A stretch of 64,000 nucleotides of DNA from Pseudomonas bijieensis (GTDB lineage: Bacteria > Pseudomonadota > Gammaproteobacteria > Pseudomonadales > Pseudomonadaceae), in the NCBI RefSeq assembly GCF_013347965.1, contig NZ_CP048810.1:620001-684000 (forward strand). Reading direction: 5' to 3'. Made by a program: the position numbers and the translations under genes. Under the pieces are notes generated by a model that saw nothing but the letters and a program-made list of their open reading frames with translations, was not told the DNA's origin and did not search any database. Of this stretch, positions 1 through 64,000 are shown piece by piece (within the stretch, counting starts at the first letter, position 1; each line of letters begins with the position of its first letter).

Positions 1-1118
1 GCGGTGTCAGCGTCGACAAGAGCCTGTGTGAACACTTCGCCTACACCCGCCAGGAGTTGTATGCCCTGGTGCGGGTGGAAGGCATCATCAGTTTCGAAGA
101 GCTGCTGGCCAAGCACGGTCGCGGTCACACCGGTTGCGATCTGTGCAAACCGGCGGTGGGCTCGATCCTGGCGTCGTGCTGGAACCAGCCGATCATGGAC
201 CCGTCCCTGGTGCCGTTGCAGGACACCAACGACACGTTCATGGCAAACATGCAGAAAAACGGCACCTATTCGGTGGTACCGCGTATCGCCGGTGGGGAAA
301 TCACCGCCGACAAACTGATCGCCATCGGCGTGGTCGCCAAGAAATACGACCTCTACACCAAGATCACCGGCGGCCAGCGCATCGACCTGTTCGGTGCCCA
401 GTTGCACCAGCTGCCGGATATCTGGGCCGAGCTGATCGAAGCCGGTTTCGAAACCGGCCATGCCTACGGCAAATCCACGCGAACGGTGAAATCCTGCGTG
501 GGCAGCACCTGGTGCCGCTACGGCGTACAAGACAGCGTGCAAATGGCCCTGACCATCGAGGATCGCTACAAAGGCCTGCGCTCGCCGCACAAACTCAAGT
601 TCGCGGTGTCCGGTTGCACCCGTGAGTGCGCCGAGGCCCAGAGCAAGGACGTCGGCGTGATCGCCACCGAGAAGGGCTGGAACCTCTACGTGGCCGGCAA
701 CGGCGGCATGCGCCCGCGTCACGCCGAGCTGTTCGCCACTGACCTGGATGACGCCACGCTGATCCGCTACATCGACCGTTTCCTGATGTTCTACATCCGC
801 ACCGCCGACAAGTTGCAACGCACCTCGGTCTGGCGCGAAAGCCTGGAAGGCGGCCTGGACTACCTCAAGGACGTGATCATCAACGACAGCCTGGGCCTGG
901 GCGCCGAGCTCGAAGCGCAGATGCAATTGGTGGTCGATCGTTATGAATGCGAATGGGCCAATGCCCTCAAGGATCCGGACAAACTCAAGCGTTTCCGCAC
1001 CTTCGTCAACGACGGGCGTGGTGATCCGGATGTTCATTTTGTCCGGGAGCGCGGCCAGCGCCGGCCAGTCCACGTCGGCGAACTTCACCTGATTCCCGTT
1101 ACCGAGGAGGTGCTCTGA
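1..1118 (+). CDS. nirB: Nitrite reductase [NAD(P)H] large subunit, C-terminal part
   Basis: Partial gene; the reading frame is already open at base 3 and the start lies upstream of the window. NirB is the cytoplasmic assimilatory enzyme that reduces nitrite to ammonia with NAD(P)H. The visible part carries a BFD-like [2Fe-2S] pair (GHTGCDLCKP, bases about 121-155) and then the sulfite/nitrite reductase domain. Its siroheme-[4Fe-4S] cysteines are in CVGSTWC (about 496-516) and SGCTREC (about 610-630). The stop codon overlaps the nirD start in TGATG at 1116-1120, so the two subunits are translationally coupled. The N-terminal FAD/NAD half cannot be seen. Confidence 0.95.
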   Translation, partial: GVSVDKSLCEHFAYTRQELYALVRVEGIISFEELLAKHGRGHTGCDLCKPAVGSILASCWNQPIMDPSLVPLQDTNDTFMANMQKNGTYSVVPRIAGGEITADKLIAIGVVAKKYDLYTKITGGQRIDLFGAQLHQLPDIWAELIEAGFETGHAYGKSTRTVKSCVGSTWCRYGVQDSVQMALTIEDRYKGLRSPHKLKFAVSGCTRECAEAQSKDVGVIATEKGWNLYVAGNGGMRPRHAELFATDLDDATLIRYIDRFLMFYIRTADKLQRTSVWRESLEGGLDYLKDVIINDSLGLGAELEAQMQLVVDRYECEWANALKDPDKLKRFRTFVNDGRGDPDVHFVRERGQRRPVHVGELHLIPVTEEVL

Positions 1119-1504
1119 TGAACCAGTCAAACGTTGTTCGTATTCCTGTCCGCGATGTCGCCCAGGAACCGTCGCAATGGCGTGCCCTGTGCAGCCGCGA
1201 CGACCTGGTACCCAACTCTGGTGTGGTCGCCTGGCATGACGGCAGCCAAGTGGCATTGCTGTACCTGCCCGAGCATCAGGACAAGCCGCTGTACGCTGTC
1301 GACAACCGCGATCCCAAGTCGGGTGCGAATGTCATCGGGCGTGGTTTGTTGGGCAGCATCAAGGGTGACCTGGTGATTGCCTCGCCGATGTACAAGCAGC
1401 ATTTCCGCCTGGAAGACGGCTCTTGCCTGGAGTACCCGGAGCAGCGCCTGCGGGTATGGCCGGTGCGGCTCAATGGCGATGTGGTGGAGATTGGCGAGGA
1501 CTGA
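1118..1504 (+). CDS. nirD: Nitrite reductase [NAD(P)H] small subunit
   Basis: 128-residue partner of NirB in assimilatory nitrite reduction. It has the Rieske-like fold of the NirD family, but the usual Cys-x-His Fe-S ligand pairs are absent, as is common in NirD. Landmarks are the central NRDPKSG and the end of the domain at RVWPVR. A GAGGAGG ribosome binding site at about 1104-1110 precedes the ATG, which overlaps the nirB stop. The gene is complete. Confidence 0.95.
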   Translation: MNQSNVVRIPVRDVAQEPSQWRALCSRDDLVPNSGVVAWHDGSQVALLYLPEHQDKPLYAVDNRDPKSGANVIGRGLLGSIKGDLVIASPMYKQHFRLEDGSCLEYPEQRLRVWPVRLNGDVVEIGED

Positions 1505-1554
1505 TCCGAGCCATTGGATGAGTTGAAAACTGCAGTCAAATGTGGGGATGAACA

Positions 1555-1995
1555 ATGAAAACCGCTGCTCAACTGGTGAGACTCAAGAGTGTGCAGAACC
1601 GACAGGTCCACAGCATCGCCCCCGAGCAGACGGTGCTCGAAGCGCTGCAAATCATGGCCGAGAAAAATGTCGGCGCGTTGCCGGTGATCGAGGACGGCCA
1701 GGTGGTGGGGGTATTCAGCGAGCGGGACTATGCGCGCAAGATGGTGCTCAAGGGGCGTTCATCGGTGGGTACGCCAGTGCGCACCATCATGAGCACTCCG
1801 GTGGTCACCGCCGACAGCCAGCAGAGCATCGACCGTTGCATGGAAGTCATGACCGACAGCCACTTGCGCCACCTGCCAGTACTGGATAACGGGCAGTTGA
1901 TCGGCCTGTTGTCCATCGGTGACCTGGTGAAAGAGGCGATTGTCGAGCAGGCGGACTTGATCCTACAGTTGGAACACTACATTCGCGGCCACTGA
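1555..1995 (+). CDS. Tandem CBS-domain protein
   Basis: 146-residue soluble protein made almost entirely of two CBS motifs (about residues 12-67 and 76-132), which together form one Bateman module. Such modules usually bind adenine nucleotides or NAD and sense energy state. The first repeat ends in GVFSERDYARKMV and the second in GLLSIGDLV, the usual CBS signature. No catalytic domain is attached, so it may act as a free-standing sensor. It sits 50 bases after nirD with its own GGGGATG site upstream of the ATG. Co-transcription with nirBD is possible but not shown. Confidence 0.9.
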   Translation: MKTAAQLVRLKSVQNRQVHSIAPEQTVLEALQIMAEKNVGALPVIEDGQVVGVFSERDYARKMVLKGRSSVGTPVRTIMSTPVVTADSQQSIDRCMEVMTDSHLRHLPVLDNGQLIGLLSIGDLVKEAIVEQADLILQLEHYIRGH

Positions 1996-1998
1996 GCC

Positions 1999-3036
1999 TC
2001 AGCCCAACATCAGCAATTGCCGGATCAGATTCGGCGTGCTGCCGGTCCAGCGCTTGAACGAGCGACGAAAGTTCGCCGTATCGTTGAAGCGCAGGTACTG
2101 CGCCACTTCCTCGTTGCTGAAGCCCTTGACCTGATACAAATACAACGCCACATGGGTGTGTACCCGGTCCACCTGTTGCTGGAAACCGGTGTGATGCTTG
2201 TGCAGCTTGCGCTTGAGGGTTGCCGGGCTCATGGCGAAGGCCTGGGCGGTCTGTTCCAGGCTTGGCGTCTGCTGTACATGGACGTGCAGGTAGTCGTAGA
2301 GGCAATCCAGAAAGCTGGAAACAAAGCCCAGTTGATCGAGTTGGTCGCGGGCTTCGATCCGCGCCACCTGGCCGGCGGTGGCCGAAACGTTGGGCCAGGG
2401 CTGGGCGAGGCAGTGGCGGGGCAGGCGCATCAAGTCCAGGGGGCGGTCGAATTGGGTGTGCTCACCCAGGTGCACCCAGTATTGCTCGACGTAACGCGGC
2501 TCGCTGTGGCGAAAGCTGCACTGCCAGGGCAAGCGTTCGCCGCTGAGCCAGGCACTCATCGCCACCATCGAGGTCATGCTCGCCTCCAGCACGAAGCGCC
2601 ATTGCTCATCGGCGCCACAACTGTCCAGCCAATGGACATAGGCATAGTGCTCGTCCACCAGCAGCCGTGGGGCGGCCAATGGACTGAGCAGCGCCTGCTG
2701 GTCGATCAGGGTTTGCAGGGCCTGATGCAGATTCTGCGCGTGGCGTAACGCGTGGCTCGCGGGCCCGTAATGTCCCGGCAACAGCCGCTGGCCGAACAGG
2801 AAGCTGCTGTCGCTGGCATCCAGCAGGCGCCGGCTGTTGTCGATCAGGCCGAGGAATTGCTGCGGGCTGATGCGGCTTTGTCCGGCAAGGATATCGTCGT
2901 GGAACAGCCCGGTACCGCGCAGCAGGCGATGGCTGTCGATGTCCCGCGACAGTGCCAGGTCGATCAGCGCGGCAGGTTGATAGTGCCCCGGAATGAAGCG
3001 ACTGTCGGTTTCGTACCAGCACGTCTTGAGTGTCAT
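1999..3036 (-). CDS. AraC-family transcriptional regulator (OruR-like architecture)
   Basis: 345 residues with the long N-terminal arabinose-binding-like region (about 20-210) followed by a C-terminal double helix-turn-helix (about 245-340) that includes AFAMSPATLKRKL and EEVAQYLRFND, the two DNA-binding helices of AraC. It is the second gene of a minus-strand pair: the GGDEF-like gene ends 9 bases upstream, and a GAGG site sits before this ATG. The target and effector cannot be read from the sequence. Confidence 0.88.
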   Translation of the reverse strand: MTLKTCWYETDSRFIPGHYQPAALIDLALSRDIDSHRLLRGTGLFHDDILAGQSRISPQQFLGLIDNSRRLLDASDSSFLFGQRLLPGHYGPASHALRHAQNLHQALQTLIDQQALLSPLAAPRLLVDEHYAYVHWLDSCGADEQWRFVLEASMTSMVAMSAWLSGERLPWQCSFRHSEPRYVEQYWVHLGEHTQFDRPLDLMRLPRHCLAQPWPNVSATAGQVARIEARDQLDQLGFVSSFLDCLYDYLHVHVQQTPSLEQTAQAFAMSPATLKRKLHKHHTGFQQQVDRVHTHVALYLYQVKGFSNEEVAQYLRFNDTANFRRSFKRWTGSTPNLIRQLLMLG

Positions 3037-3045
3037 GGCACGGCC

Positions 3046-3960
3046 TCAGGCGCTTTTCGCCAACGTGGTGCGGGACTGTGCCAGCGCCAGGTTCAGGCGT
3101 TTGAGCAAGGCGTCGGCGGATTCGTCGAACGCCATCACCACCGCCGTGCTGGCGACCAGTTGCAAGCGTTCTCCGTGTTGCCGGGTCTTGTGGGCCAGGC
3201 TGCGCACCGATATTTCCAGCTCCAGGGCCAGGCGTCGGGCCTGGCTCTCGCCGGTATCAGGCAGCAGCACTACGAAACGATCGCCGGCCAGGCGGCACAG
3301 CAAGTCCTGGCGCCGCAGGTTCAATACCAGCAATTGGCTGACGGCCTGGAGCACCGCATCGCCTTCGCCGTGGCCGAAACGCTGGTTGATGGCGGTGAAG
3401 TTGTCCAGGTCCAGTGCCAGCAGCGACAGCGGTTGCTGACGGCGGCGTGTGTCTTCCAGGCTGGCGGACAGTTCGTGCTTGAGAAAGTCGGCGCCACCCA
3501 ACGGCGTGAGTTTGTCGAACAAACGGTGCTCACGGAACAGACGCTCGCGCTTCTCCATCTGCCCATTGATCGCCAATTGTTCACGGTGCCAGTGATAAAT
3601 ACCGAGGGTCAGCAGGATCATGCCCACCGGCATGGGCCCGGATTCGAGCCAGTGATCCCAGGTGATGCTGTCGGGCAGGCGGATGAATTCATCGAGGCTG
3701 TCGATCCACCAGGAAAAGAAGATGCAGCCCAGGCCCAGGACCAGGTAATTGGTGACCCGCCCGGCCGGCCGGCTTTTGAGCACCAGCCCCAGCCAGACCA
3801 GCGCCAGCAGCGCCGAGCCACCTTCACCGAGGATGTCCAGCCAGACCCATTCGGCGATGGGTTTGAGTTCGCCGCTGGCCAAATGCAGGATCAACCCGAG
3901 GTTGGCCGCCAGCAGGAGCAGGGCGAGTTTGAGGCGGTGCGGGCGGAGCACGGAGAACAT
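3046..3960 (-). CDS. Membrane GGDEF-domain protein with degenerate active site
   Basis: 304 residues. The N-terminal half has about four hydrophobic segments (roughly 8-28, 45-60, 70-88, 108-125) and a long acidic loop, so it is an inner-membrane protein. The C-terminal half (about 150-300) is a GGDEF domain with the LDLDNF metal/substrate motif and GHGEGD helix intact, but the signature loop is AGDRF at residues 225-229 instead of GGDEF. Loss of the glutamate makes diguanylate cyclase activity doubtful, and it may act as a c-di-GMP or GTP sensor. AAGGACTCC precedes the ATG. It is co-directional with the AraC regulator 9 bases downstream. Confidence 0.87.
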   Translation of the reverse strand: MFSVLRPHRLKLALLLLAANLGLILHLASGELKPIAEWVWLDILGEGGSALLALVWLGLVLKSRPAGRVTNYLVLGLGCIFFSWWIDSLDEFIRLPDSITWDHWLESGPMPVGMILLTLGIYHWHREQLAINGQMEKRERLFREHRLFDKLTPLGGADFLKHELSASLEDTRRRQQPLSLLALDLDNFTAINQRFGHGEGDAVLQAVSQLLVLNLRRQDLLCRLAGDRFVVLLPDTGESQARRLALELEISVRSLAHKTRQHGERLQLVASTAVVMAFDESADALLKRLNLALAQSRTTLAKSA

Positions 3961-4124
3961 GGCCGGAGTCCTTTGCCAGAAGCGGAATGCGGCCCAGCAC
4001 AGCAGATGAATGTGACAGCGCGGTGACGGTGGCTGAATGGATGGGGGAGGTCGAATCAGCTCATCGGTTGTCTGAACTTTTCATTCATAACATCGCCACC
4101 TATCTCATTGTGGCGAGCGGATTT

Positions 4125-4212
4125 TGTGGGAGCAAAGCTTGCTCGCGACGAAGACGACGCGGTTTTTCAGGGAATCGAGGCGCCTGCATCGCGAGCAAGC
4201 TTTGCTCCCACA
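4125..4212. repeat. REPIN (inverted pair of REP sequences), copy A
   Basis: Two Pseudomonas REP palindromes face each other: TGTGGGAGCAAAGCTTGC from 4125 and its inverse ending TTGCTCCCACA at 4212, with a spacer of about 40 bases. The REP variant has AAAG where most copies in this window have CGAG. A nearly identical unit lies at 6994-7081 on the other side of the TonB receptor gene. This occupies the first half of the 473-base gap between the GGDEF-like gene and the receptor. Confidence 0.9.
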
Positions 4213-4339
4213 GCGGTGCGACGTTTCGCCAAATTCCTTCGCCCTTCAGATTCTCTGAGTCTGTAAAACAGGTCATTTCAGCTCATTCCGACTCGCCAGC
4301 CCGCCTAAATCAGCCTATTCCAGCCTCCACGGCCAAGCC

Positions 4340-4373
4340 CTGTCACAGAACCGTCATTCCCCACCCCTAGCGT
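4340..4373 (+). promoter_or_regulatory. Pho box and probable -10 of the phytate locus
   Basis: CTGTCAC-AGAA-CCGTCAT at 4340-4357 fits the direct-repeat PhoB site (CTGTCAT, four bases, CTGTCAT) with two mismatches. A -10-like TAGCGT begins at 4368, 10 bases after the second repeat, which is the spacing expected where PhoB replaces the -35 element. The receptor ATG is 60 bases further on. This predicts induction by phosphate starvation, which suits a phytate-scavenging locus. Confidence 0.75.
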
Positions 4374-4433
4374 GCCCTCCCAGTTGCCGGGCCATTGCCT
4401 GGCGGAAGTTCGGATTCCTGGGGGAGGACCACC

Positions 4434-6956
4434 ATGCACCACCGCACCAGCACTGCCGGGTTCGTCGGTTTCACGTTCACCGCATTGGCGATGGCCATTG
4501 CCAGTGAGCGTTTGAGCGCCGCCGAGCAGGCGGCCACGGAACACGTCGAAGTGGTTGGCCAGGCCGCCAGCATCGACCAGGCCCTCAAGGAGCAGCGCAG
4601 CGCCGACAGCATCAAGAGCGTCGTGCATGCCGACGGTGTGGCGCAATTGCCGGATGAAAACGTCGCCGAAGCCGTGCAGCGCCTGCCCGGGGTCAGCGTC
4701 GAGCGCGACCAGGGCGAAGGTCGGTTTGTCAGCGTGCGCGGCCTGGGGCCGGACCTCAACAGCGTGACCATCAACGGCACGCTGGTGCCGGCCCCGGAAA
4801 GCGAGCGGCGGGCCGTTGCCCTGGATGTACTGCCTTCGGAGCTGGTGCAATCCTTGTCGGTGATCAAGACCCTGACACCGGACATGGACGCCAATTCCCT
4901 GGGCGGTACGGTGGACGTCAAAAGTCTCTCGGCCTTCGACCACAAGGGTCTGTTCTATACCGGCAGCAGCGAAGCCAGCTATGACAAGAACACCGGCCAG
5001 ACCAGCCCGAAATTCTCCGGTGCCATCAGCGATCGCTTCAGCCTCGGCGACGGCATCGATAACTTCGGCGTGGCCGCGGCGCTGAGCTGGCAGAAGCGTG
5101 ACTTCGGCTCGGACAACGTCGAAACCGGCGGTGCCTGGGATTTCGAGCAAGGCTCACGCCTCGAAGAGTTCGAACAGCGCGACTACGACATTCGTCGCGA
5201 GCGGGCCGGTGGCGGGCTGAACTTCGACTACAAGCCCGATGACTCCAGCAGCTATTACCTGCGCACGTTGTACAGCCGCTACAAGGACAGCGAAATCCGC
5301 AACTCCACCAGCATCGCCTTTGAAGACCCGCAGGCTGCCGGTGAACTGGGTGATGCCGAGGGTCAGCGCAAACTCAAGCAACGTGAAGAAACCCAGGAGA
5401 TCCAATCCTACGTACTCGGCGGTGAGCGCCTGTTCGGTCTCTGGACCTTGAGTGGCCAGGGCGGCTACAGCCAATCGAGCGAAGACAGCCCCGGCCACAT
5501 TGCTGGCGCCACCTTCGAAGGCATCGATGGTTTCAACGGCGGTTTCTACGACAACGACAAGCCCCGGCCGATTATCGGCTCAGGGTTCTACGATCCGGCC
5601 AATTTCAGCCTCGACAAGGTGGACTGGGAACAGCAGAAGACCACCGACACCGAGAAAAACCTGCGTCTGGACCTGGCCCGGGACTACGACTTGCGCGGCT
5701 ATGCGTCCCTAGTCAAATTCGGCGGCAAAGTCAGTCGACGGAACAAGGACAACGACCTGGACGCCTGGGTCTACGAGGATTTCGACGACCTGGGCTTCAC
5801 CGACGAGCAGTTGAACCTGGGGCAGTTCCAGAAAGGCAATGTGGACTACCGCCTCGGTCGCTTCGGCCCGGGCATCAGCGCCGATGCCATCAAGCAGTTG
5901 ATCGGCGGCCTCAATCGCGATGACTTTTTCGACGAGCAGGAGTCGCGCGTCAACGACTTCAAGATGAGCGAGGACATCAACGCCGCGTACCTGATGAATA
6001 CCGTCGACATCAATGACTGGCGTTTCATCGCCGGCATGCGCTACGAAGGCACCGAGTTCGAGGCCAAGGGCACCGGCGCCACCGACGGTGTATTCACTGA
6101 TACCGAGACCCGTCGCAAGTATCACCACTGGTTGCCGGGCCTGCATGCACGCTACCAATTGGACAAGAACACCCAGGTGCGTGCGGCGTGGACCAAATCC
6201 GTGGTGCGTCCGACCTTCGGGCAATTGGCGCCGGGTTTTGTCATCGACGATGATGAGGCGACTTTCGGCAACCCGGACCTCAAGCCGCTGGAATCGAGCA
6301 ACCTGGACCTGGGCATCGAGCACTTCATGGGCCACGCCGGCACGGTCTCGGCCTTCGTGTTCTACAAGGACATCAAGAACTTCGTCTACAACACCGACCT
6401 GGCCGGCACGGGCGCCTGGACCGATTTCGCCGAAGCCCACAGCTACGCCAACGGCGACAGCGCCAAACTCTATGGCCTGGAGCTGGCCTACTCGCAAAAA
6501 TTCGACTGGTTGCCGGCGCCTTGGAACGGCTTGCTGTTGGGGGCCAACACCACCTTCAGCCGTTCGGATGCCGAAATCGAAGGCTTCGACCAGGCCAGCG
6601 GTACCCAGCGCAAGCGCAGCATCGACCTGCCGAACCAGTCGGACACGGTCGGCAACCTGATGTTGGGTTGGGAAAACGACAAGCTGAGCCTGCGGCTGTC
6701 GGCCAACTACAAGTCAGCGTACCTGTTCGAACTGGCGTCCATCAGCGACCGCGACCATGACCTGCACGTCGACGCCCAGACCTTCGTCGATTTCAGCGCG
6801 CGCTATTCGCTGACCAAGAACCTGCAAGTCAGCCTGGAAGCCCAGAACCTTACCGACGAGCCGTATTTCGTCTACACCGGCCATCGCTCCTACAACGGCC
6901 AGTACGAAGAGTACGGCCCGACCTACAAGCTGGGGCTGACCTTTACCCATTTCTGA
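4434..6956 (+). CDS. TonB-dependent outer-membrane receptor, probable phytate receptor
   Basis: 840 residues. I chose ATG 4434 because GGGGGAGG lies at 4420-4427; an in-frame TTG at 4395 has no such site. The order is signal peptide (about 1-25, ending LSAAEQA), TonB box-like EHVEVVG, plug domain (about 45-170, with LPDENVAEAVQRLPGVSVER and SVRGLGPDLNSVTING), then a 22-strand barrel ending in a terminal phenylalanine (GLTFTHF). The plug resembles the Xanthomonas/Caulobacter-type receptor family that often takes up carbohydrates or organic phosphates. A Pho box upstream, a phytase gene downstream and a dedicated TonB motor point to phytate or a phytate-metal complex as substrate; that is inference. 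Confidence 0.9.
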   Translation: MHHRTSTAGFVGFTFTALAMAIASERLSAAEQAATEHVEVVGQAASIDQALKEQRSADSIKSVVHADGVAQLPDENVAEAVQRLPGVSVERDQGEGRFVSVRGLGPDLNSVTINGTLVPAPESERRAVALDVLPSELVQSLSVIKTLTPDMDANSLGGTVDVKSLSAFDHKGLFYTGSSEASYDKNTGQTSPKFSGAISDRFSLGDGIDNFGVAAALSWQKRDFGSDNVETGGAWDFEQGSRLEEFEQRDYDIRRERAGGGLNFDYKPDDSSSYYLRTLYSRYKDSEIRNSTSIAFEDPQAAGELGDAEGQRKLKQREETQEIQSYVLGGERLFGLWTLSGQGGYSQSSEDSPGHIAGATFEGIDGFNGGFYDNDKPRPIIGSGFYDPANFSLDKVDWEQQKTTDTEKNLRLDLARDYDLRGYASLVKFGGKVSRRNKDNDLDAWVYEDFDDLGFTDEQLNLGQFQKGNVDYRLGRFGPGISADAIKQLIGGLNRDDFFDEQESRVNDFKMSEDINAAYLMNTVDINDWRFIAGMRYEGTEFEAKGTGATDGVFTDTETRRKYHHWLPGLHARYQLDKNTQVRAAWTKSVVRPTFGQLAPGFVIDDDEATFGNPDLKPLESSNLDLGIEHFMGHAGTVSAFVFYKDIKNFVYNTDLAGTGAWTDFAEAHSYANGDSAKLYGLELAYSQKFDWLPAPWNGLLLGANTTFSRSDAEIEGFDQASGTQRKRSIDLPNQSDTVGNLMLGWENDKLSLRLSANYKSAYLFELASISDRDHDLHVDAQTFVDFSARYSLTKNLQVSLEAQNLTDEPYFVYTGHRSYNGQYEEYGPTYKLGLTFTHF

Positions 6957-6993
6957 ATCGCGAGCCTGATCACTTGTGGCAATAGGATTTGGC

Positions 6994-7081
6994 TGAGGGG
7001 GCAAAGCTTGCTCGCGACGAAGACGACACGGGTCTCCCGGAAACCGAGGCGCCTGCATCGCGAGCAAGCTTTGCTCCCACA
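6994..7081. repeat. REPIN, copy B
   Basis: Inverted REP pair between the receptor and phytase genes, almost identical to copy A at 4125-4212 including most of its internal spacer (GAAGACGAC at the left, GAGGCGCCTGCATCGCGAG at the right). The left arm has GAGGGGGC where copy A has GTGGGAGC. It may form a hairpin in the mRNA that sets the ratio of receptor to phytase. Confidence 0.9.
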
Positions 7082-7134
7082 GATGAATTCCCTGGCAATA
7101 GAAGTGAGCAACAAGCCCGTTTGAGTCTGACTGA

Positions 7135-9078
7135 ATGACAAGGATTTTCCCGTTGAAGACGATGTTTTTCTTACCCAAGCGCTACCTACTGGCGATGGCG
7201 ATCAGCCTGGCATCCGCCGCCGCCCTGGCGGCCGCCCCAGCGCCCAGGCTAAAACTGCAATCCTGGTCTCAAGCCGAGCAACTGTCGATCAACGCTCTGG
7301 CATTCCTGCCCGGCCCTTCGACGACCGAGCGACTGGCCAGTGCCCGCGAGGGCTTGTTCTTGCTCGATGCCCAGGGTCGCGAACTGACGCGCCTGAAGGG
7401 CAGCTTCGAAGGTGTCGATAGTCGTGCCCAGGGCGCGAACGTGTTGGTCGCCAGCCTCGACAGCACGCGCCAGCAAGCCCTGATCGTTAGCCTCGATCCA
7501 CAAAACCGTCAGTGGGATACGCCGTTGTACCTGCCCGTGCGGGATTTCCCGGTCAACGGCCTGTGCCTTTATCGCGACGGGGCGAGCAACCTGTTTGTGT
7601 TCCTGGTCGGCGAGGAGGGCAAGGGCGAGCAATGGCTGGTGGGCAATGGCGAGCGCCTGAGCGACAGCGCGCAACGGGTGCGCGGCTTGCCATTGCCGCC
7701 GGATGCCAAGACCTGCCAGGTGCAGGACAGCGCCAATCAATTGTTCGTCAACGAGGAACGGGTGGGTTGGTGGGCCTATCCGGCATCCTCTGAGGCCGAG
7801 ACCGTGCGGGTGCCCGTGGCGATGCGCGCACCGTTCGGCGACCTCAGGCAAAGCGCCGGGGCCATGGCCGTGTTGCCGGGAGGCCTGTTGGGGCTGGACC
7901 CGGAAGCGGCGCAACTGCATGTGTATCAGCAGCAGGGAGAGGGTTGGAGCGCCAAAGCCAATCTGCCGTTGGCGGGCTTGAAGGAGCCGGAAAACCTCGC
8001 GGCGCGGTTGACGAAAAGTGGCATTGAAGTGCTGCTGCGCGACGATGACAACGGTCACCTGTACCAAGGCGAAATCAGCTGGAAACCCACGCCAGTGCCT
8101 TTGCCGCCGGTCCTGCCGAGTGTCGCCGCCATCGTCCAGAGCGAGCCAGTGGCCCGCCAGGGCGATGCAGCCGATGACCCGGCGATCTGGGTTCATCCGA
8201 CGACGCCCGGGCTGAGCCGGGTGCTGGGCACCAACAAGAAGCAAGGCCTGCTGGCCTACGATCTGCGCGGCAAGTTGTTGCAGGAGCTGCCGGTCGGACG
8301 CCTGAATAACGTCGATGTGCGGGCGAACTTCAAGCTGGGCACGCAAACCGTCGACCTGGCCGTGGCCAGCAATCGTGATCGCAACAGCTTGAGCCTGTTC
8401 AGCATCGACCGCACCAGTGGCGAGTTGCGCGAAGCGGGCGAGATTACGACGCCATTGAAGGAAATCTACGGCATCTGCCTGTTCCAGCCTGCCGAAGGTG
8501 AACTGTATGCCTTCGCCAACGGCAAGGACGGGCGCTTCGTGCAGTACCGCCTGAGCGCGCCGGATGGCGTGGTGAAAGGCCAGTTGGTGCGCCAGTTCAG
8601 CGTCGACAGCCAGCCTGAAGGTTGCGTGGCCGATGAGCAGCGCCAGCGTCTGTTTCTCGGTGAAGAGGATGTGGGCGTCTGGGCGGTGGATGCCCGGGCC
8701 GAGCAACCCGCCACGTTGAGCCGTGTGATCGAGGTCGGCCAGACGTTGCACGCCGACGTCGAGGGCATGGCCTTGTACCAGGCCGGGGGCCGCGACTACC
8801 TGGTGATCTCCAGCCAGGGCAACGACAGCTACCTGGTGCTCGATGCCCAGCCGCCTTATGCCGTGCGGGGTGCGTTCCGGGTCGGCCTGAACGCCGCCGC
8901 AGGCATCGACGGGGCATCGGAAACCGATGGCCTGGAGGTGACCTCGGTGAACCTCGGCGGGCCTTGGAGCCAGGGAATGCTGGTAGTCCAGGACGGCCGC
9001 AAGCGCATGCCCGAGCAGGCCCAGAACTTCAAGTTCGTGCCCTGGGCCGACGTGGCGAAAGCGCTACGCCTGCCTTGA
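7135..9078 (+). CDS. Two-domain beta-propeller phytase (3-phytase)
   Basis: 647 residues, secreted. A signal peptide ends near ALAAAPA. Residues about 40-325 form a divergent beta-propeller domain without the catalytic motif. Residues about 330-645 form the canonical phytase propeller with DDPAIWVHP at 347-355, ASNRDRNSL, ADVEGMALY and ASETDGLEV, the calcium- and phosphate-binding signatures of the BPP family. The enzyme releases phosphate from myo-inositol hexakisphosphate with calcium. ATG 7135 is the longest start; TTG 7153 (AAGGA nearby) and ATG 7162 are alternatives and all keep the signal peptide. It lies between the receptor and its TonB motor. Confidence 0.93.
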   Translation: MTRIFPLKTMFFLPKRYLLAMAISLASAAALAAAPAPRLKLQSWSQAEQLSINALAFLPGPSTTERLASAREGLFLLDAQGRELTRLKGSFEGVDSRAQGANVLVASLDSTRQQALIVSLDPQNRQWDTPLYLPVRDFPVNGLCLYRDGASNLFVFLVGEEGKGEQWLVGNGERLSDSAQRVRGLPLPPDAKTCQVQDSANQLFVNEERVGWWAYPASSEAETVRVPVAMRAPFGDLRQSAGAMAVLPGGLLGLDPEAAQLHVYQQQGEGWSAKANLPLAGLKEPENLAARLTKSGIEVLLRDDDNGHLYQGEISWKPTPVPLPPVLPSVAAIVQSEPVARQGDAADDPAIWVHPTTPGLSRVLGTNKKQGLLAYDLRGKLLQELPVGRLNNVDVRANFKLGTQTVDLAVASNRDRNSLSLFSIDRTSGELREAGEITTPLKEIYGICLFQPAEGELYAFANGKDGRFVQYRLSAPDGVVKGQLVRQFSVDSQPEGCVADEQRQRLFLGEEDVGVWAVDARAEQPATLSRVIEVGQTLHADVEGMALYQAGGRDYLVISSQGNDSYLVLDAQPPYAVRGAFRVGLNAAAGIDGASETDGLEVTSVNLGGPWSQGMLVVQDGRKRMPEQAQNFKFVPWADVAKALRLP

Positions 9079-9142
9079 GCAGCGTTGTCATCAACCGGTC
9101 ACGAACATTTCATCGAATAACCGCCAGACAGGAGTTTCAACC

Positions 9143-9850
9143 ATGCAAGCCACTTTGGAACACATGACGATCTGGGGCCTGATCAGCGACGCGAGTCTGC
9201 TGGTCAAGGCAGTCATGCTCACGTTGCTGCTGGCCTCGCTATTGAGCTGGTACCTGATCATCCAGCGCAGCGCCGTGTTGCAACGCAACGAGCGCCAGTT
9301 CAACGGTTTCATGCAGCGTTTTCGCAGCACCCAGGATCTGTTGCCCCTGTATAGGGAGCACGCACAAGTGCGCGAAGAAGACGGCGGCGTCACGCCGATT
9401 TTCCAGGCGGGGCTGTTGGCTTTCACTCAGCTCAACCAGCCTTCGAGCACGCCCGAGGTGGTGCTCGAAGGCGTCGAGCGTTCGCTGCAGGTGGCGATCA
9501 GCGAACAGGAAGTGCAGTTGGAGAAAGGTTTGCAGTTTCTCGCCACCGTTGGTTCGGTCAGCCCTTACATCGGTTTGTTTGGCACCGTCTGGGGGATCAT
9601 GAATGCCTTTCTTGGCCTGTCCCAGGTGCAGCAGGCCAGCCTTTCCACCGTGGCGCCGGGCATTGCCGAAGCCTTGATCGCCACGGCCATCGGCTTGTTC
9701 GCAGCGATTCCGGCGGTGATTGCCTATAACCGTTTTGCGGCCCGCGGCCAGACGTTGCTGACCCGTTACTACGCTTTCGGCAACGAGCTGCAGGCGCGTC
9801 TGCACCGCAAGCTGCACGGTGCCCCGGTGAACCTGGCCTCGGCCGCTTGA
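9143..9850 (+). CDS. ExbB/TolQ-family proton channel subunit, TolQ-like
   Basis: 235-residue inner-membrane protein of the MotA/TolQ/ExbB family. It has three membrane segments (about 20-42, 133-155, 168-192) and the conserved LATVGSVSPYIGLFGTVWG and APGIAEALIATAIGLFAA. In its length and these stretches it resembles TolQ of the Tol-Pal system more than classic ExbB. AGGAG at 9130-9134 precedes the ATG. Its gene order (this, a TolR-like gene, a TonB gene) and position after the phytase suggest that it energises the receptor at 4434. Confidence 0.93.
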   Translation: MQATLEHMTIWGLISDASLLVKAVMLTLLLASLLSWYLIIQRSAVLQRNERQFNGFMQRFRSTQDLLPLYREHAQVREEDGGVTPIFQAGLLAFTQLNQPSSTPEVVLEGVERSLQVAISEQEVQLEKGLQFLATVGSVSPYIGLFGTVWGIMNAFLGLSQVQQASLSTVAPGIAEALIATAIGLFAAIPAVIAYNRFAARGQTLLTRYYAFGNELQARLHRKLHGAPVNLASAA

Positions 9851-9863
9851 AAGGAGAGGGCAG

Positions 9864-10310
9864 ATGCTCGTCAAGCCACAACGCAAGCACGGTCCCAAGG
9901 CCGAAATGAACGTGGTGCCGTACATCGACGTGATGTTGGTGCTGCTGGTGATTTTCATGGTCACCGCGCCGATGCTGACCCAGGGGGTGAAGATCGAACT
10001 GCCCAAGGTCGCCAGCGAGGCACTGACCAACGATAGCCGCCAGCAAATTCTCACCCTGTCGGTAAAGGCCGAGGGCGGTTACTACTGGAACCTGGGCGGT
10101 GAGCTGGACACACGCCACCAGACCGACAGCGCCGTGGACCTGGAGCAGATGCGCGCCAAGGTGGCGCAGGTCGTGGCCGAGCGCAGCGATACCCAGGTGT
10201 ACATCCGCGCCGACGAGCATGCCGATTATGGCCGGGTCGTCGCGGCCATGGCTGCGTTGCAGCAAGGTGGCGTGAGCAATCTCGGGCTGGTGACCGAGGC
10301 GCCACAATGA
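9864..10310 (+). CDS. ExbD/TolR-family protein, TolR-like
   Basis: 148 residues: one N-terminal membrane helix (about 20-40) with the proton-conducting aspartate in VVPYIDVMLVLLVIFMV, then a periplasmic domain. The helix and following TAPMLTQGVKIELPKVASEAL are almost the TolR consensus. It partners the TolQ-like protein 13 bases upstream (GAAAGGAGAGG site) and overlaps tonB by four bases (ATGA at 10307-10310), so motor and TonB are translationally coupled. Confidence 0.93.
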   Translation: MLVKPQRKHGPKAEMNVVPYIDVMLVLLVIFMVTAPMLTQGVKIELPKVASEALTNDSRQQILTLSVKAEGGYYWNLGGELDTRHQTDSAVDLEQMRAKVAQVVAERSDTQVYIRADEHADYGRVVAAMAALQQGGVSNLGLVTEAPQ

Positions 10311-11125
10311 CGGCGATGATCATGCACAGTGCCTCCTTGAGTACGCCGACGCTGAACCGCCACGGCGTTTGGAAAAACAGCCTGGCGGCCGGGCTCGCCG
10401 TGGCCCTGCACGCTGGCGTGGCGCTGTTATTGGTGTTGGGCTGGAACGTGGAGAAGCTGACCGTCGAGACGCCCCGGGTGTTGCGCACGCAACTGGTGAT
10501 GTTGCCGCCGGCTCCGGTGCCCGAAGCACCGGCCCCGGCCCCTGTCATCCCTGTCGCCGCGCCATTGGTCGAATCCACACCGCCACCCATTGATGCGCCT
10601 CGTCCCGTTCCTGCCAAGCCGGTCGTGGACCCGCGAATCCAGGCGCAGAAACTGGAACAGGCGGCCCTGGCCCGTAAACGGGTCGAGGAGCAGAAGCGCG
10701 AGCAACAGGCCCAACAGCAGCGCGAGCGCCAGGCAAACGAACGACGCCGGCAAGACGCCGAACAGCAGGTCGCCGAGCAACAGCGTCAGGCCCGGCAGGC
10801 ACAAGAGCTTGCCCAGCAACGCCTTGCCGAGCAGGCACGCCAGGCCACCGCCGACAGCCGCAGTTATCAACCCCTGAGCAAGCAAGCCCCGGATTATCCG
10901 CAACGCGCCCTGGACAAGGGGCTGGAAGGCGATTGCACCGTGGAATACAGCGTGATGCCGGACGGGCGGATCGATAACCCCAAGGTCATCGAGGGTTGCC
11001 ACCCCCTGTTCATCCGGCCATCCCTGGCCGCCGCCCAGACGTTTCGTTATCAACCGCGAATCATTGATGGCAGGGCGGTGACGGTGCCGGCGGTGCGCAA
11101 TACCTTTCACTACCGGATCAAATGA
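10307..11125 (+). CDS. tonB: TonB-family energy transducer with TolA-like coiled coil
   Basis: 272 residues. An N-terminal membrane helix (about 22-45), a Pro/Ala-rich stretch (about 65-105), a long Gln/Arg/Ala-rich coiled-coil region (about 110-180, many QQ and RQA repeats) and a C-terminal TonB domain (about 190-272, starting PDYPQRALDKGLEGDCTVEY). TonB spans the periplasm and transmits proton-motive force to the receptor plug. The middle coiled coil resembles domain II of TolA more than the usual Pro-Lys/Pro-Glu TonB spacer, matching the TolQR-like partners. ATG codons at 10316 and 10322 are possible later starts. Confidence 0.88.
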   Translation: MTAMIMHSASLSTPTLNRHGVWKNSLAAGLAVALHAGVALLLVLGWNVEKLTVETPRVLRTQLVMLPPAPVPEAPAPAPVIPVAAPLVESTPPPIDAPRPVPAKPVVDPRIQAQKLEQAALARKRVEEQKREQQAQQQRERQANERRRQDAEQQVAEQQRQARQAQELAQQRLAEQARQATADSRSYQPLSKQAPDYPQRALDKGLEGDCTVEYSVMPDGRIDNPKVIEGCHPLFIRPSLAAAQTFRYQPRIIDGRAVTVPAVRNTFHYRIK

Positions 11126-11209
11126 AATGCATGCTTGGTAGAAAGTACCTGTGCGGCCGTTCGATCGTTCCCGACACCGCCAGAACCTCACTATGGCGCC
11201 ATCAGGCCT

Positions 11210-12106
11210 TTACTTGCGGTAATGACTCGGCGCCACGCCCACTTCGCGGCGGAAGATCTGGGAGAAGTGGCTGGCGCTGCCATACCCGACCTCCAGGCCG
11301 ATATCGATGACGCTGCGCTCGGTTTCCATCAGCAGTTGCCGGGCCCGGGCCATTCTCAGCTGGATGAAGTACTGCGAGGGCGAACGCCCGGTGGCGCGCT
11401 TGAACAGGCGGCTGAAGTGGTATTCGCTCAGGCCGATGGCCTGGGCCAGGTCACCGAGGCAGAAGGGTTCGGCCAGTCGCTGTTCCATCAGTTCGATAAC
11501 CCGCTTGAGCTTGAAGGCGGGCAGGGCGTTACGTCCGGACATGTCGTCGGCATCGGCATCCAGGTAATGCCGTGCCAAGTGCACCGCTACGCATTGCGCC
11601 ATGCCCTGGATCAGCAAGGCACTGGTTTCACCGCGCCGGGTCAACTCTGCCCGAATCGGTTCGAGCAAGGCTGAAAGTGCTTCATCCCGTCCGCCAGAGA
11701 CTTCTCGCAACTGGACCCCACCGCTGCCGCCGGCTTCGGCAATGGCGCGCTCCAGCAATGCCAACCCCAGGTACACATGCATGACCACGAACGGTTCGTG
11801 GCTGGTGACTTGCCAGCGCATCTCGTAAGGCACCGGGGATGTGGTCAGGAAGAAATCCGCGCTGCGCACGCTATTCGCTTCCCAGTCCTGGTTGGCGATG
11901 CGTTCCTCGACGATGGCTTCCCCGGACAACACCCAGACGAGCAACGGCTCGGCCACCGCCGGCACGACGATGTGTGCTTCGCTGCGCTCACGGACAAAGA
12001 TCTCGACCAGGATGTCTTTGGCCGATACGCCATCGGACGTCGCCAGGCGCTCGCCGCGTATGTGTGCCTGCAGGCCGGTTGCCGATGTTCGTTCGGTGAC
12101 TTCCAT
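11210..12106 (-). CDS. AraC-family transcriptional regulator (cupin sensor)
   Basis: 298 residues. The N-terminal half is a cupin-like ligand-binding domain (about 30-180), followed by a double helix-turn-helix (about 200-298, including LAQAIGLSEYHFSRLFKRATG and the AraC C-terminal signature DIGLEVGYGSASHFSQIFRREVG in part). It converges on tonB with no obvious shared function. No target can be named. Confidence 0.9.
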   Translation of the reverse strand: MEVTERTSATGLQAHIRGERLATSDGVSAKDILVEIFVRERSEAHIVVPAVAEPLLVWVLSGEAIVEERIANQDWEANSVRSADFFLTTSPVPYEMRWQVTSHEPFVVMHVYLGLALLERAIAEAGGSGGVQLREVSGGRDEALSALLEPIRAELTRRGETSALLIQGMAQCVAVHLARHYLDADADDMSGRNALPAFKLKRVIELMEQRLAEPFCLGDLAQAIGLSEYHFSRLFKRATGRSPSQYFIQLRMARARQLLMETERSVIDIGLEVGYGSASHFSQIFRREVGVAPSHYRK

Positions 12107-12136
12107 GCTTCGATGGCCTCGTGAGAGCCCCCGGGG

Positions 12137-12604
12137 TCAAGCCGGGTCGGCGGTAGGACGGTGTTGGCGCAACAGTTCGATGGATTGAGACGGAATCAAC
12201 TCGCGCAACGCCTTATAGAGCGCCCGGGTTTCCAGCAGGTTCCAGATGCGCAACATGGTTTCCAGTGCGTCCAGGGGTTTGCTGATGAAATCCCGCGCAC
12301 CGAGGGCCAGGGCCCGCAGGCGGGTGTCACGGGTCGCGTCGGCGGTCAGCACCAGGATGGGCAGGTAGTCGTTGGCCGGAATGCGCCGGTTGAGTTGCTC
12401 CAGCACGGCAAAGCCGTCGAACGCCGGCATGTGCAGGTCGAGGATGACCAGGTCCGGCTCGAAGCTGTTGAACAGGTCGAGCGTACGCAAAGGTTCGGTG
12501 CTGCTCAGCACATTGTGCAGCCCTTCGCGGGCCAGCAGTTGTTCCATCAGGTCCAGGTTGGGGCGTTGATCGTCGACGATCAGAATGCGCAAGTCGCGAT
12601 TCAT
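12137..12604 (-). CDS. Receiver-only response regulator
   Basis: 155 residues: one receiver domain (about 6-125) with the acidic pair VDDQ, the phospho-acceptor aspartate in VILDLHMP, the threonine in VLTAD and the lysine in SKPLD. About 30 residues follow with no recognisable output domain, so it may act as a phosphate shuttle or by protein contact. Its ATG overlaps the stop of the hybrid kinase (ATGA at 12601-12604), making it the last gene of a four-gene coupled operon. Confidence 0.9.
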   Translation of the reverse strand: MNRDLRILIVDDQRPNLDLMEQLLAREGLHNVLSSTEPLRTLDLFNSFEPDLVILDLHMPAFDGFAVLEQLNRRIPANDYLPILVLTADATRDTRLRALALGARDFISKPLDALETMLRIWNLLETRALYKALRELIPSQSIELLRQHRPTADPA

Positions 12605-14919
12605 GCGGGCTCCGGTAGATAGTGCTCAAGATGGCCCAGGAAGGCCTGGATATGAATAGGTTTGGTCAGGATCGCCGTGGCACCGGCCTCGTGAAGGGCG
12701 CGGTGGGTCAGGTCGCTGGCATCGGCGGTGATCATCAGCACGGGTATGGTCGCCGTGGTCGGGGATTGGCGCAGGCGTCGCAAGACTTCCAGGCCTTCGA
12801 GGTCCGGCAGGCTGACATCCAGCAGGATCAGTTGCGGAGTGTGCTGGCGGGCGAGGTCCAGGCCCATCTGGCCTTGCATGCTCGACAATAGTTGAATGCC
12901 GGGACGGCGCTGCATGAGGGTTTCGATCAGCGCAAGGCTCGACAGGTTGTCTTCGATGCACAGGACTTTGCCGTGATAGTCCACGGGTGCACGCGTCACC
13001 GCCAGCGCGGCAATGGGCGGCAGATGCGCGCCAACCACCTCGGTACCCGGCAGTTGCAGGGTGAAACAACAGCCGTGTCCGGGCTCGCTGTGGACCTGCA
13101 GCTTGCCCTGCATCATTTCCAGCAGGCTCTTGCTCAAGGACAACCCCAGGCCGGTGCCTTCGACCTGGGGATCGGCGCCCAGGCGTTCGAAGGGCTTGAA
13201 CAGTTGGTCCAGCTGTTCCGGGGCAATGCCATGGCCGGTGTCGTTGACGGCAATGCTCACCTGATGGGCCTGGACGCTGACTTCGATGCGCACCTCGCCG
13301 CCGGGCCGGTTGTACTTGATGGCGTTGGACAGCAGGTTGAGCAACACCTGCACCAGGCGCTGACGGTCAGCGAGCACGCCGCAGCCATCCGCCAGCGGTG
13401 GCAGCTCGGCCAAGTGGATCCCGGCGTCGGCGGCCATCGGTGAAACCAAGGTCAGGGCTTCGTGCAGCACCGTCGACAGGGCGATCGGCTCGATGTTCAG
13501 CGGCAGGCGACCGGCCTCGATCCGGGCAATGTCCAGCACCTCGTTGATCAACGCCAGCAAATGCTGGCCAGCCCGCAGGATATGGCTGACCTGGGGGCGT
13601 TGGCCGGCCGTGGAGTCCATGTCCAGCAATTGAGCGAAACCCAGGATAGCGTTCAATGGCGTGCGCAATTCGTGGCTCATGCGAGAAAGAAACTCGCTCT
13701 TGGCCCGGCTGGCGCTCTCGGCTTCTTCGCGGGCGGTGCGCAGGGCGATCTCGGCAGCGCGGCGGTCGGTGATGTCGCGGGTGATCTTGGAAAAGCCGCG
13801 CAGGGCGCCAGTGCCATCGTATTGGGCAGTGATGACCACGCTGGCCCAGAATCGGCTGCCGTCCTTGCGGCAACGCCAGCCTTCTTCCATGTAATGACCG
13901 TCGCGGGTGGCTTCGCGCAGGGCCATGTCCGGGTGCGCCGGGCATTCCTCGGCCAAATAGAACAGGGAAAAGTGCCGACCGATGATCTCCTGCTCGGTGT
14001 AGCCCTTGATCCGTTCGGCGCCAGCGTTCCAGGTGGTGACATAGCCTTGGGCATCGAGTGCGAAGATCCCGTAGTCCTTCACGCCATCGATGATCAGCCG
14101 CAAGCGCTCCTCGTTGTCGCGCAGGGCCCGCTCGCGTTCGGCAAGCAATTGTCCGGCTTCTACGAGACGGGTACCGAGTTGGCCGATTTCATCCTGCTCC
14201 GGCGGTTGCGGCAACAAGGGTTGGCCCAGGGCCAGGCGCTGGGCGTTGCCTTGGTCCTGCTGGACCCGGGCGACAATGCCCTTGGACAGGAACAGCACCG
14301 CGACAATGGCCCCCAGCAGTCCACACACCGCCGCCAGCAACGTGGCGAACAACAGGCGCATGCGCGTGGCCGAGGCGGCGGCGCTGCGGTCGGCGAGCAG
14401 GGCATCTTCGCGAATGCGCATGGCGCTGATCTGCTCGCGCAGCACGTCCAGCACCTGCTTGTTTTCGATCAGGATCGCGGTGATGGCCTCGGGGTCGTCG
14501 CGCTTGCCGTTGCGCAAGGCGAGCAAGCCGTCGAGTTTGTCGGCGATCAGCGGGGTGATGGTCTGGAGGTGTTCACGCATCCTGGCATCGCGAATGTTGT
14601 GGTCCAGGCGCTGCAACGCGGCATGGATCAGCGGGGTGGCCTGTTCGTAGCTGGGCAGGAAATCTTCGCGCCGGGTCAGCAGGTAACCCCGCACGCTGGC
14701 CGCTGCCTCGGCCAGCAGGGTATGGACTGTCTGGATATCACCCTGGACCAGCAGCACACGGCGCACATCCTCTTCGGCCCGGGCAGTCTGGCGTTCGGTG
14801 ATGTAGATCAGCACCAGCGACAGCAGCAGGACCACCAGGGGCAAGGAGATCACCACCAGGGCCTTGCCTCGCAACGGCAAGTCGGCCCAGCGGCGGGCGG
14901 CGAGAAACCTCATGGCCAT
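12601..14919 (-). CDS. Hybrid sensor histidine kinase (CHASE3-PAS-HisKA-HATPase-REC)
   Basis: 772 residues. A membrane helix (about 20-40), a helical periplasmic CHASE3-like domain (about 42-185), a second membrane helix (about 190-210), a HAMP-like linker, a PAS domain (about 270-385, [18 protein letters not shown]), HisKA with the phospho-accepting histidine in [14 protein letters not shown], HATPase with [16 protein letters not shown] and GTGLGLSL, and a C-terminal receiver with the aspartate in [10 protein letters not shown]. The preceding response regulator stops at 14910. A start at ATG 14919 overlaps it by 10 bases and one at ATG 14913 by four; the latter matches the ATGA coupling elsewhere in this operon. 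The signal is unknown. Confidence 0.92.
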
Positions 14920-15578
14920 TGCCCGGCGGGTTGCGCCACCAGGCCCAGGGCAACGCCGCGCACGGCGGCCTGGGTGCGATCGGCGGCGCCCAGCTTGCCA
15001 ATGACCCGCTCTACGTGGGCTTTGGCCGTGCCGGGCGCGATGCCCAGTTTTTCGCCGATTTCACGGTTGCTGAAACCGCCGGCCACCAGCCCCAATACCT
15101 GGCGCTCCCGGGCGGTCAGGGCCTGGACTTGAGTGGCGCCGTTCGCACCACGCTCGGCCATACGGCGCAATAGGCGCGCGCTGACCGAACTGTTCAGCGC
15201 CTCTTCGCCCTGGGCAACCCGTTTGAGGGCGTCGAGCACTTCATCGCGGCTGGCGTCCTTGAGGAGATAGCCGACCGCGCCTGCACCGATGGCGGCTTCG
15301 AGGTGGTCGGGACTGTCATCCATGGTGAAGATAATCACTTTGACCTCCGGCTGGCGCTGCTGCAGGATCCGCGCCGCGCCCAGGCCGTTGAGGACGGGCA
15401 TGCGGATGTCGAGAATCGCGATGTCCGGTTTCAGCCGATCGCACAGGTCGAGGGCTTCCTGGCCGTCGCGGGCCTGGCCGACAACCTCGAATCCCGGGCT
15501 GCCGGCGAGCATGCTGATAAAACCGGTGCGAGTGACTTCGTGGTCGTCGGCCAGCAGCAGGCGCAAAGGTTGGTTCAT
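14910..15578 (-). CDS. NarL/LuxR-type response regulator
   Basis: 222 residues. Receiver domain (about 5-120) with LADDHE, the phospho-acceptor aspartate in IAILDIRMP and KDAS; then a LuxR-type helix-turn-helix (about 155-215, [22 protein letters not shown]). I used ATG 15578, which overlaps the kinase stop upstream as ATGA; the open frame extends further but without support. It is the likely direct partner of the histidine kinase at 15575-16759 and the only DNA-binding protein of the four-gene block. Confidence 0.92.
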
Positions 15579-16759
15579 GGGTGTCCTCCGTGAGCCGGTA
15601 GTGGCACGCTGGCCAGTAGTCGGGTGCCGTCGCCGGGCTGACTGCAACAGCTCAGGTGGCCGTCCAGCAAATGGGCGCGCTCCTGCATGGCGGCCAGCCC
15701 CAAATGGCAGCTGCCGTTGGTCTCGATGGGTTGCTCGAGGGCAAAGCCGCGGCCATCGTCCTCCACGCGCAGGCGAGCGTGCCCGTCTTCCACCGCCAAG
15801 CCCAAGCGCACGTGGCGGGCCTGGGCGTGCTTGAGAATGTTGTTGATGCCTTCCTGTGCAATGCGAAACAGGGCGATCTCGGTGTTGCCCGGCAGGCGTG
15901 CGGTGCTGTGCTCGGCCCAGGTCACCGTCAGGCCCGCGTCACGCAGGCGATCGGCCTCCTTGTCGACGGCTTTGTACAGGCCGAAATCATCCAATACGTG
16001 GGGGCGCAGGCCGCCGATCAACTGCCGGCCTTCGCCGACGCAGCCCTGGGCCAGCTCGAGGATGCTTTGCAGCTCGTTCGCCAGGGCCGGCGGTAGCGAC
16101 GGGCAGCGCCCGGCAAAGCCCTGCAAGCGCTGGTGCAAACCGGCGAGGTTCTGCGCCAGGCCATCGTGCAGGTCGTAGGCCACACGCTTGCGTTCGTCTT
16201 CCTGGGCGCTGAACAAGCGGTGGACCAGCTCGGACATGGTGCGCTCGCGGGCCTGGAGCGCTTCGAGCAAGCGGCTGTTCTCCAGGTGCGCCGCCAACAG
16301 CGTCGCGAGCAATTGCAGCGATTCGATGTCTTCGTTGTCCGGCGCGCCGAGAGCCACGCTGTTGCCCAGCAGCAAAGCCCCGAACGCCACGCCGTCAGAG
16401 GCACGCAACGGCACCCGCAAGACCTGGGGCAGGGCGCTGCCGGGCAATTCGAGCCATTGTGGACCGGGCGTTTGCGGCTGGGCCAGGTTAGCGAGCAGCT
16501 CAAGTCGTTCCGCGCTGCCGTGGCTGGCGAGGGTGCGCAGCGGGTGGCCCGGCGCCCACTCCAACAACAGGCCATGATCCATGGCCATGAACGCGCACGC
16601 CCGTTGCAGCGCACGTTGACGCATGGCCGACAAGGGCAACTGCGTCAGTTCATGGCCGGCGCCCAGCAGCAGGCCCAGGCGTGCTGCACGGCTTTGCGAC
16701 TGGCGATACTGGCTGCGAATGGCCAGGGCACTGCCGGGGTCATGGGGTGGGCTTTGCAT
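15575..16759 (-). CDS. GAF-domain sensor histidine kinase, NarL partner type
   Basis: 394 residues with no membrane segment, so it is cytoplasmic. A GAF-like sensor region lies at about 30-175, then a HisKA_3 dimerisation domain with the histidine in [15 protein letters not shown], then an HATPase with [14 protein letters not shown] and EDDGRGF. This kinase class normally pairs with LuxR-type regulators such as the next gene. GGAG lies before the ATG. It is the first gene of the minus-strand block and is divergent from the gene at 16933. Confidence 0.92.
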
Positions 16760-16932
16760 GGGTAGCTCCAGCGTTGAAGAGGACCGGTCCGATTCACGGT
16801 GGCGTCATTAGAACGTGTCACCGGCACCGGGCCTATCTGCCGAACGGCATAGGCGATTGGCACCGGTTGGCCGATGGCGAAGGCCGAGAAGGCCGGCAAA
16901 GTGGGCTCATTGAAACCCAAAGGAACGCTTTG

Positions 16933-17454
16933 ATGAAAATGAAAACCTGCGCCATCGCTGCTTTATTCCTGCTGGCTTCGCCGCTGGTCCAGGCTCTCGA
17001 GGCTACTCCCTACGTGTATCGCACGGTGGCCGAGCAGCCCAAGAATGTGAATGACCGGGAGATCGCGGCACTGTTCGATCGCTGGAACGCCGCGCTGCAA
17101 ACCGGTAGCGCCAGCGCCGTGACCGGCCTCTACGCCCCGGATGCGATTTTGCAACCGACTGTTTCCAACAAGGTGCGCAACACGCCGGCGCAGATCCAGG
17201 ATTACTTCGAGCATTTCCTGGCAGGCAAACCGGTCGGGCAAATCAACTACCGGGAAATCCGCCATCTGGGACCCGATGCGGCGATGGACAGTGGCGTCTA
17301 TACCTTCACGCTCACCCAGGCCGACGGTTCCAAGCGCGAGGTCCAGGCGCGCTACACCTTCCTCTATGAGCGTCTCGACGGCCAGTGGAAGATCATCAAC
17401 CATCACTCATCGGCCATGCCTGAGGTGCCGAAGACCCTGCACGCCAGTCACTGA
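16933..17454 (+). CDS. Secreted SnoaL-like (SgcJ/EcaC-type) protein
   Basis: 173 residues. A cleavable signal peptide (MKMKTCAIAALFLLASPLVQA) is followed by an NTF2/SnoaL-like fold (about 40-160) with NDREIAALFDRWNAALQTGS and the final WKIINHHSS strand typical of the SgcJ/EcaC group. I chose ATG 16933 because AAAGGAACG precedes it and the signal peptide begins there. The function of these periplasmic members is not established. Confidence 0.82.
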   Translation: MKMKTCAIAALFLLASPLVQALEATPYVYRTVAEQPKNVNDREIAALFDRWNAALQTGSASAVTGLYAPDAILQPTVSNKVRNTPAQIQDYFEHFLAGKPVGQINYREIRHLGPDAAMDSGVYTFTLTQADGSKREVQARYTFLYERLDGQWKIINHHSSAMPEVPKTLHASH

Positions 17455-17478
17455 TAACGCTGCCTGCAAAAGACCTGT

Positions 17479-17508
17479 CTGTGTGAGCGAGCTTGCTCGC
17501 TCACACAG
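17479..17508. terminator. REP-derived perfect hairpin, probable terminator
   Basis: CTGTGTGAGCGAGC-TT-GCTCGCTCACACAG: 14-base arms around a two-base loop, 25 bases after the stop of the gene at 16933. On the plus strand it is followed by GGGTAGGG and a run of five T. The core is the REP sequence, but the outer arms are complementary rather than the usual REP tail. It could end transcription of the upstream gene and insulate the sigma-factor promoter. Confidence 0.7.
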
Positions 17509-17575
17509 GGTAGGGTTTTTCCGAACGGTTATTAGACACACTTTGTATAAAGAGCTTGGATTAACGCGCGAACAT

Positions 17576-17597
17576 TAATTAGAATCAGTCTCATTTA
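17576..17597 (+). promoter_or_regulatory. Fur-box-like operator of the ECF sigma gene
   Basis: The reverse strand of 17577-17596 reads AAATGAGACTGATTCTAATT, close to the Fur consensus built from GATAAT hexamers. It lies about 25 bases before the sigma-factor ATG. Iron-bound Fur would repress sigma, anti-sigma and perhaps the receptor. Call made by eye. Confidence 0.6.
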
Positions 17598-17620
17598 AGA
17601 CTTTGCGCAGGCTTCTGGAC

Positions 17621-18130
17621 ATGTGTGATGCAGCTACGCCGACGGAGCATTCCCTCCATGCTTTATACCGTGACCACGGTAGTTGGCTGGAAGGCTGGTT
17701 GCGTCGGCGCATGGGCAATGCCTGGGATGCGGCGGACCTGCGCCAGGATACGTTCCTGAGGGTTCTTGCCAGTTCCCGGCCATTGGCTGACCTGCAAGAG
17801 CCCCGGGCATATCTGCTGACCGTTGGCAAACGCCTGCTGAGCAACTTCTACACCCGGCGAAACCTGGAACAGGCGTATCTCGACGCCCTGGCAAGCCTGC
17901 CTGAAGCCTGCGCACCGTCACCGGAACAACGTTGGCTGCTGCTGGAAACCCTGCAAGCCCTGGACGAATTGCTTGATGGCCTGGCGCCCTTGGTACGGCG
18001 GGCTTTTCTCTGGAGCCAGCTTGAAGGCCTGGGTTATCGCGAGATCGCCGAACGCCTGCAAGTGTCCGAGCGCACCGTAAAACGCTACATGGCCCAGGCC
18101 TATGAACACTGCCTGCTGGTGGATTTCTGA
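17621..18130 (+). CDS. ECF sigma factor, FecI family
   Basis: 169 residues: sigma region 2 (about 15-80, with AADLRQDTFLRVL) and region 4 (about 110-165, with GYREIAERLQVSERTVKRYM). I used ATG 17621; a TTG at 17603 would add six residues. It belongs to the FecI-type iron-starvation group: a Fur-like box lies upstream and FecR-type and receptor genes follow. Released by its anti-sigma when the receptor at 19142 binds ferrisiderophore, it should transcribe that receptor gene. The stop overlaps the fecR-like ATG (ATGA at 18127-18130 region). Confidence 0.92.
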   Translation: MCDAATPTEHSLHALYRDHGSWLEGWLRRRMGNAWDAADLRQDTFLRVLASSRPLADLQEPRAYLLTVGKRLLSNFYTRRNLEQAYLDALASLPEACAPSPEQRWLLLETLQALDELLDGLAPLVRRAFLWSQLEGLGYREIAERLQVSERTVKRYMAQAYEHCLLVDF

Positions 18131-19074
18131 TGCGCTCGGCACCTTCGCCCGAAGCCCGTGAAGCGGCGCGGGCGGCCGCTCGCTGGTTGACCCTGATGGA
18201 GTCTGACGGGGCCGCGTTCGATTCGGCGGCCTTGCAACGCTGGCGCGACAGCAGCGCTCATCACGAGGCGGCCTGGCAGAAGGCCCTGCGATTGCGCCAG
18301 CGTTTCGCCGGGGTGCCCGCGTCCCTGGGCATGGCAACCCTGGACCGTCCGGCGCTGGCCCGACGCGAAGTGCTCAAGCGTGCATTGGGCGTCGCTGCAT
18401 TGGTCCCAACCGCTTGGCTGCTGGGGCGAGAGCTGCCGCTGGAGACCTGGCGCGCTGACTTGCACACCGCCACGGGTGAGCAACGGCGCTGGTCGCTGGT
18501 CGATGGCAGTGTGCTGCAACTGAACACCGACAGTGCCGTTGACCTGGACCTCAAGGCGCGCCGCCTGGTGCTGGTACGTGGCGAGATGGCCCTCAAGCTC
18601 GCCGGGAGCACGCCGCTGTCCGTTCAGTCCCCCTATGGGCTCGTCACGATCAGTGGTGGCGAAGTCTGCGTGTACCTGGGCGAGCGCGATTGCCGGGTGT
18701 CGGTGGTCAGCGGCTCGGCGCAACTGCACCCACTGCGCGGGCCATTGCTTGGACTGGAAGCGGGCCAGCAGGTCAACTTCCAGGCCTCGGGTGCGGGGCC
18801 AGTGAGAGCGTTCGACGTGGCACAGCTGGGTTGGCGTGACGGCGTATTGGTTGCCCAGGATCAGCCGCTGGGGCATTTCCTGCGAGAACTGGACCGCTAC
18901 CGTCCCGGCGTGTTGCGTTGGGACGAAAGCCTCGAATCCCTGCGAGTCACGGGCAGTTTCCGCCTGGACAACACCGATCGAATCCTCGCGCTGCTTGCCG
19001 CCAGCCTGCCGCTGGATGTGCACATGCGCACGCGCTACTGGGTCACGTTGACGCTTCGCAAAAATATCGCCTGA
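18130..19074 (+). CDS. FecR-family anti-sigma regulator
   Basis: 314 residues. An N-terminal cytoplasmic anti-sigma domain (about 10-60, EAREAARAAARWLTLM and the conserved WRDSSAHHEAAW), one membrane helix (about 83-103), and a periplasmic FecR domain (about 110-230) that contacts the receptor signalling domain. It keeps the upstream sigma factor inactive until the receptor signals. Its ATG overlaps the sigma stop. Confidence 0.92.
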   Translation: MRSAPSPEAREAARAAARWLTLMESDGAAFDSAALQRWRDSSAHHEAAWQKALRLRQRFAGVPASLGMATLDRPALARREVLKRALGVAALVPTAWLLGRELPLETWRADLHTATGEQRRWSLVDGSVLQLNTDSAVDLDLKARRLVLVRGEMALKLAGSTPLSVQSPYGLVTISGGEVCVYLGERDCRVSVVSGSAQLHPLRGPLLGLEAGQQVNFQASGAGPVRAFDVAQLGWRDGVLVAQDQPLGHFLRELDRYRPGVLRWDESLESLRVTGSFRLDNTDRILALLAASLPLDVHMRTRYWVTLTLRKNIA

Positions 19075-19141
19075 CGCCTGTCCCCTTTTTTTGTCTCGCT
19101 TGTCATTCAAGGCAACTGAACAAAAATGAGAGCGCTTTCCA

Positions 19142-21565
19142 ATGTCCGCAGTTGCACCTTTGCGTTTTCGCCCGGCCCTTGCCGGCTGGCGTCCGCTGTT
19201 GAACCTGAGCCTCATGCTGAGCCTGAGCACCAGCCCGTTCTTTATCTCATCGAGCCTGGCCGACGAGGCTGCCCGGCGCAGCTATCAAGTGCCGGCCGGC
19301 AGCCTCGGCGCGGCGTTGACCCGGTTCGCCGGATTGGCCGGGGTCAACCTTTCGGTGGATCCGGCCTTGGTGAGTGGTCGGGACAGCGCCGGGCTTTCGG
19401 GTGAGTTTGGGGTAGAGGAGGGGTTTGCCCGACTGTTGCGGGGTTCGGGCCTGCAACTGCAAGCGGTGGGTGAGCAGGCCTATATCCTGACCCCGGTGCC
19501 GGAAGGCGGCAGCCTGCAACTGGCACCTACCTCGATTCTGGGCGCCACGGCTTCGGAGGACAGCCCGGCGTATGCCGGCGGTCAGGTTGCTCGTCGTGGT
19601 TCGCAAGGCTTGCTGGGCTCGCGGGACTTCATGGAAACGCCGTTCAGCATGACCACCTACACCAGCGCGGCGGTCAAGAACCAGCAAGCGCGTACCTTGG
19701 GTGACCTGATCGCCAGCGACCCCTCTGTCCGCGCTACCAACCCGGCGGGCGGGCGCTATGAGCAATTCACCATTCGCGGTTTCAGCCTGTTCAACAGTGA
19801 CGTCGCGTACAACGGTCTCTACGGCGTCCTGCCGACATACACGATTGACATGGAGATGGCCGAGCGCGTCGATATCCTCAAGGGCCCGAGTCAGCTCATC
19901 AACGGCATTTCGCCACGGGGCAGCGTGGGTGGTGGGATCAACGTGGTGCCCAAGCGCGCGACCGATAAACCCATCACCTCGTTCACCGGCAACTATGCCT
20001 CCAACAACCAACTTGGCGGTGCCGTGGATGTCGGGCGGCGCTTTGGTGAAGACAACAAGTTCGGTATTCGTTTCAATGGCGTGAAGCAGGCGGGCGACAC
20101 CGAATGGGACCACCAGAGCGTGGACCGCGAGATGGCGGTGCTGGGCCTGGATTTTCGCGGTGAGCGCCTGCGCCTCTCGACGGACATCGGTCACACCGAA
20201 CGCGATACCGACGCACCCCAGGAGCGCGTGCAGGTCGGCGCCAACGCCCAGGTTCCCCATGCCAGCGATGTGCGCCGCAACTATGCGCAAGCCTGGAGCA
20301 AGGCACGGACCGTGGACACCTTCGGTACAGTGAACGCCGAGTACGATGTCAACGATTCGGTCATGCTGTACGGCGGTGTGGGGGCGCGCAAAAGCAATCA
20401 TGATTTCCTCCGGCATGCCGTTTCGGTCACCAATGATGCGGGTGACTTCACCGTTTCTCCCCGGGACTTTACCCGGGATGAAAACGTCCAGACGGCCAAT
20501 GCGGGCGTACGCAACTGGTTCCATACCGGTCCGGTGAGCCATGAGGTCAACCTGGCGGCGAGCTATTTCTACATGGATTTCACAAACGGCGGTGCGCGCT
20601 ATGCCAACGGCCGCAGTAACCTGTATGACCCGGTTGAAACATCGACGCCAGGCAACCCAACGCGACAGGATCCCAAGGTCTACACCGAAAACCACTTCAG
20701 CGGCTTGGCGTTGTCCGACACCTTGGGCTTGTTCGATGATCGACTGCTGCTGACCCTTGGCGCCCGCTGGCAGCGAGTAGAGGTTGACGACTGGTCGGAC
20801 GGTGTCAAAGGTCCCACTGCCTACGATGAGGAAAAGGTCTCGCCGTCGGGTGGCATCCTGTTCAAGGCCACCGATAGATTGTCCCTGTATGCCAACTACA
20901 TGGAAGGCCTGAGCCAGGGCAAGATCGCGCCGTCGACGTCGGTGAACGAAGATGAGATCTTCCCGCCGTTCGTCAGTCGCCAGGTCGAAGTGGGCGCCAA
21001 GTATGACGCTGGAGCGCTCGCCGTCACCGCTGCCGTGTTCCGGATCAAGCAGCCTGCCTACGCCACCGACGCCACGACGCGTATTTTCGGCCCGAATGGC
21101 AAGCGTGAAAACACTGGCGTGGAACTCAATGTGTTTGGTGAACCTGTCAAGGGCACCCGGTTGCTCGGCGGGGTCATGTACATCGACAGTAAGTTGACCA
21201 ACACCACCGGTGGGACCTTCGATGGTAATCGGGCGCCTGCGACACCGGAGTACAACGTCAACCTGGGCGCCGAGTGGGATGTGCCGAGCGTCCAGGGCCT
21301 GACCCTGACCACCCGCGGCATCTACTCCAGCTCACAATACCTGGACCAGTCCAACACCAAGCAAATCGATTCCTGGGAACGCTTCGACGTGGGCGCCCGC
21401 TACGGGTTCAAGGTCGATGAAAAGAACATCACCTTGCGGGCCAACATCGAAAACGTGACAGACAAGCGCTATTGGAGTTCGGCCGGCGCGTCGGATGACA
21501 GTGAGCCTGGCTTGACGCTGTCGACGCCGCGCACCTACCTGCTGTCCGCGACGGTTGATTTCTAA
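19142..21565 (+). CDS. TonB-dependent ferrisiderophore receptor with signalling domain
   Basis: 807 residues. A long signal peptide (to about 40), a secretin/TonB short N-terminal (STN) signalling domain (about 45-118, YQVPAGSLGAALTRFAGLAG), a plug (about 165-285, ending IDMEMAERVDILKGPSQLI and GGGINVVPKRA), and a barrel ending in the terminal phenylalanine of ATVDF. The STN domain marks it as a transducer that signals through the FecR-like protein. The plug resembles FpvA/FhuE-type siderophore receptors. No siderophore synthesis gene is nearby, so it may take up a foreign siderophore. It ends the three-gene unit. Confidence 0.93.
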   Translation: MSAVAPLRFRPALAGWRPLLNLSLMLSLSTSPFFISSSLADEAARRSYQVPAGSLGAALTRFAGLAGVNLSVDPALVSGRDSAGLSGEFGVEEGFARLLRGSGLQLQAVGEQAYILTPVPEGGSLQLAPTSILGATASEDSPAYAGGQVARRGSQGLLGSRDFMETPFSMTTYTSAAVKNQQARTLGDLIASDPSVRATNPAGGRYEQFTIRGFSLFNSDVAYNGLYGVLPTYTIDMEMAERVDILKGPSQLINGISPRGSVGGGINVVPKRATDKPITSFTGNYASNNQLGGAVDVGRRFGEDNKFGIRFNGVKQAGDTEWDHQSVDREMAVLGLDFRGERLRLSTDIGHTERDTDAPQERVQVGANAQVPHASDVRRNYAQAWSKARTVDTFGTVNAEYDVNDSVMLYGGVGARKSNHDFLRHAVSVTNDAGDFTVSPRDFTRDENVQTANAGVRNWFHTGPVSHEVNLAASYFYMDFTNGGARYANGRSNLYDPVETSTPGNPTRQDPKVYTENHFSGLALSDTLGLFDDRLLLTLGARWQRVEVDDWSDGVKGPTAYDEEKVSPSGGILFKATDRLSLYANYMEGLSQGKIAPSTSVNEDEIFPPFVSRQVEVGAKYDAGALAVTAAVFRIKQPAYATDATTRIFGPNGKRENTGVELNVFGEPVKGTRLLGGVMYIDSKLTNTTGGTFDGNRAPATPEYNVNLGAEWDVPSVQGLTLTTRGIYSSSQYLDQSNTKQIDSWERFDVGARYGFKVDEKNITLRANIENVTDKRYWSSAGASDDSEPGLTLSTPRTYLLSATVDF

Positions 21566-21601
21566 GCTGATGGGGCGCTCCAGGGACGGAGCTGGCTGGG
21601 T

Positions 21602-22003
21602 TCAGATATCGCGAAACAGATCGTGGGCATCCAGCAGTCGCCAGGCAATCTCGGGACGTTTTTCCAGCCCTCGGCGGATGGCGGCGGGAATCGATTGGCG
21701 AATCTTGCGACACAGGCCTGGCTGGTCCTGGAATTCTATGGCGATACCGCGCATGGTCCGCACTTCGTTGTAGCCGGGCTCGACGCTCAGGCGGATCCCC
21801 AGGTTTTCGTACAAGCGTTGTTGCAGGCGCTGGAGTTCGTCGAGGCTCTGGATGTTCTCCAGGCGCTCAAGCAGGCGTTTTTCTTCCTGGCGATTCAGGC
21901 AAAGGATGCGCAGGTCGCTGCCCGGCGCTTGCAGCAACGCATCACGGCCGCAATCACAGACACCAGGCGGGCAGGGGGGACGGATCGGGATCGACGCGGT
22001 CAT
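21602..22003 (-). CDS. Conserved-looking small protein with N-terminal Cys cluster
   Basis: 133 residues from ATG 22003 (GTGGAG upstream). I do not recognise the family. Near the N terminus is PPCPPGVCDCGRDALL, with three cysteines in a C-x4-C-x-C pattern, possibly metal-binding. The rest is mostly helical and charged (NRQEEKRLLERLENIQS, LDELQRLQQRLYENLG), ending LLDAHDLFRDI. It converges on the siderophore receptor gene. A longer frame to 22087 exists, but the start chosen has the better site. Confidence 0.65.
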   Translation of the reverse strand: MTASIPIRPPCPPGVCDCGRDALLQAPGSDLRILCLNRQEEKRLLERLENIQSLDELQRLQQRLYENLGIRLSVEPGYNEVRTMRGIAIEFQDQPGLCRKIRQSIPAAIRRGLEKRPEIAWRLLDAHDLFRDI

Positions 22004-22150
22004 GGGCTCCACAAAATCTGCTGCACGATGAAACAGCCAGCTTATCGCCGGCCCAGGCAATGTGATGCCTGGCGGCAGGCGGGTCAAGCCTGTTGGAGGG
22101 GCCGCTTGTCTGGCGCTGCTGTGTACCCCACCGCTTTATTGTGGGAGATT

Positions 22151-23112
22151 CTATGTTGCAGGGGAACCCTGCAACCGTGAATTTGGTTGGTATTCGCTCT
22201 GATTTTTCATCAGGGCGAATGCTACCCGACACAACTTGCGGGCGAGGATAACCAAGGCCTGAGTTCTGGCCAGGCCTCGTGCCAAGAAGGCCTCATAGTA
22301 AGGTTTCCAGGCAGGAGACCGACAGGCCGCCATCGCGGCGTTGTGCGCCAGGCGTCGTAGCTCCCCGTCCCCTTTTTTGCTCAAGTGACGAGGACTGTGC
22401 TTCTTCCCTGAATCTTTGGACGCAAATCCATCCCCAAGAAAGCAATGAATGCATCGCCACTGACAAAGTGACCGCGCATGAATGCGGTCGCCAAGCCAAT
22501 GGCCGTCAGTTCACCAATCCCTTCGATGGCTTTGCAGCGGTTGATGTTTTCAGTGATCCCTGCCGCTTGGCTGGCCTCACGCATTAGTTTCTGAATGGCC
22601 TGATCGGACTCTTTGAAGACCTCCAACTGCCGGGCCAAGATGTCCTTCAGACACGGTTCGTTCGAAAAACTCAGCACGATACTGACGCGGGCCTTGATGA
22701 GTGCCGCACGTTTTCTAAGCAGGTTTTTTAACACTTTGTAGGCTTCTGGAGGTGGGCTCCAGATACGCAGCCTTGCTTGCTCGTTCGTTAGATACCGAGC
22801 CAGCAAACGCGCATCACAAGGATCAGTTTTAGCCCGCAGCCCAATACTTTCACGGTAATGGGCCACCCGATAAGGATCCACAACGTAAACATGAAACCCC
22901 ATTCCATGGGCCAGCTCAGCTGTGTCCAGGTGATAAAAGCTGGTGGCTTCCAGCGCAATCGAGCTTTGGGCTGGTAGCGTTTTGAGCCACCGGCCAAGAG
23001 CTTCGCGGTGGTTGGCGATGGCTTGAGTGATTTTCAGGTCTTCGCGGTAAACGACGATTTCGGCCTTCGCTACATCGATACCAATAACCGTTGGTGAGTT
23101 AAGGATTGTCAT
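22151..23112 (-). pseudogene. IS110-family transposase, frameshifted
   Basis: The N-terminal frame (23112 to 22381) encodes a RuvC-like DEDD domain: GIDVAK, ALEATSFY and KTDPCDARLLARY. The frame then runs off after FIAFLGMDLRPK into a premature stop. A second frame picks up the rest of the Tnp_20 domain: DSGKK, then LSKKGDGELRRLAHNAAMAA, ending at 22151. The shift lies around 22424-22432 and looks like loss of one base; there is no A-rich slippery heptamer to suggest programmed frameshifting. The DSG serine, the likely catalytic nucleophile, is encoded only after the shift. The element is probably unable to move by itself. Confidence 0.85.
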
Positions 23113-23315
23113 GACGAATCCTCGGAGCTAGGGTTTAGGTGCTTGTCGGGGTCTACCTTTGCGCTGGCTTGCCTCTATCGTCGGTTTTACCGATGAATTC
23201 CTTATCGGCGCTTTAGGTAGAAAGGGCGGAACGAGAAGTCTCCCACGGTCCGTACTGGCTAGAGTCGGAATCGAGCTTTTAGTCCCGCCCACCCCTTCAA
23301 GTCTAAACATACAAG
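23113..23315 (-). ncRNA. Probable IS110 bridge RNA region
   Basis: Noncoding 5' end of the IS, on the transposase strand. A 9-base-pair stem (23282-23290 with 23224-23232, one G-U pair) encloses an internal loop closed by a second stem (23266-23269 with 23249-23252). The 5' loop side has AAGCTCG (complement of 23272-23278) and the 3' side has GTGGGAG (complement of 23240-23246). These match the two halves of the REP the IS interrupts. A second stem (23215-23221 with 23152-23158) around hairpin CCGAT/ATCGG (23190-23208) would be the donor loop. Transcript ends are not known. Confidence 0.65.
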
Positions 23316-23472
23316 CGAGCTTGCTCGCGATAGCGGTGTAACAGTCAGCCTCGATGTTGAATGTCAGTCCGTCATCGCGAGCAGGCTCGCTCCCACTGGG
23401 AATCCACGTCGGACACAACAGGTGTGTTCGCTGAAGTCCAAATGTGGGAGCGAGCCTGCTCGCGATAGCGGT
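23314..23472. repeat. REP cluster downstream of the IS
   Basis: Three REP copies: the right part of the interrupted one (23314-23340), an inverted copy at 23373-23397 and a direct copy at 23443-23468. The first two formed a REPIN before the IS split it. Together with the IS noncoding end they fill the gap between the transposase and the gene at 23489. Confidence 0.88.
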
Positions 23473-23488
23473 GGATCGGTCGAGGCAA

Positions 23489-23968
23489 TTACAACCCCAA
23501 CTCGGACAGCCCCGGATGATCGTCCGGCCGGCGGCCCAGCGGCCAGTGGAACTTGCGCTCGCTTTCCTTGATCGGCATGTCGTTGATGCAGGCGTAGCGG
23601 TTGTACATCAGGCCTTGCTCGTCGAACTCCCAGTTCTCGTTGCCGTAGGAGCGGAACCAGTTGCCCGAGTCGTCGTGCCATTCGTAGGCGTAGCGCACGG
23701 CGATGCGGTTATCGGTGAAGGCCCAGAGTTCCTTGATCAGCCGGTAATCCAGCTCCTTGGCCCACTTGCGGGTCAGGAACGCCTTGGCTTCCTCGCGGCT
23801 ATGGGCGAACTCGGCGCGGTTACGCCACTGGGTATCCAGCGTGTAGGCCAGGGATACTTTTTGTGGGTCCCGAGAGTTCCAGCCGTCTTCGGCCAGGCGA
23901 ACTTTCTCGATCGCCGATTCACGGGTAAACGGTGGCAAAGGCGGACGAACTTCAGAAGCAGCAGACAT
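23489..23968 (-). CDS. DUF1348 / NTF2-like protein
   Basis: 159 residues from ATG 23968, chosen for GGAG upstream; the frame extends seven codons further. The NTF2-like fold of the DUF1348 family is marked by [39 protein letters not shown] and the run from [20 protein letters not shown] to the C terminus. Members are small cytoplasmic proteins of unknown biochemical role. It lies 48 bases downstream of a TetR gene on the same strand, so it is probably under that repressor. Confidence 0.85.
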
Positions 23969-24016
23969 GGCAGATCTCCAGTGGGTCATTGACGAATAGC
24001 ACGGTGGTTCAATGGA

Positions 24017-24595
24017 TCAAACGTGGGGTATCTCAACAGGCAGCAACATTTTCAGCATGTCCTGGGCGTGGTCAGCCGCGCTATGGTCGCCCATGACCAG
24101 GGCCACGGTAATGGCACCGTCAATCAGAATCAGCAGCTGGCGGGCCAGCGCATCCGGGTTCTCGACACCTTGTTCGACGCACAGCCGGGTCACGTAATCG
24201 AGCAATTTCTGTTTGTGCATCTTCGCCACTTGGCGGACCGGATCCAGCGGATCGCCGGTTTCGCCGCTGGTATTGATGAACGCGCAGCCGCGAAAACCTT
24301 CGCTGTCGAACCAGCCCTTGAGCACGGTGAACAGGTTGAGCAGCCGTGCAGCCGGGGTCGGTGCCTTGTCCACCTCGGAGCTGAACCAATGCATCCAGCG
24401 TTCGTCCCGTCGCTTGAGGGCGGCCACGATCAGGTCGTCCTTGTTGGCGAAGTAGCGATAGACACTTTTCCGGGAGACGCCGGCGGTTTTCACCAGAAGG
24501 TCCATGCCGGTGGCGGCGATGCCACTTTTATAGATCAACTTTTCGGCGACATCGAGAATGATGTCTCGTGTTTCATTTCCAGTAATTTCATTCAT
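24017..24595 (-). CDS. TetR-family transcriptional regulator
   Basis: 192 residues from ATG 24595. The N-terminal helix-turn-helix (about 8-55) includes AEKLIYKSGIAATGMDLLVKTAGVSRKSVYRYF in overlapping parts. The C-terminal ligand domain contains GCAFINTSGE, typical of the TetR subgroup linked to electrophile or redox sensing. A palindrome 12 bases upstream of the ATG (24607-24620) is a likely autoregulatory operator. The DUF1348 gene follows. Confidence 0.9.
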   Translation of the reverse strand: MNEITGNETRDIILDVAEKLIYKSGIAATGMDLLVKTAGVSRKSVYRYFANKDDLIVAALKRRDERWMHWFSSEVDKAPTPAARLLNLFTVLKGWFDSEGFRGCAFINTSGETGDPLDPVRQVAKMHKQKLLDYVTRLCVEQGVENPDALARQLLILIDGAITVALVMGDHSAADHAQDMLKMLLPVEIPHV

Positions 24596-24606
24596 GGAAC
24601 AAAAGT

Positions 24607-24620
24607 AGAATGATCGTTCT
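24607..24620. promoter_or_regulatory. Candidate TetR operator
   Basis: AGAATGATCGTTCT is a 14-base dyad with one mismatched pair, placed between the TetR gene and the divergent pssA gene. Its size and position fit binding by the adjacent TetR protein. The effect on pssA is unclear. Confidence 0.5.
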
Positions 24621-24716
24621 CCTTGGTCAAGTCTTTTTTTCTTGAGGACAGGAAGACCCAAACCCATCCATGGTGTAAGCTCATCCGTTCTTCGGAATCG
24701 ACCTTTTGCGAGCCCT

Positions 24717-26060
24717 ATGCCGTCGCTTTTCAAACGCTCCCTGCTGCCCAAGCTGCGCAGCTTTGCACTGACCGCCGACGCGGTGACCATCCTCGATGGC
24801 GCCGCCCAATTCCGCCGTTGCCTGCTGGAGAAAATCGCCCAGGCCACCCAACGCATCTACATCGTCGCCTTGTACCTGCAAGAGGACGAGGCCGGCCAGG
24901 AAGTCCTCGATGCCCTGCATGCCGCCAAAGCGGCGCGTCCGGAACTGGACGTGGTCGTGGTGGTGGACTGGCTGCGGGCCCAGCGTGGACTGATCGGTGC
25001 CAAGAAGCAGCCGGGCAACTCGGCGTGGTACCAGGAGCAGACCCGTACCCATGCCAGCGAAGTGCCGATCTACGGCGTGCCGGTGCAAACCCGCGAGCTG
25101 TTCGGCGTGCTGCACTTGAAAGGCTTCGTGATTGACGACTGTGTGCTCTACAGCGGCGCCAGCCTGAATAACGTCTACCTGCACAAGTTCGACAAATACC
25201 GCTATGACCGCTATCACCTGCTGCAGAACACGGCACTGGCCGATTCGATGCACCACCTGGTGCAGCACGGCCTGATCACCTCCAGGGCCGTGCATCGCCT
25301 GGACCTGCCGAACCTGCCCAGCACCCGCAGTTTGCGCAAGGACATCGGCGACCTGCGCAGTCGCCTCAAGTACGCGACGTATGACACCAGCGTTGGCAGT
25401 CTCGACAAGAGCGGCCTGTCGGTAAGCCCGTTGTTGGGGGTAGGCAAGAACAATCCACTGAGCCGGGTGATCGGTGAACTGATCGCCAGCAGCCGCCAGC
25501 AACTGACCATCTGCACCCCGTATTTCAACCTGCCCCTGGCGGTGACCCGGGAGCTCAACCGCGCCCTGGCCCGCGGGGTCAGGATCGACATCATCGTCGG
25601 CGACAAGACTGCCAACGACTTCTACATTCCGCCAAGCGAGCCGTTCAAGATCATCGCGGCGTTGCCCTACCTCTACGAAATCAGCCTGCGGCGCTTCGCC
25701 AAGCGGCATCAGCGTGCGATCGACAGCGGCCAGTTGAACCTGCACCTATGGCGTGACGGGGATAACACCTATCACCTCAAGGGCATGTGGATCGACGAGC
25801 GCTACACCTTGCTGACTGGCAATAACCTCAACCCACGGGCGTTTCGCCTGGACCTGGAAAACGCGCTGTTGCTGGACGACCCCAAGGGCGAGTTGCTTGC
25901 GCCGCGCCAGGCCGAGCTGGAGCGGATCTACCGCCACACCCAGCGGATCGGACGTTACCTGGACCTGGAAACCTTGCCGGATTACCCCGAGGCTGTGGCC
26001 AGGTTCTTGAAACGGGTCAGCCGGGTGCGGATAGAACGGCTGCTTTACCGGATCCTGTGA
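24717..26060 (+). CDS. pssA: CDP-diacylglycerol-serine O-phosphatidyltransferase, PLD type
   Basis: 447 residues from ATG 24717. Two HKD motifs of the phospholipase D superfamily are complete: HLKGFVIDD (about residue 138) and HLKGMWIDE (about 354). The flanking stretches LYSGASLNN and LLTGNNLNPRAFRLD are typical of PssA. It makes phosphatidylserine from CDP-diacylglycerol and serine at the inner membrane, the first step to phosphatidylethanolamine. The length fits the E. coli-type enzyme. Its stop overlaps the GTG start of the next regulator. Confidence 0.9.
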   Translation: MPSLFKRSLLPKLRSFALTADAVTILDGAAQFRRCLLEKIAQATQRIYIVALYLQEDEAGQEVLDALHAAKAARPELDVVVVVDWLRAQRGLIGAKKQPGNSAWYQEQTRTHASEVPIYGVPVQTRELFGVLHLKGFVIDDCVLYSGASLNNVYLHKFDKYRYDRYHLLQNTALADSMHHLVQHGLITSRAVHRLDLPNLPSTRSLRKDIGDLRSRLKYATYDTSVGSLDKSGLSVSPLLGVGKNNPLSRVIGELIASSRQQLTICTPYFNLPLAVTRELNRALARGVRIDIIVGDKTANDFYIPPSEPFKIIAALPYLYEISLRRFAKRHQRAIDSGQLNLHLWRDGDNTYHLKGMWIDERYTLLTGNNLNPRAFRLDLENALLLDDPKGELLAPRQAELERIYRHTQRIGRYLDLETLPDYPEAVARFLKRVSRVRIERLLYRIL

Positions 26061-27088
26061 ACGCTCGCGCCATGTCGAAAAAAGACACCATCTCCATCCA
26101 GTTGGTGCGTGAGGCGCTGTTGCAAAGCTGCGCTCCCGGAGCGGCCACCGATGAAGTCCTGAGCAAGGTCGGCATAGACCCTGCGTTGCTCGACGACGCG
26201 CAGGCACGGGTTCCGGCCCATGCTTATGCGCGGCTCTGGCGTTTGCTCGCCCGACGCCTGGATGACGAGTTTTTTGGCATGGACCCGCGCAAGCTCAAGT
26301 CTGGCAGCCTGGCGTTCCTCTGCCAGTGCGCCATGGCCCAGCCCTCGCTGGCGAGCGGCTTGACGGCGGGGCTGGGGTTTCTGTCGCTGATGCTCGAAAA
26401 CCTGCCGGCCCAGTGGATGCGCCAGCAAAGCCTGGCGGAGATCGTGCTGCTGGAAGACGATCAGGAACCGCGCCGGGCTTTTACCTACTTCACCTACTGG
26501 ATGATCGTCCATGGCGTGGCCTGTTGGCTGGCCGGGCGGCGCATTCCCATCCTCTCCGTCGAATTGCGCTGCTCGGCACCGGATTTCTGCGACGACTATC
26601 GGGTGATGTTCTCCCAGAACCTGCGCTTCGACCGGCCCCGAACCCGGATGATTTTCGCGGCCGAATGCCTCGACCTGCCGATCAGGCGCAACGCTGACGA
26701 GCTCAAGCGCTTCCTGGCCCAGGCGCCGGCCAACATCCTGGTCAAATACCGTAACCCGCAAAGCCTGGCCAGCCGGATCAGGCACGACCTGCGGCAGTTG
26801 CCTGCCGAACGGTGGCCGGAAACCGAGGCCCTGGCCCAGCAGTTGTGCGTGTCCGCGTCTACCCTGCGTCGACGCCTGGCGGAGGAGGGCCAGACTTACC
26901 AAGGCCTCAAGGACAGCGTGCGCAAGGACCTGGCGATCACCTGGCTGGCCGAACCCTCCATCAGTTTCGTCGAAATCGCCTCGCGCCTGGGCTTTGCCGA
27001 TGCCAGCTCCTTCTACAAGGCGTTTCGCAAGTGGTCCGGGTCCAACCCGGGGCATTATCGCAGCCTGATTCTCAACGACTCCGATTGA
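26057..27088 (+). CDS. AraC-family transcriptional regulator
   Basis: 343 residues with the long arabinose-binding-like N terminus (about 25-215) and a C-terminal double helix-turn-helix (about 240-335, LAQQLCVSASTLRRRLAEEG and FVEIASRLGFADASSFYKAF). GTG 26057 overlaps the pssA stop; ATG 26072 is a possible later start. Neither has a strong ribosome binding site, so coupling to pssA is plausible. The same architecture as the regulator at 1999-3036, but clearly divergent. Target unknown. Confidence 0.88.
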   Translation: MNARAMSKKDTISIQLVREALLQSCAPGAATDEVLSKVGIDPALLDDAQARVPAHAYARLWRLLARRLDDEFFGMDPRKLKSGSLAFLCQCAMAQPSLASGLTAGLGFLSLMLENLPAQWMRQQSLAEIVLLEDDQEPRRAFTYFTYWMIVHGVACWLAGRRIPILSVELRCSAPDFCDDYRVMFSQNLRFDRPRTRMIFAAECLDLPIRRNADELKRFLAQAPANILVKYRNPQSLASRIRHDLRQLPAERWPETEALAQQLCVSASTLRRRLAEEGQTYQGLKDSVRKDLAITWLAEPSISFVEIASRLGFADASSFYKAFRKWSGSNPGHYRSLILNDSD

Positions 27089-27118
27089 TCCCGCTGAATC
27101 TGACACCAAGAGTCTTCC

Positions 27119-27210
27119 CTGTGGCAGCGAGCTTGCTCGCGATAGCCATTTAACAATCGACATGTGTGTTAACTGACCCATCGCCATCGCGAGCAGGCTC
27201 GCTCCCACAG
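27119..27210. repeat. REPIN downstream of the AraC gene
   Basis: CTGTGGCAGCGAGCTTGC from 27119 and its inverse CATCGCGAGCAGGCTCGC to 27210, separated by about 40 bases. It lies 30 bases after the AraC stop and before the promoter region of the LPS cluster. Confidence 0.88.
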
Positions 27211-27335
27211 AGGGTGCTTGGCAGGTTGGGCTGCTCATAAAACTGTCATTTTTTTTTGATAAAAGCCTGTGCAGGTGCCGGAAAACCGGGCCATCTATCA
27301 GGGTAATGTATGCAAGTGACCGTTTTGGGCCGCGT

Positions 27336-28307
27336 ATGAGAGTACTGGTCACCGGCGTCGCAGGGTTCATCGGGTTTCATACCGCCAGGCGGTTGTGCCG
27401 CGAGGGCCATCAGGTCATCGGTATCGACAACCTCAACAGCTACTACAGCGTCGAGCTGAAACAGGCCCGACTGGCGCTGTTGGCCGAATGCCGCAACTTC
27501 CGCTTTCAGAAGCTGGATGTGGCCGACAAACAGGCGCTGCTGGATGTGTTTGCACACAATGCATTCGAGCAAGTCATCCACCTGGCGGCCCAAGCCGGCG
27601 TTCGCTACTCCATCGATAATCCCGACCTGTATGCCCAAAGCAACCTGGTGGGTTTCCTCAACGTGCTGGAGGCCTGCCGCGCCCATCGGCCGGCTCATCT
27701 GGTTTTCGCCTCGAGCAGCTCGGTGTATGGCTTGAACGACCGTCTGCCGTATGCCACGACCGACCCGGTCGATCAGCCGGTGTCTTTCTATGCGGCTACC
27801 AAGCGTGCCAATGAGCTGATGGCCCACGCCTACTCGCATCTCTACGGTACTCCCACCACCGGCCTGCGTTTCTTTACCGTGTATGGACCTTGGGGACGGC
27901 CCGACATGGCGCCGTTCAAATTCACCGACGCCATCCTCAACGGCCGCGCCATTGACCTCTACAACGAGGGCGCGATGTCGCGGGACTTCACCTATATCGA
28001 CGACATCGTCGAAGCGCTGGTGCGGCTGTTAGCGCTTCCGCCTGCCAATGAGACCGGCGTGTGCAACAAGGTCTACAACATCGGCTTCGGCGGGCCAGTG
28101 AAGCTCTTGCAGTTTGTCGAGTGTCTGGAAGAGGCACTGGGGATCGCTGCGATAAAAAATTTCTTGCCATTGCAGCCGGGCGACGTGGTCGACACGTGGG
28201 CGGACACCCGCGAGCTGGAAGAACGCGTGGGGTTTCGCCCGCAGGTCGCGGTGCCCGTCGGTGTGCAGTCGTTTGTCGATTGGTACCGCGAGTATTACCG
28301 CGTTTAA
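27336..28307 (+). CDS. NAD-dependent UDP-sugar epimerase, probably UDP-glucuronate 4-epimerase
   Basis: 323 residues from ATG 27336. A Rossmann NAD-binding motif (TGVAGFIGFHTA), catalytic serine in SSSSVYG and the YAATK pair (Y-x3-K) place it in the extended SDR epimerases. IDNLNSYYSVELKQARL is typical of UDP-glucuronate 4-epimerases, which make UDP-galacturonate. Three glycosyl-transfer genes follow, and a UDP-glucose dehydrogenase lies at 40394, so the sugar made here probably goes to the cell envelope. The exact sugar is inferred. Confidence 0.85.
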   Translation: MRVLVTGVAGFIGFHTARRLCREGHQVIGIDNLNSYYSVELKQARLALLAECRNFRFQKLDVADKQALLDVFAHNAFEQVIHLAAQAGVRYSIDNPDLYAQSNLVGFLNVLEACRAHRPAHLVFASSSSVYGLNDRLPYATTDPVDQPVSFYAATKRANELMAHAYSHLYGTPTTGLRFFTVYGPWGRPDMAPFKFTDAILNGRAIDLYNEGAMSRDFTYIDDIVEALVRLLALPPANETGVCNKVYNIGFGGPVKLLQFVECLEEALGIAAIKNFLPLQPGDVVDTWADTRELEERVGFRPQVAVPVGVQSFVDWYREYYRV

Positions 28308-28339
28308 CCCCTCACTCCTCAGCTTTTGACTGGAGCGTC

Positions 28340-29083
28340 ATGCACCAAACTCCTTATGTGTCGGTCCTTATCCCGGCAAAGAACGAAGCAGGCAACCTCA
28401 TTCCACTGTTGGAAGAAGTCCGTGTGGCGCTGGTCGGCGAGACTTTTGAAGTCATCGTGGTCGACGACGGCAGCACTGATGCCACCGCCGTTGAACTTCG
28501 GATGCTGCAAGGCAGCGGCTATCACCAATTGCGGGTGCTCAGCCATGCCCGTTCCCTCGGGCAGAGCACCTCGATCTACCATGCCGCTGAAGTGGCCCGT
28601 GGGCACTGGTTGGCGACCCTCGATGGCGATGGTCAGAACGACCCGGCCGACCTGCCGAAAATGCTCGACCTGGTGCGTGGTTCGGAGGGCACGCCTACGG
28701 GCGTCAAGTTGGTGGCCGGGCATCGGGTCAACCGTCGGGACACGGCGAGCAAGCGTTGGGCCTCGCGATTTGCCAACAAACTGCGCGCCAGCCTGCTCAA
28801 GGACCAGACGCCCGATACCGGTTGCGGCATCAAATTGATAGAGCGCGAAGCGTTCCTGCGCTTGCCGTATTTCGACCACATGCACCGATTTATTCCGGCA
28901 CTGATCCGTCGTCACAACGGCCGGATGCTGGTTCACCCGGTGAATCATCGTGAACGCGGGGCAGGGGTGTCCAACTACGGCAACCTGGACCGGGCATTGG
29001 TGGGCATTGTCGATCTGTTCGGGGTGTGGTGGCTGATAAAACGCACCCGCCTGGATATCAACGCACAAGAGACCGAGGTTTGA
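28340..29083 (+). CDS. Polyprenyl-phosphate glycosyltransferase (GT2, ArnC/DPM1-like)
   Basis: 247 residues from ATG 28340. A GT-A fold with VSVLIPAKNEAGN, VVDDGSTD and LDGDGQNDP, the nucleotide- and metal-binding motifs of the dolichyl-phosphate-mannose/ArnC group. TGCGIKLIERE follows. There are no C-terminal membrane helices, unlike ArnC itself. It would move a uronic acid or amino sugar from a UDP donor to undecaprenyl phosphate at the cytoplasmic face. The next gene starts one base after the stop. Confidence 0.9.
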   Translation: MHQTPYVSVLIPAKNEAGNLIPLLEEVRVALVGETFEVIVVDDGSTDATAVELRMLQGSGYHQLRVLSHARSLGQSTSIYHAAEVARGHWLATLDGDGQNDPADLPKMLDLVRGSEGTPTGVKLVAGHRVNRRDTASKRWASRFANKLRASLLKDQTPDTGCGIKLIEREAFLRLPYFDHMHRFIPALIRRHNGRMLVHPVNHRERGAGVSNYGNLDRALVGIVDLFGVWWLIKRTRLDINAQETEV

Positions 29084-29084
29084 C

Positions 29085-29378
29085 ATGGGCAGAGAAACGT
29101 TGTGGCTGGCCGTTGGCTTCGGAGGGCAATTGGCATTCACCGGGCGTTTTGCCCTGCAATGGCTGTACAGCGAATACAAGAAGCGCAGCATGATTCCCGT
29201 TGGTTTCTGGTACCTGAGCATCATCGGTAGCGCGCTGTTGCTGGCCTATGCCATCTACCGTGAAGATCCGGTGTTCATTGTCGGTCAGTCCTTCGGCTTT
29301 ATCGTTTACCTGCGCAATTTGCAGTTGATCGCCAAGCATCATCAGCAGGAAAACCGCGAACTGGCCGAGAAGGGCTGA
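29085..29378 (+). CDS. LAB_N-domain membrane protein
   Basis: 97 residues with about three membrane helices (roughly 5-25, 35-55, 62-82). GQLAFTGRFALQWLYSEYKK and IPVGFWYLSIIGS are the LAB_N (lipid A biosynthesis N-terminal) signature. Small members of this family lie beside ArnC/ArnT-like genes and may help flip or present the lipid-linked sugar. The gene is tightly packed between the two glycosyltransferases. Confidence 0.9.
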   Translation: MGRETLWLAVGFGGQLAFTGRFALQWLYSEYKKRSMIPVGFWYLSIIGSALLLAYAIYREDPVFIVGQSFGFIVYLRNLQLIAKHHQQENRELAEKG

Positions 29379-29382
29379 GACG

Positions 29383-30903
29383 GTGCGGATACGGTTATCC
29401 TCCTCGCGACTGGAGCTTCTGGCGTTTGTAGCGTTGGCCTTGATCCTGGTGGGCGCTGGCCTGGGCTGGCGCCAACCGATGAACGTTGATGAAGAGCGTT
29501 TCCTCGGCGTGGCCCTGGAGATGCTGCAGAACGGTTCATGGTTCATTCCCCATCGCGCCGGTGAAATCTACGCCGACAAACCGCCGCTGTTCATGTGGAT
29601 GGTGGCGTTGTTCGTGCAACTGACCCACTTGCCCAAAGTAGCCCTGTACTTGCCCGCGTTGCTGGCAGGCGCCGTCACCACTGCGTGTCTGTATGACCTG
29701 GGCCGGCGCTTGTGGGGGCGACGCGTGGGGGTGATCGCTGCGCTGTTGTTTCTCGCCACCTACCAGACTTACAGCATCCTGCGAACCGGGCAGATCGACG
29801 GTTTCCTTGCGCTCTGGACCATCCTGGGGGTCTATGGCCTGTGCCGGCATTTACTGCTCGGCCCGGCCTGGCGCTGGTACTACGTTGCCTGTGCGGCGAT
29901 GGGGTTCGGGATCATCAGCAAAGGCGTGGGGTTTCTGCCGGTGTTGATGCTGATTCCCTATGCTTATGCGCTGCGCCGGGGTTGGAAAGGCGTGGTGTCC
30001 ATGCCTGGCAAGGCAGGCGCCTGGTGGTTGGGGCTGGCCGTGGCGCTGGCAGCCATCGCGCTATGGCTTGGGCCTTTGCTGCTGATCGTGTGGCAGGGCA
30101 GCCCCGACAGCCTGGCGTACGCCCAGGAAATCCTGCTGAAGCAGACGGCTGGGCGCTATGCCAATGCCTGGGAACACCGCGAACCCTTCTGGTATTTCTT
30201 CGTCCAGGTGATTCCGAAGTACTGGTTGCCGATCTTTTTCATGCTTCCCTGGCTGGTGCCAGCCTGGCGCAAGCAGTTGCTCAAGCATGACGGTCGAGTG
30301 TTGGTGTTGCTGGGCTGGGTGCTCCTGGTGCTGTTGTTCTTCAGCCTGAGCAGTGGCAAGCGCAAGCTGTATATCTTTCCCGCATTGCCGGCCTTGATCC
30401 TGTTGGTGGCGCCGCTGGTGCCGTGGATGCTACGCCGCTGGTTTGGCTCAAGGCCGAGGGGCAGGGTGGTATTCGCCACATTGACGGCAGTGTGGCTGTG
30501 CGCCTGGCTTGTGCGCGGTTTCATCGAGCCCCACAGGGAAGGCATCAACCCCCACGAAAGCCTGATGCGTGATGTCGCGGGGCTGACTTCGAATGCCGAA
30601 TTGGTGCTCGTGGGGTGGCGTGAGGGGCATTGGCTGTTCGCCCAGCAACCCATCGTGCATTTTGGTTTCCATGACAGCCAGTCTCTGGAACGATCCGTCA
30701 CCTGGCTACGCAGCCACCCGCAGGCCTTCGCCTTGGTGCCCGCGCGGAACCTGGCCCGCTGCTATGACCCGCAAAAAGCGCGCCGGGTTGGCGGTACTTC
30801 AAGGGCCGAGTGGTTCCTGGTGGGGGCTGATGCGGATAACCAGCGCTGCCAGCCCCCGGCGCCGGAGAAGGTTTATTCATTTGCCTGGAAGCATCCCTTG
30901 TAG
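29383..30903 (+). CDS. ArnT-like (GT-C) lipid-linked glycosyltransferase
   Basis: 506 residues from GTG 29383, with GAGAAGGG upstream. About 11-12 membrane helices and a C-terminal periplasmic tail. The first periplasmic loop has the GT-C signature (MNVDEERFLGVALEM; DKPPLFMW), as in ArnT and related PMT enzymes. It probably transfers a sugar from the polyprenyl carrier to lipid A or LPS core in the periplasm. Polar (a uronic acid) rather than L-Ara4N is favoured because the neighbouring epimerase makes a uronic acid and no arn synthesis genes are present here. Confidence 0.88.
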   Translation: MRIRLSSSRLELLAFVALALILVGAGLGWRQPMNVDEERFLGVALEMLQNGSWFIPHRAGEIYADKPPLFMWMVALFVQLTHLPKVALYLPALLAGAVTTACLYDLGRRLWGRRVGVIAALLFLATYQTYSILRTGQIDGFLALWTILGVYGLCRHLLLGPAWRWYYVACAAMGFGIISKGVGFLPVLMLIPYAYALRRGWKGVVSMPGKAGAWWLGLAVALAAIALWLGPLLLIVWQGSPDSLAYAQEILLKQTAGRYANAWEHREPFWYFFVQVIPKYWLPIFFMLPWLVPAWRKQLLKHDGRVLVLLGWVLLVLLFFSLSSGKRKLYIFPALPALILLVAPLVPWMLRRWFGSRPRGRVVFATLTAVWLCAWLVRGFIEPHREGINPHESLMRDVAGLTSNAELVLVGWREGHWLFAQQPIVHFGFHDSQSLERSVTWLRSHPQAFALVPARNLARCYDPQKARRVGGTSRAEWFLVGADADNQRCQPPAPEKVYSFAWKHPL

Positions 30904-30918
30904 CGGCTGGACCGCCGT

Positions 30919-31130
30919 CATCGCGAGCAGGCTTGGACGGTCACAAAATCCAGGCTCACCACTAATCACCTGTGGGAGCGAGCCTGCTCGCGAAGACGTC
31001 CTGACAGCCGATCACGATGTAGCTGAACCACCGCTATCGCGAGTAGGCTCGCTCCCACATGAATGGTTGGGGGCTCGCCAAATCGGGGTCCACCGCAAAT
31101 TCCCTGTGGGAGCGAGCTTGCTCGCGATGA
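30919..31130. repeat. Cluster of four REP sequences
   Basis: A truncated inverted copy (30919-30934), a direct copy (30971-30995), an inverted copy (31034-31059) and a direct copy (31104-31130). They fill most of the 379-base gap between the LPS cluster and the acyl-CoA operon. The remaining bases to 31282 hold the operon promoter region, in which I recognise no clear element. Confidence 0.88.
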
Positions 31131-31282
31131 CGGCCTTACGGGCAACACATCCCTCGAACCATGGCCAAACCAGTCAAGCAACTTGATGGCTTTGACCATT
31201 GCCCCCAACGCCCTCCGGCGCGAGTATTTCCCTGCTGTCTACGGTTCCCCCAACCAATAAAAAATACAGAGGGATTCTGCTC

Positions 31283-32947
31283 ATGCGCGATTATTCGTCC
31301 GCCACGTCGCAGTTCGATTACCTGAACACCGTCAACGCCGCGCTGCACGGCTCGCTCGAGGCACTCAATGCCTGTGTCGAGTGTTGTGACCGGCACGCGT
31401 TGCCAGGGCGCATTGCCCTGTTCTGGGAGGGCCGCGACGGCAGCGACGCGACTTGGACTTACCGCGACTTGCAGGACCGCGCCGCGCGGTTCGCCAATTT
31501 CCTCCTGGCCCAAGGTGTGGGCAAGGGCGACAAAGTGGCCGGCCTGCTGCCACGCACCGCTGAACTCTTGATCGTGGTGCTCGCCACCTGGCGCATCGGG
31601 GCGGTGTATCAACCGCTGTTCACCGCGTTCGGGCCCAAGGCCATCGAGCACCGCCTCGGCAGCTCGGGCGCGCGGGTGGTCGTCACCGATGCGGTCAACC
31701 GTCCCAAGCTCAACGAAGTCGCTGGTTGCCCCACCGTGGTCACGGTCGGCGGCGAAAAAGGCCAGGGCATCGTGCGAGGCGACTACAGTTTCTGGGCCGA
31801 AGTGGCAAACCATTCCGACCAGTGCGAACCCGTGATGCTCACTGGTGAAGACCCGTTCCTGCTGATGTTCACCTCCGGCACCACGGGGCCCGCCAAGGCG
31901 CTGTCGGTACCGCTCAAGGCCATTGTCGCGTTCCAGAGCTACACCCGAGACGCGGTGGACCTGCGCCCTGAAGACGCTTTTTGGAACGTCGCCGACCCAG
32001 GCTGGGCCTACGGCATTTATTTTGGCGTGACCGGGCCGCTGGCGATAGGGCACCCCATCACGTTCTACGATGGCCCGTTCACCCTGGAAAGCACCTGCCG
32101 AGTCATCAACAAATACGGCATCACCAACCTGACCGGCTCGCCCACGGCCTATCGCCTGCTGATTGCCGGTGGCGAGCAGTTCGCCCGGTCGATCAAGGGC
32201 AAGCTGCGCATCGTCAGCAGCGCCGGCGAGCCGTTGAACCCGGAGGTGATCCGTTGGTTCGCCGACAACCTGAACGTGGTGATCCACGACCATTACGGCC
32301 AGACCGAACTGGGCATGGTGCTGTGCAACCACCACGGCCTGGAACACCCGGTGCACCTGGGCGCGGCCGGTTTCGCCTCGCCTGGCCACCGGATCGTGGT
32401 GCTGGATGAAAACCATCGCGAGCTGGGCATCGGCCAGCCCGGGATCCTTGCCGTCGATCGCAGCCAGTCGCCGATGTGCTGGTTCGCCGGCTACGAAGGC
32501 GGGCCGACCAAGGCCTTCGTCGGTGACTATTACCTGAGTGGCGACACCGTGGAACTGAACCCGGACGGCAGCATCAGCTTCGTCGGCCGCAGCGACGACG
32601 TGATCACCACCTCCGGCTACCGGGTCGGCCCGTTCGACGTGGAGAGCGCGCTGATCGAACACCCGGCGGTGGTGGAAGCGGCCGTGATCGGCAAACCTGA
32701 TCCGGAACGCACTGAGTTGGTGAAGGCTTTCGTGGTGCTCAGCGCCCAATACCGCGCCGCGCCAGAACTGGCCGAAGAATTGCGCCAGCATGTGCGCAAA
32801 CGCCTGGCGGCCCATGCCTATCCCCGTGAAATCGAATTTGTCAGCGATTTGCCGAAAACCCCAAGCGGCAAGTTGCAGCGCTTTATCTTGCGCAACCAGG
32901 AGATCGCCAAGGCCCAAGAAGCCGCGGCGCCTAACGTTTCAGCTTGA
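31283..32947 (+). CDS. Acyl-CoA synthetase (AMP-binding)
   Basis: 554 residues from ATG 31283 (AGAGGGA upstream). The adenylate-forming signature [10 protein letters not shown], the DHYGQTELG motif and the C-terminal [10 protein letters not shown] lysine region are all present. It activates a carboxylic acid to its CoA thioester with ATP. Four beta-oxidation-type genes follow with short gaps, so it likely primes a branched short-chain acid such as 2-methylbutyrate. Confidence 0.9.
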
Positions 32948-32960
32948 ACCCAAGGAAACC

Positions 32961-33725
32961 ATGATGCAGATCGACAACAAGATTTTTCTCGTCAGCGGCG
33001 GTGCTTCCGGCCTCGGCGCGGCCACTGGTGAGATGCTGGTCAGGGCCGGCGCCAAAGTGATGCTGGTGGACCTGAACGCCGAAGCCGTGGCTGCCCAGGC
33101 GCAGAAACTGGGCTGCCAGAGCGTGGTGGCCGACATCAGTAACGAAGCCGCGGCTGAAGCGGCGGTCAAGGCTACGGTGGATGCGTTCGGGGGCCTCAAT
33201 GGCCTGGTGAACTGCGCCGGCATCGTGCGCGGCGAGAAGATCCTCGGCAAGAACGGCCCCCACGCGCTGGCGAGCTTCAGCCAGGTGATCAACGTCAACC
33301 TGATCGGCAGCTTCAACCTGCTGCGCCTGGCAGCTGCCGCGATCAGCGAAACCGAGGCCGATACCGACGGCGAGCGCGGCGTGATCATCAACACCGCTTC
33401 GGTGGCAGCCTTCGACGGCCAGATCGGCCAGGCAGCCTATTCGGCGTCCAAGGGCGCCATTGCCAGCCTGACCCTGCCGGCCGCCCGGGAACTGGCGCGC
33501 TTCGGTATCCGGGTGATGACCATCGCGCCGGGCATTTTCGAAACCCCGATGATGGCCGGCATGACCCCGGAAGTACGCGATTCCCTGGCCGCCGGCGTGC
33601 CATTTCCACCGCGCCTGGGCAAACCCGCCGAGTACGCGGCGCTGGTCAGGCATATCATTGAGAACAGCATGCTCAACGGCGAGGTGATCCGTCTCGACGG
33701 TGCCTTGCGTATGGCTGCCAAATAA
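32961..33725 (+). CDS. SDR dehydrogenase, probable 3-hydroxy-2-methylbutyryl-CoA dehydrogenase
   Basis: 254 residues. TG-type NAD motif (GGASGLG), NCAG, and the YSASKGA active site of classical short-chain dehydrogenases. The sequence [19 protein letters not shown] and the ending [15 protein letters not shown] resemble the HSD17B10 group, which oxidises 2-methyl-3-hydroxybutyryl-CoA in isoleucine breakdown. AAGGAAACC precedes two tandem ATG codons (32961 and 32964). Second gene of the operon. Confidence 0.88.
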
Positions 33726-33737
33726 TCAGGAGGATTC

Positions 33738-34928
33738 ATGATGTCCAACGATCCTATTGTCATCGTCAGCGCCGTCCGCACCCCCATGGGCGGCTTTCAA
33801 GGTGAATTGAAAAGCCTCACGGCCCCGCAACTGGGGGCTGCCGCGATCAAGGCGGCGGTAGAACGGGCCGGCATCGCGCCGGGCGCCGTTGAAGAAGTGC
33901 TGTTCGGTTGCGTGCTCGCCGCCGGCCAGGGCCAGGCACCGGCGCGTCAGGCTGCGCTGGGCGCCGGGCTCGACAAGTCGACCCGCTGCACCACGCTCAA
34001 CAAAATGTGCGGTTCGGGCATGGAAGCGACGATCCTTGCCCATGACATGCTCATCGCCGGCAGTGCCGAGGTGGTGGTGGCTGGCGGGATGGAAAGCATG
34101 TCCAACGCGCCGTACCTGCTCGATCGGGCCCGCGGCGGTTACCGCATGGGCCATGGCCGGGTGCTTGACCATATGTTCCTCGACGGCCTGGAAGACGCCT
34201 ATGACAAAGGTCGGCTGATGGGCACCTTCGCCGAAGATTGCGCCGAGGCCAATGGCTTCAGTCGCGAGGCCCAGGATGCCTTCGCTATCGCCTCAACTAC
34301 CCGCGCCCAGCAGGCGATCAAGGACGGCAGCTTCGACGCCGAGATCGTGCCGTTGCAGGTCATGGTCGGCAAGGAACAAGTGACCGTGCGCCACGACGAG
34401 CAGCCGCCCAAGGCGCGGATCGACAAGATCGCCTCACTCAAACCGGCATTCCGCGAGGGCGGCACGGTGACGGCGGCCAACGCCAGTTCGATTTCCGATG
34501 GCGCCGCTGCCCTGGTGCTGATGCGCCAGAGCCAGGCGGTCCAGCGTGGCCTCAAGCCTCTGGCGGTTATTCACGGCCATGCGGCGTTTGCCGATACACC
34601 GAGTCTGTTCCCCACCGCGCCGATCGGTGCCGTGAAGAAACTGATGCAAAAGACCGGCTGGTCGCTGGATCAAGTCGATCTGTTCGAAGTCAACGAAGCC
34701 TTTGCCGTGGTGGGCCTGGTGACCATGAGCAAGTTGGAAATTGCCCATGACAAGGTCAACGTCCATGGCGGCGCCTGTGCGCTGGGCCACCCGATTGGCG
34801 CGTCTGGCGCGCGGATCCTGGTAACCCTGTTGTCAGCCCTGCGCCAGAAAGGCCTGAAGCGCGGCGTTGCGGCGATCTGCATCGGCGGCGGCGAAGCCAC
34901 GGCCATGGCTGTCGAATGCCTGTACTAA
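33738..34928 (+). CDS. Acetyl-CoA C-acyltransferase (thiolase)
   Basis: 396 residues. The acyl-binding cysteine is in NKMCGSGMEA, and the catalytic C-terminal motifs are NVHGGACALGHPIGASGAR and CIGGGEATAM. It cleaves 2-methylacetoacetyl-CoA or acetoacetyl-CoA with CoA, the last step of the isoleucine branch. AGGAGG lies just before the ATG pair. Third gene of the operon. Confidence 0.93.
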   Translation: MMSNDPIVIVSAVRTPMGGFQGELKSLTAPQLGAAAIKAAVERAGIAPGAVEEVLFGCVLAAGQGQAPARQAALGAGLDKSTRCTTLNKMCGSGMEATILAHDMLIAGSAEVVVAGGMESMSNAPYLLDRARGGYRMGHGRVLDHMFLDGLEDAYDKGRLMGTFAEDCAEANGFSREAQDAFAIASTTRAQQAIKDGSFDAEIVPLQVMVGKEQVTVRHDEQPPKARIDKIASLKPAFREGGTVTAANASSISDGAAALVLMRQSQAVQRGLKPLAVIHGHAAFADTPSLFPTAPIGAVKKLMQKTGWSLDQVDLFEVNEAFAVVGLVTMSKLEIAHDKVNVHGGACALGHPIGASGARILVTLLSALRQKGLKRGVAAICIGGGEATAMAVECLY

Positions 34929-34937
34929 GGAATCACC

Positions 34938-36065
34938 ATGCTCCCGACTGAAGAACAGACGCAAATCCGTGACATGGCCCGGCAATTCGCCCAAGAGCGC
35001 TTGAAACCGTTCGCCGCTGAATGGGACCGTGAGCACCGTTTCCCCAGGGAAGCCATCGGTGACATGGCCGAACTGGGCTTTTTCGGCATGCTGGTGCCGG
35101 AGCAGTGGGGCGGTTGTGACACCGGTTACCTGGCCTATGCCATGACCCTGGAGGAAATCGCCGCCGGCGACGGCGCGTGCTCGACCATCATGAGCGTGCA
35201 TAACTCGGTGGGCTGCGTGCCGATCCTCAAGTTTGGCAGCGATGAGCAGAAGGCGAAATTCCTCACGCCCCTGGCCAGTGGCGCGATGCTCGGCGCCTTT
35301 GCCCTGACCGAGCCCCAGGCCGGTTCGGACGCCAGCAGCCTCAAGACTCGGGCGCGGCTGGAGGGCGATCATTACGTGCTCAATGGCTGCAAGCAGTTCA
35401 TCACGTCGGGGCAGAACGCCGGGCTGGTGATTGTGTTCGCGGTGACCGATCCGAGTGCCGGCAAGCGTGGTATCAGTGCGTTCATCGTCCCGACCGATTC
35501 GCCGGGCTACAGCGTGGCGCGGGTCGAAGACAAACTCGGCCAGCACGCGTCCGACACTTGCCAGATCCTCTTTGAGGATGTGAAGGTGCCACTGGCTAAT
35601 CGCCTGGGGGAGGAGGGTGAGGGCTACAAGATCGCCCTGGCGAACCTCGAAGGCGGCCGAGTGGGCATCGCCGCGCAAGCGGTGGGCATGGCCCGCGCTG
35701 CGTTCGAGGCGGCCCGTGACTACGCCCGGGAGCGCGCCAGCTTTGGCAAGCCGATCATCGAGCACCAGGCCGTGGCGTTCCGTCTGGCCGACATGGCGAC
35801 CCAGATCGCCGTGGCCCGGCAAATGGTGCATTACGCCGCCGCGCTGCGGGACAACGGCCAGCCGGCGTTGGTGGAAGCGTCCATGGCCAAGCTGTTCGCC
35901 TCGGAAATGGCTGAAAAGGTCTGTTCCATGGCGTTGCAGACCCTGGGCGGTTACGGTTACCTCAACGACTTCCCGCTGGAGCGTATCTACCGCGACGTGC
36001 GGGTCTGCCAGATCTACGAAGGCACCAGCGACATTCAGCGCATGGTCATTTCGCGCAATCTTTGA
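34938..36065 (+). CDS. Acyl-CoA dehydrogenase, probable short/branched-chain type
   Basis: 375 residues. FAD-binding stretches [13 protein letters not shown] and FITSG; the catalytic base is the glutamate in [12 protein letters not shown] near the C terminus. In this operon it would oxidise 2-methylbutyryl-CoA to tiglyl-CoA, passing electrons to ETF. Nine bases separate it from the thiolase gene. About as long as usual for the family. Confidence 0.92.
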
Positions 36066-36078
36066 ACAGGAGTCCTGC

Positions 36079-36852
36079 ATGAGCTACGAAACGATTTTAT
36101 TGGAGATCAAGGACCGCGTTGGCCTGATCACCCTCAACCGCCCCCAGGCCTTGAACGCCTTGAATGCGCAGATCGTCAGCGAGCTGAACCAGGCGCTGGA
36201 CAGCCTGGAAGCCGATCCGAAGATTGGCTGCATCGTGCTGACCGGCTCGAAAAAAGCCTTTGCCGCCGGTGCTGACATCAAGGAAATGGCCGAGCTGACC
36301 TACCCGCAGATCTACCTGGACGACCTGTTCAGCGACAGCGATCGCGTGGCTAACCGGCGCAAGCCGATCATCGCGGCGGTGAACGGTTTCGCCTTGGGCG
36401 GTGGCTGCGAGCTGGCGTTGATGTGTGATTTCATCCTGGCCGGCGACAATGCCAAGTTCGGCCAGCCGGAGGTCAACCTCGGCGTGCTGCCGGGCATGGG
36501 CGGCACTCAGCGCCTGACCCGGGCGGTGGGCAAGGCCAAGGCCATGGAAATGTGCCTGACCGGGCGCTTCATCGACGCGGTGGAAGCCGAGCGCTGCGGC
36601 ATCGTCGCACGCATCGTGCCGGCTGATGAACTGCTGGATGAGGCCCTGAAAACGGCGGCGTTGATCGCCTCCAAGTCGGTGCCCATCAGCATGATGGTCA
36701 AGGAAAGCGTCAACCGCGCCTTTGAAGTCAGCTTGTCCGAAGGTGTGCGCTTCGAGCGCCGGGTATTCCACGCGGCGTTTGCGACACAGGATCAGAAGGA
36801 AGGCATGGCGGCATTCGTGGCCAAGCGGGCGGCGGAGTTTCAGGATAAGTAA
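36079..36852 (+). CDS. Enoyl-CoA hydratase
   Basis: 257 residues from ATG 36079 (ACAGGAG upstream). Crotonase fold with AAGADIKEM, oxyanion-hole [15 protein letters not shown] and the catalytic glutamates in [16 protein letters not shown]. Hydrates tiglyl-CoA or similar enoyl-CoA between the dehydrogenase and SDR steps encoded in the same operon. Last gene; four REPs follow. Confidence 0.93.
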
Positions 36853-36871
36853 TGCGGCGTCATTACTGCCG

Positions 36872-37100
36872 CCATCGCGAGCAGGCTCGCTCCCACATTG
36901 GATCTGCTGTGAACACAAAATTTATGTTCGCCTAAGACTCAGTGTGGGAGCGAGCTTGCTCGCGAAGGCGGTGGCACATTCAACATTGATGCAAGCTGAC
37001 CCAGCGCTTTCGCGAGCAAGCCCGCTCCCACATGGGATCTGGAGTGCATTCAGCATCTGCATACACCACCAAACCTGTGGGAGCGAGCCTGCTCGCGATG
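36872..37100. repeat. Four alternating REP sequences between convergent operons
   Basis: Copies at 36872-36897 (inverted), 36942-36966 (direct), 37006-37032 (inverted) and 37075-37100 (direct). They fill the 260-base gap between the two convergent branched-chain acyl-CoA operons and could stabilise both mRNA 3' ends and block read-through. Confidence 0.9.
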
Positions 37101-37112
37101 CTTTTTCAGCCA

Positions 37113-38264
37113 TCACACCAGGTAGTTCTTCAACTCCCGGGCAATGACCATCCGTTGTATTTCGCTCGACCCTTCATAGATCTGGGTAATCCGCGCATCG
37201 CGGTAGTAGCGCTCCACCGGATAATCCTCGAGATATCCATAACCACCATGAATCTGTATCGCCGAGGAGCAGACTTTCTCGGCCATTTCCGAGGCGAACA
37301 GCTTGGCTTGGGAGGCCTCGGACAGGCACGGTTTGCCGGCGCTGCGCAGGCGAGCGGCGTGGAGGATGAGCAGACGGGTGGCGTTGATGCGGGTGTGCAT
37401 GTCGGCCAGCAGGTTGGCGATGCTCTGGTGCTCGATGATCGGCTTGTCGAACTGCACGCGATCGCGCGCGTAGGCCAGCGCTGCTTCAAATGCGGCACGG
37501 GCGATGCCCAAGGCTTGCGCCGCGATGCCGATGCGGCCGCCTTCCAGGTTGGACAGGGCAATCGCCAGGCCTTTGCCGCGCGCGCCCAGCAGGTTGGCCT
37601 CGGGGATGGCGCAGTTGTTCAAGGTCACGGCGCAGGTATCCGAAGCACGGATGCCCATTTTGTGTTCGGTGCGATCGACGATGAAACCCGCTGTATCGGT
37701 GGGCACCAGGAACGCTGAAATGCCTTTCTTGCCCAGCTCCGGGTCCGTCACGGCGAACACGATTGCCAGCTTCGCCCGCTTGCCATTGCTGACGAACTGC
37801 TTGGCGCCGTTGATCACCCACTGGCCATCGCGCAATTCGGCGCGGGTGCGCAGGTTGTGGGCTTCGGAGCCGGCCTGGGGCTCGGTCAGGCAGAAGCAGC
37901 CAATGGCCTGGCCACTGGCGAGCTCGGCCAGCCAGGTCTGCTTTTGTTCATCGGTGCCGAAATTCAGGACCGGCCCGCAACCTACCGAGTTGTGGATGCT
38001 CATCAGGGCCCCGGTGGCACCGTCACCGGCGGAAATTTCCTCCACCGCCAGGGCATAGGCCACGTAGTCGACGTAAGTACCGCCCCATTCTTCCGGCACC
38101 ACCATCCCCAACAGGCCCAGTTCGCCCATCTTCGCTACCAGGCCGTCGTCAATCCAGCCGGCCTTTTCCCACGCCTGGGCATGGGGGGCGATTTCACCAC
38201 GGGCGAAGTCCCGGGCCATGTCGCGGATCATCACTTGTTCTTCGGTCAGTTCGAGGTCGTGCAT
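37113..38264 (-). CDS. Acyl-CoA dehydrogenase, probable isobutyryl-CoA dehydrogenase
   Basis: 383 residues. [18 protein letters not shown] and the catalytic glutamate in [12 protein letters not shown] are present. It pairs with a 3-hydroxyisobutyryl-CoA hydrolase three bases upstream in the same minus-strand operon, so the valine branch (isobutyryl-CoA to methacrylyl-CoA) is the best assignment. It is related to, but clearly distinct from, the dehydrogenase at 34938. Confidence 0.9.
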
Positions 38265-38267
38265 GGC

Positions 38268-39374
38268 TCAGTTCCCGTGGTCGTCGAAGCCGTCGAAGAA
38301 ACTCGCCACGTGGTTGGCGTCCAGCGCCTCCAGGGTCGGCGGGTTCCAGCGCGGGTTCTTGTCTTTGTCGATCAGCAAGGCGCGCACGCCTTCGATCAGG
38401 TCACCGCGTTCGAACCATTGCCGGTCCAGATGCAGTTCCAGGGCAAAACAGTCTTCCAGGCTCAAATGCCGACCGCGCCGCAGCATCTCCAGGGTCACGG
38501 CCATGGCCAGGGGAGAACGGCTGTCCAAGAGGTCGGCGGTCTTCAGCGCCCATTCGTGGCTGTTGGCGACAGTGACCTGGCGCAATTGCTCGACCATGCT
38601 TGGCACATCGGGCAAGGCAAAGAAATGATCGATGGCCGACCGCAAGTCAGCCAGGGGCGGCGCAGGCAGCTGTTGCTGGCCGAGCTTGGCCAGCAGGCTT
38701 TGCAGGTCCTTGAGCGGCGTGTCGTGCCACTCAAGCCGATCGAGACGTTCGTCGAGTTGCTTGAGCTTGCGACTGTCGAGGTACCAGTCGGCCAACCCGC
38801 AATACAATGCATCGGCGGCGCGGATCTGCACGCCGCTGACCCCCAGGTAGATCCCCAGCTCACCGGGAATGCGCGGCAGGAAATAGCTGCCGCCCACGTC
38901 CGGGAAATACCCGATGGCGACTTCCGGCATGCCCAGGCGACTGCGTTCGGTCACCACCCGCAGGTCGGCGCCTTGTACCAGGCCCATGCCGCCGCCCAGG
39001 ACGAAGCCGTCCATCAAGGCGAGGATCGGTTTGCGGTAGTGGTGGATCGTCAGGTCGAGGGCGTATTCCTCGACGAAGAAATCTTCATGCAGGGTGTCGT
39101 CCTGCTTGTGGCTGTCGTACAGCGAGCGGATATCACCGCCGGCGCAGAAGGCCTTGTCACCGGTGCCACGCAATACCACGGCGCGGATCTGCGGGTCGAG
39201 TGCCCAGGTATCGAGTTGTTGCTGCAAGCTGCGCACCATGCCCAGGGTGAGGGCATTGAGGCCGGCGGGTCGATTCAGGGTCAAGTGCCCAATGTGATTG
39301 CGAACGTCGACCAGCACCTCATAGGCCGCGGTTTCGCTGGTTTGCGCGGCTTGTGATGAAACCTGAGCAGTCAT
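38268..39374 (-). CDS. 3-hydroxyisobutyryl-CoA hydrolase-like crotonase
   Basis: 368 residues from ATG 39374 (GGGAGTTAG upstream); the frame runs further without a good site. The crotonase fold is longer than a hydratase: CAGGDIRSLYD, GFVLGGGMGL, PEVAIGYFPDVGGSYFLPR and a C-terminal extension with DKDKNPRWNPPTLE. This is the HIBYL-CoA hydrolase pattern, which releases 3-hydroxyisobutyrate from its CoA ester in valine breakdown. First gene of the two-gene operon. Confidence 0.9.
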   Translation of the reverse strand: MTAQVSSQAAQTSETAAYEVLVDVRNHIGHLTLNRPAGLNALTLGMVRSLQQQLDTWALDPQIRAVVLRGTGDKAFCAGGDIRSLYDSHKQDDTLHEDFFVEEYALDLTIHHYRKPILALMDGFVLGGGMGLVQGADLRVVTERSRLGMPEVAIGYFPDVGGSYFLPRIPGELGIYLGVSGVQIRAADALYCGLADWYLDSRKLKQLDERLDRLEWHDTPLKDLQSLLAKLGQQQLPAPPLADLRSAIDHFFALPDVPSMVEQLRQVTVANSHEWALKTADLLDSRSPLAMAVTLEMLRRGRHLSLEDCFALELHLDRQWFERGDLIEGVRALLIDKDKNPRWNPPTLEALDANHVASFFDGFDDHGN

Positions 39375-39440
39375 CGCTAACTCCCTGCTTTTATTCTTCT
39401 TTATGAATTGTGTCGCGCGTATCCGTTCAGGATCGTACCA

Positions 39441-39459
39441 GTGCAAATTTGCATTGCAC
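39441..39459. promoter_or_regulatory. Dyad upstream of the valine operon
   Basis: GTGCAA-N7-TTGCAC at 39441-39459 contains the perfect 12-base palindrome TGCAAATTTGCA (39442-39453). It lies 67 bases before the ATG at 39374. It looks like a repressor or activator site, but the binding protein is unknown. Confidence 0.45.
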
Positions 39460-39508
39460 AACCGGGATACGTGCAGGTCCTGTCTGCATATTTATAGCAG
39501 CCACAGGC

Positions 39509-40216
39509 TCAACCGCGACCAGAGAGAACCTCCGTGATGCTGCGGCGCTTGGCATTTCGCTCGCTGGCGTGGATCAACTGCTCGAGATCTTCTGGCGTGA
39601 CGTCAAAGAATGCTTCCATTTCCGCCAGGGCCAGTTTCAGGTCTTCGGCCGTGATGGCGTGCCGGTCGACGGGAGAGTGGTCAGCCGGTATGACGGCCAC
39701 CGGTTCACTGGTGCGCTTTGGATAGCGCACCCGGGTCAGATTGTTGTAGGCCAGCGCAAAGGCGAGCAGTCCGGAGCCGGCCAGCATGGCCGCGCCTACG
39801 GCCTGCCAGTCCAGGGCGATGATGGACGGGGCGGCCAGCACCAACGTTGCCGCCAGGGCGCCTGCCGGTGGGTGCAGGCAGCGCAGCCAGCACATCAACA
39901 CCAGCGCCATGCCAGCCGCCAGGCAGGCGCTGCCCAGCGTGCGGCCCAGTACATGGGCCACCAGCAGCGCGACGACCGACGCACACAGGTAGCCGCCGAC
40001 AATCGACCAGGGCTGGGCGAGCGCGCCCGAGGACACCGCAAACAACAATACAGCCGAGGCGCCGAGGGGGCCGATCAGGTGTTGCGCCACCTCAAGACCG
40101 AATACCTGTCCACAAAGCCAGACACTGAACATCGTCCCCAACGCCATGCCGATGGCGGCGCGGCTCCATTCGGTGGGACGGGTATTGATAGCGGCGGGGA
40201 ACCAGCGAGAAAGCAT
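39509..40216 (-). CDS. HPP-family integral membrane protein
   Basis: 235 residues from ATG 40216; a TTG at 40231 would add five. Four to five membrane helices in residues about 15-170, with the family signature HPPAGALAATLV, then a charged cytoplasmic tail ending RSITEVLSGRG. Some HPP proteins are linked to nitrite transport in plastids, but bacterial roles are not settled. No weighty neighbour link; ugd lies upstream. Confidence 0.85.
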   Translation of the reverse strand: MLSRWFPAAINTRPTEWSRAAIGMALGTMFSVWLCGQVFGLEVAQHLIGPLGASAVLLFAVSSGALAQPWSIVGGYLCASVVALLVAHVLGRTLGSACLAAGMALVLMCWLRCLHPPAGALAATLVLAAPSIIALDWQAVGAAMLAGSGLLAFALAYNNLTRVRYPKRTSEPVAVIPADHSPVDRHAITAEDLKLALAEMEAFFDVTPEDLEQLIHASERNAKRRSITEVLSGRG

Positions 40217-40240
40217 TAAACGAAAATCCAAAAAACGAAC

Positions 40241-40279
40241 AAAAAAAGGGGCTTACGGGTGAGTCCCAGAAAGCCCTTT
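40241..40279 (-). terminator. Rho-independent terminator of ugd
   Basis: On the minus strand AAAGGGCTT pairs with AAGCCCCTTT across a 15-18 base loop, followed by a run of seven T. It lies 115 bases past the ugd stop and before the HPP gene, in the 177-base gap between them. Confidence 0.75.
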
Positions 40280-40393
40280 AAATGTTCCAACAGTTGGGGG
40301 AGGAACGCTGCACAGTGTGCCGTTCACAACCATTGGTTACAAATTCATATTAATGCTGATTGAGTGCATTAATTTTGAGGTATCGCTCAGGGC

Positions 40394-41773
40394 TCAAGCA
40401 CTTCTCGAGGGCCGGAACCATGTTTGCTGGGCAACGGGCAGGTTGCGCGACTGCCCGCGACCCATCGGGAAATAAGTAAAACCCTTGTCGGCCATGCGCT
40501 CCGGATCGAACAGGTTGCGACCGTCGAAAATCACCGGGGCCTTGAGCCGTTGCTGGATCAGGTTGAAATCCGGCGCCTTGAAGGGCTGCCATTCGGTGCA
40601 GATGACCAGCGCGTCGGCCCCCGGCAACACCGATTCCGGCGTGCCCATCAGCATGAGTCGGGGCTCGTCGGGGTAGAGCAACTGCGTCTGCTGCATGGCT
40701 TCCGGGTCGAATGCGCGGACGCTGGCACCTGCGGCCCAAAGCGATTCCAGCAGGGTGCGGCTCGGTGCATCGCGCATATCGTCGGTGTTGGGCTTGAACG
40801 CCAAGCCCCACAGCGCGAAGGTCTTGCCGCGCAGATCGCCCTGGTAAAACGCGTTGATCCGCTCGAACAGCTTGTGTTTCTGCCGTCCGTTGATGGCTTC
40901 CACCGCTTGCAACAGGTCGCTGGAGCAGTGGGCCTGCTCGGCGGTGTGGATCAGGGCACGCATGTCCTTGGGAAAGCATGAGCCGCCGTAGCCGCATCCC
41001 GGGTAAATGAAGTGATAGCCGATGCGCGAGTCGGCGCCGATGCCCAGGCGCACGGATTCGATGTCGGCCCCCAAGTGTTCGGCCAGTTCGGCGATCTGGT
41101 TGATGAAGCTGATCTTGGTCGCCAGCATGCCGTTGGCGGCGTATTTGGTCAGTTCGGCGCTGCGCAGGTCCATGAACAGGACCCGGTCGTGGTTGCGGTT
41201 GAACGGGGCGTACAGGTCGCGCATGGTTTCGCGCACTTCATCGCGCTCGCAGCCGATCACGATGCGATCCGGACGACGGCAATCGGCGACCGCCGAGCCT
41301 TCCTTGAGGAATTCGGGGTTGGAGACGATATCGAACTGCAGCAGGCGACTGGCCTTGAGCAGGCATTTGTCGATGTGCGCCCGCAGAACATCGCCAGTGC
41401 CCACCGGCACGGTGGACTTCTCCACCACAATGACTGGTAGCTCGCGGTAGCGGGCGATGGCCTCGCCGACGGCCAGGACCTGGGCCAGGTCAGCGCTGCC
41501 ATCGTCGCGGGATGGTGTGCCCACGGCGATAAACAGCACTTGGCCGTGCTGCACGGCGAGTTGTTCGTCACAGGTGAAGTGCAAGCGTCCGGCCTCCAGG
41601 CCTTCACGCACCAGCGCGGCGAGACCGGGTTCGAAAATACTCACCTGGCCTTGGCTCAGGCTTTCCACCTTGCGCTCGTCGATGTCCATGCACACCACGT
41701 CATGGCCCACCTCGGCCAACACCGCGGCTTGCACCAAACCTACGTAGCCACTTCCGAATACACTGATTTTCAT
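40394..41773 (-). CDS. ugd: UDP-glucose 6-dehydrogenase
   Basis: 459 residues. N-terminal Rossmann motif FGSGYVGLVQAAVLAE, the catalytic cysteine in GYGGSCFPKD, and FALWGLAFKPNTDDMRD of the UDP-binding domain. Oxidises UDP-glucose to UDP-glucuronate with two NAD. The product is the likely substrate of the epimerase at 27336, 12 kb away. Complete, with a terminator downstream. Confidence 0.95.
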   Translation of the reverse strand: MKISVFGSGYVGLVQAAVLAEVGHDVVCMDIDERKVESLSQGQVSIFEPGLAALVREGLEAGRLHFTCDEQLAVQHGQVLFIAVGTPSRDDGSADLAQVLAVGEAIARYRELPVIVVEKSTVPVGTGDVLRAHIDKCLLKASRLLQFDIVSNPEFLKEGSAVADCRRPDRIVIGCERDEVRETMRDLYAPFNRNHDRVLFMDLRSAELTKYAANGMLATKISFINQIAELAEHLGADIESVRLGIGADSRIGYHFIYPGCGYGGSCFPKDMRALIHTAEQAHCSSDLLQAVEAINGRQKHKLFERINAFYQGDLRGKTFALWGLAFKPNTDDMRDAPSRTLLESLWAAGASVRAFDPEAMQQTQLLYPDEPRLMLMGTPESVLPGADALVICTEWQPFKAPDFNLIQQRLKAPVIFDGRNLFDPERMADKGFTYFPMGRGQSRNLPVAQQTWFRPSRSA

Positions 41774-41870
41774 GGCGGATTCCCTGGGTCATTCCGAGCG
41801 GGCGACATGCACAACCAGCGTTCGCCGCAGTGCGCTTGGCTCAGAATAAGTCGGGGATATTGCAGTTCAC

Positions 41871-42806
41871 TTACAGTCCGCTGATGTCTTGTGTCGGCAA
41901 TCGGTACGCTGCTGGCAGTTGCGCGACGAACTCGCCGACCACTTCCCGGGTCAAGCTGACAATGTCTTCCACTCTTTCCATTCCGGCACCGGTGCGCCAA
42001 CTGGCTACGATGTCCATGACCGATGGCAGCGGCACGCCGTCCACTAAGGTCAATGTGCCTTGGGTCAGTTCGCCGACAACCAACGCCGCGGGCATGGCAC
42101 CGATGCCGAAGCCATCGCGAACCAGGCGGGTGATGGCCGACGCGGAGTTCACACAGTTGATGCGGGGCGAGACGATGTTGGCTGAATGCAGCAGGTTGAG
42201 AATGTCCTGGTGGGGCCGCGAGTTGCGCGAGAACGTCACGATGCGCTCCTGGGACAAGTCCTCCAGCGACGCATAGGATCGGTCATAGGGGGAACCAGTG
42301 CGAACCACCCAGTGCATCGGGTAGCGAGTCAGCAGTGTATTGCGCACGCTGTCCAGGCGCAGGATGTCGGTCTGGAAAATGATGTCCTGGTAGCCTTTCT
42401 CCAATTGTGAGCACAGGTTGCTCGCGGTGTCGGCCGACAGCTCGATTTCCAGGGCTGGGTAGTATTCCATCAGGCGTGTCACCAAGGGGCTGAGCCAGGT
42501 GTGGATCACCGTATCCATTGCCCCGATGCGGATCCGGCCGCGTACCTGGCGTGGATCCTTGATCACGGCTTTCATGCTTTGCATGGTGTCCATGATGCGC
42601 TCGGCGTATTCCAGCACGCGCTGGCCTTCGGAGGTCAGCGATACGCCTTTGGAATCGCGCACGAACAGGCGCACGCCCATTTCGTCCTCCAGGGCCGCGA
42701 TCCGGCTGGAAATGGACGCCTGGGTGGTGAACAGCTTTTCGGCGGTGAGACGAAAGCTCTTCAGGCGGGCAACCCAGACGAAGGTTTCGAGAAACTTGAT
42801 GTTCAC
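41871..42806 (-). CDS. LysR-family regulator, paralogue 1
   Basis: 311 residues from GTG 42806 (AAGGAAACG upstream). N-terminal helix-turn-helix (about 3-62, FRLTAEKLFTTQASISSRIAALE) and a LysR substrate-binding domain (about 90-290). It is a close paralogue of the LysR at 44350: both share MDTVIHTWLSPL, LNLL and VRDGFGIGA/IRDGFGIGA. Last of four minus-strand genes; probably controls this catabolic unit or its divergent half. Confidence 0.92.
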   Translation of the reverse strand: MNIKFLETFVWVARLKSFRLTAEKLFTTQASISSRIAALEDEMGVRLFVRDSKGVSLTSEGQRVLEYAERIMDTMQSMKAVIKDPRQVRGRIRIGAMDTVIHTWLSPLVTRLMEYYPALEIELSADTASNLCSQLEKGYQDIIFQTDILRLDSVRNTLLTRYPMHWVVRTGSPYDRSYASLEDLSQERIVTFSRNSRPHQDILNLLHSANIVSPRINCVNSASAITRLVRDGFGIGAMPAALVVGELTQGTLTLVDGVPLPSVMDIVASWRTGAGMERVEDIVSLTREVVGEFVAQLPAAYRLPTQDISGL

Positions 42807-42873
42807 TTGGGCGTTTCCTTGGCGCTGGCTTAGAAACCGTGGCGAGGGGGGATCTAGGTTAGTTTCATGTTCT

Positions 42874-43413
42874 TCACTGCTGGGTATTGGCCAAGTACCG
42901 AACTACCTCCTTCATCTCGCCCAAATCCGGCGCGTTATCAATAATCGCTTCAGGCCTACACCATGGATAGTCCAACTTCGATACCCAGGCCATGATCATC
43001 GGCAGATCGGTCGCCGGCAGGGTCTTCATGTGTTCGATGGTGATGGTCAGTTGCTCGGCCAGTCTCGACGCTGGATCGAACTGCCAGTCATACAGGCCAC
43101 AACCGACACGTGCTTCACCGCTGCTTTTGTCTGACATCGCCACCAGCCATTTGCACTCGAACGCCTCTGTGTTGGCGGGCGGAGGGGCGGCCAGGCAGAA
43201 CGTGTAGACATTTTCGAAGGTCTGGCCAAAGCGACTGACCAACACGTCGCCAATGGCGGTACGGCCTTCGACGTGGGCGGGAAACGCGATGGAACCGGTG
43301 CGCACGACCATGTCCAGAATAGCCGCCGGTGTAAAGGCCTGGGCCAGCAGGTGAGGGCGGTTGCCGTCCTTGGCGTGGATGTACTGTTGAATCGATCGCT
43401 GAGCGGTGTTCAT
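42874..43413 (-). CDS. SnoaL-like protein of the DUF1445 cluster
   Basis: 179 residues (AAAGGA before ATG 43413). An NTF2/SnoaL-like fold is suggested by the N-terminal helix, GRTAIGDVLVSRFGQTFEN and the following strands; catalytic residues cannot be assigned. The C-terminal part (LPMIMAWVSKLDYPWC) is unusual. It lies 41 bases after the hydro-lyase gene and is probably an enzyme or accessory of the same pathway. Confidence 0.65.
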   Translation of the reverse strand: MNTAQRSIQQYIHAKDGNRPHLLAQAFTPAAILDMVVRTGSIAFPAHVEGRTAIGDVLVSRFGQTFENVYTFCLAAPPPANTEAFECKWLVAMSDKSSGEARVGCGLYDWQFDPASRLAEQLTITIEHMKTLPATDLPMIMAWVSKLDYPWCRPEAIIDNAPDLGEMKEVVRYLANTQQ

Positions 43414-43454
43414 CGCGTGTCCTTTCAGGTTGAAAAACAGCCTTTGTTCGAGGT

Positions 43455-44258
43455 TTACAAATCACTGTTCCATAAGTCCGTCACCAGCATGCAACCCGGA
43501 GCGTGGGTGATGCACAGCGGTGGACGCGAGGCCTGGACCACGGATTGGGGCGTTACGCCACAGGCCCAGAATACCGGGATTTCGTCCGCTTCCACCGGTA
43601 CGGCGTCGCCATAATCCGGCGTGTCCAGGGACCGGATGCCGATCAATGAAGGATCACCGATGTGCACCGGGGCGCCGTGAACGTTGGGCATGCGCCCGGT
43701 AATCTGGATCGCCTGGATGGCCGCGGCCGCTTTCATCGGCCGCATGCTTACCACCATCTTGCCAGACAGGCGAGCGGTGGGACGGGTGTCGATGTTGGTC
43801 TGGAACATCGCGACATTGCGCCCCAGCTCGATGTGCCGCAAACGGATGCCAGCCTCCAGCAAGGGCTGTTCAAAGGAGAATGAGCAACCGAGGGCGAAGG
43901 CCACCAGGTCGTCCTGCCACAGGTGTGCGATGTCCAGCGGCGTTTCGCTCAACTCGCCGTGGCGGTAGACCCGGTATTGAGGCACCTCATGGCGGATATC
44001 GATGGCGGCGCCCAGGTTACGGAAGAACGGATCCCCAGGCTCGGTCACGTCCAGCACTGGGCAGGCCTGGCGGTTGAGGGTGCAGTAGCGCAGGAATTCA
44101 TTGGCCCAGTCGCTGGGCAGGATCACGATATTGGCTTGCACGCGCCCTTGGCCCAGGCCGCTGGTATGGCCCTGGTATTGGCCGGCGGCGATGCTCTGGC
44201 GCAGGGCGACGGGCGTGCATTGCTGCAGTTGTTCGAAAGGCAGGGCGGGTTGATTCAT
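43455..44258 (-). CDS. Putative hydro-lyase, DUF1445 family
   Basis: 267 residues from ATG 44258 (GGAGACC upstream); the frame extends upstream without support. Family landmarks: [35 protein letters not shown] and the C-terminal [13 protein letters not shown]. The family is annotated as hydro-lyase and is related to D-glutamate cyclase, which makes 5-oxo-proline. The substrate here is unknown; an MFS carrier and a porin next door suggest an imported small acid. Confidence 0.88.
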
Positions 44259-44349
44259 CACGGGGTCTCCAAGCGTTCGTCCGTTACTTTGAGAACAGCA
44301 TGGCGATGACGTCCAACAAGGAATATTGGTACCCCGTGACAACTAAAAG

Positions 44350-45297
44350 TTATTCCAGAGGCGCTTGGCTGTTCAGGCCCGGGGCCGCCACCATGCGTTG
44401 CGGCCCGACATCAGCGGCGTATTGGCTGACCACCTGGCGACTCATCTGGACGATGTTCTCGATCAGCTCCAGGCCGACGCCAGCGCGCCAGGAGGCGACG
44501 ACGTCGAGTTGGGGCAGGGCGGTGCCGGGCTCGAGCTGGATCAATTCGCCGCTGGCCAGCGGCTTGGCCACCAGCGCTGCTGGCAAGGCACCGATGCCGA
44601 ATCCGTCGCGAATCAGCCGGGTCATGGCCGACACCGAATTGACGCAACTGACCCGCGGTGCCGTGACCCCATGGGCGTACAACAGGTTGAGCACATCCTG
44701 GTGCGGACGCGAATGCTTGACGAAGGTGATGATGCGCTCGCCCGCCATCTCCACCAGCGAAGCGTAGGGGCGGGCATAGATGGACTGGCTGGCGGCGATC
44801 CAGTGCATGGGATAGTGACCCAGTTCCAGGTTGCGCACGCTTTCGTGGCGGACCAGATCGGTCTGGAACACGATGTCCAGGTAGCCTTTCTGCAATTGCT
44901 CACAGAGGTTGCGCGCCGCATCGGCGGTGATTTCGATTTCCACGGCGGGAAAGGCTTGCATCAGCATCGACATCAACGGGCTGAGCCAGGTATGAATCAC
45001 CGTATCCATCACGCCGATGCGCACCAGGCCTTGCTGCGGGCTGTTGGTGTCCAGTGACTGCTTCAACGCCCGCTGGACTTCGAGCATCTGTTCGGCGTAG
45101 TCGAGCACCTTGAGGCCTTCGGGTGTCAGCGAGACCCCGCGCGAATCGCGCACGAACAGGCGCAAGCCCAATTCTTCTTCCAATGAAGCGATCCGGCTGG
45201 AGATCGCTGCCTGGGTGCTGAACATCTTCTCGGCGGTGAGGCTGAAGCTCTGCAGTCGGGCGACCCAGACGAAGGTTTCGAGGAATTTGAGGTTCAT
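44350..45297 (-). CDS. LysR-family regulator, paralogue 2
   Basis: 315 residues. Helix-turn-helix about 3-62 (FSLTAEKMFSTQAAISSRIASLE) and a LysR effector domain. It is divergent from the MFS gene at 45539, whose 241-base gap contains ATTGCAAT (45329-45336), a possible part of its binding site. About half its residues match the LysR at 41871, suggesting duplication. Confidence 0.92.
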   Translation of the reverse strand: MNLKFLETFVWVARLQSFSLTAEKMFSTQAAISSRIASLEEELGLRLFVRDSRGVSLTPEGLKVLDYAEQMLEVQRALKQSLDTNSPQQGLVRIGVMDTVIHTWLSPLMSMLMQAFPAVEIEITADAARNLCEQLQKGYLDIVFQTDLVRHESVRNLELGHYPMHWIAASQSIYARPYASLVEMAGERIITFVKHSRPHQDVLNLLYAHGVTAPRVSCVNSVSAMTRLIRDGFGIGALPAALVAKPLASGELIQLEPGTALPQLDVVASWRAGVGLELIENIVQMSRQVVSQYAADVGPQRMVAAPGLNSQAPLE

Positions 45298-45538
45298 GAA
45301 GGCTCTCTGGGTGCGTGTGGTTCTTATGATTGCAATTGTTACTCCAGATCAGGCCATTGGACGCATCAAATTTTCTTATGCCCGATCGGGTGTTTTTCCC
45401 GTTTGACGCTGCGTGGATTTGCCACAAAGAATCCGCCCCACGACGCAGCCACTGCGTCCGCATCCCCAACGACAACGCCTTCACAAAAGAATAACGAGGC
45501 GTGTCCGTCATCTTCGCTTGCTGCCGCAGGAACCTTCC

Positions 45539-46834
45539 ATGGAAAAGACCATGACTGACGGCGTAACCACCGGGACAGGGCGCACGGGCCCATTCAGTTG
45601 GTACGGCCCCCTGTCGAAAAATGAAAAACGTACATTCTGGAGCTGCAAGATCGGCTATGCCTTGGACGGCATGGATACGCAGATGCTGAGTTTCGTTATC
45701 CCGACCCTGATCGCGACCTGGGGAATCTCCAAGGGCGACGCCGGCATGATCGGCACCTGCACCTTGTTGGCCTCGGCGGCAGGCGGGTGGATCGCCGGAA
45801 TCCTGTCCGACCGTATCGGCCGGGTACGGACCCTGCAACTGACGGTCCTGTGGTTCGCGTTCTTCACCTTTTTGTGTGGGCTGGCGCAGAACTACGAACA
45901 ATTGCTGGTGGCCCGGACCTTGATGGGCTTTGGCTTCGGCGGGGAATGGACCGCGGGGGCGGTGTTGATCGGCGAGGTTATCCGCGCCAAGGACCGTGGT
46001 AAAGCAGTGGGCATGGTGCAGGCCGGGTGGGCGCTGGGCTGGGGGCTGACGGCGCTGCTGTATGCCGGGCTGTTCACTTTCCTGCCACCGGAACAGGCCT
46101 GGCGGGCGTTGTTCATGATCGGCCTGGTACCGGCGCTGTTTGTGCTGGTAATCCGTCGACTGGTCAAGGAGTCGGACACCTTCGAACATGCTGTGCGGGA
46201 GCGCCAGGCCAAGCCAGAGCTGGGTTCGCGGTGGGCATTTTTCGAGATATTTGCCCCACGGATGCTCAGCACTACCTTGCGTGCCTCGCTGTTGACCACC
46301 GGTGCGCTGGGCGGCTACTACGCAATCACCACATGGTTGCCGACATACCTGAAAACCGAGCGCGGCCTGAGTGTGCTCGGTACCGGCGGTTACCTTGCGA
46401 TGGTCATCGTCGGTTCCTACGTCGGCTATGTGACCAGTGCGTTGTTGACCGATGCCATCGGCCGCAAAAAGAACTTCATTCTGTTCGCCGTCGGGTCCAT
46501 GGCAATCGTCCTGGCCTACACCCAACTGCCTATCGATAACGCCTGGATGCTCTGGCTGGGCTTCCCCCTGGGTTTCTTCGCTTCGGGCATCTTCGCCGGC
46601 ATGGGCGCGTTCCTGACTGAGCTGTTTCCCACCCGTATGCGTGGGTCGGGTCAGGGGTTCTGCTACAACGCCGGGCGCTCCATCGCGGCGCTGTTCCCGT
46701 TGTTCATCGGCACGCTGAGCAACACCTTGCCCATCGGCACCGGGATCGGTGTGTTCGCCGCCGGCGCCTATGGCGTAGTGATCCTGGCGGCGTTGAGCCT
46801 GCCGGAAACCCGCGGCAGACAGCTCGAATCCTGA
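45539..46834 (+). CDS. MFS transporter, probable organic-acid/H+ symporter
   Basis: 431 residues from ATG 45539 (GCAGGAACC upstream). Twelve membrane helices with the MFS loop signature SDRIGRVRTLQL (loop 2-3) and TDAIGRKK (loop 8-9). YALDGMDTQMLSFVIP in the first helix carries the acidic pair seen in aromatic or organic-acid:H+ symporters. Cytoplasmic-membrane importer; divergent from LysR paralogue 2 and followed by an OprD porin. Confidence 0.92.
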   Translation: MEKTMTDGVTTGTGRTGPFSWYGPLSKNEKRTFWSCKIGYALDGMDTQMLSFVIPTLIATWGISKGDAGMIGTCTLLASAAGGWIAGILSDRIGRVRTLQLTVLWFAFFTFLCGLAQNYEQLLVARTLMGFGFGGEWTAGAVLIGEVIRAKDRGKAVGMVQAGWALGWGLTALLYAGLFTFLPPEQAWRALFMIGLVPALFVLVIRRLVKESDTFEHAVRERQAKPELGSRWAFFEIFAPRMLSTTLRASLLTTGALGGYYAITTWLPTYLKTERGLSVLGTGGYLAMVIVGSYVGYVTSALLTDAIGRKKNFILFAVGSMAIVLAYTQLPIDNAWMLWLGFPLGFFASGIFAGMGAFLTELFPTRMRGSGQGFCYNAGRSIAALFPLFIGTLSNTLPIGTGIGVFAAGAYGVVILAALSLPETRGRQLES

Positions 46835-46842
46835 CTGCCCGT

Positions 46843-46935
46843 GGCGTCCGCGCAAAGAGCGGACGCCGTACCAACCTTTAAAACAACAACCATCGGACGC
46901 GAAGGCAGCGCCCCCGAGAGGGTTCGCTCGCGTCC
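46843..46935 (+). other. Two intercistronic hairpins before oprD
   Basis: GGCGTCCGC/GCGGACGCC pairs at 46843-46867 with a 7-base loop, directly after the MFS stop. GGACGCGA (46895-46902) pairs with TCGCGTCC (46928-46935), just before the AAAAGGAG site of the porin gene. Neither has a T-run, so they may process or stabilise the mRNA rather than terminate it. The GGACGC motif is shared by both. Confidence 0.5.
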
Positions 46936-46952
46936 ATAAAAAGGAGCATGCC

Positions 46953-48191
46953 ATGCGGCATTTCACATCCACCTGGTTTCATACCCCCGCCGGTACGTTG
47001 CTCGGCCTGAGCCTGATCGGCATGCCGAACGCCCAGGCCGACTTCATCGCCGACAGCAAAGGCAGCCTGGAGGCCCGCAACTTTTACTTCAATCGCGACT
47101 TCCGCCAGGAGGGGGCACGGGACAAGGCTGAAGAATGGGCCCAGGGCTTTTTGCTGCGGATGGAGTCGGGTTACACCGCCGGAACCGTGGGTTTCGGCCT
47201 CGATGCCTTGGGCATGGCCGGCTTCAAACTCGATTCCGGGGGCGGCACGGCGGGCACCAATCTGTTACCGGCGGATTTGTCGGGCGGTTCGCAAGACCGT
47301 TATGGCGAACTCGGTCTGACTGCCAAGGTGCGCCTATCCAATAGCACCTTGAAGCTGGGGACGTTGCAGATCAAGGACCCGGCGGTGAGCTCCAACGACA
47401 CGCGCCTGCTGCCGGGAACGTTCAAGGGCGGGTTGTTGAGCGTGCAGGAAATCGATCGCTTGAAGCTGAGCGCCGGGCAACTCACGCAGATCAACTTTGT
47501 CGACTCCACCGACTACCAGGACATGACTGCCAATCGCATCGGTGGAAGCAGCGACAAGTTCCAGTTCGCCGGGGCGGACTATCAGTTCCTGCCGAACCTC
47601 ACGGCGCAATACCGCTATAGCCAGTTGGAAGACATCTACCAGCAAAACTACCTCGGGTTCGTCCACACCCTGGACCTGGGCGCAGGCCAGTCGTTCAAGA
47701 GCGACGTGCGCTATTCGCGCAGCACCGAAGACGGCAACTTTCGCGATCTCGACAACCAGGCCTTCGGCGCCTTGTTCACCTACAGCCTGGCGGGCCATGC
47801 GTTGGGCCTGGGTTATCAACGCATGAGCGGCGACGATCCGTTCCCCTACATCGGACGCAGCGATCCGTACTTGGTCAACTTCGTGCAGATCGGCGACTTC
47901 GCCAACATCGACGAGCGTTCCTGGCAGGCGCGTTATGACTACAACTTTGCCGCCATTGGCGTGCCCGGGTTGACGTTCATGACCCGCTACATCACTGGCG
48001 ACAATGTCCAGCGCACCGCACCAGGCGAAGGTAAGGAGTGGGAGCGCAACACGGATATCGCCTATGTGGTGCAGGACGGCACGCTCAAGGGGCTGGGCTT
48101 GAAATGGCGCAATGCGACGGTCCGTTCGAATTTTGGCAACGATCTGGATGAGAACCGGTTGATCGTCAGCTATACGATGGCGCTGTGGTAA
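46953..48191 (+). CDS. OprD-family outer-membrane porin
   Basis: 412 residues with AAAAGGAG upstream. Signal peptide ends NAQA before DFIADSKGSLEARNFYFNRDF, the usual OprD N terminus. An 18-stranded barrel follows, including YQFLPNLTAQYRYSQLEDIY and LGYQRMSGDDPFPYIGRSD; it ends SYTMALW. OprD proteins admit small anionic nutrients. Paired with the MFS carrier, it forms an outer- and inner-membrane import route for the DUF1445 cluster. Confidence 0.94.
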   Translation: MRHFTSTWFHTPAGTLLGLSLIGMPNAQADFIADSKGSLEARNFYFNRDFRQEGARDKAEEWAQGFLLRMESGYTAGTVGFGLDALGMAGFKLDSGGGTAGTNLLPADLSGGSQDRYGELGLTAKVRLSNSTLKLGTLQIKDPAVSSNDTRLLPGTFKGGLLSVQEIDRLKLSAGQLTQINFVDSTDYQDMTANRIGGSSDKFQFAGADYQFLPNLTAQYRYSQLEDIYQQNYLGFVHTLDLGAGQSFKSDVRYSRSTEDGNFRDLDNQAFGALFTYSLAGHALGLGYQRMSGDDPFPYIGRSDPYLVNFVQIGDFANIDERSWQARYDYNFAAIGVPGLTFMTRYITGDNVQRTAPGEGKEWERNTDIAYVVQDGTLKGLGLKWRNATVRSNFGNDLDENRLIVSYTMALW

Positions 48192-48194
48192 GAA

Positions 48195-48875
48195 TCATCG
48201 CTCTGCCGACCGGTATTGTTCGGCCACCAAAAGCAACGACTGCGGCACCGGACTTTGTGGGTGCTGCGGTTCCTGCAGCACCACCAGTCGGAAACCGGCC
48301 ATGTCCAGGGCATTGAGCCAACTGGACAAGGTGCGGAAGTACCACGGCATGGGCCGCCATTGGCCCTTGAACCCGTCGAAGGTTTCTTCTCGCCAGCCGT
48401 CCTGGTAATTGCCTGCCGCCACAGTCCACGGGTGCAGTGTCTGGATCACTAGCGCTCCGCCCGGGTTGAGCAGGGCGTTCATCGCCGCGAGCAATGGGAT
48501 GATGTCCTGGTGCAACAGGGCGAAGTTGGCGCAGATCAGGTCGTAGCCGCTGCCGACGTCCACCTTGGCCTCCACCAGCGCTTCATAGCTTGCCAGGTGC
48601 ACCAGGGAGGAGCCCGCTGCCCGGGCCGCATCGATCAACGTCGCGTCGCCATCCACACCGACCGCCTCGATGCCCCGTTCAGTCAGCGCCCGCAACAGCC
48701 AGCCTTCGCCGCAACCCAGATCAAGCACACGCTCGGGCTGGCGGCTCAGTACCGCCAGCAGCATGGCCTGGTCCGTGACCGTCAGGCGGCTTTCGATGGC
48801 CCCCGTGCGGATGGCTTCGATCCAGGCCTGGGCATTGTGGTGCCAGCTTTGGAGGAGGGTGGTTTCGGAGGACAT
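48195..48875 (-). CDS. Class I SAM-dependent methyltransferase
   Basis: 226 residues from ATG 48875 (GGAG-rich upstream). SAM-binding motif VLDLGCGEGWLLRAL, acidic VGVDGD and YDLICANFALLHQD identify the Rossmann methyltransferase fold. The later HPWTVAAGNYQDGWREE is shared by a group of small-molecule methyltransferases. Substrate unknown. It converges on oprD with three bases between stops. Confidence 0.88.
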   Translation of the reverse strand: MSSETTLLQSWHHNAQAWIEAIRTGAIESRLTVTDQAMLLAVLSRQPERVLDLGCGEGWLLRALTERGIEAVGVDGDATLIDAARAAGSSLVHLASYEALVEAKVDVGSGYDLICANFALLHQDIIPLLAAMNALLNPGGALVIQTLHPWTVAAGNYQDGWREETFDGFKGQWRPMPWYFRTLSSWLNALDMAGFRLVVLQEPQHPQSPVPQSLLLVAEQYRSAER

Positions 48876-48938
48876 GGGTCCAGCTCCGCAGTGGATTGGA
48901 TAAGCATAGGACAATCGCTGGCGCAAGGACGCCGCGGG

Positions 48939-49568
48939 TCAAAGCGGACGGTCGAGAAACAACAGGCGTGCCGCCAGCGCTGCCATGACCCCGGCAAAAC
49001 CATACGTACCCAGGCGCCTTGAAATCCCGCTGTTTGCCAGTTTCGCCCTGAGCTGTGCGGCGCAAACACCCAGCAGCGTATGGAAGACGAATGCAATCAG
49101 TGCCAGCAACGCTCCGAGGAAGATCAGTTGCAGGCTTACGCCGCCGGCCTTGACGTTGACGAACTGGGGCAGAAACACCATGAAGAACAGCAGCGCCTTG
49201 GGATTCAAGAGGCTGTTGAGGGCGCCTCGGCAGAAGATTTTCCACAGCGAAGCAACCTGGAGCTGGCTATCCTGAGTCGCAGCCGGCGCTCTCAGTGCTT
49301 GCCAGGCAAGCCACAGCAGATAAGCGGCTCCGGCCAGGCGCAGCACGTCGAACGCCGGTGCCCAGCTCATCACCAGCGCGCCGATGCCAGCGCTGACCAT
49401 CATGGTCATCAGCACGTCCGCCAAGGAAATGCCGAGGGCGGCCGCGACGCCAGCACGCCAGCCGTGGGCCAACGCATGGCTGGTGACAAAGGCCATGTTG
49501 GGCCCCGGAACGATCAGCAAAAGCACGACAGCAACCACGAACAGGTAGAGATTGGCGGTATCCGGCAT
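48939..49568 (-). CDS. LysE-family amino-acid exporter
   Basis: 209 residues from ATG 49568 (GGAGTG upstream). Six membrane helices with the family N terminus PGPNMAFVTSHALAHGWRAG and the middle GALNSLLNPKALLFFMVFLPQF. Inner-membrane exporter of amino acids or related metabolites of the RhtB/LysE type; substrate not readable. Confidence 0.92.
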   Translation of the reverse strand: MPDTANLYLFVVAVVLLLIVPGPNMAFVTSHALAHGWRAGVAAALGISLADVLMTMMVSAGIGALVMSWAPAFDVLRLAGAAYLLWLAWQALRAPAATQDSQLQVASLWKIFCRGALNSLLNPKALLFFMVFLPQFVNVKAGGVSLQLIFLGALLALIAFVFHTLLGVCAAQLRAKLANSGISRRLGTYGFAGVMAALAARLLFLDRPL

Positions 49569-49725
49569 GGGAATCACTCCGTGGGATGAGCCTCGACAGT
49601 AAGCGAACGGCGAGCAGGGCGTCAGTTACAGTCCGGGCCTAACTGATAGCAACAGTCGTCTCTCTCGCGATGAATCACGGGAGTCGCTAAACTGCGGCCC
49701 CGAATTTCAGCAAGGAAGTGGGTGG

Positions 49726-51105
49726 ATGCGTTCGCTCGTCAGCAGTGTGCTTCTTTCCATGACTGTGACGGCTCCGGTCATGGCCGAGCCAAGGGCGTTC
49801 GCGGTGAATGACCGCAGTGGCCAATATCTGGTCGAAGTGCTGTTCCCGGAGCCGCCGGAAGACCCGCATCAACTGGCCCAAGCGTTCATCACCGTGCGCG
49901 ACAACAACACCCACGAAGCCCTGCAGCAATTGCAGACGCCCGCCGGCAATGTGCCCGTGGACCGCAACGGCAAGGTCGATAACTGGCTACTTGGCCCTCA
50001 GAGCCTGTTGTACTTCGACGACTTCAACTTCGATGGCCGCCAGGACTTGGCGATCCGCAATGGCAACGATCCCGACGCGAGCTACAAACCGACGTTCGAC
50101 GTCTATCTGCAAGACCCGCGGAAAACCCAATGGATCCTCAATCCGGCCTTGACGGCCCTGGCCAGGGAGGACAGCAAAGGCATGTTCTCTGTCAGCCCGT
50201 TGGACGGCGTCCTGCTGTCACAAACCGACCGTGACTGCTGCTGGACCCGCGCCACTCAATGGAAAATGCGCGGCGACGAGCTGGTCCTGCTTCGCTCGGA
50301 CACCGAGGAGCAAATCCAGCCGACCGAGCCAGGCGAAAACACCAGCATGCCCAGCGGCTACACGCTGCGCACCACGGGTGAATTGAAAGAGGGCCAATGG
50401 CTTGAGCAATCGCGCCTGGAAGGCCCCGAGAAGGAGGACCCCGTGATCCTCGCCGGTACCCTCGACACAAAGACCCCGGTAGAACTCTGGTACCAGGTGC
50501 AAGGTGCCGTGATCGTTGGTGAGGTGCGCTATACCCAGGCGGGCAACGGCGAACCGATCAAGCTGCTGGGCATTCGGGAAGACGCGGATGACGACCTTAT
50601 CAGCCTCCATGAATATGCCGGCGATGGTCGTCAAACGGGTACCTGGCGGATCTCCCGGGAAAAAGTCGAACCGTACTCTTTCACCGGTATCTGGGTCAGC
50701 GGTGCCAAGGGCGACGACCACCAAGGGGCTGTCCTGCTGCACGATGAAGAACGCGAGTTGGATAACGACAAGATCGACGATGTCGACGCGGCCCAGCGTA
50801 GCGGCCATTACCAGATGCAGGACGCACTGGGGCACGACGCCGATCTGGACCTGAAGATTCTCCCTGAGCGGGATGCCAATGGAAGAGAAGTCGCCGAATT
50901 CACCATGACCACAAAGGACAGCGTGACCGAGCATCACATCGTGCCGATGGACAGCAGCAACCTGATCATCGTGCGCGAGCCGCAAGCCTCCGGGAAGAAC
51001 GGTCCATATCACATTCAATTGGTGAAAGGCTTTGCTGTCATTGCCTACAACGCGGTTCCGGATTCACAGGACGGGCTGGCCGGGGTGTATTTGAAGCAGC
51101 GTTGA
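49726..51105 (+). CDS. Secreted XAC2610-like protein
   Basis: 459 residues. Signal peptide (about 1-20, ending VMA before EPRAF). LLYFDDFNFDGRQDLAIRNGND is a calcium-binding, FG-GAP/VCBS-like loop and is typical of proteins related to XAC2610. The rest alternates beta strands with acidic loops; two cysteines are adjacent (DRDCCW). Likely periplasmic. It lies alone, with no clear operon partner. Function unknown. Confidence 0.8.
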   Translation: MRSLVSSVLLSMTVTAPVMAEPRAFAVNDRSGQYLVEVLFPEPPEDPHQLAQAFITVRDNNTHEALQQLQTPAGNVPVDRNGKVDNWLLGPQSLLYFDDFNFDGRQDLAIRNGNDPDASYKPTFDVYLQDPRKTQWILNPALTALAREDSKGMFSVSPLDGVLLSQTDRDCCWTRATQWKMRGDELVLLRSDTEEQIQPTEPGENTSMPSGYTLRTTGELKEGQWLEQSRLEGPEKEDPVILAGTLDTKTPVELWYQVQGAVIVGEVRYTQAGNGEPIKLLGIREDADDDLISLHEYAGDGRQTGTWRISREKVEPYSFTGIWVSGAKGDDHQGAVLLHDEERELDNDKIDDVDAAQRSGHYQMQDALGHDADLDLKILPERDANGREVAEFTMTTKDSVTEHHIVPMDSSNLIIVREPQASGKNGPYHIQLVKGFAVIAYNAVPDSQDGLAGVYLKQR

Positions 51106-51188
51106 GCACGGAGCAGCAATCCGCAAGCCGTAGAAGAGCTTGCAGTCCATCGGACATGTAAACGATCTCGGGTCCGCTATCACGACGT

Positions 51189-51812
51189 CTAAAGTTGCGC
51201 CTCTGTCGGCTTTACGACGCTGCGGATCAGTGAAGCGAATGTTTCAATGACCTCGTCTTCGCCATGCCGCCCTCGTACCAACGCGCAGGACAGGGCTTCC
51301 CCCGCGCCAACCAGGCCAATGCAGCATCGTTCGAGTTCGTCCGCTGGCCACGTCGTATGAGGTTCGAGCACAGATATGAACATCTGCACACAGTTATCCA
51401 AGAGCTCCTGGAACACCGCCGCCTTCTCTTCGCTGCCTGCCAGGGCTGCGCCCACAGCATGGAATTCGTCGGTGTTATCGGCCGCGCAATGAATGTAGGC
51501 GCTGGACAGGACCAAGGCTGTCTCTTCCAGGCTCCGCGCAGTCTTGGACATGGCGTCACGGAAAGCGCTGACCCGCTCGGTATCGATCCATTTGTAGAGC
51601 TCGATCAACAGACCCGAACGGGTGCCGAAATGATCGTAGACAACCGGTTTGGACACGCCGGCGCGAACGGCCAGATGCCCCAAGGTCAGCCGATCCGCGT
51701 CTTCCTCGTGCACGATCAGTAGCGCGGTATCCAGCAACTGTCGCCGCCGTTCGGCTTTCGCAAGCCGGCGGGGAGGGGAACCGACAGGGCTGTGCTCAAT
51801 GTCTTTCTGCAC
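51189..51812 (-). CDS. TetR-family transcriptional regulator
   Basis: 207 residues. Helix-turn-helix at about 22-68 (LDTALLIVHEEDADRLTLGH, AVRAGVSKPVVYDHFGTR) and a TetR ligand-binding C terminus. It is divergent from the gene at 51925, and two strong dyads lie between them, so it very likely represses both itself and that gene. Ligand unknown. Confidence 0.92.
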   Translation of the reverse strand: MQKDIEHSPVGSPPRRLAKAERRRQLLDTALLIVHEEDADRLTLGHLAVRAGVSKPVVYDHFGTRSGLLIELYKWIDTERVSAFRDAMSKTARSLEETALVLSSAYIHCAADNTDEFHAVGAALAGSEEKAAVFQELLDNCVQMFISVLEPHTTWPADELERCCIGLVGAGEALSCALVRGRHGEDEVIETFASLIRSVVKPTEAQL

Positions 51813-51836
51813 GGTTTTTTGCTCCTGACCGCTAAA

Positions 51837-51855
51837 AACCTACCAATGGTAGGTT
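51837..51855. promoter_or_regulatory. TetR operator O1
   Basis: AACCTACC-AAT-GGTAGGTT: perfect 8-base arms, 25 bases upstream of the TetR ATG. It is the better of two dyads in the 112-base divergent gap and probably overlaps the tetR promoter. Confidence 0.7.
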
Positions 51856-51880
51856 GAAGTGCGTGATGTTGTGTTAGGTT

Positions 51881-51898
51881 ACCTACTGAAAGTAGGTT
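51881..51898. promoter_or_regulatory. TetR operator O2
   Basis: ACCTACTGAAAGTAGGTT has CCTAC/GTAGG arms like O1. Its centre is about 44 bases from that of O1, some four helical turns. It lies 27 bases before the ATG of the NAD(P)-binding protein gene and would occlude its promoter. Confidence 0.65.
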
Positions 51899-51924
51899 TA
51901 AACCAGAGACAAGGAGAACACACC

Positions 51925-52929
51925 ATGTCACTTGATCCTATCTTATTAATGGGCGGTTCCGGCGCCATTGGCCATCACACTGCCCGGGCGCTTCGCGCCG
52001 CCCACCCCGAGGTACCACTGCTGATCGGTGGTCGCGACCTTGCCAAGGCTCAGCGCGCCGCGGATCACATTGGCGGGGCGCAGGGCGTGGCGATTGACTC
52101 TAACGCAGACGATCTAGGCCTCGGCGATCGCCCGGTCAGCGCCGTCGTGGTCTTTTATATGGACCACGCCCTTGCCGGATTGCGTTTTGCGCAAAAACGC
52201 GGCGTGCCGCACCTCAGCATTTCCTCCGGCGTTTTCGAGATCGCGCCGGAAATTGCGACGTACATGCATACGCCTGACGCCTCGCCCATTGTCCTCGGTT
52301 ACGAATGGATGGCAGGGGCGACGACCGTGGCGACGCTGAGCGTTGCCCGGGCATTTGGCCGGGTCCAGGACATCCGTATCAACGCGCTGGTCGATGAGCA
52401 GGACACCGGCGGCCCAACCGTCGCCACTGACTTTGAACACCTGAACAAAATGCTGCCTGCCGCACTGACACGACGCGACGGTGTGTTCGTTTGGCGCGAA
52501 GGAGAGGATTCCAAGGCACGATTCCATTCGGTGGATGGTACGGAAATCGAGGCCACGGGCTTCTCGTCCATTGATGTGGTTGGCCTGGCGGCTGCGACGG
52601 GTGCAGCAAATGTCCAATTCAACTTGGCCACCGCAGTGAGTTCAACCCGGCGCCAGGGCAGGCCGATGTCCACCGAGATCATCATCGAACTCGTTGGCGA
52701 GGACCTCCAGGGCGAACCCTTGCATACGCGTCATGCAGTCATCCACCCGGCAGGCGCTGCGCCATTGACCGGCCTCAGCGTCGCAATGACGCTTGAACGA
52801 CTCCTCGGGTTGGACGGCCAGCCACCGACGCCGCCAGGGCTTTATTTCCCTTATCAACTGTTGGACGCCGCCATGTATCTGGAGCGTCTGAAGGAGGAGG
52901 GCGGGGAGTTACGCAAGCTGCAGGGGTAA
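51925..52929 (+). CDS. Saccharopine-dehydrogenase-like NAD(P)-binding protein
   Basis: 334 residues from ATG 51925 (AAGGAG upstream); the frame extends across operator O2 but without a good start. Rossmann motif LMGGSGAIGHHTARALR and then LLIGGRDLAKAQRA give the NAD(P)-binding half. The remainder has VFYMDHALAGLRFAQKRGVPHLS, as in trans-acting enoyl reductase or saccharopine dehydrogenase-like proteins. It is probably an oxidoreductase controlled by the divergent TetR; substrate unknown. Confidence 0.82.
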   Translation: MSLDPILLMGGSGAIGHHTARALRAAHPEVPLLIGGRDLAKAQRAADHIGGAQGVAIDSNADDLGLGDRPVSAVVVFYMDHALAGLRFAQKRGVPHLSISSGVFEIAPEIATYMHTPDASPIVLGYEWMAGATTVATLSVARAFGRVQDIRINALVDEQDTGGPTVATDFEHLNKMLPAALTRRDGVFVWREGEDSKARFHSVDGTEIEATGFSSIDVVGLAAATGAANVQFNLATAVSSTRRQGRPMSTEIIIELVGEDLQGEPLHTRHAVIHPAGAAPLTGLSVAMTLERLLGLDGQPPTPPGLYFPYQLLDAAMYLERLKEEGGELRKLQG

Positions 52930-53030
52930 TGAGTTACGAAACTCCGTGTGCTGATCGTTTCCTCGGCGGCTTATCAAAAAAAGCACGGGCCTCGCAACGG
53001 CGATCAACATGGCTGACCGAGGTTTTGCTA

Positions 53031-53555
53031 TCAGGGGTAGACCTGCTTCTTAGTATCCCGTTCAAGTACGTAGGAATTCACCCTGATCTGCATTTGCTCA
53101 CTCCCTGAGACCCCTATCATGGATGTCGACGATGACCACGTAGCCAAATAACGCTTGCCGGCTTCCAACCTGATGTCCGGGGCACTGAAGCCGCATTTGC
53201 CTCCACCTGTACCCAGTTTGTTCATCGAGACCCAGCACCATTCCAATGAGTGCGGACCTGGCGTCAACCGAACGGCTTGGTAACCGAAGTACTCCAGGAT
53301 TGAGTGCTTACCGGCATAAGGTAAGGACTGGCCATCCACCCGGGTTGCGAGAAGCAGGCGGTGGAACGGCACGCCCAGATCCCGATACTGGAGCGTCTCG
53401 AAGTAGATAACCGGGGCATCGGCGACTCCATCGGACAAGTCCAAGACCTGGAGGGCAGGATCATCTAAATTGCCGACAAAAGATCTGTACTGATAGTTAG
53501 AGCAAGCGGATAGCAGTAGTAGGGCCGCAGCAGCTCCCAATAGCCGAAACGTCAT
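53031..53555 (-). CDS. Small lipoprotein
   Basis: 174 residues from ATG 53555. A type II signal peptide with lipobox LLSAC places the lipid-anchored cysteine at about residue 18; serine at +2 suggests the outer membrane. The mature part is a beta-rich domain (FHRLLLATRVDGQSLPYAGKH in part; HSLEWCWVSMNK; YLATWSS). I do not recognise a named family. It is the only gene between the NAD(P) protein and the TerC gene. Confidence 0.8.
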   Translation of the reverse strand: MTFRLLGAAAALLLLSACSNYQYRSFVGNLDDPALQVLDLSDGVADAPVIYFETLQYRDLGVPFHRLLLATRVDGQSLPYAGKHSILEYFGYQAVRLTPGPHSLEWCWVSMNKLGTGGGKCGFSAPDIRLEAGKRYLATWSSSTSMIGVSGSEQMQIRVNSYVLERDTKKQVYP

Positions 53556-53685
53556 CGAATCCTTCCTGGAGGTGACATCAGAGGGCGCGCAGTTTAACTG
53601 CATCTGATTGTGGAGTGGACCCTTTTTAGCCGGTTCTGGAGGTGCACACGTGCGGTGGGCTAGCATCTGCGGCCTCGCTCTACGC

Positions 53686-55233
53686 TTATTCCTTACGTAA
53701 CAGCACCCTGGTCACCCGGCGCTCTTCGACCTCCAGCACAGTCATGCTCCACTCTTGCCAACGAAGAGTGTCTCCGATGATTGGCAAGCGATCCAGCAGG
53801 CTCATCACCAAGCCGGCGAGCGTCTGGTAATCTTGCGTCGCTTTCGCCTGGAAACCGATGTGCTCACAGATCTGACTGAGGGGCAGGGCGCCGCTGACGA
53901 GAAAGCCTCCATCCTGGGCGACAATATTCGGGCCTTCAATTTCACTGGCATCCGGCAGTTCACCTGCAATGGATTCCAGGATGTCAGTCATTGTGAGAAG
54001 GCCGACGAAGTCACCGAACTCGTTCACCACGAACGCGATGTGGGTCGACTCTTTACGCATTTGCTCCAGTGCGTTGAGGATCGTGAAACTGTCGAGCAGG
54101 TTGATGGCTTTGCGCGCCATGACTTCCAGATTGGGCTGATTGCCCGCCAGTATTTCCTTGAGCAGTTCTTTCTTATGGACAAAGCCTAGCGGCTCATCCA
54201 CGCGTCCTTCCCGGATCAACGGCAAGCGTGAGTAGGAAGAGTGCATCAGTGCCGTACGGATTTCCTGCGCTTCATTGGCCAAGTCGAGGTGGTCAATTTG
54301 CGCACGAGGTGTCATCACGCTGCGTATCGGGCGCTCGGCCAATTGCAGTACGCCACTGATCATGACCCGCTCGCGCCGATGGAAAACCTGCTCCGGTTCG
54401 TCGCCTTCCAGCATGTCGGCGATTTCCTCACCGACTTCATCGGCCCCCAGCTTTTGGCCGCCCAACAGGCGCAACACCGCATGGGCGGTGCGCTCGCGCA
54501 TCGGCCGAAGACCTTGCAGACTTTTCTTGCGACGGGAGCGCGCCAACTGGTTGAACAGTTCAATCAGAATCGAGAAACCAATCGCAGCGTACAAGTAGCC
54601 TTTCGGAATGTGGAAGCCCAGGCCCTCGGCGGTGAGGCTGAAGCCGATCATCATCAGAAAGCCCAGGCACAGCATGATGACGGTAGGGTGGCCGTTGACG
54701 AATTTTGTCAGCGGCTTGCTCGCGACCATCATCAAGCCGATGGAGAACATCACCGCGATCATCATGACCGACAGATGCTCAACCATACCCACGGCCGTGA
54801 TTACCGCATCCAGGGAAAAGACCGCGTCCAGTACCACAATCTGCGCAACGATAGGCCAGAACATCGCATAGGCCGCGTTGCCGGACCGTTGGGCCACGTG
54901 GCCTTCGAGTCGCTCATGCAACTCCATGGTTGCCTTGAACAACAGGAACACACCACCGAACAGCATGATCAAGTCCCGGCCCGAGAACGTCTTGCCGAAG
55001 ACCTCGAACAGCGGATTGGTCAACGTGACCATCCAGGAGATGCTGGCGAGGAGGCCAAGACGCATCAGCAACGCCAGAGACAGACCGATGATACGGGCAC
55101 GGTCGCGCTGCTCGGGCGGCAGTTTGTCAGCCAGGATGGCGATGAATACAAGGTTATCGATGCCGAGCACCAACTCCAGCACGATCAAGGTCAGCAGGCC
55201 GAGCCAGGCCGTGGGGTCAACGATCCATTCCAT
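53686..55233 (-). CDS. TerC-family membrane protein with CBS and CorC_HlyC domains
   Basis: 515 residues. The N-terminal TerC domain has about seven helices (1-230) with [21 protein letters not shown], the metal-binding D/N signature. A CBS pair follows (about 305-425, with [20 protein letters not shown]), then a CorC_HlyC transporter-associated domain (about 440-515, [16 protein letters not shown]). This is the YegH/YoaE (UPF0053) layout. Inner membrane, perhaps metal export. Standing alone. Confidence 0.92.
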
Positions 55234-55467
55234 GGGTTATTCGCTCCCTCGGGCGATCAATGCGAGGGAAGAAGGTGCTGGAGCGCTGGAGGGAATTCTG
55301 TTCTTTGGAAAGCTACTGGGAGGTTCCTGGGGCGTGTTCATACAGACCTGGAAATAATTGGGAAAGAAATCCTACAACGGTTTCCAGCATTTCATACGAG
55401 ACGATTTATTACAGGATCTGACAGGGCGGCGATCTGCGCTTGGCGGTTTGTACTCGACGCGACGTTT

Positions 55468-56073
55468 CTAACAGCTAACAGCTAGCCAAATCGTGTGACC
55501 ACCACAAGCCGGATCTTCCGTTGTTTGCTCAACGACATTGAAACCATGGGTTGTGAGCAAGTCGAAGTATTCATTGTGGTCCAGGCTGGCGTGATAAAGC
55601 GTTTCACCTTCGAAAGTGCCTAATGCAATGCCATGGGCCGGCCCGCTGGTAAACATCAGTGCAGCGCCTGGCTGGGCATGGGCCTGGAAAATCGGGAACA
55701 TCCGACGCTGATCCTCAGGCGTCAGGTGAAAGAAACTGTCCCACGCCAGAATGCCAGCGAAACGCTGATCAAGCGCCAACTGTCGCATATCGGCAACATG
55801 CCAATCGTGCTGCGGGAAACGTTGCTGGCATAGGCTGATCATCGCCTTGGACGAATCAATGCCACATACGGCATGTCCCGCGTCGATCAAGTAACCAGCC
55901 ATGGGTTCGGCGCAACCACAGCCAATGTCGAGGACATGAGCATCGACAACAGGCATGGCCTGACGAAAACGATCCAGCCATGATTGCTCGACGAGGCACC
56001 GCGGGCGAACGCGATCCCATGTTTGAGCGTGACGCTCGTAGAGGTCGATGATCTGATGGGCTGCCTCATGCAT
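55468..56073 (-). CDS. Class I SAM-dependent methyltransferase
   Basis: 201 residues from ATG 56073; a TTG at 56121 would add 16 residues. SAM motif VLDIGCGCAEPMAGYLIDAG, then GIDSSKAMISLC and DMRQL. WDSFFHLTPEDQRRMF is shared by a group of small methyltransferases. It is the last chromosome-like gene before the Tn7-like module. Substrate unknown. Confidence 0.87.
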   Translation of the reverse strand: MHEAAHQIIDLYERHAQTWDRVRPRCLVEQSWLDRFRQAMPVVDAHVLDIGCGCAEPMAGYLIDAGHAVCGIDSSKAMISLCQQRFPQHDWHVADMRQLALDQRFAGILAWDSFFHLTPEDQRRMFPIFQAHAQPGAALMFTSGPAHGIALGTFEGETLYHASLDHNEYFDLLTTHGFNVVEQTTEDPACGGHTIWLAVSC

Positions 56074-56179
56074 GGGAGAAAGTCCGCCGAAGTAAACCTG
56101 ACCCTCATAGCCCTCCAACAACCCCCCTATAAATCAGCAGCTTGATAAAAGCCAGCCACTCGCGCGTGCACGTAAGCCA

Positions 56180-56274
56180 CTAGGGTTGTTTCCGCTCACC
56201 AGTAGTAAAAGTGAACCCTTAGACGCGGAAAGAAGAAATAGTGACCCTATGGCCGCACTCCTGTTAACCCTACA
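56180..56274. repeat. AACCCTA-like repeats at the proximal transposon end
   Basis: GTGAACCCTTA (56211-56221), GTGACCCTAT (56241-56250), GTTAACCCTACA (56263-56274) and an inverted CTAGGGTTGT (56180-56189) lie within 95 bases. Multiple short sites of this kind are what TnsB binds at Tn7-like ends. They occupy part of the 367-base gap before tnsA; I see no gene in the rest. Confidence 0.45.
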
Positions 56275-56440
56275 GTCCACGATTTCTAGACATCCACACA
56301 GCGACAGCCGTAAACCCGCGTTTTTCATCGCCAATTGAAATTTCAACGCTGCACTTTGTTGCGAATAGTTCCTATACCCTCCTGCTGCAAAGCTAAGCTT
56401 TCGGAAGCAATTCACATCCCTTCGTGACAGGGTAGGTAGC

Positions 56441-57124
56441 ATGGCGAGCCCGAGAACCCACCTACGACGGCAGCTCACAGCCTCACGAAAGGCGTCGGGC
56501 AATAACTACAGTATTTGGCTTTTTTATAGCCCCAAGGTGCAGGAAGATATTGCACTGGTTGGTGATTGTGAGGTTTTGCACTGGGTTACAAACCTGGAAC
56601 CCAATCCAAAGGTGGCTAGCTTCAAGCTTGGCGTAGAGGTCGAGGTTTCGGCAGAGGAACCAGCGGCAGACGATAAATTCGAAGTCATCAAATGCACTAA
56701 AGTCTTATGCTTGAATGGTGCTGTTGAGCTGCACAGGATTTTCAAAAGCGACGATGCTAAGGATGAGGTGCGCCGCGTTCCCGTCTGGTTCAAGGAGGTC
56801 GGCAGCGCCATTTCAACAGGCACGCTTGTAGACCTGCCAAGCACAAACTTTTATTTGGCGAGCAAGAATCTCGGCTTTTGGGTAAAGGTCATTGCGTTTG
56901 CGTCGCAGGTGCGCAGCTACAATCTTAAACACGAAATGGATTTAATTCACTCGACGATTTCAGTGCAAAAGGGCGGGGATGTGCGCACACTCCTAGCCAG
57001 CACTCCGATTCAAGATACTGCGCTCGCGCTTGGTGCGATGTGCCAAATGATCTTATCGGGCACCATTAAAGTGGAAGCAAACGTCGATGGCTTTGGTAAC
57101 AATACCCGGTGGTCTTTACCATGA
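56441..57124 (+). CDS. TnsA-like protein, divergent
   Basis: 227 residues. The early stretch WLFYSPKVQEDIALVGDCEVLHW and then LEPNPKVASFKL follow the pattern of TnsA endonuclease N domains, where a conserved acidic residue precedes a helix and strand. The usual PD-x-(D/E)-x-K core is not clear: NGAVELHRIF stands where many relatives have an E-V-K end. It may be a weakened nuclease or structural partner. The weak site AGGT precedes ATG 56441. The stop overlaps the tnsB start (ATGA at 57121). Confidence 0.6.
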   Translation: MASPRTHLRRQLTASRKASGNNYSIWLFYSPKVQEDIALVGDCEVLHWVTNLEPNPKVASFKLGVEVEVSAEEPAADDKFEVIKCTKVLCLNGAVELHRIFKSDDAKDEVRRVPVWFKEVGSAISTGTLVDLPSTNFYLASKNLGFWVKVIAFASQVRSYNLKHEMDLIHSTISVQKGGDVRTLLASTPIQDTALALGAMCQMILSGTIKVEANVDGFGNNTRWSLP

Positions 57125-59115
57125 CAGCACGAAACAGTCGTGCGACCACTGTACGGCTTCTTGAGTCAACGATGCCATGGGAGCCTGTTTGCACTGATTC
57201 GTTTTCTGAGGATGCACTGAACACGTTCAACCGTAGGGTTTCTGCCTTGGAAATGTATATGGCAGGTGCTTCGCTTTCAGTGATAAAGCAAAAAACCAAG
57301 ATTGGCGGCAACTATCTGAGAAAGCTCATTGCGAAATGTCTTCTCGTCGATGCGCGTGGCGTTGTGTACGGATATACGGGGTTGATACCAAATATTCGAA
57401 TTAAAATCTATAAAAGAACGGCCCCAGTTACACCGCGAATAGGTGGTAGTGGCCTTTCCGGAGTGCTTGGCCTCCTATTTCAACAATACCCCGATCTAGA
57501 GAACTATCTACGAGCATTGATCTTGAAGCGCGAGAAGCCTCAGCCTGGCACTGGAAATGTAGTCATACATGAGGCTGCAATAAAACCAAAAGGGGTTCAT
57601 CATGGCTTCATAAAATTTCTAGAGAAAAAATCCCATCCCAAAGATGCATGGCCCTACACAACTGAGGGTCACGGTGTTAAAACGATTTCAGAATTTACTC
57701 GCAGAGTCCGTGCTGAAAATTTTGATCGTGCCGTTCATATCATAGGTGACGTGTCTGCAGTTGCGCATTTGGCAGTAGGGAGGGGTAAGTCCACACTGGC
57801 GAACCTGAAAAACCTGTATGACTCTGTAGTGATCGATAGTCATACGATCGATTCTGAGTTTGTGATCGAATTCGAAAATTCGTCGGGCTTGGTAAGCTCA
57901 GTGGAACTTAAGCGCCTCCATGTAATTGCGGGTTTGGAACCATCTTCCTTCGCAGTATTGTGGTTTCATGTGGTGTACGGCCTGGACGCAGATGCAGAAG
58001 ATGTCATCTCGTTGTTACGGGAGATGCTAAGTCGGAATTTGCCAAAGCCTGATGTGCTCATTCCAGATTTAGAGCTCAAGCCCGGCGCCGGCTTCCCCAC
58101 TGAGATTTATCCTGAACTTGCCTGTGTAATACCATCAGTTTTGCGGCTGGACAACGCATTGGCACATTTGTCCACAAAAGTCAGTTGCGAGCTCCGCAAG
58201 GAGCTAGGTTGGGCTGTGGAATACGGCCCGCCCAGACATTTTGAAAGACGCCCTGGAATTGAAAGACTTTTTTTAGAATTTGAACGCGAATTGTTTCAGC
58301 GGTCGGTAAACACAGTGGGATCTCGACCTGGGGGCAACTCAGGAGACAGCGCAGGCAAAGCAGCAGTGAAGTACAATATTAAAAGCTCATATTTAGAGCA
58401 GCTTTGCTACACTGTTTTTGCCAATCATAATGCAGAGCCAACGGAAGGAAAAGGATTCTTAAGCCCGCTGGAAGTTATTGGGCAGCGAATACACCAGGGA
58501 AACAATCACTTCATCCCTAGGTTTCTGCCTGCTGATAAAATGAATACGATCGCCTTGGCTCTGAGATCAGAAAGGCGCACAGTACGAGGCAGTATTGAAA
58601 AGGGCATCAGGCCCTATGTAAATTTCGAGCGGGCCCGCTATTCCAATGACGTCCTCAGAAAGGAAAGTAGTCTCATCAATCAAGCAATCATTCTCAAAGT
58701 CAATGAAAGTGACGTGCGGACGATTTATGGGTATCGCTTGGATGGGCGCTCTCTAGGAGCTCTCCAAGTTGAAGGTCATTGGCAAGATGTCAAACATTCT
58801 AGGAAAACCCGCAAAGCAGTTAATAGCGGGAAACGCAAAAAGACTGTGAGCAATGTTGAGGGCCAAAGTCCTGTGGTGGTTTTTCATAACCAGCTGGCAA
58901 CGGAGCTAGAGCACAGCCTTCAAACCAAGTCGAAGTCGAAAAAACTTGCGTCGCAACTGGATCGTTTGAGGCATGAGATGGAATGGAGCACGAACAGTGA
59001 AAATGGTGGCGGGACAACCTCCACGACAGATATTCCTGCTCGCCCTGCTCCTGAGCGGGAATGGGTGTTGCCTGAGGATAGTGTAGACATTGATGCATTA
59101 ATCAAGAAGATTTAA
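57121..59115 (+). CDS. TnsB-like DDE transposase
   Basis: 664 residues from ATG 57121, overlapping the upstream stop. Helix-rich DNA-binding domains occupy about 1-225; the rve core (about 228-395) carries a candidate triad D239 (VVIDSH), D344 (LRLDNA) and E381 (PGIERLF), spaced as in D,D-36-E transposases. A Mu-type beta-barrel and a charged C-terminal tail that could bind TnsC follow. It cuts and joins the 3' ends of the element. Confidence 0.87.
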   Translation: MTARNSRATTVRLLESTMPWEPVCTDSFSEDALNTFNRRVSALEMYMAGASLSVIKQKTKIGGNYLRKLIAKCLLVDARGVVYGYTGLIPNIRIKIYKRTAPVTPRIGGSGLSGVLGLLFQQYPDLENYLRALILKREKPQPGTGNVVIHEAAIKPKGVHHGFIKFLEKKSHPKDAWPYTTEGHGVKTISEFTRRVRAENFDRAVHIIGDVSAVAHLAVGRGKSTLANLKNLYDSVVIDSHTIDSEFVIEFENSSGLVSSVELKRLHVIAGLEPSSFAVLWFHVVYGLDADAEDVISLLREMLSRNLPKPDVLIPDLELKPGAGFPTEIYPELACVIPSVLRLDNALAHLSTKVSCELRKELGWAVEYGPPRHFERRPGIERLFLEFERELFQRSVNTVGSRPGGNSGDSAGKAAVKYNIKSSYLEQLCYTVFANHNAEPTEGKGFLSPLEVIGQRIHQGNNHFIPRFLPADKMNTIALALRSERRTVRGSIEKGIRPYVNFERARYSNDVLRKESSLINQAIILKVNESDVRTIYGYRLDGRSLGALQVEGHWQDVKHSRKTRKAVNSGKRKKTVSNVEGQSPVVVFHNQLATELEHSLQTKSKSKKLASQLDRLRHEMEWSTNSENGGGTTSTTDIPARPAPEREWVLPEDSVDIDALIKKI

Positions 59116-59128
59116 CGAGGAGCGGTCG

Positions 59129-60100
59129 ATGGAAGTTTATGAGCCGACAGATTTGGCGATGCAGCTTAAGTACTTCCCCAGCCATCCTCTTATTATAAAA
59201 GACTATACGATTGTCACGCCCAGCATACCCCCAGTGCTAAATATTGTCGTAGAGAGCGTCATGCTGCATAAGAGGAGTATCTGCTTCCGGGCTTATCCCC
59301 AAATGGGAAAGTCCACAGCCTGCCGGCTTTCACGTGCGGCCATTGACGAAGGGCAAAGTTTCAGAGATCGTTTTTGCTTAATGATCACTGCGGATCCACG
59401 CCGCCATGAACATATAATCCGTACGATTGTGAGGAATTTGAATCTTGCAATCCCGAACCAGCCAAAACTCGAAAACCTGCGCCGAGATGCTCTGGCGGCA
59501 ATCGAGAACAAGCTCAGGTCGGTGAATGGCAGGCATTTCGTTCTGTTGATCGATGAAATGCAGGCATTGCAGATTTCGGAATATGAACACCTCCAGTTCT
59601 TGCAGAACGAACTGGCCTTGCAGGGGATCGGTATGACTGTGATCGGATTCGCCCAGACACAGGTGGATGACTCAATTACGTTGCTGAGGGAGCAAGGGCG
59701 ACCCGAACTACTTGTTCGGTTTTTAAATGAAGTCTACGACCTGCCGCACTGCACGAATGTTGGATGGCTTACGGAAACCCTCACATTTTTTGACGAGAAG
59801 ATGACCTACCCTTCGAATAGTAAATGCACATATACGGAGTTCTTTCTACCACTAGCCTTCGCAGACGGTTTCAGATTAGCTGATAGCGCAAAGCTTATTT
59901 TTTTACAAATGGAGCAAGCTATTCGCGAGGCAAGCTTGAAGCTTCTTCCGACTGCTCATGTGCTAGAAGTATGCAGGCTGATATTAATTCGCGCAAAAAA
60001 GCTCGATCATGCGGGATTTGAACTTCCACAAGATGTCGTTAAAGCAGCCGTAGCGGAAGCAAATTTGGCAAGCTACACAACTAATCTGACTAAAAAATAA
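59129..60100 (+). CDS. TnsC/TniB-like AAA+ transposition regulator
   Basis: 323 residues (GAGGAG upstream). AAA+ domain: Walker A region RAYPQMGKST with lysine 61, Walker B VLLIDE at D142/E143, and sensor-like IGFAQTQ. The first Walker A glycine is alanine. It would form ATP-bound filaments on target DNA and link the targeting protein to the TnsB transposase. It lies 13 bases after tnsB and 16 before tniQ. Confidence 0.87.
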   Translation: MEVYEPTDLAMQLKYFPSHPLIIKDYTIVTPSIPPVLNIVVESVMLHKRSICFRAYPQMGKSTACRLSRAAIDEGQSFRDRFCLMITADPRRHEHIIRTIVRNLNLAIPNQPKLENLRRDALAAIENKLRSVNGRHFVLLIDEMQALQISEYEHLQFLQNELALQGIGMTVIGFAQTQVDDSITLLREQGRPELLVRFLNEVYDLPHCTNVGWLTETLTFFDEKMTYPSNSKCTYTEFFLPLAFADGFRLADSAKLIFLQMEQAIREASLKLLPTAHVLEVCRLILIRAKKLDHAGFELPQDVVKAAVAEANLASYTTNLTKK

Positions 60101-60116
60101 TTATTCAGGTGGCAAT

Positions 60117-61589
60117 ATGCTCATTTACCCTGCCATAGTTGCGTCATATCCTTCCTCATGGCAGGTCTACTTAGATATTCTGAGGTGTAATCGCCTCGCA
60201 GACTATCATGCTCTACAGGTTTTCGTATTGGGCAACCCAATCCAGGAGACATGGTGGAACGGCTCAGGCTCATTGCATGACTTGAGCGCCGAACTGGGAA
60301 TGTCACCTGTAGAGCTGAAACTATCATTCGTCGATGGTTGGTTTCCGGCTCCCAAAACATATGATCATGATTTAACAAATCAGAGGGAGCGAGTTCAGAT
60401 CCGACATTGCCCTCAATGTATAAAGTACGGTTACCATTCCGTAGTATTTTACTTTGGCGTTGTCACCCACTGCCCCTGGCATGGAGATGCCCTAGAGCGA
60501 TGTGAGCAGTGCTCAATGATTCTTGATCAGCAGTGGGGCATACAAAAGGGTATTTATAACGCTGATAGTCTCTGTGAACACATCCCAATTATCTTAAGGG
60601 TTGCAAAAAACGACCCGTTGCCTGCAGATCTAGCTGACGTTATACGGACGTGGTGCAATACGTTTTTCACGTGGGTTCAGCGAGGTCACGAACTGTTAGG
60701 CGAGAGAGTTTATGATGTAATCGCTATAAATCATGCCAGTGCGTTGCAAGATGTCCACGTAGCGCTTGGGTACTTAGTTGAACGACTGGGCGTGCCAGGT
60801 TTCACTACTAGGCATTCTGAATCGACTGTTGTCTTCAGAAATACTCCCCCTCAAACCTTGCGCTCACGGACATTCCCAGCTTATGCATGTTGCAATAATG
60901 AGTTGATGCCTGCAGGCAGTCGGGTGATATCTAGTACTGAAATGCGAGCGGTTGTCCGGGCGTTGCGAAGGTATCTTTTTCGCGTATATGTGAAACCTCA
61001 TCGATCCTGTCTCAAAAAGCTTAAAAAACTCGGCAAAGAAGAGTGGGTAAGAATGGATGCAAGAGCGATATGCCCTGGCGTCCTTGCTTATGCTTTGGTT
61101 TGCGCAAAGTATTGGCAGGTTCCGCCTTATTATTTTTTTCGAGGAACTTGCTCTTATGACTGCACAGTCGGATTTAAGCAAAGAACCATCAATTTGAATA
61201 ATGGAGGTGTTGGGGCAAGCTTTGAGTTGGACGCTGTCAGTGTATTGCGCTCCTTTTATGAGGTGCTCGATGGTTTAGCAAACCACGAAAAAACCGGCGC
61301 TGAATGCATTATGTTCAGCTCTCAATTTTTTTGTTCTAAGCGGACATGCAAATATTCGGGCATCTTTGAAATTGGTCGCAATCGTGGCCTCCCTGCGCGT
61401 GAGGGGGCCTACATATTTATGAAAAATCCAGAAGTCCTAGCCAGCCTTTGTAGAAAGTGCAAGAGCCCGCACCGACTGATCATCGATAGCAATGATGTCG
61501 AGCTTCGAAGGCTCGATAGGCACACAATCTATTGCGCTATTTACAACTTTTCAAAGGGAGCCTCAGGCTCGTGCGATTTTTACATCTGA
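60117..61589 (+). CDS. TniQ/TnsD-like target-selection protein
   Basis: 490 residues (AGGTGG upstream). The N-terminal TniQ domain carries a zinc-finger-like set C98, C101, C119 and H122 (HCPQC; HCPWH), followed by CEQC. A long C-terminal region is Cys-rich (FCSKRTCKYSGIF; CRKCKSPH), as in TnsD-like proteins that read a specific site. It probably directs insertion to a chromosomal target. A hairpin terminator lies 64 bases downstream. Confidence 0.85.
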   Translation: MLIYPAIVASYPSSWQVYLDILRCNRLADYHALQVFVLGNPIQETWWNGSGSLHDLSAELGMSPVELKLSFVDGWFPAPKTYDHDLTNQRERVQIRHCPQCIKYGYHSVVFYFGVVTHCPWHGDALERCEQCSMILDQQWGIQKGIYNADSLCEHIPIILRVAKNDPLPADLADVIRTWCNTFFTWVQRGHELLGERVYDVIAINHASALQDVHVALGYLVERLGVPGFTTRHSESTVVFRNTPPQTLRSRTFPAYACCNNELMPAGSRVISSTEMRAVVRALRRYLFRVYVKPHRSCLKKLKKLGKEEWVRMDARAICPGVLAYALVCAKYWQVPPYYFFRGTCSYDCTVGFKQRTINLNNGGVGASFELDAVSVLRSFYEVLDGLANHEKTGAECIMFSSQFFCSKRTCKYSGIFEIGRNRGLPAREGAYIFMKNPEVLASLCRKCKSPHRLIIDSNDVELRRLDRHTIYCAIYNFSKGASGSCDFYI

Positions 61590-61652
61590 ACCATTGCAGA
61601 TGAATAAAGTCGCCAGCAGTTTGCTTCCGTTGAGTGTTTCGAAAGTATTTAG

Positions 61653-61682
61653 CCACCTGACACTCACTCGCGTGTCAGGTGG
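61653..61682. terminator. Shared hairpin between tniQ and the regulator gene
   Basis: CCACCTGACAC pairs with GTGTCAGGTGG across an 8-base loop. It overlaps the last codons of the minus-strand regulator (stop at 61675) and follows tniQ, so it may serve both convergent genes. No strong T-run on either strand. Confidence 0.6.
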
Positions 61683-62142
61683 CCTGCAAGCCGAGTTTCT
61701 TCAAATGGTTGCTAACAGTTTGACGGCTGACCCCTAGCTGCCTTGCAACCTCTGCCTGGCTTAAACCTTGACCCGCAAGTTCCTTAATTTGCACGCGCAA
61801 CTCTTCAGCAGCAGCGGTTACAGGATGAATAGCCTTTGAAGGTAGCGGAGGGATCTCACAATGGAGCAACCGTGTGGCTTTCAGGTCGCTCTCCAGGTGC
61901 TCCAGAACCTGCTGCGGCGTCACCCCGCGTTCCGCGGCGTATGCCAGCACCAAAAGGGTGAGAGGATCCACGTCAAGTGCTTCGGCAATTTGCTGGCTGA
62001 CGTCAAGGGTAACTGAGCGCGAACCTGCTTCGAGTCGGCTCAAATAGGAGGGATCGGCCGCATGGGCCAGTTCCTGCTTGGATGAGTCGCGATGAGTACG
62101 GAGGTACTGCAAAGCCGATGCGTAGGCAGAGCGAAGCGACAT
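61675..62142 (-). CDS. Two-HTH (XRE plus C-terminal HTH) regulator
   Basis: 155 residues. An XRE-type helix-turn-helix near the N terminus (about 5-60, SKQELAHAADPSYLSRLEAGS) and a second HTH at the C terminus (LSQAEVARQLGVSRQTVSNHLKKLG), similar to resolvase-type HTH. Between them a helical linker. It is divergent from the metallophosphoesterase, with two dyads between. Possibly the regulator of the transposon cargo. Confidence 0.82.
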   Translation of the reverse strand: MSLRSAYASALQYLRTHRDSSKQELAHAADPSYLSRLEAGSRSVTLDVSQQIAEALDVDPLTLLVLAYAAERGVTPQQVLEHLESDLKATRLLHCEIPPLPSKAIHPVTAAAEELRVQIKELAGQGLSQAEVARQLGVSRQTVSNHLKKLGLQAT

Positions 62143-62177
62143 AATCGGATCCGTGCAAACGGAACGATATGCTGAAT

Positions 62178-62208
62178 TTGCGTCGTCATACGCAAGTGAC
62201 TATAGTCA
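62178..62208. promoter_or_regulatory. Two dyads in the regulator-phosphoesterase gap
   Basis: TTGCGT-N6-ACGCAA at 62178-62195 and the perfect palindrome TGACTATAGTCA at 62197-62208, 35-65 bases upstream of the regulator ATG. They are plausible binding sites for the adjacent HTH protein. The rest of the gap to 62364 shows no further feature. Confidence 0.5.
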
Positions 62209-62363
62209 TGAGGCTTTGCACTGGGTATGCTCGTCGACAGCGGGCCCTTCTGCCATGCGGGTTTTATCAATATACGCTTAAAACGAATTTCAGCTTCGGC
62301 GTGCAGCGAATCGGGTCTCGACCCTGTGAGCGCATGCCAGCAGCCAGGCCAAACCACCAGTCC

Positions 62364-63095
62364 ATGAAAGTCCTCATCTACTCAGACCTACACAACGAAT
62401 TCGACCGTTTCATCCCGCCAGACGTACCAGTGGATGTCGTGGTGCTCGCTGGCGACATCGATATCCAGGCACGGGGTGTTTTGTGGGCAAACGAGACCTT
62501 CCAATGCCCAGTGATCTACTGCGCTGGGAATCATGAAGCCTACAAAGGCCACCTCGACCGGACGCTGGAAAAGATGAAAGCTGCAGCAGCTGCTCACGTC
62601 CATGTGCTGGAGAACGAGTCCTGGATATTCCGCGGGGTGAGGTTCCTCGTCGCAACTGCCTGGACGGACTTTACGAGCACGGGCGACGCTGTCGCGGCAT
62701 CGATGACCTGCGCTAGGCAGATGAATGATTTTCGGACGATCAGAGCCGACTCGAACTATCGCAGGCTGCGGCCGGCCGACCTGGTGGCAAAGAATGAGGC
62801 CACCAAGGCGTTTCTGAGTCGGGTGTTGGCTGAGCCATTCGACGGGAAAACCTTCGTTGTCACCCATCACTGTCCAATACCGGAGGTCGCCGGAGATGAA
62901 TATGAGGGGCATTTGAGCGCTGCCTTTTACAACAGGTGGCATGGCTTGGTCGAGCAAGTGGATTACTGGGCATTCGGCCACACGCATCATTCGGTGGATA
63001 CGATGCTGAGAGGGTGTAGGTTGCTTTCTAATCAGCGCGGTTATCCCGGTGAAGACTGCGGATTCGAACCAAGAAAATTAATTGAAATCGGTTGA
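62364..63095 (+). CDS. Calcineurin-like metallophosphoesterase
   Basis: 243 residues from ATG 62364; longer frames upstream lack support. The dimetal motifs are in order: SDLHNEF, LAGDID, CAGNHE, TH-H in FVVTHHCP and GHTHHS. The middle insert (ENESWIFRGVRFLVATAW) is common in small cytoplasmic members of unclear substrate (phosphomonoester, cyclic nucleotide or nucleic acid end). It precedes a small unknown gene by three bases. Likely cargo of the Tn7-like element. Confidence 0.88.
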   Translation: MKVLIYSDLHNEFDRFIPPDVPVDVVVLAGDIDIQARGVLWANETFQCPVIYCAGNHEAYKGHLDRTLEKMKAAAAAHVHVLENESWIFRGVRFLVATAWTDFTSTGDAVAASMTCARQMNDFRTIRADSNYRRLRPADLVAKNEATKAFLSRVLAEPFDGKTFVVTHHCPIPEVAGDEYEGHLSAAFYNRWHGLVEQVDYWAFGHTHHSVDTMLRGCRLLSNQRGYPGEDCGFEPRKLIEIG

Positions 63096-63098
63096 GGG

Positions 63099-63404
63099 AT
63101 GGTTAGTAGCGTGAGTGCTTGTGAATTGTTCGATCTTCCACTGCAGGTCGCCCAGGCAACCCGGATTGATTGGGGGATACCGATTGACGCGTACTTGATG
63201 GACGTAGCGCGGGTAGGTGATCGCCTCACAGGCTTGGTCTACTGCGACCTGTCTCGCGTGAGTAGTGACGGAATGACTGTCGTAACCCCGGAGATTCGGG
63301 ATGTCCGGCAAGTCAACGGGTTCAAGCTGGTGCGGAGCCTGACCCGTCGTGATCACTACGTGATTGTGTCGGAACTATCTACGGGAGATCCAGGTGACGC
63401 GTGA
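63099..63404 (+). CDS. Small protein of unknown function
   Basis: 101 residues, three bases after the phosphoesterase stop and so probably co-transcribed. A compact beta-rich domain is suggested (LTGLVYCDLSRVSSDGMTVVTPEIRDV in overlapping parts; FKLVRSL; HYVIVSEL). No family recognised, no signal peptide or membrane helix. The 190 bases that follow hold no convincing gene. Confidence 0.6.
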   Translation: MVSSVSACELFDLPLQVAQATRIDWGIPIDAYLMDVARVGDRLTGLVYCDLSRVSSDGMTVVTPEIRDVRQVNGFKLVRSLTRRDHYVIVSELSTGDPGDA

Positions 63405-63594
63405 GATGCCGGCTTGCTTTCGGCCCTGACTCACTCATGCCCCGTTAACCTGTAGCACGCGAGCGCTCTGATAGAAATCAGCCGAGTACAGCGCACCCGG
63501 AGACGAACCAGCGGCTTTAGCCTGGTGCGTCCCCGTGCCCACTAGCTCGCCCCCAATGGCTATTAAGAACAAGTTGTAATACTTAAGGAAAGGT

Positions 63595-64000
63595 ATGTCT
63601 GATCTCAAGAAAACGAAACTCACTGTCAAAAACTATAATCTTAAAGCCAGTGGCGACTTAGATGCGGTTTATGACCAGGTTAGATGCGAGGATGTGGAGG
63701 GCCGTACTTTTCACTTTAAGGAAGTCGCCATGGTTGACTATTTGAAAAGGCATGGTGCGCTTGTCTTGGACAGTCCTCGCACCTGGTACTATAAGAACCT
63801 TGGAAAAAAATCAATCGTCCTTATTGCTGTAGAGAAAAGCAATGGAAAAGTCGAATACGATCTTGACAACCTGCGGCAGGTTGCAAAATCCAGTATTCTG
63901 AAAGGGATCTTGATGGCGGTAGCGGCAGTTCCTGGTGGAATCATCATTGCGACAGCCACATATGGTCTTGGTCTACTGTTTATTCCGTTTGCACTTTACT
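63595..64000 (+). CDS. Unknown protein with C-terminal membrane helix, cut by window end
   Basis: Open frame from ATG 63595 (AAGGAAAGGT upstream) through the window end, at least 135 residues. The soluble N-terminal part is rich in Lys and Asp (MSDLKKTKLTV; DYLKRHGALVL; YYKNLGKKSIVLIAVEKS), then a hydrophobic helix near residues 108-135 (ILMAVAAVPGGIIIATA). Codon use is AT-rich, as expected of cargo DNA. I do not recognise it. The end of the gene is not seen. Confidence 0.6.
   Translation, partial: MSDLKKTKLTVKNYNLKASGDLDAVYDQVRCEDVEGRTFHFKEVAMVDYLKRHGALVLDSPRTWYYKNLGKKSIVLIAVEKSNGKVEYDLDNLRQVAKSSILKGILMAVAAVPGGIIIATATYGLGLLFIPFALY

Follow-up and report, generated by a model that had tools for sequence, protein, structure and literature searches.

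The window, that is, the whole stretch of 64,000 nucleotides analysed here, occupies G000:C1:620001-684000 in a genome of 6.73 Mb whose named relatives are Pseudomonas, and it contains a REP that is interrupted by an insertion sequence of the IS110 group resembling ISPpu10 (Table 1). A preliminary description of this DNA had proposed that such an element splits a REP with AG (CT on the transposase strand) at both junctions, and this can be read directly in the sequence at 22148-23313. Downstream of the AG at 23314-23315, positions 23316-23327 read CGAGCTTGCTCG; in the orientation of the transposase, the junctions read GCAAGCTCG-CT-[IS]-CTCCCACA.

Table 1. Features of the element and its insertion site, in coordinates of the window.
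Feature	Position	Strand	Basis
REP half TGTGGGAG, including the AG core (22146-22147); right target, CTCCCACA in transposase orientation	22140..22147	+	Sequence; intact REPs elsewhere in the window
IS110-group insertion sequence, ISPpu10-like, 1166 bp	22148..23313	-	Seven copies in the genome with a common unit and differing flanks; orthologous empty site in G039
Rest of the transposase gene, in another frame; stop codon within the right end CATAGAAT	22151..22441	-	tblastn with the intact sister protein P0001, coordinates converted by hand
N-terminal part of the transposase, 243 aa, RuvC/DEDD domain	22381..23112	-	PF01548; comparison with own copies; IS621 alignment
Non-coding left end; the predicted bridge RNA would run in the sense of the transposase	23113..23315	-	Fold; alignment of 29 leaders; identity in the seven own copies
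Right donor guide region ATAGAGGCAAG; possible discontiguous pairs with the left end CTTGTAT are CAAG/CTTG and ATA/TAT	23168..23178	-	Comparison with the right donor guide of IS621
Left donor guide region GGAATTC, with GAAT as the match to the right end CATAGAAT	23195..23201	-	29 aligned leaders, AGAATGC in 17
Right target guide GTGGGAG, pairs with CTCCCAC including the CT core	23240..23246	-	Full 7/7 match in 95 of 102; G130 combines GTAGGAG with CTCCTAC
Left target guide AAGCTCG; full stretch AAAAGCTCG at 23272-23280	23272..23278	-	Match to the left target; covariation with the target in relatives
Second copy of the AG/CT core dinucleotide	23314..23315	.	Sequence
Other REP half CGAGCTTGCTCGCGATAG; left target, ...GCAAGCTCG in transposase orientation	23316..23333	+	Sequence

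The genome holds seven copies of the element. Copies in unrelated sites had been named beforehand as the observation that would speak against a guided insertion; within the genome of the window, all seven (7/7) lie in REPs and split them at the identical base, with a left half that reads GCAAGCTCG in six and GCAGGCTCG in the remaining one (L007). One could suppose that these are duplicates of one ancestral block of REP and IS, and not the outcome of repeated guided insertion, a view that the identity of the 203-nt leader among the seven copies would suit; however, when 60 bases on each side are compared, the flanks of the seven copies differ beyond the REP halves, and we regard block duplication as having a negligible chance of being correct. 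The orthologous site is empty in the relative G039 (contig C15), where an uninterrupted REP, TGTGGGAGCAGCGAGCTTGCTCG, is found at the insertion point between stretches that are 86% and 95% identical to the flanks in the window; the end words of the element were sought in 1701 bases of G039 and are absent there. The empty REP and the rejoined site differ by 3 nt at the junction, which we count against a guided insertion.

The transposase gene of the window copy is frameshifted after K233, ahead of the catalytic serine, and its product therefore lacks this residue; taken by itself, the open frame matches PF01548 only. An intact protein of 320 aa, P0001, is encoded by L002 (G000:C1:854371-855539) alone of the seven copies. 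It contains both PF01548 (69.8 bits) and PF02371 (53.1 bits), and passes the NCBIfam model NF033542, 'IS110 family RNA-guided transposase', with 174.7 bits at a cut-off of 140. At E <= 0.001, the PDB sequences matching P0001 are only ISCro4 (2e-22) and IS621 (1e-20), over residues 10-306; S235 of P0001 aligns with S241 of IS621 (a reading of the alignment that allows for a 2-residue offset in the PDB chain), and the DEDD positions align too. Because of the frameshift, the window copy is probably not autonomous, and the intact copy at G000:C1:854371-855539 could supply transposase for it. Small indels in the transposase gene occur in six of the seven copies (the window copy and L003-L007), all of them in or beside homopolymer runs; they could stem from errors of long-read assembly or from genuine decay.

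The left end comprises 203 nt of non-coding DNA, and the right end is short, with 3 bp left after the stop codon in the intact copy. The TAG stop of the 320-aa transposase (L002; 22151-22153 in the window, minus strand) lies inside CATAGAAT, the presumptive target of the donor loop; some relatives stop earlier. By eye, the right ends of many relatives carry a short G+C-rich inverted repeat just before CATAGAAT. It reads TTGCAGGG/CCCTGCAA in the window copy (22156-22174), varies in sequence and is often kept as a hairpin.

Within the non-coding left end, the words AAGCTCG and GTGGGAG follow each other within 45 nt, an arrangement that recurs twice when the leader is dinucleotide-shuffled 20000 times. 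The first, 5' word is identical to the left target, so that an RNA of this sequence would pair with the bottom strand of the target, and the second, 3' word reverse-complements CTCCCAC and would bind the top strand, core included. This order and strand had been put forward as those of an IS110 bridge RNA, and they do fit the account of IS621 given in the relevant parts of Durrant 2024 (PMC11208160) and Hiraizumi 2024 (PMC11208158). The letters of both guides match the REP halves as described, with one correction: the left target guide is followed by AT and not CT, leaving the C of the CT core unmatched (A instead), whereas the right target guide includes the core. CT does follow the left guide in G130 and G009.

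In the minimum-energy fold of the leader, an outer stem GGGCGGGAC/GTTCCGCCC and an inner hairpin enclose the two guides, which face each other. Across the loop, AAG-CUC in the region of the left guide is paired with GAG and the following CUU; the guides are partly paired with each other, and the loop originally proposed is not a clean open one. In the consensus fold of 29 aligned leaders (out of 35 distinct ones), the left guide is unpaired and the right guide sits inside a small hairpin; the RNAalifold consensus has 30 pairs, three of them with double changes. An Rfam search found no family match in the whole window at gathering scores, nor in 22100-23360 up to E = 1. Folding energy was rejected as proof of the structure, since it is just modestly better than in shuffles (z -1.9; 6 of 200 fold equally well) and the energy of the antisense strand is lower.

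This last point bears on the question of which strand is functional. The active molecule might be a small RNA antisense to the leader, comparable to Asr9 of ISPpu9, which the text available of PMC8450116 describes as an antisense sRNA of great stability lying over the 5' UTR of the transposase, and the guides seen on the sense strand would then be its complement. The antisense strand indeed folds lower, both in the mean (-80.6 vs -70.0 kcal/mol) and in the consensus (-24.4 vs -19.6), and the types of guide-target mismatch, used as a strand test in 47 genome-target units with three lineages omitted, carry no strand signal, in that they do not favour wobble on the sense strand (14 vs 12). Against this, the sense consensus has the larger covariation term (1.46 vs 0.79), and both loops agree with the sense bridge RNA of IS621 in guide order and strand, while read as antisense the order would equal that of the IS1111 seekRNAs as outlined in PMC11187229. 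We therefore consider an antisense RNA unlikely, and because of the homology with IS621 we take the functional RNA to be, presumably, the sense strand.

Joined as a circle, the ends of the element would read CATAGAAT-CT-TGTATG. TTGTATG is in place in 106 of the 107 loci with a usable protein match (the exception, L192, has TTGGATG), and CATAGAAT in 103 of 106, the other three stopping at a contig end. The 5' side of the putative donor loop is GGAATTC in 8/29 leaders and AGAATGC in 17/29; its 3' side consists of ATAG, two to three letters and CAAG in 29/29. The right donor guide of IS621, according to the passages concerned in PMC11208160 and PMC11208158, has AU, an interruption and then four letters up to the core (A157-U158/C162-G165). 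The donor guides had been called partial matches to the IS ends. They need not be called so: on the right side, CAAG/CTTG together with AUA/TAT can form a discontiguous pairing of the kind that IS621 would lead one to expect. The match of the left donor guide is short (4-5 letters).

If the guides select the target, the types of REP that are occupied become informative. The genome contains 106 intact sites of the type AAGCTCGCTCCCAC (AAGCTCG, matched by the guide), 777 of the type AGGCTCGCTCCCAC (AGGCTCG), 191 of the type AAGCCCGCTCCCAC (AAGCCCG), and 1120 of the general form GCNNGCNNGCTCCCAC; the window alone has nine intact sites of the form GCNNGCYYGCTCCCAC, six of which are AGGCTCG. The guide-matched type, roughly one tenth of the sites, holds six of the seven elements, and the seventh lies in an AGGCTCG REP (Fisher 2.2e-5 against AGGCTCG and 7.0e-6 against both other types; binomial 4.6e-6 against 106/1120). 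With six of seven copies in a minority type, recognition of REPs as such is therefore insufficient.

We then turn to the relatives. In a protein search at E 1e-40 that covered 249 genomes of the genus, the own genome among them, 33 had the element; an earlier DNA search had it in 16 of 95 relatives. The comparison started from 108 loci, made up of seven own copies, eight further ones and 93 regions fetched from the matches listed, with fragmentary matches left out; 106 passed the filters, and 105 were kept after removal of L040, a duplicate record of G102. Left out were L158, which has a broken transposase start, no protein match and, in an AGGCTCG site, a register-shifted guide like that of G163 that would count against a match in a fixed register, and L192 (left end CTTGGATG), whose guide AAGCTCG in an AAGCTCG site would add one match. 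L037, L044 and L046 end at a contig end and are without a right target, and the left guides of G130 and G009 were set by hand from the sequence.

Over these 105 copies, the left guide agrees with its own left target at 7/7 letters in 45, at 6/7 in 42 and at 1 to 5 in 18, and the right guide at 7/7 in 95 of 102. Among 33 lineages the left-guide match is 5.82/7, compared with 4.83 (sd 0.13) when shuffled, and none of 20000 shuffles is as high; the lineages are related, and these shuffles therefore overstate independence. Among 16 distinct guide haplotypes the match is 5.40 against 4.14 (sd 0.22), again with 0/20000. Right-guide covariation is weak, as nearly all guides are GTGGGAG: the observed value is reached by 697 of 20000 shuffles with Watson-Crick pairs, and by 1944 if G-U is allowed.

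In other Pseudomonas the left guide shifts together with its target, with some exceptions. In G130 both guides change with the target (AGTTCG/GTAGGAG with AAGTTCG-CTCCTAC); G018 has the guide AATTCG with targets AATTCG or GATTCG; further paired changes are AAGCCGG in G106 and AAGCCGCC in G116, the latter with a right guide, GTGAGAG, that has one mismatch. Guide and target are both AGGCTCG in G098, G010, G160 and four of five cases in G147, and both AAGCCCG in G052, G268 and five of six in G218. Counter-cases are G163, with 1-2 of 7 letters in a fixed register and a guide shifted by one base; G240, with the guide AGGCTCG and both copies in AAGCTCG; G174 and X038, with a target C against a guide G at -1; G127 (L154), with a left guide matching at 3/7 and a leader of 126 nt that has no donor loop, so that this copy may be a deletion derivative; and G221 (L168), whose left flank matches at 2/7 and is not REP-like.

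Three further observations were made among these loci. In L168 of G221, the flanking 16 letters are identical on the two sides (CTCCCACATTTGGTAG); together with the left flank that is not REP-like, this points to an unusual insertion or a rearrangement. L144 and L146 of G018 nearly share a left flank, GAGCGGARCGCCGCCCGATTCG, that is unlike the other REP halves of that genome and still ends with the guide letters ATTCG. L138 and L139 (G102:C45:124425 and 125777) share their direction and are separated by about 1.35 kb.

The preference for the matched REP type was also assessed in 14 genomes having one of three guide types; five of the 19 genomes with counted REPs were dropped for having other guide types, and six of the 48 insertions for having a target outside the three REP types. 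The matched type holds 34 of 42 insertions, where 23.1 are expected from the intact sites (P 1.6e-6). Much of the effect stems from the genome of the window; without it the effect is weaker, with 28 of 35 insertions matched and 22.4 expected (13 genomes, P 0.006); G240 has 0/2 and G174 0/1 in the matched type. In the five genomes with an AAGCTCG guide, there are 14 insertions at 1624 matched sites vs one at 1486 AGGCTCG sites, which differ from the guide by one A/G letter and have about 13-fold fewer insertions per site (Fisher 0.001). The five genomes with an AGGCTCG guide have no preference for the matched type, the ratio running in the opposite direction (9/3632 matched vs 3/389 AAGCTCG, Fisher 0.10). 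Tolerance of G-U pairs could explain this, in a sample as small as three insertions.

Some of these results would also be expected if the transposase read the REP itself, by its shape or through protein-DNA contacts, and the guide-like words in the leader were coincidental or a trace of REP capture. Most targets across the loci are REPs or REP-like, the fold energy of the leader is unexceptional (z -1.9), and the genomes with AGGCTCG guides do not favour their matched type. This leaves unaccounted for the six of seven copies in the guide-matched type of 106 sites, as opposed to one in the 777 AGGCTCG sites of the same genome, and the left guides that vary by lineage and track the target; direct reading of the REP by the protein is in our view very improbable.

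Taken together, we propose that an IS110-group, ISPpu10-like element was put into the REP by bridge-RNA-guided recombination, and we place the probability of this at about 93%. The element itself, its ends, its insertion point, the match of guides and targets, the covariation of the left guide and the preference for matched REPs in its own genome were all obtained here, and the earlier claim that the insertion site is written in the element is supported by the seven own copies (7/7) and by left guides changing with their targets in relatives. For transcription, strand, RNP assembly, pairing and catalysis the model would be IS621: by analogy with it, the leader RNA would have the polarity of the transposase gene and carry the target loop, a second loop would pair with the element's own ends (CATAGAAT-CT-TGTATG), and the DEDD/serine recombinase would then join the circular element to the REP at CT.

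Membership in the IS110 group agrees with the features found: the domain pair and the NF033542 match of P0001, a long upstream non-coding end, a target loop, a donor loop, a CT core and an ATA/TAT subterminal repeat. The closest model is IS621, which transposes into E. coli REPs and in which a bridge RNA has been demonstrated (PMC11208160, PMC11208158, in the sections dealing with it). Apart from its related protein, it shares with the present element the IS110 group, a leader RNA encoded ahead of the gene, a target loop and a donor loop, the CT core, a REP target and a recombinase combining DEDD and serine residues. It differs in having its own REP and guides, in the spacing of its discontiguous right donor guide (here there are four letters between the paired parts), and in including the core in all four guide pairings, whereas the left target guide here lacks the core C; in the portions of the two IS621 papers concerned, pairing of the core in all four is a detail of IS621 and is not known as a requirement of the IS110 group.

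ISPpu9 and ISPpu10 of P. putida lie in REPs in 7/7 copies each, as stated in the relevant part of Tobes and Pareja 2006 (PMC1525189). ISPpu10 is listed with predicted guides in the legend of Extended Data Fig. 10c of PMC11208160, the only paper found to bring together ISPpu10 and bridge RNA in the literature searched, which lay outside subscription journals and preprints. By description, it is of the IS110 family, inserts into REPs with a 2-bp repeat and has predicted target and donor guides. One protein annotated as ISPpu10 has 67% identity over 96% (among the best 120 of 1116 matches listed). ISPpu9 is likewise similar by description, as an IS110/IS492 element in a REP with AG repeats and a 244-nt 5' UTR, and differs in having the antisense Asr9 and downstream Ssr9 sRNAs (both after the text available of PMC8450116). 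RNA-guided choice of target is common also to the seekRNA elements ISPa11, ISEc11, ISXne4 and ISEc21; ISPa11 and ISEc11 differ in that they are elements of the IS1111 family whose RNA lies downstream of the gene and has the reversed guide order, and natural re-direction through a change of guide has already been described for ISEc11/ISXne4 (PMC11187229, parts concerned).

The element is a real and well-supported case of a mechanism that is already known; what is added here is a natural test of specificity among ~1100 REPs in one genome, along with guide changes among relatives. A REP-type preference within a genome was not found reported in the parts of the literature that were covered, subscription journals and preprints lying outside the search. 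A Pseudomonas genome can hold nearly identical REPs by the hundred, distinct from one another at one or two guide positions, and each such genome therefore offers a ready-made experiment on how strictly single mismatches are discriminated by a natural bridge RNA; insertion counts per REP type provide a natural measure of specificity for tools built on IS110 recombinases.

The guide is also that of the host's commonest type, among the three REP types counted, in nine of the 14 genomes, against a mean of 4.4 after shuffling; 0.6% of the shuffles reach nine. As these genomes were picked for having one of three guides, the counts covered only three REP types and related elements are not independent of one another, we keep this result as tentative. 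It leads us to the speculation, which we regard as rather less than an even bet, that the guides of ISPpu10-like elements drift by point mutation in 'REP space', following the commonest REP type of each Pseudomonas host. Host and element could then be out of step at times, as here, where the guide is AAGCTCG and the commonest counted half is AGGCTCG (777 vs 106). If this speculation is true, guide and host repeat together would form a natural record of RNA-guided retargeting.
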